From an uncultured Treponema sp. (GTDB lineage: Bacteria > Spirochaetota > Spirochaetia > Treponematales > Treponemataceae): DNA of 40,228 nucleotides. Made by a program: the position numbers and the translations under genes. Location of the stretch: the NCBI GenBank assembly GCA_947174385.1, contig CAMWIU010000005.1, forward strand, positions 1 through 40,228, read 5' to 3'. This document shows positions 1 through 40,228 of the stretch, one piece after another. Under the pieces are notes generated by a model. It saw only the letters and a list, made by a program, of their open reading frames with translations. It was not told the origin of the DNA and searched no databases. Within the stretch, counting starts at the first letter, position 1, and every line of letters begins with the position of its first letter.

Positions 1-294
1 GGTTGCACTTCGCTTGCCAGCATTGCGATTCCCGAAGGCGTGACGGAAATAGGTTACGATGTGTTCAAGGACTGCACGTCGCTTGCTAGTGTGACCATTC
101 CGAATAGTGTGAAGACAATCCACGACACCGCGTTCTTGTCCTGCCCAATTAAAGAATTTAAGTATGCCGGCACGAAGGAGCAGTGGGAATCAATCTCAAA
201 AGGGAGTGCGTTGTCCACAGAAGGCGGCGATTTCGTTGTCCAGTGTACGGACGATATTACTGAAGATGCAGTCGTAAGTTCTGCGACTGAATAA
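1..294 (+). CDS. BspA-like leucine-rich-repeat protein, 3' end only
   Basis: The gene is open from the first base, so its 5' part lies outside the window; 97 codons are visible. The visible protein is made of about 23-residue LRR_5/BspA-type repeats (GCTSLASIAIPEGVTEIGYD is one), then a closing module with the pattern GTKEQWESIS and FVVQCTDD. The same closing module ends the 707-aa protein at 1164-3287 (GTKAQWGAIS, FTVQCTDG), so the two are tandem paralogues. Proteins of this family are usually secreted or surface-exposed and bind host or bacterial surfaces; that role is family knowledge and is not shown here. Family assignment is firm; the start and total length are unknown. Confidence 0.85.
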   Translation, partial: GCTSLASIAIPEGVTEIGYDVFKDCTSLASVTIPNSVKTIHDTAFLSCPIKEFKYAGTKEQWESISKGSALSTEGGDFVVQCTDDITEDAVVSSATE

Positions 295-360
295 TGTCTG
301 CTAGTAAACGGAAAGCTCATCAAGCAGGGCAGCGAAGCAACCTTGCGAGGAGGTAGTAAC

Positions 361-810
361 ATGATTTTGCTAAATCTTATTTGGTTCATCTTTGGAGGTG
401 AAATCGTCGCACTTTTGTGGCTGGTGCTGGCAGGGGTGTTCAGCGTCACGATTGTCGGCATTCCAATCGGAAAGGCGTGCTTGCAGTTCGCGAAGCTTTC
501 GGCGTTTCCGTTCGGAAAGGAAATCATCAGGGAAACGGAGCTGAAGGGCGAGGGCAATGTCTCAAAGGCAAGGAAAATCGGCGGGCTTGTGCTGAACATC
601 GTATGGTTTCCGATCGGCCTTGCGCTCGCGGTGATTTATGTGGTCATGGCGGTCGTCTCGTTTATCACGATAATCGGAATCCCGGCAGGAGTCGTTCAGG
701 CGAAGACCGCGAAATTCGTGCTCTTCCCGATCGGCGCGAAATGCGTGAGCAAAAAGCAGGCATACGCTTCGGCGGTGGCGAACGAACTTGAAAGGCGACA
801 GAAGAGCTGA
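361..810 (+). CDS. YccF-like inner-membrane protein
   Basis: This 149-aa protein has two copies of a hydrophobic module, each ending in a variant of 'TIVGIPIGKACLQFAKLSAFPFG' (first copy around residues 20-55, second around 95-135, IIGIPAGVVQAKTAKFVLFPIG). That duplicated GIP-G...FPFG/FPIG arrangement is typical of the YccF domain family of small inner-membrane proteins, whose function is not established. I chose the ATG at 361 because GAGGAGG at about 346-352 is a strong ribosome-binding site for it; an in-frame TTG at 343 would sit before that site. It follows the LRR gene by 66 bases on the same strand and converges on the small minus-strand gene at 825-1073. Confidence 0.8.
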   Translation: MILLNLIWFIFGGEIVALLWLVLAGVFSVTIVGIPIGKACLQFAKLSAFPFGKEIIRETELKGEGNVSKARKIGGLVLNIVWFPIGLALAVIYVVMAVVSFITIIGIPAGVVQAKTAKFVLFPIGAKCVSKKQAYASAVANELERRQKS

Positions 811-824
811 AAGTTCGCCGCGCC

Positions 825-1073
825 TCATTCCTCGTCCTCCCAGATGTCCGCCTGGAATTCGAGGGACTCTTCGACTTCGGCGTTCAGACGGTCAGCGTTG
901 GCGTTAATCCATTCGATGTCGTGCAGGTCGCGCTCTTCGCGTGACGCGGCGGAGAAATCGCTTTCTGGCTGCTGGGCGATGAAGCGGACGAACTGGATGA
1001 CCGTGAGCAGTTTGCTTTCGGACAGGGAATCAAAAAGGCTGATGGCCTCGTTTTTGAGGGCTGATGCTTGCAT
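825..1073 (-). CDS. small acidic protein, antitoxin-like (hypothetical)
   Basis: An 82-aa acidic protein with an N-terminal part (KNEAISLFDSLSESKLLTV) predicted helical and a charged C-terminal tail (EESLEFQADIWEDEE). A CAGGAGA ribosome-binding site lies at about 1080-1086 on the minus strand, just upstream of the ATG at 1073. Its length, acidity and standalone position resemble small antitoxin-type proteins that are frequent in treponemes, but no toxin gene is adjacent: the flanking genes are the YccF-like gene (converging) and the LRR gene (diverging). The antitoxin reading is only a guess; coding status is fairly likely because of the ribosome-binding site and even composition. Confidence 0.6.
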   Translation of the reverse strand: MQASALKNEAISLFDSLSESKLLTVIQFVRFIAQQPESDFSAASREERDLHDIEWINANADRLNAEVEESLEFQADIWEDEE

Positions 1074-1124
1074 AAGGATCTCCTGCGTTGTGCTTGGTTC
1101 AGTATAGCACAGGGGGCGAAAAAA

Positions 1125-1158
1125 AACAATCGTCGGCGGACTTAAAACGCAGAGGAGT
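1125..1158 (+). repeat. leader repeat, copy 1 (upstream of LRR gene)
   Basis: This stretch begins AACAATCGTCGGCGGA and runs to the AGAGGAG ribosome-binding site of the 707-aa LRR gene. A closely similar stretch lies at 3324-3357, just after that gene, again ending in AGGAG. About 27 of 33 positions agree. It looks like a duplicated 5' leader rather than chance similarity, and may mark the edge of a duplicated or shuffled surface-protein unit. Confidence 0.6.
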
Positions 1159-1163
1159 TTATT

Positions 1164-3287
1164 ATGAAAAAGAAATGGATTGCCGCGCTTGCGGCAATGG
1201 TGCTTGCGACGGCGGTGTTTGCAGCGAAACCGTCGTTCCCTTCATATCTTATTATGAAAGGAACAACAGTGAAAGGGTATACAGACGGATTGCCCGCAAA
1301 CCTCATAATCCCAGACGGTGTGACGAAAATCGATGATGAAGCGTTCCGTGGCTGTACATCGCTTACGAGTGTTACGATTCCTGGTAGCGTGAAGAAAATC
1401 AACGACGAGGCATTCGCTGACTGTACTTCGCTCACAAGTGTGACGATTGCCGACGGCGTGAAGGAAATAGGCTGGTTTGCGTTCAGGGGGTGCAGGAGAC
1501 TTGCGAGCGTGACGATAGGCAAAGGCATTGCTGAAATCGGTAATCAGGTGTTCGGTGATTGCACATCGCTTGCGAGTATTACGATTCCAAGCAGTGTGAA
1601 GGAAATCGATGGTGATGCATTCAAGGGCTGCAGGTCGCTCAGGGAAATACAATTCGGCGGCACGATAGCGCAATGGAAGGAAAGCTCACCAAGACAGCTC
1701 TATGATGTTCAAAGCATCCGATGCGGCAATGGTTTCATTGGCGTTAAAGAAGCTCCCGAGTATCTCGAAATAAGTGGTACAGAAGTGAAGGGGTATACTG
1801 GCAAAATTCCAGCAGATGTTATCATTCCCGATGGCGTGACGGAAATCGATAACGGTGCGTTCAGTGACTGCACATCGCTTGTTAGTGTGACGATTTCGTA
1901 TGGCGTGAGGGGAATCAACAGGGAGGCGTTTGCTGGATGCACGTCACTCAAGGAAATACAATTCAAAGGCACGATGGCGCAGTGGAAGGCAGTTGATGAA
2001 AGTGCCAAAATACTGGCTTCATTTGTCCGCTGTAGCGACGGTAACATAGGCATCGCAGATGTTCCTGCGTTCCTTGTAATGGAAGGCACGAAAGTGACGG
2101 GATATACTGGCAAAGTTCCCGCGAATCTCGTCATTCCCGAGGGCGTGACGGAAATCGGCTACAATGCTTTCAAAGACTGCGCGTCGATTGAAAGTGTCGC
2201 TATTCCTACTAGCGTGACGGCAATCCAAGGAAGCGACGGAGTAAAAGTTCCATGTATCCTTTGTAGCGACGGCTACATAGGTATAAAAGAAGTTCCCGCG
2301 TACCTCAAGATGGACGGTACGAAAGTGACTGGATATACCGGCAAAGTTCCAGCAAATATCGTCATTCCCGACGGGGTGACGGAAATCAGAGGAGATGCGT
2401 TTAAGAATTGTATGTCGCTTGAAAGCGTTACGATTTCGGGCAGTGTAACTGAAATTGGCGATGCTGCATTCTCTGGTTGCACGTATCTTGAGCGTGTGAC
2501 GATTGCCGACGGAGTGACAAAAATCTCTAGTTCAATGTTTTCTGGCTGTAAGTCACTCAAGAGTGTGAGTATCCCCAACAGCGTGACGGAAATTGACAAC
2601 GCCGCGTTCTTTGGTTGCGCAGGTCTTACGGATGTTACTATTCCAGGCAGCGTTAAGGAAATAGGCAAATACTGGACTTATGAGGGGGGTGTGTTCGAAG
2701 GCTGCACCTCGCTAACAAGTGTGACGATAGCCGAGGGCGTTACGGGCATCGGTGCGCGTATGTTTAAGGACTGCACTTCGCTTGCAAGCATTACCATTCC
2801 CGACAGCGTGACGTACATCGGCGGCGGTGCGTTCTTTGGCTGCACGGCACTTAAGAACATTGCAATTCCTGCCAGCGTGGAAGGAATCTACGCAGCAGAA
2901 ATCTCCACCTATAATGGCAAACTGTATTTAGGTGCGTTCGAGGGGTGCACATCTCTTGTGCGCGTAACGATTCCTGACAGCGTGACGAAAATCTATGCAC
3001 ATGCCTTCAAAGGTTGTACGTCGCTTCGAAGCGTTACGATTCCGCGCGGTGTGACGGAAGTCGGCGACTATGCGTTCTCTGGTTGCAAGTCACTTGTGAG
3101 TGTGAGTATTCCACTCAGCGTGATGAAAATCGGTTACGCGGCGTTCGAAAAGTGTCTAAACCTCAAGGTTCAGTATGACGGCACTAAGGCGCAGTGGGGC
3201 GCAATCTCAAAGGCAGAAAATTATTATTTTCCAACAATAGGTACTTTCACTGTCCAGTGCACGGATGGCGTAGTCACTGAAAGATAA
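1164..3287 (+). CDS. secreted BspA-like leucine-rich-repeat protein
   Basis: 707 aa with a clear Sec signal peptide at 1-21 (MKKKWIAALAAMVLATAVFA). The mature protein is almost entirely LRR_5/BspA repeats of about 23 residues (pattern: aF-gCtsL.svtIP.sVt.Ig). Four longer modules, starting near residues 26, 198, 301 and 378, share the pattern YL-M-GT-V-GYTGK-PAN-IPDGVTEI and are each preceded, from the second on, by a linker like ILCSDGYIGIKEV. The third module is shortened: it lacks the GT-AQWK segment found in the first two, as expected from unequal recombination. The start has a good ribosome-binding site (AGAGGAG at 1152-1158). Proteins of this family act as adhesins in oral and gut bacteria; here that is inference. 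It is the intact paralogue of the gene ending at 294. Confidence 0.9.
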   Translation: MKKKWIAALAAMVLATAVFAAKPSFPSYLIMKGTTVKGYTDGLPANLIIPDGVTKIDDEAFRGCTSLTSVTIPGSVKKINDEAFADCTSLTSVTIADGVKEIGWFAFRGCRRLASVTIGKGIAEIGNQVFGDCTSLASITIPSSVKEIDGDAFKGCRSLREIQFGGTIAQWKESSPRQLYDVQSIRCGNGFIGVKEAPEYLEISGTEVKGYTGKIPADVIIPDGVTEIDNGAFSDCTSLVSVTISYGVRGINREAFAGCTSLKEIQFKGTMAQWKAVDESAKILASFVRCSDGNIGIADVPAFLVMEGTKVTGYTGKVPANLVIPEGVTEIGYNAFKDCASIESVAIPTSVTAIQGSDGVKVPCILCSDGYIGIKEVPAYLKMDGTKVTGYTGKVPANIVIPDGVTEIRGDAFKNCMSLESVTISGSVTEIGDAAFSGCTYLERVTIADGVTKISSSMFSGCKSLKSVSIPNSVTEIDNAAFFGCAGLTDVTIPGSVKEIGKYWTYEGGVFEGCTSLTSVTIAEGVTGIGARMFKDCTSLASITIPDSVTYIGGGAFFGCTALKNIAIPASVEGIYAAEISTYNGKLYLGAFEGCTSLVRVTIPDSVTKIYAHAFKGCTSLRSVTIPRGVTEVGDYAFSGCKSLVSVSIPLSVMKIGYAAFEKCLNLKVQYDGTKAQWGAISKAENYYFPTIGTFTVQCTDGVVTER

Positions 3288-3323
3288 CAGGCAAAAGTCG
3301 CAATCCGTATGGACTGCGATTCA

Positions 3324-3357
3324 AACAATCTTCGGCGGAAATAAAGCGCAACAGGAG
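3324..3357 (+). repeat. leader repeat, copy 2 (downstream of LRR gene)
   Basis: Starts AACAATCTTCGGCGGA and ends in an AGGAG ribosome-binding-like site, matching copy 1 at 1125-1158. No credible gene starts right after it; a chain of hairpins follows. This suggests a leader that has lost its gene, or an insertion of hairpin DNA between the leader and the broken gene at 3523. Confidence 0.55.
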
Positions 3358-3358
3358 G

Positions 3359-3505
3359 GCTGAAAACTGCCGCTCAAATGGCGCGTCAGTTTTCAGCTGA
3401 CAGTTTCTTACGAGACTGTCTTATTCACGTGTCCGCGGCGCAACAAGTTGCCTACCGCGGACGAATTCGACATCCCCGAAAGTTGCAACTTTCTAGGATG
3501 TCGAA
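3359..3505. repeat. chain of four unrelated inverted repeats
   Basis: Four stem-loops follow one another. H1: GCTGAAAACTG (from 3359) pairs with CAGTTTTCAGC (to about 3400). H2: GACAGT...ACTGTC (about 3400-3421). H3: GTCCGCGG...CCGCGGAC (about 3431-3462), with an inner GCAAC-AA-GTTGC hairpin. H4: ATTCGACATCC...GGATGTCGAAT (about 3465-3506), with the inner palindrome GAAAGTTGCAACTTTC. Stem sequences are unrelated, so this is not a simple tandem repeat. It fills the space between the LRR gene and the frameshifted gene at 3523. Confidence 0.7.
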
Positions 3506-3522
3506 TTACAAGGAGTGCTATT

Positions 3523-3833
3523 ATGACATTTATTCTTATCAGCGGAGATATGAACACAGGAAGACGCATGTCTGCAACAAGCTGCATAGTAAGATTGCGG
3601 AAGACCAGTCCTTTAAGGTGCTCTATGAGTCGCAGAATGTATCGAATATGTCCAAAATTGACTTCATCGCGCATTACGAAAAAAATGGCAAGTACATCGT
3701 GCTGAATTCCCCGTCTGATGATGACAGGCGCATGAAGGATTTTGCCAAGTACCTTGATGGACTCGAGGCAAAAGGAGTGCGACCTGATGCCATCGTCACA
3801 ACATTCCGAGAAAATAACAATGGTGGATACTAG
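3523..3833 (+). pseudogene. P-loop protein gene broken by a -1 frameshift
   Basis: AAGGAG (3510-3515) precedes an ATG at 3523 that reads MTFILISGDMNTG and then goes out of frame. The next frame over continues with KTHVCNKLHSKI and runs to the TAG at 3831-3833. Adding one A to the run at 3561-3562 joins them into a protein of about 103 aa with a proper Walker A motif, GDMNTGKT, directly after a beta-strand-like FILIS. Later visible segments are DFIAHYEKNGKYIVLNSPSDD and EAKGVRPDAIVTTFRE, consistent with a small ATPase domain. Function is unknown. The long frame that begins at 3378 passes through the hairpins and is not a credible start. The break may be a real mutation or a sequencing error. 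Confidence 0.7.
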
Positions 3834-3971
3834 ATGAGCCGCATGTTTGCGCTACTCGATGCATTCGCAAATGGTACGCCGAATCTTGAGAATTACTATA
3901 GACAGAACATAGAAAACATCACGTCGTTTGCGCCCAGTAGTTTCGCTTTACGAAACTACTGGGCGCTGTGA
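3834..3971 (+). CDS. short hypothetical reading frame ending in an inverted repeat
   Basis: The ATG at 3834 directly follows the TAG of the broken P-loop gene (TAGATG), as in translationally coupled genes. It encodes 45 aa: MSRMFALLDAFANGTPNLEN, then YYRQNIENITSF, then a tail encoded by the inverted repeat at 3930-3967. The first 32 residues look like a natural protein beginning; the last 13 come from hairpin DNA. I think the original 3' end was lost and replaced when the hairpin was inserted. No family recognised. Confidence 0.4.
   Translation: MSRMFALLDAFANGTPNLENYYRQNIENITSFAPSSFALRNYWAL
3930..3967. repeat. perfect 16-bp inverted repeat with short loop
   Basis: The arms GCGCCCAGTAGTTTCG and CGAAACTACTGGGCGC are exact complements around CTTTA. 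The stem is too long and GC-rich to be accidental, but no T-run follows, so it is not a standard intrinsic terminator. It shares the CGC-TTT(A)-CG type of tip with hairpins after potD2, pflB and the outer-membrane protein gene. Confidence 0.75.
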
Positions 3972-4022
3972 CGGTGTTCAAATTCGCTCGCCAAAGCGAT
4001 TTTAAAAACGCCGCAAAACCTA

Positions 4023-4051
4023 TTGACATTATTTTTGGTTTTCTATAAAAT
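4023..4051 (+). promoter_or_regulatory. promoter of rpmB
   Basis: TTGACA at 4023-4028, a 17-base spacer, then TAAAAT at 4046-4051. This is a near-consensus housekeeping promoter 39 bases before the rpmB start. The surrounding 3972-4089 stretch holds nothing else that I can see. Confidence 0.75.
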
Positions 4052-4089
4052 ATTTAAACTTATATTGAACTAAAGGCAGGTAAAATATT

Positions 4090-4305
4090 ATGCGAAGATG
4101 CGACATTTGCGGCAAAGGCTCGCAGCATGGAAACAGGGTGAGCAAAACTTACCACCACACAAGGCATGTTTGGCTTCCGAACCTTCACAAAGTCAAGGCG
4201 GACTTTGGCGATGGCGGCGCGCGCAGAATCAATGTTTGCACGCAATGCTTGCGAAGCGGCTTTGTGGTAAAAAAAGTTCACGTTCCCAAAGAAGCAAGAA
4301 ACTAG
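4090..4305 (+). CDS. rpmB: 50S ribosomal protein L28
   Basis: 71 aa, starting MRRCDICGKGSQHGNRVSKT, with HTRHVWLPNLHKVKA in the middle; these are standard L28 signatures. It is the zinc-ribbon form, with CxxC pairs at Cys4/Cys7 (CDIC) and near residue 51-54 (CTQC). L28 is a structural protein of the large ribosomal subunit. GGCAGG at 4075-4080 is the ribosome-binding site, and a near-consensus promoter lies just upstream. The gene stands alone; rpmB is often a single-gene unit. About 220 bases follow with no further gene. Confidence 0.95.
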   Translation: MRRCDICGKGSQHGNRVSKTYHHTRHVWLPNLHKVKADFGDGGARRINVCTQCLRSGFVVKKVHVPKEARN

Positions 4306-4494
4306 AAGATGTTTCAAGTCCGCGCAAAAATGGCTGGCGTAATGCTTTCGGTATTGATGCGCGGAATTTTCAATTCTAGTTTCCGAAAAATTTGAATTCA
4401 AAGTAGCATGTAGTTTTCATATCTAAATAAAAAATCAATCTTATTCGCTGTTGAAAACACGGTGAGTTTTGCTTTGCAAAATTTGCTTGTGCAT

Positions 4495-4500
4495 TATAAT
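4495..4500 (+). promoter_or_regulatory. -10 box for the ABC-F gene
   Basis: A perfect TATAAT lies 27 bases before the chosen ATG at 4528. The -35 is weak (TTGCAA at 4474-4479, with a 15-base spacer). It predicts a leader of only about 20 bases, and no ribosome-binding site is visible before the start. Confidence 0.4.
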
Positions 4501-4527
4501 TTTTGTTTGTGTTTTTTCAAAATCAAA

Positions 4528-6060
4528 ATGATTCAAATAAATTCAATTTCATTTTCATTCGGAGCGCAAATTTTGTTCCAAGATTTTTCTCTCGCGACGA
4601 ACGCAAAATGCGCTTGCATCGCCGGCAACAACGGCGTTGGAAAATCGACGCTTTTAAAATTGGCGGCAGGAATTCTTGAGCCGTCTTCGGGAACGATAAA
4701 AATTTCCGGCGAAACGATTTATGTGGAACAAGAATGCGACGAAATTCCACAAAGCGTTTTTTCATCGTTTTGGGGAGGGGACAACGAGGCGCGAAAATTT
4801 TATTCGATGCTAGGCGTGACCGAAGAAAAAATTTCTCGTTGGGAAGAACTTTCGGGCGGCGAAAAAAAATGCATTCAAATTGCGGCGGCTTTGGCGGAAA
4901 ATCCTTGCGCGCTTTTTTTGGACGAGCCTTCGAATCACCTTGACGGCGAGAACAAGCAAAAAATAATTTCCGCCTTGAAAAATTCGCGTGCGCAAATTCT
5001 TCTTGTTTGCCATGATCGCGAATTCGCCGACGCGCTTTGCGAACAGACGATTTTTCTTTTTCGTGAAAGCGAAACGTTCGCAGGCGGCGAGGATAAAGTT
5101 TGCGCGAAACTCTACAATTCGAATTTGAGTCGGGCGTTGGAATTGCGCGGCGCAGAATTTTCTTCGCTTCAAAATGAATGGCAAGACGCGAATCAAAATT
5201 CGCAGAAAGTAAAAAACGCCGTAGAAAAATGGCGGCAAGAATCTGCGCACTCTGCTGGGCGCATGAAAAAATCCGCAATCGAAAAAGGCGACCACGATGC
5301 AAAGCAAAAAATCGACATTGCGCGAATAAGCGGCAAAGACAGAACGGCGGGCGACACGCAAGCGCGTTTTGAAAGTTTGCTTGCGCGGACAAATGAACGG
5401 CGCGACAAAATAAAAAAGCCGCTTTCAAAAAAATCGGGCTTCGCGTTTTCAAAGGCGAACGCGGATTTTGAGGCGGGCAACCGTTTTAGCGCGAACGGAA
5501 TTCCGGAAAACATTTTGCAATTTCCGCAAAAAATTCTTGCGAATGGAAAAAGCATCGATTCTTTTGACATAAAGCGCGGGGCTAGAATTGCAATCATCGG
5601 AAAAAATGGCAGCGGAAAAACTCTTTTGGTGAAATCGATTTTGCAGGCGGCGAAAGAAAAAGGTCGCACGGAAAATGTTTTTTATTTGCCGCAAGTTACG
5701 GATGAAATTTTTCGTGAAAATCTTTGCAAGAAATTCGAATCGCTTTCGGACGACGAAAAAGGCGCGGTGCTTTCCACGCTTTATCGCTTGAATTCAAATC
5801 CCGATTCGCTTGCGCAGCGCGAAAATATTTTCGACGCAAGCCCTGGCGAAATTCGAAAAATCGCGATTGCGATGTCGCTTTGCCAAACGCCGCCATATTT
5901 GTACATCCTCGATGAGCCGACGAATCATCTTGATTTGGAATCCGTGCTCGCGATTGAAGCCGCGTTGAAAAATCTTTCCGCCGCGCTCATCATTGTGAGC
6001 CACGACAATGTGTTTTTGAAAAATGTTTTGCAAGAAGATTTTTTTTTGATTTCTTTGTAA
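4528..6060 (+). CDS. ABC-F family ATPase
   Basis: 510 aa with two ABC domains on one chain and no membrane segments, the ABC-F layout. Domain 1: Walker A GNNGVGKST at residues 33-41, signature LSGGE at 108-112, Walker B LFLDEPSNHLD ending at 139. A charged linker of about 100 residues follows, rich in Lys/Glu/Gln. Domain 2: Walker A GKNGSGKT near 357-364, a variant signature SPGEI near 437, Walker B LYILDEPTNHLD near 460-470. ABC-F proteins bind the ribosomal E site and either adjust translation or protect against ribosome-targeting antibiotics; the sequence alone does not tell which. An upstream in-frame GTG at 4462 would place the coding region across the TATAAT box, so ATG 4528 is preferred. 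A terminator follows at 6125. Confidence 0.88.
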   Translation: MIQINSISFSFGAQILFQDFSLATNAKCACIAGNNGVGKSTLLKLAAGILEPSSGTIKISGETIYVEQECDEIPQSVFSSFWGGDNEARKFYSMLGVTEEKISRWEELSGGEKKCIQIAAALAENPCALFLDEPSNHLDGENKQKIISALKNSRAQILLVCHDREFADALCEQTIFLFRESETFAGGEDKVCAKLYNSNLSRALELRGAEFSSLQNEWQDANQNSQKVKNAVEKWRQESAHSAGRMKKSAIEKGDHDAKQKIDIARISGKDRTAGDTQARFESLLARTNERRDKIKKPLSKKSGFAFSKANADFEAGNRFSANGIPENILQFPQKILANGKSIDSFDIKRGARIAIIGKNGSGKTLLVKSILQAAKEKGRTENVFYLPQVTDEIFRENLCKKFESLSDDEKGAVLSTLYRLNSNPDSLAQRENIFDASPGEIRKIAIAMSLCQTPPYLYILDEPTNHLDLESVLAIEAALKNLSAALIIVSHDNVFLKNVLQEDFFLISL

Positions 6061-6124
6061 CTATTTTTCGAATGCGTTGCTTATTTTATAGATACAGTCA
6101 AACATGTAAATACAAACCTCCAGG

Positions 6125-6164
6125 GCGGCAACTGATTTCCTCCTTTGCAGTTGCCGCTTTTTTT
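6125..6164 (+). terminator. intrinsic terminator after the ABC-F gene
   Basis: GCGGCAACTG (6125-6134) pairs with CAGTTGCCGC (6148-6157), with a 13-base loop and then seven T residues. A textbook Rho-independent terminator. Confidence 0.9.
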
Positions 6165-6165
6165 A

Positions 6166-6194
6166 TTTACTTTTCTGCTTTTTTTTGTTAAAAT
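6166..6194 (+). promoter_or_regulatory. promoter of the dGTPase-like gene, possibly leaderless
   Basis: TTTACT (6166-6171), 17 bases, TAAAAT (6189-6194). The expected transcription start is around 6201, three bases from the ATG at 6204, and no ribosome-binding site is visible. This would give an almost leaderless mRNA. Confidence 0.45.
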
Positions 6195-6203
6195 TAAAAT
6201 TGA

Positions 6204-7463
6204 ATGAAAGATTCTTTTAAAGAGCAAGCGTGCAGGGAAAATTCTCCAAAATGGGAACAAAGCATAAAGCGCGAAAATTCTCTTTACAGTCGCGGCAATG
6301 AAATCCGCGGCGAATTCGAGCGCGACTACACGCGCATTTTGCATTGTCAGGCTTACAGCCGTCTCAAGCACAAGACGCAAGTTTTTTTCGCGCCGCACAA
6401 CGATCACATTTGCACGCGAATGGAACACGTGAACCATGTCGCTTCTGTAGCTACTACAATTTCAAAATATCTCGGACTGAACGAGGAGCTCGCCCGCGCG
6501 ATTGCGATTGGGCACGACATCGGGCATGCGCCGTTCGGACATTTTGGCGAAGAATGTTTGAATTCGCTCTTGAAGCAAAAGGAGGGGGAAAACGCGCCCA
6601 AGAAATTTTGGCATGAGCGCAACAGCCTTTTTTTTGCAGACTATATCGAAACTTTGCGCGACCCAGAAGGCAATGCGAAAACGCTCGACTTGACTTATGC
6701 CGTGCGCGACGGTTTGATTTGTCATTGCGGCGAAATTCATCAGCAGGGAATTCGTCCGCGCGAAGACGCGCTGGATTTGTATTCGATGAAAAGGCCGGGA
6801 ATTATTCAGCCTTTCACATGGGAAGGATGCGTCGTAAAAATTTCCGACAAGATTTCTTTTTTGGGACGCGATTTGGAAGACGCGCGCGCGTATCACATTT
6901 TGGACATGGGCTCGTACAGAATGCTGCGCGACATCGTTGGCTCGACGCTCGGCTTTGACGACAAGGGAAAAAAATCGCTACGAAGCGGAAAGGCCGTGAA
7001 CACGACAGTTTTGATGAACGACATGATTGTGGATTTGTGCGAGCAAAGTTCTCCGCAAAAAGGAATCTGCTTTAGCGACGAATATTTTAAATTCATAATC
7101 GAATTGAACAAATTCAATTTCGCGAAAATCTACACGCATTGGCGGCTCGTGGAATTCCAAAAATACGCGCGCAACGTCATCACCACGATTTACGAAACTT
7201 TGCAACGCGCGCAAATTTACGTGCAACGCGGCCGCGTTTCCTACGCGCTAAAATATTTTCCAAAGCTCAATTCGAATTTCGAAGACTGGCTTGTGAAATA
7301 CACGAACTACGCGGGCGACAAAAAAAAGATGCTTCGTTACGAAACGCCGCAAGTGTTCGACGTGAACTCCGACGAATCATACCAAAAATGTTTGATTGAA
7401 TATATTTCCGGAATGACAGACCAATTCGCAATTCAGCTTTATGAAGAAATAATTTCGTTTTGA
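6204..7463 (+). CDS. dGTPase-like HD-domain triphosphohydrolase
   Basis: 419 aa. The N-terminal part carries the hallmarks of the dGTP triphosphohydrolase-like family: RDYTRILHCQAYSRLKHKTQ, then TRMEHVNHV, then the HD motif IGHDIGHAPFGHFGE near residues 100-114, and the second metal-binding His within VRDGLICHCGE. The family removes triphosphate from deoxynucleotides (dGTP and often other dNTPs) and helps control dNTP pools. Length fits the dGTPase-like class. The start is the only ATG close to the promoter at 6166-6194. It stands alone between a terminator and a converging EAL gene. Confidence 0.9.
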   Translation: MKDSFKEQACRENSPKWEQSIKRENSLYSRGNEIRGEFERDYTRILHCQAYSRLKHKTQVFFAPHNDHICTRMEHVNHVASVATTISKYLGLNEELARAIAIGHDIGHAPFGHFGEECLNSLLKQKEGENAPKKFWHERNSLFFADYIETLRDPEGNAKTLDLTYAVRDGLICHCGEIHQQGIRPREDALDLYSMKRPGIIQPFTWEGCVVKISDKISFLGRDLEDARAYHILDMGSYRMLRDIVGSTLGFDDKGKKSLRSGKAVNTTVLMNDMIVDLCEQSSPQKGICFSDEYFKFIIELNKFNFAKIYTHWRLVEFQKYARNVITTIYETLQRAQIYVQRGRVSYALKYFPKLNSNFEDWLVKYTNYAGDKKKMLRYETPQVFDVNSDESYQKCLIEYISGMTDQFAIQLYEEIISF

Positions 7464-7532
7464 AAAATGCGTTTTGTGAAAAACTCGCGCGGTAATTTTA
7501 ATTTTGTTTTTAATCGCAATTTTAAAAGGCGG

Positions 7533-9173
7533 CTAGATTTTGTCCAATGCGCTTTCATCGCCCGAAAGGTAAAGTTCGATGTGGCTCGCGTCCATCGGCT
7601 TTCCGTTTAAAAAGCCTTGCGCGTTCTTGCAATTTAATGTCTGCAGGATTTTTAGTTGATCGACTTTTTCCACGCCTTCCGCTATTGTGTCCAATCCCAT
7701 TTTTGTAACCATCGAAATTATCGCGTTGGTGATTTCTGCGGAAAAATTGTCGTCTTCCGTGATTGACTGAACGAAGGACTTGTCGATTTTGAGCGCGGTG
7801 AATGGAAGAGCCTGCAAATATCTCAGCGAAGAATATCCTGTGCCAAAATCGTCGAGCGAAATTCCAAATCCCATTTCCTTTATGGCGCGTAATTTTTCCG
7901 CCGTCTTTTCGATTTCGTTTATGAAAACGCTTTCCGTGATTTCAAGTTCGATTGTCTCTGGCTTAACGCCGTGCTTTTTCGTGATGTCCAAAAGCATGTC
8001 GATAAAATTGTTTTCGCGAAGTTGAATCGGAGAAATGTTCACCGACATAATTCCTTTGTAGCCGAAATTGTCCTGCCACTTTTTTTGGAATTTGAATGCT
8101 GTGTCCAAAACCCATTCGCCGAGCGTCGTGATGAAGCCGTTCTCTTCTGCGATGGGAATGAAATCTTCAGGCGAGATTCTTCCCAAGGTGCTTTCGTTCC
8201 AGCGCAAAAGTGCTTCGAATCCGCGAAGAGTGTTGCTCGCAATGTCGAACTGCGGCTGGAAGAAAAGTTGGAATTCCATTCGTTCGAAGGCGAGCGGCAT
8301 TTTTGAGCTATAGTTGATTTTTTGCAGAACGGCTCTTTGCATTTCGGAAGAAAAGCGAAGTGTTCGCCGCTTGCCTTGAGCCTTTGCGTTGCGGAGGGCG
8401 AGGTCGGCGAAATTCAGCAAGTCATCGCGCGAAGAACTGTCGTCCGGGAAAACCGCGATGCCGCCCGATATTCCTATTTCCGCCGTGATGAAAGCCTCTC
8501 CAACTGCGTCGGCAATTGTGAGCGCGCTGTCCGCGTTGGAAAGATCGCTAGCCAAAATTGCGAATTCATCGTCTCCGAATCTGAACGCTTGAATTTGATT
8601 TTTCGCGAAGCTTCTAAAAATGCGCGCGCTTTTTACAAGCGTGTTGTCGCCTTCAAGGTGGCCGCGGGCGTTGTTTATAAAATTCAAATTGTCGAGATCA
8701 AACAAAATCAGCGCGAAGCGATTTCCGCTTTTTTCGCATTCGTCAGTCTGCTTTGCGAATTCTTTGTTGAAATTCAGGCGATTCGGGAGGGTGGTGAGCG
8801 TGTCCGTATATAACGCGGAGCGCAATTGCTCGTTGAAAAAAGTTTTCGCGCCGATGTCGTTCAGGCATATTGTGAGCATTCCGTTTTGCGTGAATTTTAT
8901 TTTGATGTCGTAGGAAGTTTTTTCTGTCGTGAAAATCAATTCTTCGCTGGGAATCTTTTTTTGCGCCTCTGTCCTTTTGACAAGCCCGAGCCAATCCACA
9001 GAGCCAGACTTTATTGAAGAAAGTTTTTTCGTGCTTTTTATTCCGGCAAAGATTTTTTCGCAGGCCAAATTCGAATAAATTATTTCGTAGTCGCCGCCAG
9101 CGATTTTCTTTGCCACAAGGACTGGAATTTCCAGCGAATCAGTGATGTTTTTGTACGGCGATTCATTTTCCAT
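7533..9173 (-). CDS. PAS-like/GGDEF-EAL protein, probable c-di-GMP phosphodiesterase
   Basis: 546 aa, no membrane segment, so probably cytoplasmic. Residues 15-110 look like a PAS-type sensor. A GGDEF domain follows (about 115-275), but its signature is GDDEF at 200-204, where the second Gly is Asp, so cyclase activity is unlikely; it may only bind GTP. The EAL domain (about 285-535) keeps EALLRW at 320-325, SVNISP, ELEITES, DDFGTG at 441-446, the Lys in LKIDKSF, and AEGVE, so it should hydrolyse c-di-GMP. AGGA on the minus strand near 9180 and the promoter at 9202-9230 support the ATG at 9173. A second EAL protein lies at 26233-28530. The 69 bases between this gene and the dGTPase-like gene show no clear terminator. 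Confidence 0.9.
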   Translation of the reverse strand: MENESPYKNITDSLEIPVLVAKKIAGGDYEIIYSNLACEKIFAGIKSTKKLSSIKSGSVDWLGLVKRTEAQKKIPSEELIFTTEKTSYDIKIKFTQNGMLTICLNDIGAKTFFNEQLRSALYTDTLTTLPNRLNFNKEFAKQTDECEKSGNRFALILFDLDNLNFINNARGHLEGDNTLVKSARIFRSFAKNQIQAFRFGDDEFAILASDLSNADSALTIADAVGEAFITAEIGISGGIAVFPDDSSSRDDLLNFADLALRNAKAQGKRRTLRFSSEMQRAVLQKINYSSKMPLAFERMEFQLFFQPQFDIASNTLRGFEALLRWNESTLGRISPEDFIPIAEENGFITTLGEWVLDTAFKFQKKWQDNFGYKGIMSVNISPIQLRENNFIDMLLDITKKHGVKPETIELEITESVFINEIEKTAEKLRAIKEMGFGISLDDFGTGYSSLRYLQALPFTALKIDKSFVQSITEDDNFSAEITNAIISMVTKMGLDTIAEGVEKVDQLKILQTLNCKNAQGFLNGKPMDASHIELYLSGDESALDKI

Positions 9174-9201
9174 ATAATTTTTCCTAATTTGTGATAAGAA
9201 T

Positions 9202-9230
9202 ATTCTAACACGGATTCAAGAATTTTTCAA
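9202..9230 (-). promoter_or_regulatory. promoter of the EAL gene (minus strand)
   Basis: On the minus strand: TTGAAA (9230-9225), a 17-base spacer, then TAGAAT (9207-9202). A good housekeeping-type promoter that predicts a leader of about 20 bases. Confidence 0.65.
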
Positions 9231-9686
9231 TAGTTTTTAAAATGCTGCTGCGGAACATTTTGTGCGCGATGTTTTCTTTGTTCTTTGAGCTTCAGAAGAA
9301 GCGAAAATTTTTGTTCTGCATTGGAAATTTCGACGAAATTTTATCAGTGCGAAACCTGTGGAAAATTTCGTGGAAACTTGTGGAAAAAATGTTTGAAATT
9401 TTCGTGTCAAGCACTTTATTTTTGTGCAGATAGCGAATTTTCACAAAATCAGAGTTCTTTGTAAATGCAATTCTTTGTATTTTAAAGAATTAAATGTGTC
9501 AACAGGTGAAATTCGGCAAAATTTGCTAAATCCATAATATCCCAGTAAATAAAAAAAACGTAATTTTTTCAAAAAAAATGCTGTGGAAAACTTGTGGAAA
9601 TCCAGCGAAAGAAAGGTTGGAAATTTTTGACTGGTTCGCGCGGAATTTTTCGTTCCTCGATGCTTGCGTCAAGGTAGGTTGATTTT
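9231..9686. other. AT-rich non-coding stretch with TGTGGAAA motifs
   Basis: No convincing gene. The stretch is AT-rich and contains five copies of (T/C)GTGGAAA: at 9357, 9369, 9379, 9582 and 9593. Spacing within the two clusters is 10-12 bp, about one helical turn. TGTGGAAAA differs by one base from the DnaA box complement TGTGGATAA. A 63-codon frame at 9242-9433 lacks a ribosome-binding site and any recognisable protein character. Confidence 0.5.
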
Positions 9687-10682
9687 ATGTTGAAAATATG
9701 CTATCCTATTCAGATAATGAAAACCGTTTTTTTGGAGACAGTCGAATTTCTGCTGATCTGTGTTTGCGGCACAATTTTTGGCGGCTTGCTTTTTATGCTT
9801 TACAACGTGATTACATCGTATGTAATTGGCTCTCAGATGAATTATTTTCTGCCTAATATTTTTATTGACGGAATGTTGATTTGTTTTCCGCCGCTTCTAT
9901 TTTTCACTCCAATGTTCAGATTGCTTTCGCTTGTGCGCCACAAAACCAAAAACAAGATTTTCGCGCTCGCCACAATTTGTGTGCTTTCTTTGGCATTTTG
10001 GATTTTCCTTGTGCCGATTTGTGAAAAGGCGGTTCACGCGGGAGACGCGCTTTTTGAAAAGCCGCCGACAGAACTCACCAAAGGATATTTTAGGAAGTTG
10101 GATTCGAATACTTACTATTTGAGTTCCGTGGAAAACAAATACATCGACGCGCTGGAATTTGAAAATGACGATTCGAAAAAAAATCAGGCCGAGCGAAAAG
10201 TTGAGCTTGTCAAAAATAGGCGAATGGTTTTCGAGCGAGACAAGTACGGTTTTTCTGATCCGCTTGTCGGCGAACGTTTGCAGCCTTCGAAAATTTTGGC
10301 GGCATTTTTCCAAGGACTTTATTCAATGGAGAAAAGCGCGTTCAGCGCATGCGCTGCGGGATTGAAAAACTGGCTTTTCTTTTCTTCAATTATGGTCGCG
10401 CTGCTTTCCGTGGGCGCGCTTATCGACGCAAGTTCGTGGCGGCTGGTTTCCGCGTTTTGGATTCTATTTACGACAATCACAATCATCGCGCTGAATTTTC
10501 TCTATATGAATTTTTATTTTTCTCCTCTAACAAACCGACTCGACAGCATGGGGAATTTTTTTATCATGGTAAAAAATAATTTCCAATTCATTATGAACTG
10601 CGTCATTACGGTCGTGTTGCTAATTGCCGGAACACTTTGCGCGATCTCAGGAAAAAAGGATTTTAGCGGAGACGATTTATGA
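9687..10682 (+). CDS. membrane protein with LptF/LptG-like 3+3 topology
   Basis: 331 aa, not clearly matched to a named family. Hydrophobic segments: three in the N-terminal third (about residues 15-38, 50-72, 88-108), a polar stretch of about 110 residues, and three at the C-terminal end (about 230-250, 255-280, 295-320). This 3 TM, soluble domain, 3 TM layout is that of LptF/LptG permeases, although the soluble part is short. AAGGTAGG at 9671-9678 supports the ATG at 9687; an in-frame ATG at 9717 has no such site. Its stop overlaps the next start (ATGA at 10679-10682), so the two are translationally coupled and probably form one complex. The permease role is inference from topology only. 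Confidence 0.7.
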   Translation: MLKICYPIQIMKTVFLETVEFLLICVCGTIFGGLLFMLYNVITSYVIGSQMNYFLPNIFIDGMLICFPPLLFFTPMFRLLSLVRHKTKNKIFALATICVLSLAFWIFLVPICEKAVHAGDALFEKPPTELTKGYFRKLDSNTYYLSSVENKYIDALEFENDDSKKNQAERKVELVKNRRMVFERDKYGFSDPLVGERLQPSKILAAFFQGLYSMEKSAFSACAAGLKNWLFFSSIMVALLSVGALIDASSWRLVSAFWILFTTITIIALNFLYMNFYFSPLTNRLDSMGNFFIMVKNNFQFIMNCVITVVLLIAGTLCAISGKKDFSGDDL

Positions 10683-12529
10683 AAAAAATAATCACAACTT
10701 TTTTGTGTTACACTTTGTTTGTGGCGGCGATTTTTTTCTGCATAGGATTTTTCCAAATGCCGGTCGAGGGCATTCCGCAAAATTTCGCAATGCCGCTCAA
10801 AATGTCCGCCGCGTTCATAAAACTTTTCGAAGTGTTGCCTTCGATTTGCTTTACGGGATTTTTGCTCGGATGTTCGCTCACTTTCGGGGATTTCGCTTCC
10901 AAGGCCGAACAAAGATTCAGCACCACGATTTCTTCGCTTTTAAAAAGCACACTTTTTGTAGCAGTCTTGATTTCGCTTTTGATTTCCTTGTGCCGAATTG
11001 TGTACGAGCCGAATCAAATTGCGAAGCAAAAAAGCATAAAGGAAATTCCATTCATAGTGAACGAATATGTTTCGCTCGCGCTAAAACATTTGAATACAGA
11101 TTCGCCAGAAAACGCGATGAAATATTTGGAACAAGCCATCGCGCTCGACTCGAAAAACGAGCGACTTGCCGCCCTGAAAAATGACGCGGAGCGGCGAATC
11201 AAAGATTTTGAAATAAAAAAATCTAGGGAACGAAGCATAAGTTATGCGCAGACCAATTTCAATGAACGCGCGCGCTTGCCAGACAATTTCGACGAAAGCC
11301 AAATGAGCATAGAGGAAATGATTGAGCGGGCTAAAAAGCATTTTGAGGAACGCGATTTTTTCGCATCGCATTATTTTGCTGTCAATGCCAAGCGGCTTTG
11401 CGAAAAAGATTCCGAACATTATAGCGATGCCGAAAAATTGGCGGAAGATTCATGGATCGAACTTGAGCGCGTTCAAATGGAAGGCGACACGGAAGGAATG
11501 ATTTTTTTCCGAAGAAAGCTCGCCGCATACAGCGCGCTCATAAACGGCAAAATCGTGGATGCGTACTACGGCTTTCGAGAACTTTCCGATGAAGATGTCC
11601 GCAAGGAACGCGATCCCGATGTCATAAGATACCTTGATGTTGCGCAAAAACGCTTGCTTGAAAATTATTTTTTCATTGATGAAACATCGGATTTGGAAAC
11701 ATTTGAAAACGCGAGCAACATTTATTTTAAAATCGAAAAGCCGCAGGGCGGCTACGACATTGTTTTGATTCGCGGTGTTACGGAAATAAAAGGAAGCGGA
11801 AAAAAACTTGTGCGATATTTGCGCAATTTGGAAATCTATTCTTTTGATTCGAACAGCAATCTTTTGAGCACGATGAAAACTCCTTATGCAAAAATGACCG
11901 CAATCAATGTGGACACGCTGGATGAAAACTTTCGTTGGAATTATGCGGATGTCAATTCTGCAAAAATAATTCCGCAGTTGCAACTGTGCTCGCTCGACCG
12001 CGCGAAAAACCAAGGTCGCCAAGAAGCGCACTACGTATTTGAAAACAATCCCAATCCAAGCCAAAGCGAAATGCCGCAGAAAATTTTTTGGCCGATTCCA
12101 TATCAAGATTTCACGATGATTACGGAAGCATTCGCAGGGCAAGACAACCTGAACATATTTTCGATAATACGTCTTGCGCGCAATTCGGCAAGTTACGGAT
12201 TTCCGCACGAAAGTTTTAGTTTCGCCACATTGAACAAAATTTTTTATCCGTTCATGGTTCTCGTATTTTTGATTTTCACCGCGTCCATCGCATGGAACTA
12301 TCGACTTGCGCCTGGCGTTGTTTTTAAATTCAAGTGGGTTTTCATACTGCCGCTTTTCAACTTGATTTTCTATCTTGTTTCGAATTTCGTCGAATACATT
12401 GTGAGAATCACGAGTTATGTTTTTATCGCAGTGGCTGGAGCGGACATGGCGTTCCTCGCGGGAATTGTTTTCTACACGCTTTTGCTGGGAGCAGTGATTA
12501 CGATTTTCCTTTCACGAAAGGGCGACTAA
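10679..12529 (+). CDS. membrane protein, 3+3 topology with helical-repeat insert
   Basis: 616 aa. Three N-terminal hydrophobic segments (about 5-26, 42-64, 85-108), a large soluble region (about 110-510), three C-terminal segments (about 520-540, 550-575, 585-612). Within the soluble region, residues 130-260 look like tetratricopeptide-type helices (SPENAMKYLEQAIALDSKNE is a clear TPR unit), and 330-450 looks beta-rich (YDIVLIRGVTEIKGSGKK and following), as in the jellyroll of LptF/LptG. It is coupled to the preceding 3+3 protein. The pair resembles a divergent LptFG-type lipid-extraction permease, but with TPR helices added. No ATPase partner is adjacent. The family is not certain. Confidence 0.7.
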   Translation: MKKIITTFLCYTLFVAAIFFCIGFFQMPVEGIPQNFAMPLKMSAAFIKLFEVLPSICFTGFLLGCSLTFGDFASKAEQRFSTTISSLLKSTLFVAVLISLLISLCRIVYEPNQIAKQKSIKEIPFIVNEYVSLALKHLNTDSPENAMKYLEQAIALDSKNERLAALKNDAERRIKDFEIKKSRERSISYAQTNFNERARLPDNFDESQMSIEEMIERAKKHFEERDFFASHYFAVNAKRLCEKDSEHYSDAEKLAEDSWIELERVQMEGDTEGMIFFRRKLAAYSALINGKIVDAYYGFRELSDEDVRKERDPDVIRYLDVAQKRLLENYFFIDETSDLETFENASNIYFKIEKPQGGYDIVLIRGVTEIKGSGKKLVRYLRNLEIYSFDSNSNLLSTMKTPYAKMTAINVDTLDENFRWNYADVNSAKIIPQLQLCSLDRAKNQGRQEAHYVFENNPNPSQSEMPQKIFWPIPYQDFTMITEAFAGQDNLNIFSIIRLARNSASYGFPHESFSFATLNKIFYPFMVLVFLIFTASIAWNYRLAPGVVFKFKWVFILPLFNLIFYLVSNFVEYIVRITSYVFIAVAGADMAFLAGIVFYTLLLGAVITIFLSRKGD

Positions 12530-12561
12530 AAAACAACATATCTCGACTCAAAAAACGCAGT

Positions 12562-12598
12562 TTAACAAACGAGTTTTTTCAGAAGTTCGTTTGTTGAA
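12562..12598. terminator. possible hairpin between converging genes
   Basis: AACAAACGA (12564-12572) pairs with TCGTTTGTT (12587-12595). The downstream T-run is poor, so terminator function is uncertain, but the position between two converging gene ends fits. Confidence 0.4.
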
Positions 12599-12645
12599 AA
12601 TGTCGCGCGAATTTCAAGATATTTTTAAACGCGAAAATCAATTCG

Positions 12646-13926
12646 CTATATTTCCACGCATTCAATGTGCGCGCCCAAAGCCTTGAGCCTTGGAATCAGG
12701 CTTTCGTAGCCGCGTTCGATTTGATACACGTTGCTGATTCGGCTTTCGCCGTGTGCGACCATCGCGGCAATCACCATCGCCATTCCCGCGCGAACGTCGG
12801 GCGAAACGAGCTTTTCTCCGTGAAGCACGCACGGTCCGCTCACCACGGCGCGGTGAGGATCGCAAAGCGTAATTCGCGCTCCCATCGAAATCAGCTTGTC
12901 CACGAAGAACATTCGGCTTTCGAACATTTTTTCGAAAATCAAAACCGTGCCTTCCACCTGCGTCGCGAGCACGGTCATTATGCTTGTCAAATCTGGCGGA
13001 AATCCCGGCCACGGAGAATCGTCGATTTTGGGAATCATTCCGCCCAAATCTGAATTCACGCGCATTTCCTGCGGAGACGCCACTTCGAGCGAATTGCCAT
13101 TTATGTTCCAGCGAATTCCGAGTTTTCCGAACGCGATTCGCAAAGGGCGCATGTCGGCGGGATTCACGTTTTCAATCGTAATCGAACCTTTTGTCGCCGC
13201 CGCCAATCCGATGAACGAGCCGATTTCCATATAATCCGGCCCGATTGTAAAATCGCAGCCGTGCAATTTTTTCACACCGTCAATGTAAAGAATGTTGCTT
13301 CCAGTTCCTGTGATTTTCGCGCCCATCGCATTGAGCATCTTGCACAAATCTTGAACATGCGGCTCGCTTGCGGCGTTTGTGATAGTCGTGCGGCCTTGCG
13401 CGAGGACTGCCGCCATCAAAGCGTTTTCGGTGGCAGTGACGGAAGTTTCGTCAAGGAAAATGTCTTCGCCCACAAGCTTGTTCGCCGAAAACTCAAAGCG
13501 GCTATCGATGTCCACGCGCGCGCCCAATTCCGTGAGCGCCAAAAAATGCGTGTCCAGCCTGCGCCGTCCAATCACGTCGCCTCCAGGTGGCATCATCAAA
13601 GCTTTGCCGGTACGCGCGATGAGCGCGCCTGCGAACAGAATCGAAGCGCGAATCTTTTTGGAAAGTTCTGCGGGAATTTCGCTTGAATCGATTTTTTGCG
13701 CCGTAACTTCCCAAACATGCTTTTCGACTTTTTTCACTTCCGCGCCAAGCGCGCGCAAAATCTCGAACATCACCGCCGCGTCCTCGATTTCGGGAATGTT
13801 GCGAAGCGTGATTTTTTCCGCCGTCAAAAGCGTGGCGGCAATGCAAGGAAGCGCGGCGTTTTTGTTTCCCGCCGCAGAAATTTTTCCCTTGATTGGGAAG
13901 CCGCCTTCAATTTGGTATTCGTGCAT
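12646..13926 (-). CDS. murA: UDP-GlcNAc 1-carboxyvinyltransferase
   Basis: 426 aa from the ATG at 13926 (MHEYQIEGGFPIKGKISAAG). MurA transfers enolpyruvate from PEP to UDP-GlcNAc, the first committed step of peptidoglycan synthesis, in the cytoplasm. The KN pair is at residues 22-23 (GNKNAALP), and the active-site loop reads PPGGDVIGRRRLD with Asp at 117, where most bacteria have Cys. The Cys-to-Asp form is known to be active and naturally insensitive to fosfomycin in other lineages such as mycobacteria and chlamydiae. An in-frame upstream start (14034) adds 36 residues without family similarity. The 13927-14108 stretch between murA and the XRE gene holds no gene; the two may be co-transcribed. 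Confidence 0.95.
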   Translation of the reverse strand: MHEYQIEGGFPIKGKISAAGNKNAALPCIAATLLTAEKITLRNIPEIEDAAVMFEILRALGAEVKKVEKHVWEVTAQKIDSSEIPAELSKKIRASILFAGALIARTGKALMMPPGGDVIGRRRLDTHFLALTELGARVDIDSRFEFSANKLVGEDIFLDETSVTATENALMAAVLAQGRTTITNAASEPHVQDLCKMLNAMGAKITGTGSNILYIDGVKKLHGCDFTIGPDYMEIGSFIGLAAATKGSITIENVNPADMRPLRIAFGKLGIRWNINGNSLEVASPQEMRVNSDLGGMIPKIDDSPWPGFPPDLTSIMTVLATQVEGTVLIFEKMFESRMFFVDKLISMGARITLCDPHRAVVSGPCVLHGEKLVSPDVRAGMAMVIAAMVAHGESRISNVYQIERGYESLIPRLKALGAHIECVEI

Positions 13927-14108
13927 TTTTACATTGTAGTGAATTTTGGAAAGTTTGACTAGAGGGAAATAAAAAACTTGTGGATTGCCTAGAGGAACAA
14001 AACTTTTCGCTTCCGCTGGGGCTAGCATCTGCACTGTTTCGCTTCCGTAAGGGGCTTCAAAAAAAGCACAATAATTTTTATGTCTAGTAATAAAGCGTCA
14101 ATTGTCTT

Positions 14109-14447
14109 TCATTTTTTTGACTTCCTTTTCGAAAGTCTTTCCGCCAGGTCAATTACAATCGAGCAGTCAAATTCATCCAAACGCTGAAACACGTCATTTA
14201 TTTTTTTCATTTTTGCCGAAAGCGGTTTTTTCGGCTTTAATTTTGCATCTTTCCCAGTCACCAAAAATTCGACGGAAACTCCAAGTGCCTGCGCGATTTT
14301 TACGGCCGATTCAATATTCGGGAGATTTCCGTTCACCGTAAGATAGTTCGCAATTGTGTTTTTGCTGAGTCCAGTTCTTTGAGCAAGCTCCTTGATTTGT
14401 ATGTCTTGATAAATCAATTCTTCTTTTAGATTTTCTCTGAATCCCAT
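14109..14447 (-). CDS. XRE-family repressor
   Basis: 112 aa. Residues about 6-62 form a Cro/cI-type helix-turn-helix: IKELAQRTGLSKNTIANYLT, then NLPNIESAVKIAQALGVSVE. The C-terminal part (about 70-112) is basic and may be a dimerisation or extra DNA-binding tail. It is transcribed away from the glycosyltransferase gene at 14580, and the 132 bases between the two starts hold four copies of a CCGAATTCGG-type palindrome. The natural reading is that this protein binds them, repressing itself and the divergent operon. The signal it senses is unknown. Confidence 0.85.
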   Translation of the reverse strand: MGFRENLKEELIYQDIQIKELAQRTGLSKNTIANYLTVNGNLPNIESAVKIAQALGVSVEFLVTGKDAKLKPKKPLSAKMKKINDVFQRLDEFDCSIVIDLAERLSKRKSKK

Positions 14448-14460
14448 TTTTACATGGTAG

Positions 14461-14558
14461 CCGAATTCGGTTTGCTAGCACTTGCAATTTTCCGAATTCA
14501 GTTTATAATAATATATAAACCGAATTCGGTTTGTGTGCAAAATATCTGCCTAATTCGG
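14461..14558. promoter_or_regulatory. four-copy palindromic operator array
   Basis: CCGAATTCGG at 14461, CCGAATTCA(G) at 14492, CCGAATTCGG at 14520 and CCTAATTCGG at 14549. The third is part of the longer perfect palindrome AAACCGAATTCGGTTT (14517-14532). Start-to-start distances are 31, 28 and 29 bp, close to three helical turns, which places all four on about the same DNA face. Copy 2 lies in the promoter spacer and copy 3 at the expected transcription start, the positions expected for repression. Confidence 0.8.
14482..14509 (+). promoter_or_regulatory. promoter of the glycosyltransferase operon
   Basis: TTGCAA (14482-14487), 16 bases, TATAAT (14504-14509). Operator copy 2 is inside the spacer and copy 3 covers about +1 to +16. 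Confidence 0.7.
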
Positions 14559-14579
14559 TAAGGTGTTGAGGATATTGTT

Positions 14580-15503
14580 ATGGGCGAAATTGCTATATTG
14601 ATTCCGTGTTACAATGAAGCGTTGACGATTGGAAAAGTCGTTTCAGATTTTAGGCGAGAGTTGCCTGAATCAAAAATTTATGTCTACGACAACAATTCAA
14701 CCGACGACACCGCGAAAATCGCGGCACAGGCAGGCGCGATTGTTCGGACAGAATTTCAGCAAGGAAAAGGCAACGTCGTGCGAAGAATGTTTCAAGAAAT
14801 CAAAGCGGACTGTTACATAATGGTTGATGGGGATGACACTTATCCTGCTTCCGCTGCTGCTGAAATGTCGCGGCTTGTCTTGGAACGCAAAATCGACATG
14901 GTTGTTGGCGACCGCCTTTCTTCGACTTATTTCACGCAGAACAAAAGGCGTTTTCATAATTTCGGAAATTCCATCGTGAGATTTTTCATCAACAAAATTT
15001 TTAAAAGCGACATTAAAGACATAATGACAGGCTACCGCGCGTTCAGCCGCCGTTTCATAAAAACTTTTCCGGTAGTTTCCAAGGGCTTCGAAATTGAAAC
15101 GGAAATGACAATCCATGCAATTTTTATGAACATGGCAATTGAAAACGTGGTGATTGAATACCGTGACAGACCAAGCGGCAGCGTTTCAAAATTGAACACA
15201 TTTTGCGACGGCGCAAAAGTCCTGCTCACGATTTTCAATTTGTTCAAAAATTATCGCCCGCTGTTTTTCTTTTCTGCGATTGCGGGAATTTTGCTGTGCG
15301 CGGCGACAGCGGTTTTTATTCCCGCCGTGTGGATTCCATTTCAGCGCACAGGAATTGTCGAAAAATTCCCGACGCTCATTGTTTGCGGATTTGTCGCATT
15401 GGCTTCGTTGCTTTCGTTTTTCAACGGTTTGATTTTGGATTCGATAATGCAAAAAGAACGGCGAGAATTTGAGTTTAGATTGATGAGCGTGATGAATGTT
15501 TAA
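14580..15503 (+). CDS. family 2 glycosyltransferase with C-terminal membrane anchor
   Basis: 307 aa. N-terminal GT-A fold: IAILIPCYNEALTIGKVV, then YVYDNNSTDDT, then the DxD-type metal site in MVDGDDTYP (about residues 80-88). A GYRAFSRRFIK segment follows near 154-164, as in DPM1/DolP-mannose-synthase-like GT2 enzymes. Two hydrophobic segments near 225-250 and 260-285 anchor it in the membrane. Enzymes of this type usually transfer a sugar to a polyprenyl-phosphate carrier or decorate surface glycans; the actual sugar is unknown. It is followed 58 bases later by a multi-spanning membrane protein that probably uses the product. Confidence 0.88.
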   Translation: MGEIAILIPCYNEALTIGKVVSDFRRELPESKIYVYDNNSTDDTAKIAAQAGAIVRTEFQQGKGNVVRRMFQEIKADCYIMVDGDDTYPASAAAEMSRLVLERKIDMVVGDRLSSTYFTQNKRRFHNFGNSIVRFFINKIFKSDIKDIMTGYRAFSRRFIKTFPVVSKGFEIETEMTIHAIFMNMAIENVVIEYRDRPSGSVSKLNTFCDGAKVLLTIFNLFKNYRPLFFFSAIAGILLCAATAVFIPAVWIPFQRTGIVEKFPTLIVCGFVALASLLSFFNGLILDSIMQKERREFEFRLMSVMNV

Positions 15504-15561
15504 ATTGGTATTCTGAATTGAATATTTGCAAATGAAATGGACAAAATATAGGAGGCAGAAA

Positions 15562-17088
15562 TTGTTGATTGGCAAATTCAAAACTTGGCAAAAAATTTTG
15601 CTTTTGGTTTGTGCGACGGGACTTTTAGGTTCGCTGTTACTTTTTCATCCGCAGGCGCAGAGTCTGATTTTGGATTTGGGAGAACGGCTTGTAGGGCGCG
15701 CGCTCAATCGACCGATTTGGTACAGTCGAATTGCGCGTTTTCGAATACGCCTGTGCATGACTTTTGTGTTCTTTGGATTTTTGCTTCTTCCCGTGCGCTT
15801 CGGGAAAACTCAATTTTTTTCAAATGCAAGAAAATCAATTTCAAGTTTTGCAAAGAAACCGCTTCTTGCATTTCCAATTCTCTACATCATTTTGCTTGCG
15901 ATTGGATTTTCTTTGATGTGCCTTGTGTATTCGATTCCCGTCAAGATGATGCAAGACAATCTCGCAGATTCCGTTTCCTATTTTAGAATTTCGGAACAAA
16001 TCAGCAACAATCAAAGAATCATGGAAAAAAGCGATGGGCATCTCGATGATTTTACGGACGCGCTCATGCTGATAGAAGCGGCGCACAAATCCGAGCGCAG
16101 CGTTCCTGTCGCCGCAATGTTGAACGAGCGTCCTTCTGTAAAAGACAAAAATCCATTCGAAACATTAGTTTCAATTTGGGGCGACGGGAACAATGAGTTC
16201 AACATTGTTCCCTATGGCCGCTATTGGCACGGATATGAAATTTTTCTAAAGCCGCTTTTGTACCTTGCGACTTACGGCGGAATAAGGCGTGCAATGATGC
16301 TTTTGCAAATCTCGCTCGTCATTGTTTTCGTCTTAATTCTCGCGCGAAAAAATCGCATTGCGCAAATCATTCCGTTTCTTGGAATGTGGATTTTCCTCAA
16401 TCCGCCTACTATAATGATTTCGTTGCAATACAATTCTATGTTCGTCATCACGATGGTCGAATTGATTTTGATTGCAAGTTTTGACAAATCTTATTACGAC
16501 ATTCATCGCAGCAAACTTTTTTGTCTTTATCATTTTTTCGTTGCGGGTTGTCTCACAAGTTATTTTGATTTTCTGACTTATCCGCTTTTGACTTTCGGCG
16601 TTCCTATAATTTTTTTGATTTCACTCAACGAACAAAATTTTAGAGACAATTTTGTTCTTCTTGTAAAATGCGCAATTTTTTGGTCTTTAGGGTATGTTTT
16701 GATGTGGGCAGGAAAATGGATTTTGGGAAGCATCGTTACGGGAACAAATCTTTTGAAGCAGGCGAATGACGCGATAAAATTCCGAACAAGTTCTTCAGTT
16801 GAGGGAAAAGAATTTTCATATTTTCAAGTTGTGCTTTCGAATTTGCGCTCAGGAATTTTTGTGCCAATGATTCTTGCCGCGTTCGCAATTTTTATATGCA
16901 ACACAAAGCGCGGAATGTTAATTCAGAAAAAGGATTTGATTTTCCTTGTGTGCGCATTGATGCCGTTCGCATGGTACGCCATCGCACAAAATCATTCTTT
17001 CATTCATTCGTGGTTCACGTACAGAATCTTGGGAATTACAGTCTTTGCAATTTTGACGCTGTGTGTTTCGATGAAGAGGGAAGAATAA
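15562..17088 (+). CDS. polytopic membrane protein, possible GT-C-like partner of the GT2 enzyme
   Basis: About 508 aa with roughly ten hydrophobic segments, and a soluble loop of about 100 residues after the first three. The C-terminal region has the motif NHSFIHSWFTYR, seen in some uncharacterised bacterial envelope membrane proteins. It has the general look of GT-C glycosyltransferases (which use polyprenyl-phosphate sugars), but the diagnostic acidic residues cannot be fixed by eye. The strong AGGAGG at 15550-15555 lies 6 bases before a TTG at 15562, which I take as the start; an ATG at 15532 in the same frame has no ribosome-binding site. It is probably in the operon controlled by the XRE operators. 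Confidence 0.7.
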   Translation: MLIGKFKTWQKILLLVCATGLLGSLLLFHPQAQSLILDLGERLVGRALNRPIWYSRIARFRIRLCMTFVFFGFLLLPVRFGKTQFFSNARKSISSFAKKPLLAFPILYIILLAIGFSLMCLVYSIPVKMMQDNLADSVSYFRISEQISNNQRIMEKSDGHLDDFTDALMLIEAAHKSERSVPVAAMLNERPSVKDKNPFETLVSIWGDGNNEFNIVPYGRYWHGYEIFLKPLLYLATYGGIRRAMMLLQISLVIVFVLILARKNRIAQIIPFLGMWIFLNPPTIMISLQYNSMFVITMVELILIASFDKSYYDIHRSKLFCLYHFFVAGCLTSYFDFLTYPLLTFGVPIIFLISLNEQNFRDNFVLLVKCAIFWSLGYVLMWAGKWILGSIVTGTNLLKQANDAIKFRTSSSVEGKEFSYFQVVLSNLRSGIFVPMILAAFAIFICNTKRGMLIQKKDLIFLVCALMPFAWYAIAQNHSFIHSWFTYRILGITVFAILTLCVSMKREE

Positions 17089-17304
17089 AGAATAATTTCT
17101 TAATTTTTGGCAACGAAAAAATGCAAACTTTTGGATTTTAAAAAAAATGATTTTTTTCAAAATCCACTTGACAAAATCCGCGAATAACATCAATCTATCT
17201 ATTATGCGTTTTTTCGGCGTAAAACCGAACAATTAGAATTGACGACGCTTGATCAGTCGGCAATTTTAAACGAAGGATTATTTTAGATAGACGAGGCTCG
17301 CAAT

Positions 17305-18495
17305 TTGAAAGGCAGTCAGGTTACAATTGACCATGTGTCCAAGCGATTCGGCGATTTTGTCGCGCTGGACGACATAGATTTTTCAATCAAGCCCGGCGAA
17401 TTTTTTTCGCTGCTTGGTCCTTCGGGATGCGGAAAGACGACGCTTCTCCGTATTATAGCCGGATTCGAATTTCCCGACGAGGGGACGATTCTTTTTGATG
17501 ACGAAAACGTGATTCCGTTTCCGCCGAACAAAAGGCAGTCGAACACGGTTTTCCAAAACTACGCGCTTTTTCCGCATTTGAGCGTCTACGAAAATGTCGC
17601 GTTTCCGCTTCGGCTTCAAAAGCTTCCAAAAAACGAAATCGACGAGCGCGTGAAAAAATATTTGGCTTTGGTTCAGCTTGAATCGCATATGCACAAAAAG
17701 CCTTCGCAGCTTTCGGGCGGACAACGCCAGCGCGTTGCAATCGCGCGCGCTCTCATCAATGAGCCGAAAGTGCTTCTTTTGGACGAGCCGCTTTCCGCGC
17801 TTGACGCGAAGCTCCGCGCAAATCTTTTGATTGACCTCGACACGATTCACGACAAAATCGGAATCACTTTCATCTATGTTACTCACGACCAAAGCGAGGC
17901 TTTAGCCGTAAGCGACCGCATCGCCGTGATGAACGCGGGGCATGTTCTGCAAGTGGGAAGTCCGTTCGAAATTTACGAAAGCCCTGCGACGCAATTCGTG
18001 GCGCAATTCATCGGCGAGACGAATCTTTTTGAAAGCACCGTCGTAAATTGCGAGGCGCACAAAACTCCGAAAGGCGAAGACGATTTTATGGTGACGCTCA
18101 ACACGCCCGCGCTGGGATTGCAGGCGCAGCTTGCCGGCGACACTCAAGCCACGAAAGAAGAGGACAAGAACATTTTGGTCACGGACTGGGAGCACACCGA
18201 TGTCGGGCAAAAAGTGGCGTTCACGATTCGGCCGGAAAAAATCAGAATCACGCTCGAAGAACCGGACGTTCACGGCAGGCGCGACATCAATGTTTTCAAG
18301 GGAATTGTCGAAGAGCCGATTTACACTGGCTTCCAGTCGAAATTCTATGTGAGGCTGGAAAACGGCACGGTGATAAAAGTGTTCAAGCAGCACGTGAACT
18401 ATCTTGACGACGGGCCGGAAATCGCGTGGAAAGACACGGTTTATGTTTCATGGGCGGCCGACGACGGCTACATCGTCGAGGACATAAATAAGTAA
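17305..18495 (+). CDS. potA: spermidine/putrescine ABC transporter ATPase
   Basis: 396 aa. Walker A GPSGCGKTT near residues 38-46, Q-loop FQNYALFPH, signature LSGGQRQR, Walker B VLLLDEPLSALD, H-loop THDQSEAL, then a C-terminal TOBE-type domain (about 290-396). It powers polyamine uptake with PotB, PotC and PotD at the cytoplasmic membrane. The start is a TTG at 17305, 8 bases after GAGG at 17293-17296; no ATG lies in a better place. The 17089-17304 stretch before it holds a TTGACA at about 17169, but I could not fix a matching -10. Residues 250-275 (VVNCEAHKTPKGEDDF) form an insert before the TOBE region that I would check against other PotA proteins. Confidence 0.93.
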   Translation: MKGSQVTIDHVSKRFGDFVALDDIDFSIKPGEFFSLLGPSGCGKTTLLRIIAGFEFPDEGTILFDDENVIPFPPNKRQSNTVFQNYALFPHLSVYENVAFPLRLQKLPKNEIDERVKKYLALVQLESHMHKKPSQLSGGQRQRVAIARALINEPKVLLLDEPLSALDAKLRANLLIDLDTIHDKIGITFIYVTHDQSEALAVSDRIAVMNAGHVLQVGSPFEIYESPATQFVAQFIGETNLFESTVVNCEAHKTPKGEDDFMVTLNTPALGLQAQLAGDTQATKEEDKNILVTDWEHTDVGQKVAFTIRPEKIRITLEEPDVHGRRDINVFKGIVEEPIYTGFQSKFYVRLENGTVIKVFKQHVNYLDDGPEIAWKDTVYVSWAADDGYIVEDINK

Positions 18496-18637
18496 TAGGG
18501 AATAGTTAATAAGTAATATTCACGGGCTGGTTGAAGAAGGTCTGACACTGCGAAAGAAATCTTTTTGTTGGACTTATCTCAACAATCAATATGCGGATAA
18601 CAATTATTGATTATTACCTAGTTTTAAGGGGCGTTTT

Positions 18638-19651
18638 TTGGAAAATCAAAATTGTGAAAAAAAGAATTTCTCAAAGCCCAAAAAGGCGAATCCCGGGTCG
18701 CGCTACGCATGGCCGATGGGCGGATGGTTTACGATTTTTTTCATCGTGCCAATCGCAATCATCGTGTGCTATTCATTTATGAAGCGCGACGTTTACGGCG
18801 GAGTCGTGAGCGAATTCACGCTCAAGGCTTACCGCCAAATGATTGACGCGGCTTACGGAAAAATTTTTCTGCGGACGCTTTGGATCGCCGCCGTTTCAAG
18901 TTTCATCACGATTTTGCTCGCGCTTCCATGCGGCTATGCCATCGCGCGAAGTCGCCATCAGACGCTTTTTTTGATTTTGGTGATAATTCCGTTTTTGACG
19001 AATTCGCTGATTCGCATTTTCGCTTGGATTACGATTTTGGGCGACAACGGCTTGCTCAATTCGCTTTTGAGATTTTTTTGGAATTTCGCGAATTCGCTCG
19101 GAATCGCAAAAGGCGAAAATTTCGTTCCGCACAAATTCATGTTCACGCAAGGCGCGATTGTCGTCGTGAGCATCTATATGTATTTGCCTTACGCGATTCT
19201 GCCGATTTTCACCGCCGTGGACAGATTTGATTTCAGTTTGCTTGAAGCCGCGCGAGATTTGGGCGCGACGAAAACTCAGTCGATGATCAAAGTTTTGATT
19301 CCGGGAATTCGAAGCGGAATTTTGAGCGCGATGATTTTTACGTTCATTCCGATTTTTGGGCAATACACAGTTCCGCAAATGGTCGGCGGCAAAGACAGCT
19401 ACATGCTCGGAAACATCATCGTCGATCAAGTGCAAAAAGTTCGCAACTGGCCGCTCGCATCGGCGTTCAGCCTCGTGATAACGATAATTTCCGTGGCGGC
19501 GATTTTGTGGATGCTCACTTCGAACAAAAAAGAAGAAAGCCTCAAAAAAGTTTCCGCGAAAGAAGAAATCGCCGCGAACACGAACACGCCGTTTTTGGCT
19601 TCGGCTTTGTCAAACAATCAGCATAACGCGAACGGAGGCGGCGCGAAATGA
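18638..19651 (+). CDS. potB: polyamine ABC transporter permease
   Basis: 337 aa, six hydrophobic segments, with the permease coupling motif EAARDLGATKTQSMIKVLIP near residues 203-222 (the EAA loop). It forms the channel with PotC. I start it at TTG 18638, preceded by AAGGGG at 18626-18631. The C-terminal tail (about 295-337) is charged and repetitive (KKEESLKKVSAKEEI), longer than usual. It overlaps potC by four bases (ATGA). In the 142 bases after potA, an AATCAATA/TATTGATT inverted repeat at 18584-18612 may be regulatory. Confidence 0.92.
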   Translation: MENQNCEKKNFSKPKKANPGSRYAWPMGGWFTIFFIVPIAIIVCYSFMKRDVYGGVVSEFTLKAYRQMIDAAYGKIFLRTLWIAAVSSFITILLALPCGYAIARSRHQTLFLILVIIPFLTNSLIRIFAWITILGDNGLLNSLLRFFWNFANSLGIAKGENFVPHKFMFTQGAIVVVSIYMYLPYAILPIFTAVDRFDFSLLEAARDLGATKTQSMIKVLIPGIRSGILSAMIFTFIPIFGQYTVPQMVGGKDSYMLGNIIVDQVQKVRNWPLASAFSLVITIISVAAILWMLTSNKKEESLKKVSAKEEIAANTNTPFLASALSNNQHNANGGGAK

Positions 19652-20511
19652 AAAATCCTTTCAAGATTTTTTCGAAAAAAATCCACGCCTCCGAGCCTGC
19701 GAAGCACGCCAAGCGCAGTTGGAAAAAGCGTTCGCCGCATTTCAGTTTTTCCAAAACGATGCTCGCGCTTTGCCTTTTGTTTTTGTTCATTCCGCTTTTC
19801 GTGATAATTTTTTATTCGTTCAACGAATCCAAAGATTCGACCTTTACGAATTTTTCGTTCGTTTGGTATGAAAAGCTGATTTTCAATTCGGGCGATTTGT
19901 GGGCTTCGCTTTGGAACAGTTTTTTCGTGGCGATAACATCTTCGATCGTCGCGACAATTTTGGGAACGCTCGCCGCAATCGGAATAACTTGGTACAAATT
20001 TCGCGGACGCTCGTACATTCAGACCACGAGCTTTTTGCCGATGGTTTTGCCCGAAGTGATAATGGGCGTTTCGCTTTTGATTTTTTTCAGCGGAATAAAA
20101 ATGTCGCTCGGCTTGCTCACGATTTTCATTTCGCACACGACGTTCTGCATGCCGTTCGTGTATTTGATGGTGAGTGCGCGAATCGATGAATTCGACTATT
20201 CGATTATTGAAGCAAGCCACGATTTGGGCGCGAACGAAATTCAAACTTTGACGAAAGTCGTGATTCCGGCCTTGATGCCGGGAATCATCAGCGGATTTAT
20301 GATGAGCGTCACGATGTCGCTTGAAGATTATGTGATTACGTTTCTCGTGAGCGGGCCTGGCAGCACGACGCTTCCGCTTTACGTTTATTCGATGATTCGC
20401 TTCGGCGTGAGTCCAGTGATAAACGCGCTTTCGTTCGTCCTCGTGCTTGCGATTTGCATGATAACGATTGTCTTGCGAAAAAGCGTGAAAAATTTCGCCG
20501 CTTCAAGATGA
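19648..20511 (+). CDS. potC: polyamine ABC transporter permease
   Basis: 287 aa, six hydrophobic segments; EAA-type coupling loop IEASHDLGANEIQTLTKVVIP near residues 190-210. An N-terminal basic extension of about 30 residues (KIFSKKIHASEPAKHAKRSW) precedes the first membrane segment. Its start overlaps the potB stop, so translation is coupled. Together with PotB it makes the translocation path for spermidine or putrescine. Confidence 0.93.
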   Translation: MKNPFKIFSKKIHASEPAKHAKRSWKKRSPHFSFSKTMLALCLLFLFIPLFVIIFYSFNESKDSTFTNFSFVWYEKLIFNSGDLWASLWNSFFVAITSSIVATILGTLAAIGITWYKFRGRSYIQTTSFLPMVLPEVIMGVSLLIFFSGIKMSLGLLTIFISHTTFCMPFVYLMVSARIDEFDYSIIEASHDLGANEIQTLTKVVIPALMPGIISGFMMSVTMSLEDYVITFLVSGPGSTTLPLYVYSMIRFGVSPVINALSFVLVLAICMITIVLRKSVKNFAASR

Positions 20512-20533
20512 TGAAAATTAGGGAGAATTTTTT

Positions 20534-21655
20534 ATGAAAAAAAGTTTCGTCAAAAATTTTGTTCGCGCGCGTTCGGCGAAAATTTCGCAAGATGAAAAAT
20601 GCAAGCACTTTTACGCCGCGCGATTTTTTGCGGCGTTTTTCGCGTTCGCATTGTTCGCACTCGTTTCATCTTGCTCGAAAAAAGACGAGCGGGTTTTGTA
20701 TCTTTACAATTGGACTTATTACACGCCCGACGAAGTTTTGCGCGATTTTGAAAAAGAATTCAATTGCACTGTAAAAGTTGACAGCTACGCTTCAAATGAA
20801 GAAATGTATTCCAAACTCCGCGCGGGCGCGAAAGGCTACGATGTCGTAGTTCCGTCGCAGGATTATGTTTCGATAATGATTCGGCAGGGAATGCTGCGTG
20901 AATTGGATCAAGCGAAATTGACGAACCGCGCGAACATAAATCCTTTGGTTTTGGAAAAGGCGGAATACGATCCCGAAATGCGCTATGCCGTTCCGTATTA
21001 TTTTGGCGCGGCGGGAGTGAGCGTGAACAAGACGAAAGTATCGCAGGGCTACGAGCGCAGCTGGAACATTTTTTCCGATGCGAAATTTGCGGGACACGCC
21101 ACGATGATGGACGACATGCGCGAAGTGATGGGCGACGCGCTCGCGTATTTGGGGCACGATGTCAATTCGCTTTCCGATTCCGAATTGGACGAGGCGGAAA
21201 AATTCATCACGCAGAATTGGCTTCCGAATCTTGTGAAATTCGACGCGGAAAGTTTCGGAAAATCTTTTGCCTCGGGCGACTTTTGGCTTTGCCACGGATA
21301 CGCGGAAGTGGTCTATGGCGAAGTTCCGAAAGAAAAATGGGAAGAGACGATCGACTTTTTCATTCCTGCTGAAGGCGGCGCGAGTTATCTCGACAGCATG
21401 TGCATTTTGAAAGACGCTCCGCATTATGATTTGGCGAACGAATTCATCAACTACATTCATCGCCCGGAAGTGTACGCAAAATTTTTGGATGCGTTCAATT
21501 TTCCGTGCTTTGTGAATTTGCGCGCCGCGCAATTTATGAAAGAAAAGCCGATGTACGAAGCCGAGCAGATGAACAATTGCACGCTCAAAATCGACTTGGG
21601 CGAAGGCTTGGACAAATTCAACGAAAGGTGGCAGAGAATAAGATTTACGGATTAA
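20534..21655 (+). CDS. potD: polyamine-binding lipoprotein, copy 1
   Basis: 373 aa. AGGGAG (20520-20525) precedes the ATG. A long basic N-terminal region is followed by a hydrophobic segment and the lipobox VSSC near residues 52-55, so it is a lipoprotein. The mature part starts with LYLYNWTYYTPDEVLRDFEK, a PotD signature, and carries SKLRAGAKGYDVVVPS and DFWLCHGYAEVVYGE of the ligand-binding domain. It captures polyamine in the periplasm and hands it to PotBC. The very long N-terminal part before the lipobox is unusual; an internal start is possible, but none has a better ribosome-binding site. Confidence 0.93.
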   Translation: MKKSFVKNFVRARSAKISQDEKCKHFYAARFFAAFFAFALFALVSSCSKKDERVLYLYNWTYYTPDEVLRDFEKEFNCTVKVDSYASNEEMYSKLRAGAKGYDVVVPSQDYVSIMIRQGMLRELDQAKLTNRANINPLVLEKAEYDPEMRYAVPYYFGAAGVSVNKTKVSQGYERSWNIFSDAKFAGHATMMDDMREVMGDALAYLGHDVNSLSDSELDEAEKFITQNWLPNLVKFDAESFGKSFASGDFWLCHGYAEVVYGEVPKEKWEETIDFFIPAEGGASYLDSMCILKDAPHYDLANEFINYIHRPEVYAKFLDAFNFPCFVNLRAAQFMKEKPMYEAEQMNNCTLKIDLGEGLDKFNERWQRIRFTD

Positions 21656-21790
21656 TTTGCAGGGCAGGTTGCGCTTGCAAAATCCGCGCGGTTTTCAAAA
21701 TTCTCGAAAGCCGATATTTTTATGAAACTAAAGCGGCATCGTATGATACCGCCAAATTTAAACGAGGTTAAATCGATACAGGAGAAAAAA

Positions 21791-22849
21791 ATGAAATCAA
21801 TTAAAAAAGCCGAACTTGCGCTCGCGACATTTTGCGCGGCGGCATTTCTCACAATCATGTCATGTTCCAAAAACAAAGCGAACACACTTTATCTTTACAA
21901 TTGGACTTATTACACGCCGGAAAAAGTGGTTGAAAAATTCGAAGCAGAATTCAACTGCACGGTCAAACTTGACAGCTACGCCACTTGCGAGGAAATGTAT
22001 TCCAAATTACGCGCAGGCGCGAAAGGCTACGACATCGTAATTCCCTCGAACGATTTTGTTTCGATAATGATAAAACAAGGAATGCTGCGTCCGCTCGATA
22101 AATCAAAATTGACGAACAGCGAAAAAATAAATCCGCGCGTTTTGCAAATGGCGACGCACGATCCTGAAATGAAATATTCAGTTCCCTACGCTTTGAGCGC
22201 GACGGGAATCATGGTGAACAAAACGAAAGCTCCCGCTTCGGATTATTCGCGCGACTACGACATTTTCGCGGACAAACGTTTTGCCGGCCACGCCACAATG
22301 ATGGACGACATGCGGGAAGTTTTCGGCGACGCGCTTTTGTTTCTCGGATTCGACGCGAATTCGCTGAAAGATTCGGATTTGGATGCCGCGATGAATTTGG
22401 TCAAAGAAGAATGGAAGCCAAATCTCGTAAAATTCGACGCGGAAGGTTTCGGAAAATCTTTTGCTTCAGGCGACTTTTGGCTTTGCCAAGGCTATCCCGA
22501 AATCGTCTACGGCGAAGTGGACGAATCGCGCTGGGAAGAAACGATCGATTTTTTCATTCCGAAAGAAGGCGGAATGGCGAGTCTCGACTGCATGTGCATT
22601 TTGAAAGACGCGCCGCATTATGATTTGGCGAACGAATTCATCAACTTCATTCATCGCCCCGAAAACTACGCGCTTTTCATCGACCAGTTCCGATATCCGT
22701 GCGTGGTAAATCCGGCCGCGCTCGAATACGTTACAACAAAGCCGATGTATGATCCCGAGCAAGCTCTCAACTGCACGCTCAAAGCCGATTTAGGCGACGG
22801 CATCGACAAGTACAGCGAAAGATGGCAGGAAGTGCGGTTCGGAAATTAA
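21791..22849 (+). CDS. potD: polyamine-binding lipoprotein, copy 2
   Basis: 352 aa, clearly a tandem duplicate of the preceding gene: NWTYYTPEKVVEKFEAEFNC, then YSKLRAGAKGYDIVIPS, then FASGDFWLCQGYPEIVYGE. The start is ATG 21791, 7 bases after AGGAG (21780-21784); the frame extends upstream to 21722 but without a better site. The lipobox is IMSC near residues 22-25, directly after a normal-length signal peptide, unlike copy 1. Many differences outside the binding motifs suggest an old duplication, possibly with changed ligand preference. A near-palindrome GCGGCATCGTATGATACCGC (21733-21752) lies upstream of it. Confidence 0.92.
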   Translation: MKSIKKAELALATFCAAAFLTIMSCSKNKANTLYLYNWTYYTPEKVVEKFEAEFNCTVKLDSYATCEEMYSKLRAGAKGYDIVIPSNDFVSIMIKQGMLRPLDKSKLTNSEKINPRVLQMATHDPEMKYSVPYALSATGIMVNKTKAPASDYSRDYDIFADKRFAGHATMMDDMREVFGDALLFLGFDANSLKDSDLDAAMNLVKEEWKPNLVKFDAEGFGKSFASGDFWLCQGYPEIVYGEVDESRWEETIDFFIPKEGGMASLDCMCILKDAPHYDLANEFINFIHRPENYALFIDQFRYPCVVNPAALEYVTTKPMYDPEQALNCTLKADLGDGIDKYSERWQEVRFGN

Positions 22850-22856
22850 GCACGAG

Positions 22857-22930
22857 TTTTTTTGCTCGCGTAGCGAGAAAAAAAACTCGGTAGTTTTCGG
22901 AGTCCGCGAAGCGAACTTCGAAAACGTAAC
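22857..22930. repeat. two adjacent hairpins after potD2
   Basis: First: CGAGTTTTTTT ... AAAAAAACTCG with inner CTCGC-GTA-GCGAG. Second: GTTTTCG-GAGT-CCGC-GAA-GCG-AACT-TCGAAAAC, with two non-canonical positions. Both have a GC-trinucleotide-GC tip. They close the pot operon, and the first, with its A/T-rich base, could act as a terminator in either direction. Confidence 0.6.
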
Positions 22931-22976
22931 TAACCGCACTATTTGCAAAAATACTCCAAATTTTTCAAAAAACTGC

Positions 22977-23005
22977 TTGACATATTGCGAAACTTTCGCT
23001 ACAAT
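22977..23005 (+). promoter_or_regulatory. promoter of the DEAD-box helicase gene
   Basis: TTGACA (22977-22982), exactly 17 bases, TACAAT (23000-23005). One of the best promoters in the window. The expected start near 23012 gives a leader of about 120 bases. Confidence 0.85.
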
Positions 23006-23011
23006 ATCAAA

Positions 23012-23133
23012 ACTTTTGCGCCGAAAACGGCGCGTTGCGCAGGGGCGCAAAAGAATTAAATAAAAGCGCGAACGCTGCATAGGGTTTGAGAATTTTTTCT
23101 TGAAGTGCGGCAAACGCGCTTTGGGGAAAAATA
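23012..23133 (+). promoter_or_regulatory. structured 5' leader of the helicase mRNA
   Basis: Two hairpins at the very start: CGCCG-AAAA-CGGCG (23019-23032) and TTGCGC...GCGCAA (23035-23050). Long structured leaders are typical of cold-inducible RNA-helicase genes in other bacteria, so cold or autoregulatory control is plausible. GGGGA just before the ATG is the ribosome-binding site. Confidence 0.5.
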
Positions 23134-25245
23134 ATGGAAGACTCTATTACTTTTGAAGACCTCGGTCTTGACGAAAAGACCTTGGCCGCCATCGCCCGCA
23201 AGGGCTTCGAAACACCTTCGCCAATTCAGGCGTTGGCAATTCCGCGACTTTTGAATGGCGATGCGAACGTCATCGCGCGCGCCCGAACAGGCACGGGAAA
23301 AACCGCCGCGTTCGGTTTGCCGATTGTGCAGGAATTGCGCGAAAGCCGCGACATCACGCAGGCTTTGGTTCTCGAGCCGACCCGCGAACTTGCAATGCAG
23401 ACTTGCACGGAATTGCAGTCGTTCACAGAGGGCGGCTATCCGAGGACGTGCGTTCTTTATGGCGGCGGAAGCTACAACACGCAAATCCGCGAACTCAAGC
23501 GCGGTTCTGAAATCGTAGTCGGAACGCCGGGACGCATTCAGGATCACTTGGAGCGCGGAACTCTCGACATCAGCAAAATTAAATATTTCATTCTCGACGA
23601 AGGCGACGAAATGCTTGACATGGGCTTCATCGACGACATCGAGCATATTTTCGAACAGGCCAATCCCGACGCGCGAATCTTGCTTTTCAGCGCGACAATG
23701 CCCGCGCCGATTTTGAAGATTGCCGCCAAATTCATGGGCGACTATGAAATCGTCGAAGAAGAAGGCGTGGTGGAAGAGCCGCTTTTGATCGACCAAAAAT
23801 ATTGGGTCGTGCGCGAGGGCGACAAAGTTGAAGCGCTCGTCCGCCTCATCGATTCAAGCCCGGATTTTTATGGACTTGTTTTCACTCAAACAAAAAACGA
23901 CGCGGACACGGTTTCCAAAAGGCTTGACGAAAAAGGCTATGACGTGGCCGCTTTGCACGGCGACATTCCGCAAAGCCAGCGCGAAAAGATTCTCGCGAGA
24001 TTCCGTTCAAGGAAAACCCGCGTGCTCGTCGCCACGGATGTCGCCGCCCGAGGAATTGACATTTCGGGCTTGAGCCATGTCGTGAACTATTCGCTTCCGT
24101 TCGATGCGACTACTTATGTCCACCGAATCGGCCGCACTGGACGCGCTGGCTCTTCGGGCTTTGCCGTTACGTTCGTTTGTCCGAACGAGACAAGAAAATT
24201 GAATTTCCTCAAGGCGCGGGTCGCGCGCGCTAGCAAGGGCGATTTGAACGAAGGCGAAATTCCTTCCGTGAAGAACGTCATCAAAGTGAAGCAGGCGGCT
24301 TTGTTCGACGAGCTGAAAAAATCCCTCGGCTTGAAAAAAGAAATCGAAGAAGATGAAGTCGCAGAAAATTTGAACGATTCGGATTTGGCGGAAGCGCGGG
24401 ATTCTGAATTGAACGAAGGCGCGCAAATCGTTTCGGAAGATTTGCCTGAAAATCAGAATTCGGAAAATGCGCAGGCGGAAATCGTTTCCGAAGGCGAAAG
24501 CGGAATTTCTGAAAACGCGGATTCGCTCGAAAAAAAATCCAACCTCATTCGCCCCGACTCGATGTTCGTGGAAATGGCGCGCGAGCTTTGCGAAAACGAC
24601 GAGCCGGAAAAAGTTTTGGCGGCGGTGCTTTCCGTAATGTATGGAAAGAAATTGAGCAAAAAACGCTACGAAGACATCAGCAAGTCCGCCATGCCGAAAT
24701 CGAAAGATTCCGCGCGGCACGAAAGAGGCGGATCTTTTGGCGGACGCGAATTCGATGATTCCGACCCGAACCAAAAACGGCTTTACATCCAGTTGGGACG
24801 GCGAGACGGCTACAACGCGCGCGAAATTGCGGACTACTTTAGCGGCATTCTCAATATTCCAGAAAAATTGGTTGACCGAATCGATGTTTCAACGAATTTC
24901 AGTTTGGTGAGCCTTCCGATTTCCGACGCGGACAGAATGCTTGAAATGGCTGGAAAAGATTCTTCGATCCCGCACATCCATGTTGACGCGAAGCCTGCAG
25001 GAGGCGGACGCGGTGGCAGGCGAGGCGGCTTCGGCGGACGCGACAGGGATTTCGACGACGACTTTGGCGAGCGCAGGCGAGGCGGACGAAGAGGCTTCGG
25101 GCGCGAAAGAGATTTCGGACGTAGCAGGGGATTTGACCGCGACCGAGATTTCGGCAGGAGAAGCAGCCGCCCGAATCCGCACACGCCCACGGAGCGCAAC
25201 GGACGAAGCAGCTTTTTCAAGAGCAAGCGTTCGAAGGAATTCTAA
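23134..25245 (+). CDS. DEAD-box RNA helicase with DbpA-type RNA-binding domain and RG-rich tail
   Basis: 703 aa. Q-motif TPSPIQ (27-32), motif I ARTGTGKT (50-57), PTRELA, TPGR, motif II DEGD at 155-158 (in place of DEAD), SAT, VATDVAARGID, HRIGRTGRAG. An acidic linker (about 390-470) follows, then a DbpA-like RNA-binding domain (about 549-624, RLYIQLGRRDGYNAREIADY) and an Arg/Gly/Asp-rich tail (625-703). It unwinds RNA, probably in ribosome assembly or cold adaptation. The DbpA domain in E. coli recognises a 23S rRNA hairpin; the RG tail suggests broader RNA binding. The DEGD change in motif II is unusual, as Ala is nearly always the third residue. Confidence 0.92.
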   Translation: MEDSITFEDLGLDEKTLAAIARKGFETPSPIQALAIPRLLNGDANVIARARTGTGKTAAFGLPIVQELRESRDITQALVLEPTRELAMQTCTELQSFTEGGYPRTCVLYGGGSYNTQIRELKRGSEIVVGTPGRIQDHLERGTLDISKIKYFILDEGDEMLDMGFIDDIEHIFEQANPDARILLFSATMPAPILKIAAKFMGDYEIVEEEGVVEEPLLIDQKYWVVREGDKVEALVRLIDSSPDFYGLVFTQTKNDADTVSKRLDEKGYDVAALHGDIPQSQREKILARFRSRKTRVLVATDVAARGIDISGLSHVVNYSLPFDATTYVHRIGRTGRAGSSGFAVTFVCPNETRKLNFLKARVARASKGDLNEGEIPSVKNVIKVKQAALFDELKKSLGLKKEIEEDEVAENLNDSDLAEARDSELNEGAQIVSEDLPENQNSENAQAEIVSEGESGISENADSLEKKSNLIRPDSMFVEMARELCENDEPEKVLAAVLSVMYGKKLSKKRYEDISKSAMPKSKDSARHERGGSFGGREFDDSDPNQKRLYIQLGRRDGYNAREIADYFSGILNIPEKLVDRIDVSTNFSLVSLPISDADRMLEMAGKDSSIPHIHVDAKPAGGGRGGRRGGFGGRDRDFDDDFGERRRGGRRGFGRERDFGRSRGFDRDRDFGRRSSRPNPHTPTERNGRSSFFKSKRSKEF

Positions 25246-25266
25246 AAAATTAATTTCGTTGTAAAA

Positions 25267-25300
25267 AAAGCGGCGCGAAAAAATGCGCCGCTTTCTTATT
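25267..25300. terminator. bidirectional terminator
   Basis: AAAGCGGCGC and GCGCCGCTTT enclose an 8-base loop; T-rich tracts follow on both strands. It ends both the helicase gene and the converging phosphorylase gene. Confidence 0.9.
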
Positions 25301-26041
25301 TTACGCAAGTTGCAAGGCTGTGAACATCATCGGGGATAAAACTGCGTCCGTGTCTTTGACGGATTTTTTCGTGCACAGATTTATCGTTGCCGTCAAAATC
25401 GAGAGGGCTTTTTTTTGCGCGAGCGCGGCGGCGCAATAAAGCGCGTAAGTTTCCATGTCCTGCCCGAGCGTTCCCATTTTCGCCCAGGCTTTCCATTCGC
25501 GCTCGCCTTTTGCATTGTACGCGCTGAAAAAGTCGCTTGAAAAAATCGTTCCGATGTGCGCCTTGTATTTTTTCGAAAGCGCGAAGTCAGCCGCGTTTTT
25601 CAAAAGCTCGAAGTCCGCCGAAGGAGAAAAAGTTCCGCTTAGCTCGAATTGGTGCGCGTAGTTTGAATCGGTGGACGCGCTCATCGCGAAAACCATTTCG
25701 CCCGGAGCGATTTTCTTTTGCAACGCGCCGCAAGTTCCCGTGCGGATGATTTTCTCAACGCCGTAAAAATTGAAAAGCTCGTGGATGTAGATTCCTGCGG
25801 ACGGCATTCCCATTCCGCTTGCCATGATTGTGACTGGCTTGGAATTGAATGTGCCGGTGAACACTTTCACTTTGCGGACATCGCTCACGATTTTCGCGTC
25901 CTTGAGGAATTTTTGCGCCGCCCATTCCGCGCGTTCGCCGTCGCCAGGCAAAATCACTGTGGGCGCGATTTGCCCGAATTTCGCGTGGATGTGCGGAGTG
26001 GGGGTGGCCGCAACCTTTGGGGAAGATTTTTTTTCTGCCAT
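25301..26041 (-). CDS. DeoD-like purine nucleoside phosphorylase
   Basis: 246 aa. TPHIHAKFGQIAPTVILPGD matches the start of hexameric DeoD-type phosphorylases; IIRTGTCGAL and ASGMGMPSAGIY are phosphate- and nucleoside-site motifs, and GQDMETYALY holds the ribose-binding Glu. These enzymes split purine nucleosides with phosphate to base and ribose 1-phosphate, for salvage. Two places are odd: the phosphate-site GDPLRA is GDGERA here, and the region where E. coli has the catalytic Asp204 reads ATINLCTKKSV, without an obvious equivalent Asp. Substrate preference may therefore differ. AAGAAGG on the minus strand precedes the ATG. Confidence 0.85.
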   Translation of the reverse strand: MAEKKSSPKVAATPTPHIHAKFGQIAPTVILPGDGERAEWAAQKFLKDAKIVSDVRKVKVFTGTFNSKPVTIMASGMGMPSAGIYIHELFNFYGVEKIIRTGTCGALQKKIAPGEMVFAMSASTDSNYAHQFELSGTFSPSADFELLKNAADFALSKKYKAHIGTIFSSDFFSAYNAKGEREWKAWAKMGTLGQDMETYALYCAAALAQKKALSILTATINLCTKKSVKDTDAVLSPMMFTALQLA

Positions 26042-26195
26042 AATATGCCTTCTTTAGGAAAAATATTTTGAAATGTTTTTGTAATGATTAAATTATACAA
26101 CACCTTTTGAATTTTGTAAAATGAAATTTTAATTTTTTTTGGATGAATAAAAATCGCGCGTTGCATTGCCTGCGTTTCTCGTGCTAAATTTTACC

Positions 26196-26224
26196 TTGAT
26201 TTTTCGAAGAAATGGTGCTACAAT
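26196..26224 (+). promoter_or_regulatory. promoter of the second EAL gene, possibly leaderless
   Basis: TTGATT (26196-26201), 17 bases, TACAAT (26219-26224). The expected start is within a few bases of the ATG at 26233, and no ribosome-binding site is visible. Either the mRNA is leaderless or translation begins at the ATG at 26239. Confidence 0.5.
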
Positions 26225-26232
26225 GAAATTAT

Positions 26233-28530
26233 ATGAAAATGTGGCAAGGTGCTTTCAAAAGTTCGCGGCTTTTTCGCAGGTATAAGGAATGGACTGCAAC
26301 GATCTGCTTTTCCCTTGCGGCACTTGTTGTCGCGCTCATCTGCGCGATGGGCTTTTTGGCATATTCCGGCGCACTTAATTTCATTCGAAATTTGTATAGC
26401 GAAGTTGGGCACGATTTGGTTGAACGCCACGTTGAATATTTGGACGGATTTTTTTCGGAATATTTTGACGATTTGCGAAAATTTTCTGAAATGGCGGAAT
26501 TGAAGGATGAGGATTCGCGCTTTGCTATGGAAGCCTTGGCGCGCTCAGTTCCTGAAAAACGCCGCGCTTTGGCAGTGGCGGCGTTCGCTTCGATTGATGG
26601 CAACGCTCGCTATGTGGACGGGCGCGAACTGGACGTTTCGCAGGAAAAATTTTTTGCAAAGGCGATTGAAAGCGATGGTGAATTCGTGGTTGAATTGTAT
26701 GACGCGGATTTTGGCGGCGTGGGCGAATTCGTCATTGCGAAAGGCGTTTTTGCGGACGGCGAATGCGTGGGCGTTGTTTTTTATTCGATGAGATTTTCGA
26801 GCCTTGAATCTCCAGTTTCGGGAATGTCCATTGGCGACGTGTTTTCAGGCTTCGTCATCGCTTCTTCGGGCGAATTTATCGTTCCTTTGAAAACTGAATC
26901 AATTTTAAATATCGGTGAGGATTCTCTTGGGCAGGGCGATTTTGAAATTTTGCGGAATCTGCTTTCCAAAATGGAAGATAACGCGCGAGGAAGCTCGATT
27001 TTGCGTTCGCGAGTTTTTCCTGACGAATTTGTGGAATGGGCGAAAATCGACGGAACGGATTGGATAATCGCACTTTCCGCGCCTTTTTCCAAAATCGACC
27101 TTGAAGCGCGCGATTTTAAGGTGCGCGTAACTGTGATTTGCGGCGTTCTTATTGTAGCGGTGCTTGTTGCGTCCGTGCTGATTTTCCTTTCGATTTTGCG
27201 AAAGCATTTTTCACACCGCCTCACGCTTCAGCAAGTGCAGGACATCGATGAACTTACGGGGCTTTGGACGGAGGCTTTTTTCGAGGAGCAAGCCGAAAAA
27301 CTTTTGAATAAAAATCCCGAAAGCAACTATCTTATTTTGGGACTTGACATTCGCGGATTCAGAATTGTGCAACAGACCGAAGGAATTCCAGCGGCGAACG
27401 AGCAGCTCATCAGACTTTCGCGCAGGCTCAGCGAAATCGCTCGCGAAAAAAAAGGCATCGTCGCTCGCGGCCACATCGACCATTTTTATTTGATGTATCC
27501 GATTTCCGACAGCGAGAGTGCGATTCGAGAATTTGATTCGCTTTTGTACAATGGCAATTTTCTTGCGGGGCGCGTGGGCGAGCTTGTTCCCACGAAGGCT
27601 GGAATCGTTTTCGCCGGAAAGGATTACGAGCACGACACAATTCAAAATCTCATCGGCAAGACAAGTTACGCAAAGCACATGGTGCAGGACAATTTGCTGA
27701 AAAATTATTCGGTTTACGACAGCAGCATGGAAACGCGCATTCTTTACGAAAAGCGGCTGGAACGCTACATTCCCATAGCGTTTGCGCACAATGAATTTTA
27801 TGTCGTGTATCAACCGAAGATAAATTTGAGCGACGGAAAAATTATCGGCGCGGAGGCTTTGGTGCGCTGGAAGTCCGCCGAACTCGGAAATGTAACGCCT
27901 GACAATTTCATTCCGCTTTTCGAACGCAACGGCTACATAAATCGCTTGGATTTTTATGTCTACCAAAAAGTTTTCGAATTTATGGAAACACAGATTACGG
28001 AAAGAAAAAAGGAACTCGTTCCGATTTCCGTGAACATGTCGCGATTCCATTTGAACGACGAAAGGTTTGTTTCTAAATTCTCAAATCTTTTCCGCGAATA
28101 TAATATTCCGTCACAAATGATTGAAGTGGAAATTCTAGAACGTTCGCTTGGTGTGGCGGACGACCGTGCGCGAGAGGTGGCGGAGCAGCTGCACGAAATG
28201 GGCTTCCGCGTCGCCATCGATGATTTTGGTACGGGCGAATCTTCATTAAGTTTGATCTCGAAAGTTCCTGCCGATATTCTCAAACTTGATCGCAAGTTCA
28301 TGCTGGGCGTTCAGGACGCTTCGTCTTCTTCTGACGATGAATTGAAAGTGGTGCGGCAAATCGTGGAGATGGCACGGCAACTCGGCAAGGAAACAATTTG
28401 CGAAGGCGTGGAAACCGAACAGCAAGTGAATTTTCTGCGCTCGATAAATTGCAATTATGTCCAGGGATTTTTCTATTCCAAGCCGCTTTCCGAAAAAGAG
28501 TTCGTCGAATATTTGGAGCAGCATTTATAA
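26233..28530 (+). CDS. membrane-bound Cache/degenerate-GGDEF/EAL protein, probable c-di-GMP phosphodiesterase
   Basis: 765 aa. A membrane segment at about 22-45, a periplasmic Cache-like sensor domain (about 50-290), a second membrane segment at about 296-320, a degenerate GGDEF domain (about 335-490; the signature position reads GHIDHF, so it cannot make c-di-GMP), and an EAL domain (about 510-760). The EAL domain keeps EALVRW, SVNMS, EVEILERS, DDFGTG, LKLDRKF, CEGVE and the final Gln in VQGFF, so it should cleave c-di-GMP. The periplasmic sensor implies control by an external small molecule. The stop codon overlaps the next gene's start (TAATG), coupling them. Confidence 0.9.
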   Translation: MKMWQGAFKSSRLFRRYKEWTATICFSLAALVVALICAMGFLAYSGALNFIRNLYSEVGHDLVERHVEYLDGFFSEYFDDLRKFSEMAELKDEDSRFAMEALARSVPEKRRALAVAAFASIDGNARYVDGRELDVSQEKFFAKAIESDGEFVVELYDADFGGVGEFVIAKGVFADGECVGVVFYSMRFSSLESPVSGMSIGDVFSGFVIASSGEFIVPLKTESILNIGEDSLGQGDFEILRNLLSKMEDNARGSSILRSRVFPDEFVEWAKIDGTDWIIALSAPFSKIDLEARDFKVRVTVICGVLIVAVLVASVLIFLSILRKHFSHRLTLQQVQDIDELTGLWTEAFFEEQAEKLLNKNPESNYLILGLDIRGFRIVQQTEGIPAANEQLIRLSRRLSEIAREKKGIVARGHIDHFYLMYPISDSESAIREFDSLLYNGNFLAGRVGELVPTKAGIVFAGKDYEHDTIQNLIGKTSYAKHMVQDNLLKNYSVYDSSMETRILYEKRLERYIPIAFAHNEFYVVYQPKINLSDGKIIGAEALVRWKSAELGNVTPDNFIPLFERNGYINRLDFYVYQKVFEFMETQITERKKELVPISVNMSRFHLNDERFVSKFSNLFREYNIPSQMIEVEILERSLGVADDRAREVAEQLHEMGFRVAIDDFGTGESSLSLISKVPADILKLDRKFMLGVQDASSSSDDELKVVRQIVEMARQLGKETICEGVETEQQVNFLRSINCNYVQGFFYSKPLSEKEFVEYLEQHL

Positions 28531-29684
28531 TGAACGAAAAAATTGTTCCAAAAAAAATCTACACGGCGGCAGTTGTGGGAACTGGGCGCATCGGCTTTTC
28601 GCTTGGCTTCGACAAAAAGCGCGAGCAGCCCGCAAGCCACACGATGGCATTGAATGAAAATCCGCGCGTGAAAATAATTGCGGGCGTGGACAAAAATCCC
28701 GAAAATCTTTCCGAATGGAAAAAAGCAAATCCTTCCGCGCAAACATTCGAAAGCATCGAAAAAATGTACGAAGCGTTCGCGGAATCTTGCGAAAAAAATT
28801 CGGAATCTCGTGATGAAAATCGCCGCGCAAAAAACGCGCATGATTGCGAGCCAGACATCATTGTGGTGGCAGTGAACGAGGACGCGCATTTGTCAGTCGC
28901 GCTCGAAGCGATTTCGCACAAGCCACGACTTTTGATTTTGGAAAAGCCCGTCGCGCTCAATTTGCACGAAGCGGAAAAAATTCGACGCGCCGCGAAAAAA
29001 TTTTCCGTACCAATTTTGGTGAACCACGAGCGGCGTTTCGCGCTGGACTGGAATTCCGCCGCGGAATATACAAAAAAAATCGGCGACGTGCAAAGCATAT
29101 CCGCGAGACTTTTTTCAGGAATGCGGCTTTACGACCCAGGCGCGGAAAGTACGGGCGGCTACAGTTTGATTCACGACGGAACGCATTTGGCAGACATCGT
29201 GCTTTTTTTGCTCGAAGCGATTCAAAAAAACGCAGGCGGAAAAAGCAGACGCACGATTTTGAAAAATCCAATTTTAAGCGGAATCGTTTTCGACAAAAAA
29301 AACAAAAAAATCGTGCGCAATTTGTGCGCGCATTATTCCACGAAATTTTGCCCGAGCGTGAATTTGGAAATGAGCGGACGTAGCCGATTTTTCGGATTTG
29401 AAGTTGACGTAATCGGAACGGAAGGAAGAATTTTCATCGGCAACGGCTTCGCCAAATTTTTTCATCGTGCGGAATCAAAATTGTATTCGGGATTTTTTTC
29501 GCTTGAAGAGGACGCGCAAATTGTTCTGCCCAAAAAACGCGGCCGCGTGCAGACCGGCTACTTTTCGAACATGGTGCAAAACGCCGTGGATTTTTTGGAC
29601 GGCCACGCGCCGCTCAAGTCCACGCTTCAAACCGGAATGAACGCGCTCGAAGTTTTGGAAGAAATAAAGGAATTGTTGACATAA
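28530..29684 (+). CDS. Gfo/Idh/MocA-family oxidoreductase
   Basis: 384 aa from the ATG at 28530, which overlaps the preceding stop. Rossmann motif VVGTGRIGFSLG (about 13-24), the family's EKPVALNLHEAEKI segment (about 139-152), then a C-terminal substrate domain with GRIFIGNGFAKFF. These enzymes use NAD(P) to oxidise or reduce sugars or related polyols; the substrate cannot be told. Its coupling to a c-di-GMP phosphodiesterase is unusual and could mean that surface glycan precursors and c-di-GMP are co-regulated, or may be mere adjacency. Insert residues 90-115 are charged and low in complexity (CEKNSESRDENRRAKN). Confidence 0.85.
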   Translation: MNEKIVPKKIYTAAVVGTGRIGFSLGFDKKREQPASHTMALNENPRVKIIAGVDKNPENLSEWKKANPSAQTFESIEKMYEAFAESCEKNSESRDENRRAKNAHDCEPDIIVVAVNEDAHLSVALEAISHKPRLLILEKPVALNLHEAEKIRRAAKKFSVPILVNHERRFALDWNSAAEYTKKIGDVQSISARLFSGMRLYDPGAESTGGYSLIHDGTHLADIVLFLLEAIQKNAGGKSRRTILKNPILSGIVFDKKNKKIVRNLCAHYSTKFCPSVNLEMSGRSRFFGFEVDVIGTEGRIFIGNGFAKFFHRAESKLYSGFFSLEEDAQIVLPKKRGRVQTGYFSNMVQNAVDFLDGHAPLKSTLQTGMNALEVLEEIKELLT

Positions 29685-29718
29685 AGATTGAGAGCGGCAA
29701 TTCACAAGTTTTTTTTGC

Positions 29719-29747
29719 TTGCCCAAAAATCCGCTTTGTTTTATAAT
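29719..29747 (+). promoter_or_regulatory. promoter of the flavodiiron gene
   Basis: TTGCCC (29719-29724), 17 bases, TATAAT (29742-29747). The leader would be about 32 bases, with GGAGG close to the ATG at 29786. Confidence 0.65.
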
Positions 29748-29785
29748 ATAATAAGAGTGGTTTTGAAATCGCGCTTGGAGGCGTT

Positions 29786-30946
29786 ATGAAAATTTCCGAT
29801 GACATTTTTTATTGCGGAGTGAATGACAAAAAAATCGATTTGTTCGAAGGGCAGTTTCCTGTGCCCGATGGAATGTCCTACAATTCCTATATGATTCGCG
29901 GTGAAAAAATTGCCGTGCTTGACACTGTAGACGAAAATTTCGGCGATGAGTGGCTTGGAAAAATCGAGGCGGCGGCTGGCGGCGCGAACGTGGATTTTCT
30001 CGTCGTCCATCACATGGAAAGCGATCACAGCGCGAACATTTTGAATTTCGCCAAAAAATATCCGAACGCGAAAATCGTTTCTTCGCAAATGGCATTTTCG
30101 ATGATGAAAAATTTTTTCGAAACGGATTTTGCCGACCGCCGAATTGTTGTGAAAGAAGGCGATTCGCTTGATTTGGGAAAATACAAATTGAATTTCATCG
30201 CCGCGCCGAACGTGCATTGGCCGGAAGTGATGTTCAGCTATGAGCCGAACGAAAAAATTCTTTTTTCCGCCGATGCTTTTGGAAAATTTGGCGCGATTGA
30301 CGAAAAAAATCCGCTCGATGATTGGGCGTGCGAGGCTCGTCGTTATTATTTTGGAATTGTCGGAAAATTCGGCGCGAACGTTCAGGCGGTTTTGAAAAAA
30401 GCTTCCGCGCTCGAAATAAATCAAATCTGTCCGCTTCACGGGCCTGTTCTGCGCGAAAATCTCTGCGAATACATTTCACTTTATGACACTTGGTCGAAAT
30501 ACGAAGCCGAAAGTGAAGGCGTGGTCGTGGCGTATACTTCGATTTATGGCCACACGAAATCCGCCGCCGAAAAATTCGCCGAAAAGCTGCGCGAAGCCGG
30601 CTGCCCGAAAGTCTCGGTTTTCGACGTGGCGCGAGACGATGTTTTTGAAATTGTCGAGGACGCATTCCGCTACGGAAAATTGGTTTTGGCCGCGCCCACT
30701 TACAATTGCGGCGTTTTTCCTGCGATGAAAAATTTTATCGAGGCTTTGACGGAACGGAATTTCCAAAACCGAAAAATCGGTTTTATCGAAAACGGCTCTT
30801 GGGCGCCGCTTGCCGCAAAATCGATGTGCGCGCAATTTGGAAATTGCAGGAATCTTGAATTTTGCGAAAATGTCGTTTCTATAAGAGGCGCGATGAAAGC
30901 CTGCGACGAGGAAAAAATGGACGCGCTTGTGAAGGAGTTGCTCTAG
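29786..30946 (+). CDS. flavodiiron protein (A-type flavoprotein)
   Basis: 386 aa. An N-terminal beta-lactamase-like diiron domain (about 1-245) with the ligand set HHMESDH (about 75-81), the His in NVHWPE, the Asp in FSADAFG and the His in CPLHGP; then a flavodoxin domain (about 250-386) with the FMN loop TSIYGHTKSA and the AAPTYNCGVFPAM segment. Flavodiiron proteins reduce O2 to water and/or NO to N2O, protecting anaerobes. No rubredoxin gene is adjacent, so the electron donor is elsewhere. The ribosome-binding site is GGAGG. It lies before pflB, itself an oxygen-sensitive enzyme, which fits an oxygen-protection role (inference). Confidence 0.93.
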   Translation: MKISDDIFYCGVNDKKIDLFEGQFPVPDGMSYNSYMIRGEKIAVLDTVDENFGDEWLGKIEAAAGGANVDFLVVHHMESDHSANILNFAKKYPNAKIVSSQMAFSMMKNFFETDFADRRIVVKEGDSLDLGKYKLNFIAAPNVHWPEVMFSYEPNEKILFSADAFGKFGAIDEKNPLDDWACEARRYYFGIVGKFGANVQAVLKKASALEINQICPLHGPVLRENLCEYISLYDTWSKYEAESEGVVVAYTSIYGHTKSAAEKFAEKLREAGCPKVSVFDVARDDVFEIVEDAFRYGKLVLAAPTYNCGVFPAMKNFIEALTERNFQNRKIGFIENGSWAPLAAKSMCAQFGNCRNLEFCENVVSIRGAMKACDEEKMDALVKELL

Positions 30947-30995
30947 ATTTATTTGAATACAATTTAATTTTGTACAACTTTTTTCAAAAATTATG

Positions 30996-31024
30996 TTGAT
31001 TCAAAACCAAAATAGAGTTATACT
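30996..31024 (+). promoter_or_regulatory. promoter of pflB
   Basis: TTGATT (30996-31001), 17 bases, TATACT (31019-31024). The leader of about 75 bases contains GGTTG-TTCG-CAACC (31071-31084), a UUCG-tetraloop hairpin just before the ribosome-binding region, which could stabilise the mRNA. Confidence 0.7.
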
Positions 31025-31105
31025 TTAAGTAAGGGAAATTATCGTGCTTCCAAAGTTTTTTGGGAGCGTCGGTTGTTCGCAACCTAAAATATAATGGAGG
31101 TCTTT

Positions 31106-33442
31106 ATGGCTTTAAGAGAAGAATGGGCTGGCTTTAAGGCTGGTCGTCTTTGGCAGGACGAAATCAATGTCCGCGAATTCATTCAAATGAACTACACGCC
31201 CTACGAGGGTGATGCATCATTTTTGGCAGGTCCGACTGGAGCAACTCAGAAATTGTTCGACGAATTGCAGAAATTGCAAAAGGCCGAGCACAACAAAGTT
31301 GTAGAAGTCACCGAAACCAAAAAGAACAAGAAAACCGGCGAAGTCACAACGGTTACGGTGAAACGCTCGGGCGTTTTGGATTTGGACACGGATGTCGTCA
31401 CGGGACTCACTTCGCATCCGGCGGGCTATATTTGTCCTGAAGGCAAAGATTTGGAAAAAGTCGTCGGACTTCAAACAGACAAGCCTCTCAAACGCGCTTT
31501 CATGCCTTTCGGCGGAATCAAAATGGCGGAGCAATCTTGCGCGATGTACGGCTACAAGCCCAACGAAGAATTGCACAAGATTTTCACCGAATATCACAAA
31601 ACTCACAATGACGCGGTTTTCGATGTCTACACTCCCGAAATCCGCAAGGCGCGCAGCGCGCACATTCTCACCGGATTGCCGGATACTTACGGACGCGGAC
31701 GAATCGTCGGCGACTATCGCCGTGTCGCGCTCTACGGAATTGATTTCATCATGGAATCAAAGCAGAAAGATTTGGCGAATTGCGGAAATGGCACGATGTC
31801 GGAAGAAGTCATCCGTCAGCGCGAAGAAATCGCCGAGCAAATTAAGGCTCTCAAAGGAATCAAGGCGATGGCCGCGATTTACGGCTACGACATTTCAAAG
31901 CCGGCGCGCAATGCCCGCGAAGCGTTTCAGTGGCTTTATTTCGGCTATTTGGCGGCAATCAAAACTCAAAACGGCGCGGCAATGTCAGTCGGACGCATTT
32001 CGACTTTCCTCGACATTTACATCGAGCGCGACATCAAAAACGGTACTTTGACCGAAGAAGCGGCGCAGGAATTGGTTGACCACATGGTAATGAAATTCCG
32101 CATGGTGCGCTTCGCGCGAATCGAATCTTACAATCAGCTTTTCTCAGGCGACCCGATTTGGGCGACGCTCGAAGTGGCAGGCCTTGGCGTGGACGGACGC
32201 AGTTTGGTTACCAAAAACGACTTCCGCTTTTTGCACACTTTGGAAAACATGGGACCAAGCCCCGAGCCGAACATCACGGTTTGTTATTCAAAGCGTTTGC
32301 CTGAAAATTTCCGCCGATATGCCGCGAAAATTTCGATTGACACTTCTTCGATTCAGTATGAAAACGATGATGTCATGCGACCGATTTGGGGCGACGACTA
32401 TTCAATCTGCTGCTGCGTTTCCGCGACGGAAACCGGAAAGGAAATGCAGTTCTTCGGAGCGCGCGCGAATTTGGCGAAGGCTCTCTTGTACGCCATCAAC
32501 GGCGGCAAGGACGAAGGCGCAGGACTTACGCCTTATGCGCAAGTCGGTCCTGAATTGCCGATGATTACTTCGGAATATTTGGATTATGACGAAGTGATGA
32601 AAAAGTACGACATCGTGCTTGATTGGCTTGCAGGACTTTATGTCAACTGCCTCAACGCGATTCATTATATGCACGACAAGTATTATTACGAAGCGGCGGA
32701 AATGGCACTCATCGATACCGACGTTCGCCGTTCGTTCGCAACCGGAATTGCGGGATTCAGCCACGTTGTCGATTCGCTTTCCGCAATCAAATATGCGAAA
32801 GTCAAAGTCATTCGCGACGAACAAGGCTTGGCAAAGGATTTTGAAATCCAAGGCGACTTCCCTCGCTACGGCCAGGACGACGATCGCGCGGACGAAATCG
32901 CGAAATGGCTTTTGAAGGATTTCATGGCGAAAATCAAAAAGCATCCGACGTATCGCAATGCCGAGCATTCAACTTCGATTCTTACTATTACATCGAACGT
33001 TGTTTACGGAAAGGCGACAGGTGCTTTGCCCGACGGACGAAAGGCTCACGAGCCGTTCAGCCCGGGCGCGAATCCTTCTTACGGCGCGGAAACCAAAGGC
33101 TTGGTCAAATCGCTCAACTCGGTTGCGAAAGTGCCTTACGAATACGCGCTTGACGGCATTTCCAACACGCAGACAATCAACCCGAGCGCGCTTGGCCACG
33201 ACGAAGACGAGCGTGTTACGAACTTGGTCAGCGTGATGGACGGCTACTTCGAAAAAGGCGCGCACCACTTGAACGTGAACGTGTTCGGCGTTGAAAAGCT
33301 CAAGGATTGCCAGGCGCATCCTGAAAAGCCCGAATATGCCAACTTCACTGTGCGCGTTTCAGGCTATGCGGTTCGCTTCATCAACTTGACGAAGGAGCAG
33401 CAGGACGACGTAATCGCGCGCACTTGCCACGCGAGCCTCTAG
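31106..33442 (+). CDS. pflB: pyruvate formate-lyase (formate C-acetyltransferase)
   Basis: 778 aa. It converts pyruvate and CoA to acetyl-CoA and formate under anaerobiosis. The active-site cysteines lie in CCCVSATE (about 434-437). The glycyl-radical motif RVSGYAV places the radical Gly at 753, 26 residues from the C-terminus, and ends in RTCHASL. The start is the ATG at 31106, because TGGAGG at about 31095-31100 is its ribosome-binding site; an ATG at 31094 overlaps that site. No activating enzyme gene (pflA) is in the window, so activation depends on a gene elsewhere. The insert of about 20 residues around [20 protein letters not shown] (about 65-85) is typical of PflB. A terminator follows. 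Confidence 0.96.
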
Positions 33443-33449
33443 GCTTTCA

Positions 33450-33479
33450 TAACGGGTTTTGCTTTGCAAAGCCCGCGCT
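33450..33479. repeat. hairpin after pflB
   Basis: CGGGTTTTGC-TTT-GCAAAGCCCG, one wobble pair. It has the same GC-trinucleotide-GC tip as hairpins elsewhere in the window, and lies just before the terminator at 33495. Confidence 0.55.
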
Positions 33480-33494
33480 TGCGAATTAAAACTA

Positions 33495-33526
33495 ACCCGC
33501 TTCCAAAATGGAGGCGGGTCTTTTTT
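33495..33526 (+). terminator. intrinsic terminator of pflB
   Basis: ACCCGCTTCC and GGAGGCGGGT around AAAAT, then CTTTTTT. One wobble pair in the stem. Confidence 0.9.
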
Positions 33527-33582
33527 GTGCCGTGCGGACTAATTTTCTTCCGAAAAAAAATTCAAATTTTTTTAAAAACCCA

Positions 33583-33610
33583 TTGACAAAAAATTGAAAA
33601 ATAATAGAAT
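33583..33610 (+). promoter_or_regulatory. promoter of the RND operon
   Basis: TTGACA (33583-33588), 16 bases, TAGAAT (33605-33610). Strong. A perfect palindrome follows at the expected start. Confidence 0.8.
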
Positions 33611-33618
33611 GTTTATAT

Positions 33619-33634
33619 GTTCAAATGTTTGAAC
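33619..33634. promoter_or_regulatory. operator-like palindrome GTTCAAA-TG-TTTGAAC
   Basis: A perfect 7-2-7 inverted repeat right after the -10, where a repressor would block transcription. Its half-sites (TTCAAA/TTTGAA) resemble ArsR/SmtB-type operators, and an ArsR-family gene closes this gene group at 39129. The link is inference. Confidence 0.6.
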
Positions 33635-33669
33635 GGATAAACTAATAAACGTTTGCGAGGTTTTGTTTT

Positions 33670-36432
33670 ATGAGGAATTTTCTCAAACATCCAAAACTGA
33701 TTATTTTTGTTTGCGTCGCGATTACGATTGCGATGGCTGTGCCGCTCACTTCGATTTTCATCGAAAACAATGTGCGCGTCTACATGCCGTATCACAGCGA
33801 TTCTTACAAAAATCTCATTCAGACCGAAGAGCAATTCGGAAGCATGGTGCCGATTGGAGTTTCGCTCGAGGCGAACGACAAGTCCACGATTTTAACGCCG
33901 GAATACATCGACGTTATTCAGAAAATTTCTGAGCGCGTGGAAAATTTTGAGGGAATTGAATCGCTGGATTCGATTACGAATATTGATTTTGTGTATTCGC
34001 TTGACGGAGGACTTGCCGCAGGAAAAATTTTGGGCGACGATTATGCCGGCACTTCCGACGATATGAAATCGATAAAAGAAAAAATCGTCGATTGGCAAGA
34101 TATGTACAATCGCGTCATTGTTGACGACACTTTTACGGCGGCGCAGATTGCCACCACTTTGAATCCTTCGCTGAATTCGAAAGAGCAAATCGCGCTTTTG
34201 AATAAAATCCGCGAAATTACTTACGAAGAAATCAAAGGGCACAATCTTGAGGCGCGATTTTTTGGCGACCCGGTTTTGAGCGACAACGCCACGGAATTTA
34301 TGATAAGCGATTTGTTCCGATTGATTCCGCTCGTCGCGCTTGTGGTTTTGGTTTCACTTTATCTTTCGTTCCACACAATTTCGGGAACGCTTTTGCCGCT
34401 TGCCACGGTTTTGATGTCCACGGTTTGGACTTGCGGACTTATGGCACTTTTCGGAATGACATTCACGATTGTGGCGAGCGTCATTCCTGTCGCGTTGATT
34501 GCTTGCGGAAGCGCGTACGGAATTCACGTTATGACGCATTATTATGCGTTCCTCGAAAAAGTCGAAGGCGAGATGACGAAGGAAAAACATCTTGACGCGA
34601 TTTGCGATGGCTTGAAAGATGTTTGGGTGGCGGTTTTGCTCGCAGCGATTACAACGATTGCAGGCTTCGTTTCGCTTGTGACAAGTCCGATTGTTCCTTT
34701 GAAAAGTTTCGCGGTTTTCACGGCTTTGGGAATCGCGTTTTCGCTGATTCTTTCGATAACGTTTGTTCCGGCGATGCTTTACATTACGCCGCTTGCGCAA
34801 GTGGGAAAAAAGCGCGGCGGAAAAATTTCTGCGAAATTGAAGAAGAAGCTCGATCGCGAACTCGAACGGCGCGGCGGCGCGTCTTCCGCAGAGGCGAACG
34901 GAAAAACGCTTTACAGCATTTATCATTTTTTCACAGGAACGAAAGCGCGCCTTGTGATTTTTGCGATTGTGGTTGTCGCGTGCTCGGCGTGGGGCTTGAG
35001 CAAATTGGTGATTGACACTTCGCTCGTAAATTATTTTCCTGCCAATAGCAAATTCCGCAAAGACATAAAATATGTCGATGAAAATTTCGCTGGAACGAAT
35101 TCGCTTTACTTTGTGATTTCGGGACAGGAAAACGGCGACATGACGAAGCCTGAAATTCTCAAGGCTGTTGACGACTTGCAATTTTATCTCGACGAAAAAT
35201 ATTCGGGAATTGGAAAAGCCGTTTCGTTCACGACGTTCATCAAACGAATGAATCAAGTGATGCACGTTCCGATGTTGGACGCGGCGGAATTTGAAACGGC
35301 GGATTTCGGCGGAGATTTTGCGCAAGACGATTGGGGCGCGGATGACTGGGGCGATTCTTCCGAAGAATGGGCGGATGCTGGCGATGAATGGGGCGAAGAT
35401 GATTGGGGTGATTCCGATGAAACTGCCGAAGATGCCGCGCCCGAAAAAGTGTGGGTTGATCCGAACATCGAATATGCGAAAGTATTGCAAAGCCAAATCA
35501 CAGTGCAGGACGCACTCAAACTTTTTGCGGACGCATATACGGCCGCCGGCGGAAAAAATGCCACAGTGCAAGGAATGACCGCCGAATTGCAAAAGTCTTT
35601 GAATTACAACGGACTTGCGTATTATGAAACGCCTTACGACTTGGAAAAATATCCCGCCAAGGACAATCAGGGCTTGGCGAATCTTGTGAGCCAATATTTG
35701 CTTTTGTATTCCGGCTCGCTCGACAGGTTCAGCGATGATCAGCTTGCGCCGAAATCGATTCGCATGCAAGTGCAATTGCGCAATCACAGCACCGAGGAAA
35801 CGAAAAGAATAATTCTCGATGCCGAAGAATTCGCGGCGACGCATTTTCCCGAAGGCTATTCAATCAAAGCGACTGGAAACGGCGAAATGGAACTTGCTAT
35901 GAGCGAAATGGTGATTTCGAGCCAATTCACGAGCATCATTTTTTCGATAGCGATGGTTTTTGTGATTATCGCGATTTCGTTCAAGTCGCCAGTGGCAGGA
36001 ATAATCGGCGCGATTCCGCTTGCGTTCACAATCATATTGAACTTTATGACGATGGGCTTTGCGGGAATCCATTTGGATTTGGTCACGAGCATAATCGCTT
36101 CAGTGGCGATCGGAGTGGGCATCGACTACACGATTCACTTTATGGAAAGCTACAAAGTTTTGCGCGGCGCGGATCGCAACGTGGAAAACGTAACGCTCAA
36201 AACTTTTGCGGTGGCAGGACACGGCATTGTGACAAATGCGCTTGCGGTGGGACTTGGATTTTTGGTTTTGGTTCTTTCAAAGTTTTCGATTTTGCGATGC
36301 ATAGGAATTCTTGTCGCCATCGTGATGTTCTCAAGTTCGTTTTTGGCGATGACGGTGATTCCGGGAATCTTGAACGCATTCGATCCGAAATTTATGCAGT
36401 CAAAGGAGGAGCGTGAAGAATCTAAAAATTGA
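33670..36432 (+). CDS. RND/MMPL-family permease
   Basis: 920 aa, with the RND layout: one membrane segment at the N-terminus, a periplasmic domain, a cluster of about six membrane segments (220-390), a second periplasmic domain, and a second cluster (about 750-905). It is of the MMPL/HpnN-like type, which exports hydrophobic compounds or lipids using the proton gradient, rather than the tripartite AcrB type. The second periplasmic domain contains a long acidic segment (about 540-595) made of QDDWGADDWGDSSEEWADAG-like repeats. GCGAGG precedes the ATG. It is followed by a LolA-like protein and an outer-membrane barrel, suggesting envelope-crossing transport. Confidence 0.9.
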   Translation: MRNFLKHPKLIIFVCVAITIAMAVPLTSIFIENNVRVYMPYHSDSYKNLIQTEEQFGSMVPIGVSLEANDKSTILTPEYIDVIQKISERVENFEGIESLDSITNIDFVYSLDGGLAAGKILGDDYAGTSDDMKSIKEKIVDWQDMYNRVIVDDTFTAAQIATTLNPSLNSKEQIALLNKIREITYEEIKGHNLEARFFGDPVLSDNATEFMISDLFRLIPLVALVVLVSLYLSFHTISGTLLPLATVLMSTVWTCGLMALFGMTFTIVASVIPVALIACGSAYGIHVMTHYYAFLEKVEGEMTKEKHLDAICDGLKDVWVAVLLAAITTIAGFVSLVTSPIVPLKSFAVFTALGIAFSLILSITFVPAMLYITPLAQVGKKRGGKISAKLKKKLDRELERRGGASSAEANGKTLYSIYHFFTGTKARLVIFAIVVVACSAWGLSKLVIDTSLVNYFPANSKFRKDIKYVDENFAGTNSLYFVISGQENGDMTKPEILKAVDDLQFYLDEKYSGIGKAVSFTTFIKRMNQVMHVPMLDAAEFETADFGGDFAQDDWGADDWGDSSEEWADAGDEWGEDDWGDSDETAEDAAPEKVWVDPNIEYAKVLQSQITVQDALKLFADAYTAAGGKNATVQGMTAELQKSLNYNGLAYYETPYDLEKYPAKDNQGLANLVSQYLLLYSGSLDRFSDDQLAPKSIRMQVQLRNHSTEETKRIILDAEEFAATHFPEGYSIKATGNGEMELAMSEMVISSQFTSIIFSIAMVFVIIAISFKSPVAGIIGAIPLAFTIILNFMTMGFAGIHLDLVTSIIASVAIGVGIDYTIHFMESYKVLRGADRNVENVTLKTFAVAGHGIVTNALAVGLGFLVLVLSKFSILRCIGILVAIVMFSSSFLAMTVIPGILNAFDPKFMQSKEEREESKN

Positions 36433-36555
36433 AATATTGGGAAATCTAAAAGAAAAAATTTTGCGCGAAAGCGTGAAAAAAATCGCGCGGAATTTTAATT
36501 TCGCGCACGTAAAAAAATTGAAATTTTGTTTATAACTTTTTTTAAGGAGAAAACT

Positions 36556-37353
36556 ATGAAAATTACAAAGAAAATTGCGGCCGTACTCGGTGCATTGGCA
36601 ATCGGTTGTGCGGCGTTCGCTTTGGACGGACGCACTGTAATGCAAAACGCGGACAACGTTGAAAAGCCGAAATTCACTCGGGCGCAAGTGCAGATGATTT
36701 TGATCGAAAAAAGCGGCGCGAGCGAAACCCGCGTCATCGACGAATGGGGCAAAAATGAAAACGGCCTTTCCACGATGGTGATGCAGTTCAACAGTCCCGC
36801 GAGCGTCAAAGGCACTCGATTCAGCCAGCAGGAAAATGGCGGCGGAAAAGCCGACACAAAATTCATTTTCTTGCCGGACGTTGGCACGGTTCGCCCAGTC
36901 GCCGCAAGCCAAGGAAGCAGTTCCTTCATGGGAAGCGACGCCACTTACGACGATATGTCCACTCGCGACGTTGACGAAGACATGCACGAGCTTCTTGCCG
37001 AAACCGAGGCGAAAGGTCAATTCAAAAATTGCGCCAAAGTCAAGTCCACTCCGAAAGACGCGAAAAGCAGCCAATATGCTTACAGAATTTCTTGGGTGGA
37101 CAAAGACACTTGGGTTCCAGTTTACGTCGAAATGTACAGCAAAAAAAACGGAAAAGTTTGCAAGACGCTCGAAGTGAAAAATCTCAAAGTCATCAAAGGT
37201 TATCCCACGCCGCTCGAAAACGAAATGACGAATTTGGAAACGGGACACAAAACTCGCCTCGTGATGAGCGAAGAACGCCTCAAGTTTGACGAGCCGATAA
37301 ATCCCGCATATTTTTCAAAAGGATTTTTGCAGAACGGAAAAGTGGCAAAATAA
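36556..37353 (+). CDS. LolA-like outer-membrane lipoprotein-sorting protein
   Basis: 265 aa, with a signal peptide (MKITKKIAAVLGALAIGCAA, cleaved near FA-LD). The mature protein has the features of the 'outer membrane lipoprotein-sorting protein' family found next to MMPL permeases: a long half-barrel-like beta region, with GTRFSQQENGGGKADTKFIF and RISWVDKDTWVPVYVEMYSK. It probably binds a lipid or lipid-modified group from the permease in the periplasm. The start is ATG 36556, after AAGGAG (36544-36549). It is not LolA itself, judging by length and the typical neighbours. Confidence 0.85.
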   Translation: MKITKKIAAVLGALAIGCAAFALDGRTVMQNADNVEKPKFTRAQVQMILIEKSGASETRVIDEWGKNENGLSTMVMQFNSPASVKGTRFSQQENGGGKADTKFIFLPDVGTVRPVAASQGSSSFMGSDATYDDMSTRDVDEDMHELLAETEAKGQFKNCAKVKSTPKDAKSSQYAYRISWVDKDTWVPVYVEMYSKKNGKVCKTLEVKNLKVIKGYPTPLENEMTNLETGHKTRLVMSEERLKFDEPINPAYFSKGFLQNGKVAK

Positions 37354-37368
37354 AAATTCATAAAAATC

Positions 37369-37421
37369 GTGGGCAAGTATGAGCGCGAAATTTTGTTCTA
37401 AAAAACGCGCGACTTGCTCAC
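37369..37421. repeat. intergenic hairpin between the LolA-like and barrel genes
   Basis: GTGGGCAAGT...ACTTGCTCAC with an inner CGCG/CGCG pairing, around an A/T-rich loop. No T-run, so it is not a terminator; it may shape relative mRNA stability within the operon. Confidence 0.45.
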
Positions 37422-37448
37422 AAACTTGAATTGGTTGTGGAGAAAAAA

Positions 37449-38849
37449 ATGAAAACTGCGAAAAAAATTTTCTTTATTTCTTTGGTCGCGCTTTTTTCCA
37501 TGGCGCAAATTTTCGCGCGAGATTGGGATGACGACTGGGGCGGCAATTCCGATTCCGTTTCGAATTCCGGCGAGGAAAGCGCGGGCGGATTTTGGAACAA
37601 ATTCAAAATTTCGGGCGACGCGAGTTTGGGCGGAAGAATTTATTTTGACGGCGAAAGCGCGGAGAAAACCGAAGCGTGCGCCATTCCCGAATTGGAAATC
37701 GGTTTGGACTACGAAGGCTCTTCCACGAATTTCACGGCGCGGATAAATCTTTCGGAGCGCACGCTGCTTCACAATCAAATCGACATTCTCGATGAATTCC
37801 GCGCGGACTTGTTTTTGGGCGACTTCGTTTTGAGCGCGGGAAAAATGAAAGTGGTTTGGGGCAAAGGCGACAAGCTTCATGTGCTTGACAATTTCAACGC
37901 GAACGACTACACGGATTTTTTGATTCCCGATTATTTGGACAGACGCGCGGGCGAATATATGTTCCGAGTGCAATACAACGCGCCGTCCGTGTTCCGCATG
38001 GAAGGAATTTGGACGCCTGTAATGCGCGGCGAAATTTATACCGAGGACGGACGCTGGGTTCCAAACAAAGTGAATAGTTTGAAAAGTCAAGTAACAAAAA
38101 CTTTGATGTCAGAAAACGCTAGCTACAATTTTGGGAATTTTATGTATCCGAACACAAATCGCCTTGAATACGGACAATTCGGCTTCTACGGAAATTTTTC
38201 GATAGGTATTGTGGATTTGGGCGTTTCGTATTATAACGGACATTACAAGCAAGTGAGCGCGAATATGTCTGCTGTTAATCCTATTACTAAATTGGGAATT
38301 CCGACTTTGGAATACGACAAACTTCAAGTGTTCGGATTGGACGCGCAGACGGCGGCAGGTCCGTTCACGTTGCGCGCGGAACTCGCCTACAATCTCACCA
38401 AGGATACGGCGGGCGATGATCCGTGGGTGCACAATAACAGCATTTCGTATTTGGCAGGATTCGATGTGGGCATTCCGCTTCACAATTTGAATTTGAATGT
38501 CCAGGGAACTGGAAATTTTGTTTTGAAAAACGACAAGATTACGGAAGGTGCTTACAAAAAATATGACACGGACTACGATCCGACCGGCTGCTACAGCAAC
38601 AACAAAATTGTCGTGCAGCTCAAGGACACATTCTATTATGAAAAAGTCGAAGCCGTGGTGAAAGCCATTTACGGATTCGAGCGGCGCGATTTGGTTTTGA
38701 TGCCAGAAGTTTCGTACAAAATCCGCGACGGCTGGAAGGCAAAACTTTCGGGCTTGTTCATCCACAATTTCGGCGATGACGAGGACAGCGAATTTGCTGG
38801 CTGGCTTGACAACAGTTTCATTCAACTGACGGCGAGTTATTCGTTCTAG
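37449..38849 (+). CDS. outer-membrane beta-barrel protein of the RND operon
   Basis: 466 aa, with a signal peptide (MKTAKKIFFISLVALFSMAQ, cleavage near IFA-RD). The mature N-terminus is RDWDDDWGG, then a Ser/Gly/Glu-rich linker, then alternating beta-strand sequence to the end. The final residue is Phe (LTASYSF), as in outer-membrane barrels. WGKGDKLHVLDNFNANDYTD is a recognisable motif of the DUF1302-like barrels found with MMPL permeases. It probably receives material from the LolA-like protein. The start is the ATG at 37449 (GTGGAG before it). Confidence 0.8.
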   Translation: MKTAKKIFFISLVALFSMAQIFARDWDDDWGGNSDSVSNSGEESAGGFWNKFKISGDASLGGRIYFDGESAEKTEACAIPELEIGLDYEGSSTNFTARINLSERTLLHNQIDILDEFRADLFLGDFVLSAGKMKVVWGKGDKLHVLDNFNANDYTDFLIPDYLDRRAGEYMFRVQYNAPSVFRMEGIWTPVMRGEIYTEDGRWVPNKVNSLKSQVTKTLMSENASYNFGNFMYPNTNRLEYGQFGFYGNFSIGIVDLGVSYYNGHYKQVSANMSAVNPITKLGIPTLEYDKLQVFGLDAQTAAGPFTLRAELAYNLTKDTAGDDPWVHNNSISYLAGFDVGIPLHNLNLNVQGTGNFVLKNDKITEGAYKKYDTDYDPTGCYSNNKIVVQLKDTFYYEKVEAVVKAIYGFERRDLVLMPEVSYKIRDGWKAKLSGLFIHNFGDDEDSEFAGWLDNSFIQLTASYSF

Positions 38850-38881
38850 GATTTTTGAAATTTATTTGTACGAAAGTTTTG

Positions 38882-39050
38882 CCCCCCCCCACATATACGC
38901 TTTACGTTGTGGGGGAGGGGGATTTTGATTCGCGCGGAGGGTTTCATACCCCGACGCTCTGCGTCGCAATAAAGGGTATAAACCCGACTGCAACACCTTA
39001 TGAGAACAACAAACGCCGACGCTTCGCGTCGGGGTTTGTTGATTCGCGCG
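38882..39050. repeat. hairpin-rich intergenic block after the barrel gene
   Basis: First a C9 tract at 38882-38890 with ACA...TGTGGGGG pairing. Then two hairpins with trinucleotide tips: CGACGC-TCT-GCGTCG flanked by GGGTTT/AAACCC arms (about 38940-38986), and CCGACGC-TTC-GCGTCGG extended by AACAAAC/GTTTGTT (about 39008-39041). GATTCGCGCG occurs at both ends (38927-38936 and 39041-39050), as a direct repeat around the two hairpins. No gene. Confidence 0.6.
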
Positions 39051-39128
39051 TCTATGTATGTTGGTTTTTAAAAGTTCTTCTCGCAACGAACCGAGAAGAA
39101 AAATTATTTTTGATGGAAGGGAATTTTT

Positions 39129-39530
39129 ATGAATCAAGAAGACGCGATTATTGAAATTTTCAAAAAGGCGAATGAATGCATTCCTGTTTTTCAGGCGATG
39201 GCTGATTCCGAGCGGCTTTTTATTTTGCTCAAACTTTTTTACGCCGGCCCGCGCGGAAAAAACGTTGCCGAAATTTCCGACAAAACGCGCCTTTCGCGTC
39301 CCGCCATTTCCCACCATCTGAAAGTTCTGAAAGCGGCGAAAATAATCGATTCGCGCAAAGAAGGAACGCAAATTTATTACACCTTGAATTCAACGGAAAA
39401 ACTTTCGCTCGTGGAAGATCTGCTCAAAAAACTTTACGAACGCTTGGAAGTCATCGACGCGAATTTTGAAGAGATGAATGGCGAAGTAGTGGCACGAATA
39501 ATTTCTCGAGCACAGGCTTTGTTGAAATAA
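39129..39530 (+). CDS. ArsR-family transcriptional regulator
   Basis: 133 aa. Winged helix-turn-helix: MADSERLFILLKLFYAG (helix 1-2), VAEISDKTRLSRPAISHHLK (recognition helices), then the wing ID.RKEGTQIYYTL. ArsR-type proteins are dimeric repressors that release DNA on binding metals or other ligands. No Cys-rich metal site of the classic ArsR type (CVC) is visible, so the ligand is unlikely to be arsenite. GGAAGGGAA (39116-39124) precedes the ATG. It may repress the RND operon through the palindrome at 33619-33634. Confidence 0.9.
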   Translation: MNQEDAIIEIFKKANECIPVFQAMADSERLFILLKLFYAGPRGKNVAEISDKTRLSRPAISHHLKVLKAAKIIDSRKEGTQIYYTLNSTEKLSLVEDLLKKLYERLEVIDANFEEMNGEVVARIISRAQALLK

Positions 39531-39803
39531 GCAAGCCACGTTTGTCTTGGGAGGGGAAAGCCTTCCCCTCGCTCCAGCCCGCTCGCGCGGTCTTTTGCTA
39601 CCCCTTCTCCTAGGGGCGCAGCCCCTAAAACCCTGCGCAAGCGTTCATTTCGGCTCGGTCGCTTGCGCGGCTTGTTCAATGAACGGCGACAACGACGGTA
39701 TAAGCATTGTTCCACTGTGACTTGATCTTGTCGAAAACACCGCTATATGAATAAAGCGGTTTTGGGTTCAAATTCTTTCAGGGAATTAGACGGAATTCAT
39801 TCA
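39531..39803. other. non-coding, GC-rich hairpin region
   Basis: Holds AGGGGAAAGCCTTCCCCT, and TAGGGGC-GCA-GCCCCTA (39611-39627). GCGCAAGCGTTCATTTCGGC (39635-39654) begins a 28-bp sequence that recurs at 40038-40065 with one mismatch. No gene. Confidence 0.6.
39635..39662. repeat. 28-bp direct repeat, left copy
   Basis: Matches 40038-40065 at 27 of 28 positions (G against A at base 7). The two copies bracket the 22-bp array. Confidence 0.75.
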
Positions 39804-40025
39804 AAAGATACAGTCTTTTGGTCTGAAAGATACAGTGATTTGAACCGAAAGATACAGTCTTTTCGTCCGAAAGATACAGTGTTTCATGGGTAAAAGATAC
39901 AGTCTTTCGGACCGAAAGATACAGTGATTTGGATCAAAAGATACTATCTTTTACCCCTAAAAATGCCCTTTTTTGCCCAAAAAGATACAGTGTTTTGAAC
40001 CGAAAGATAGTATCTTTTAACTATC
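39804..40025 (+). repeat. array of ten 22-bp units (AAAGATACAGT core)
   Basis: Units begin at 39804, 39826, 39848, 39870, 39893, 39915, 39937, 39959, 39981 and 40003: period 22 with one 23. The core AAAGATACAGT is exact in seven; 39937 and 40003 are variants with the perfect palindrome AAAGATA(C/G)TATCTTT, and 39959 is decayed. Odd- and even-numbered units differ in the second half (GTCTTTT type against GTGATTT type), so the older unit may be 44 bp. No reading frame runs through it. Confidence 0.9.
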
Positions 40026-40037
40026 TTTCCAAAATTC

Positions 40038-40065
40038 GCGCAAACGTTCATTTCGGCTCGGTCGC
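40038..40065. repeat. 28-bp direct repeat, right copy
   Basis: See the left copy at 39635-39662. Same orientation, 403 bases apart. Confidence 0.75.
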
Positions 40066-40141
40066 ACGAGGCTCGCTTATTTTTCTCGCGAGAAACGCGG
40101 CATTCTCCATACGAAAAAAAATCTCTTTAAAAACCACGCAG

Positions 40142-40200
40142 AAAATGTGCCATTTCCTGCGCCTTCCCCAAGTCCCTGCGTTCTACAAAATGTGCTATTT
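40142..40200. promoter_or_regulatory. direct repeat AAAATGTGCYATTT near the window edge
   Basis: AAAATGTGCCATTT at 40142-40155 and AAAATGTGCTATTT at 40187-40200, 45 bp apart, each near CTGCG. They could be control sites for a gene beyond the right edge. Nothing else is visible in 40066-40228. Confidence 0.4.
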
Positions 40201-40228
40201 TTTTACCCCCTCTACGCAAGCCTTGCGG

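Follow-up and report, generated by a model that had tools for sequence, protein, structure and literature searches.

A dispersed intergenic array of phased 22-bp dyad units in an uncultured Treponema and its relatives, possibly a platform for a host protein

The window, i.e. the whole analysed stretch of 40,228 nt from an uncultured Treponema sp. (genome G000), ends on the right where its contig ends (position 40228) and carries close to that end an array of short tandem units at 39804-40024. The nearest upstream gene, at 39129..39530 on the plus strand, encodes an ArsR-family HTH regulator (Pfam HTH_5, E 4.5e-9) and lies outside the element. Directly left of the array, at 39764..39803 on the plus strand, flank comparison over 13 loci identifies a cap left over from a unit of another kind, 'type B' (CAAATTCTTTCAGGGAATT...). 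By the same kind of comparison the right flank (40025..40065, plus strand; CTTTCCAAAATTCGCGCAAACG...) is partly common to other copies, the stretch GACGCTTYGCYARAATTCGCGC being found at several arrays. A 28-bp direct repeat with one mismatch (39635-39662 and 40038-40065) surrounds the array, as an earlier sequence-only reading had observed; it looks like an ordinary dispersed GC-rich repeat and not an array-specific boundary. Two further abundant interspersed repeats lie nearby, one of about 125 bp at 38919-39045 containing ccccgacgctctgcgtcg...cgacgcttcgcgtcgggg, the other at 39550-39640 (gggaggggaaagccttcccctcgctccagccc), and both have many copies in the genomes G088, G061 and G078, with identities of up to 91% for the first. 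At the other end of the window, a 69-bp tandem repeat at 1309-1468 lies within a long open frame (1164-3287) and is probably a protein repeat.

The array comprises ten units, starting at 39804, 39826, 39848, 39870, 39893, 39915, 39937, 39959, 39981 and 40003, seven of which begin with an exact AAAGATACAGT. Units 1-4 (39804..39892) and 5-6 (39893..39936), all on the plus strand like the rest of the array, carry the AAAGATACAGT core, and unit 5 is the start of a block conserved at six loci. Unit 7 (39937..39958) is made up of a perfect 15-bp palindrome, AAAGATACTATCTTT at 39937-39951, and the spacer TACCCCT. Unit 8 (39959..39980), a conserved variant, is a special CCC-containing unit, AAAAATGCCCTTTTT plus TGCCCAA. 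Unit 9 (39981..40002) returns to the AAAGATACAGT core, and unit 10 (40003..40024) pairs a second perfect palindrome, AAAGATAGTATCTTT at 40003-40017, with its spacer. The ten units of about 22 bp, the seven unchanged cores, the two palindromes and the 44 bp between the seventh and ninth units (39937 to 39981) were thus all correctly read from the letters, and the alternation of two unit versions, of C/G type, holds for units 1-6. The strict 22-bp period was overstated: the steps are 22 bp throughout except from unit 4 to unit 5 (39870 to 39893), where the step is 23 bp. Near-matches to AAAGATACAGT number 19 in the window against 7.4 expected, a count reached by none of 100 shuffles. Run on the real window, a detector for phased AAAn9TTT chains finds this array alone; run on some 400 kb resampled from the window by a Markov model, it finds nothing comparable. 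The array is real and beyond chance.

Copies of the element are dispersed over unlinked intergenic loci. Within the window's own genome they lie on contigs C5, C95 and C24; the C95 array has 10-11 units and neighbours a gene for a HicB-like antitoxin, and the C24 copy has two units and lies upstream of luxS. G088 has copies on C1 and C26 (a duplicated segment), C8, C13, C29 and C31, and G061 on C20, C62 and C72 plus a single unit on C5. A strict two-unit pattern is found in 3 of 196 genus genomes, and a DNA search has hits in 4 of 200, of which the one in G193 is weak. In that genome, 22-bp-spaced AAAAGAGGTGTTTTTTGTTCC units, weakly similar to the special unit, lie upstream of a ParA-like ATPase gene (L051, C41:4890-4934). 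Between recurring end modules the number of internal modules varies from 2 to 11: a type B unit (AAATCCTTTAGGGAATCCGTC and similar) caps the left side of nearly every array of AAAGATACAGT-like (type A) units, and a right cap is present at several loci. Six loci in three species share a six-unit block, the 22-bp special unit included, that can be aligned with no internal gap and has a mean identity of 83%; whole multi-unit blocks have therefore been copied between loci. The series of steps 23-22-22-44-22 between AAAGATACAGT-like cores recurs in related arrays, with the 23-bp step at the same place. The eighth unit, taken from the letters alone to be decayed, is of a type also kept at that place on G088 C26 and C8, G061 C20 and C62, and G000 C95.

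Almost all of the arrays are intergenic. Of those with both neighbours visible, 27 have co-directional, 13 convergent and 9 divergent flanking genes, the proportions expected if there is no preference. All-against-all BLAST of 119 flanking proteins found recurrence only at orthologous loci, among common ABC transporters and for PDDEXK_2 in G122. In this last species, four of eight arrays adjoin copies of a PDDEXK_2 (Rpn-like) gene that are 74-93% identical (L133, C2:1-500; L129, C13:454600-458500; L130, C18:1-600; L131, C22:84700-86000); other species lack the association. A coding origin was rejected, the period being no multiple of 3 and almost no array being crossed by a long open frame; exceptions are one array in G174 and, in G088, a frame that extends across the end of one gene. 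The window array is accordingly one copy of a dispersed intergenic element without a fixed neighbour gene. A simple expanding repeat, which the sequence-only reading had set against its own interpretation, would be confined to one strain, variable in unit number and without fixed neighbour; the last two properties are found here, and the first is not.

Sister species keep an array at two orthologous loci while its core letters change. G088 C29:79077-81236 is the ortholog of the window at 37.4-39.5 kb (87% and 84% identity), and the array at the corresponding place aligns nearly gaplessly to that of the window, with near-equal length and register. It consists of about eight type B units (AATCCTTTGAGGTTT and similar), a run of which occupies the place of the window's left cap, and has type A only in its last two units, whereas the window has ten type A units. 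At the luxS locus, where the protein region is 93% identical between G088 and G000, type B-like units number five in G088 and one in G000, accompanied by one type A-like unit in the former and by two type A units in the latter. Such a change is most simply explained by gene conversion from another array, and a coordinated shift under a binding protein is possible. That spacing and genomic place are kept while letters change suggests that the spacing itself matters.

The same plan, a 15-bp dyad AAAn9TTT followed by a 7-bp spacer, is found in many species on different cores, among them AAACCAGTCTGGTTT, AAAGGTAGTACCTTT, AAATCCAGTGCGTTT and AAACCTTACTGTTTT. Besides the genus itself it extends to at least two more genera of the family, and beyond the family it turned up in isolated cases only. 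A generic four-unit pattern (AAAn9TTTn7, two mismatches allowed) matches 44 of 200 genus genomes, and its reversed control matches about as many, so that low match counts mean little and reliance is placed on genomes with high counts and on a sample drawn blind to arrays. Matches to pattern and control number 56 and 1 in G169, 8 and 0 in G122, 6 and 0 in G182, 12 and 0 in G076, and 6 and 0 in G107, and each of these genomes has unmistakable dispersed arrays with cores of its own. Examples from other genera of the family are G486, whose arrays are long, and G387 (a single contig of 3.06 Mb), in which five scattered chromosomal loci have the core AAACCTTACTGTTTT. The remaining 156 of the 200 genus members lack a four-unit match; thus the arrays are not essential. 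The collected arrays comprise 340 steps, 286 of them of 22, 29 of 21 and 15 of 23 bp, a distribution conditioned on the detector; likewise, conservation of the exact plan is partly a matter of ascertainment, AAAn9TTT having been the search pattern.

Within the 15-mer, the inner four pairs are palindromic far beyond shuffles in most species. The mean number of inner pairs matched, out of four, is 2.72 in G169 against 1.09 in shuffles (sd 0.09), 2.86 against 1.11 (0.16) in G122, 2.17 against 1.03 (0.14) in G088 and 1.78 against 1.05 (0.22) in G000. Dyads of the 7-bp spacer are likewise in excess in several species, and symmetry centres consequently fall about every 11 bp. Within some arrays one unit is the exact reverse complement of another, e.g. 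AAATGCTATTGATTT and AAATCAATAGCATTT in G078. Predicted curvature over 88-bp stretches exceeds that of dinucleotide shuffles (mean z 2.5 over 64 arrays), a rise which follows in part from the selection for AAA/TTT; over the whole window array it is not raised. For A-tracts the signal is strongest at 11 bp, in part by construction.

Period length was also surveyed without reference to arrays, by running Tandem Repeats Finder on 1.2 Mb from seven family genomes picked by coordinates alone, five of the genomes having themselves been picked for carrying arrays. Intergenic tandem repeats with periods of 10-60 bp fall at 20-23 or 40-46 bp in 16 of 20 cases, compared with 16 of 71 in 0.39 Mb from other Spirochaetota families (Fisher p 4e-6, and 5e-5 after related-looking families were collapsed by eye), a comparison of small numbers in which the control is dominated by one genome (G234). 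The family repeats are of unrelated sequence, several without clear dyads, so it is period length and not sequence that recurs. Intergenic tandem repeats of 41 bp, about four helical turns, with long palindromes (CTCGCCGACGCGAG...; TTCCGCAGGGCAACTTGGCATG...) are present in G088 and G387 (L257, 3676-3797; L271, 14980-15151; L288, 583-713).

The reading tentatively placed first is that of a modular, BOX-like intergenic repeat whose phased dyads bind a symmetric host protein, with recombination spreading and homogenising the copies. A copy would have from 2 to 11 internal modules of 22 bp, preceded by a type B unit as left cap and often followed by a right cap, each internal module joining a 15-bp dyad site (AAAnnnn n nnnnTTT) to a 7-bp spacer that often has a dyad of its own, such that symmetry centres would lie on one face of the helix at intervals of about 11 bp. 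The array may then serve as a multi-site platform to which a dimeric or oligomeric host protein binds cooperatively, and may structure the nucleoid, insulate or regulate locally. Phasing and symmetry would be under selection that maintains the plan, while the letters of the core would drift and give way to blocks copied in from other arrays, through gene conversion or duplication. Binding to a protein, which had been proposed from the phasing alone, is still the best reading of that phasing, and has indirect support from the plan kept despite core change, the dyad excess and the bias towards two or four helical turns. Among known kinds of element, the one most alike in build is BOX of Streptococcus pneumoniae and S. 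suis, which is intergenic, dispersed, organised as boxA - boxB n - boxC and strain-variable in copy number (PMC3049150). Both have end modules round variable internal repeats. The Treponema array is itself not a BOX element: it belongs to another phylum, its internal module is a 22-bp DNA dyad with species-variable letters on a constant plan, its caps are short and inconstant, and an RNA structure is unsupported by covariation.

Nearly as likely is that the arrays are neutral or selfish repeats arising by duplication biased to whole helical turns, with no function needed, because the period bias reaches repeats that lack clear dyads. Slippage or recombination, on DNA that is supercoiled or bridged by proteins and with palindromes assisting, would yield intergenic tandem repeats of 21-23 and 41-46 bp, which ectopic recombination would spread and homogenise. 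The variable unit number, the lack of a fixed neighbour, the absence of arrays from most genus members and the frequency with which arrays break assemblies all accord with such an origin. It fits less well with the strong dyad excess in several families of arrays, with the persistence of arrays at orthologous places despite core change, and with the special CCC unit, which holds its position in six arrays.

An action at the RNA level, in which transcribed stem-loops would, for example, attenuate or terminate transcription or stabilise 3' ends, as has been suggested for BOX elements, is improbable. Plus-strand RNA of the window array does fold far better than shuffles (z -4.3, -6.2), as does that of several other species, and in one sequence three basal pairs of a stem have changed on both sides. 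However, a DNA dyad yields such folds anyway, and the arrays of G037 fold no better than shuffles (z -0.5). Over six homologous arrays the covariation term is unfavourable (+3.5 kcal/mol) and several pairs are broken, so a conserved RNA structure is unsupported; a stem-loop conserved between copies, the mark of BOX proper, is not found. The arrays have no orientation bias relative to genes, and no Rfam family matches them. Taken together, the curvature and folding results agree better with an element acting as DNA than with one acting as RNA, though they are no proof.

A REP/BIME-type element mobilised by a RAYT (Y1) transposase would likewise be palindromic, intergenic, dispersed and clustered, as in enterobacteria. 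This affiliation is very unlikely here: Y1_Tnp is present in 61 of 196 genus genomes, which include neither the window's genome nor the array-rich G088, G122, G169 and G076, and the near-constant direct tandem phasing at 22 bp sets the arrays apart. Hardly to be credited either are replication iterons or the partition centromere of a plasmid or integrated element, the former having been put forward in the sequence-only reading. Theta plasmid iterons are also direct repeats of about 22 bp, and the weak G193 match adjoins a ParA-like gene, but an adjacent Rep gene and a single origin per replicon would be expected of iterons, and instead there are several chromosomal copies per genome, with varied, housekeeping neighbours and no Rep gene nearby. 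No array match was found among 72,556 plasmids, in a phage collection or in viral contigs. Weakest is a cluster of LytTR regulator sites, also suggested earlier from the ACAGT letters spaced at about 22 bp, which are limited to the window's lineage: elsewhere the plan is kept with unrelated cores, no regulator gene recurs beside the arrays, and described LytTR sites are single pairs of direct repeats in promoters, 11-13 bp apart just upstream of a -35 box (PMC6193735), as against arrays of up to 16 units here.

Cooperative arrays with many phased sites for one oligomerising protein do exist, e.g. ParR-parC and the direct repeats of BldC. The Treponema arrays differ in that no such protein was found next to them and in that their units alternate in orientation as dyads. 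No description of arrays of the present kind was found in the open-access literature covered by the search.

Conserved spacing with changing sequence is hard to explain for ordinary minisatellites. A bolder and rather doubtful extension of the binding platform is a Treponemataceae-wide class of elements, helically phased dyads read by a host protein family with fast-changing specificity. Were this true, place, phase and symmetry would stay while the recognised core is replaced genome-wide, a logic comparable to that of fast-evolving satellites and their binding proteins in eukaryotes. If the arrays are not platforms, duplication in these genomes would be biased to whole helical turns, which bears on the origin of tandem repeats. 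If they are protein platforms, they would indicate that a large group of bacteria of the gut and mouth has a chromosome-organising or regulatory system not described before.
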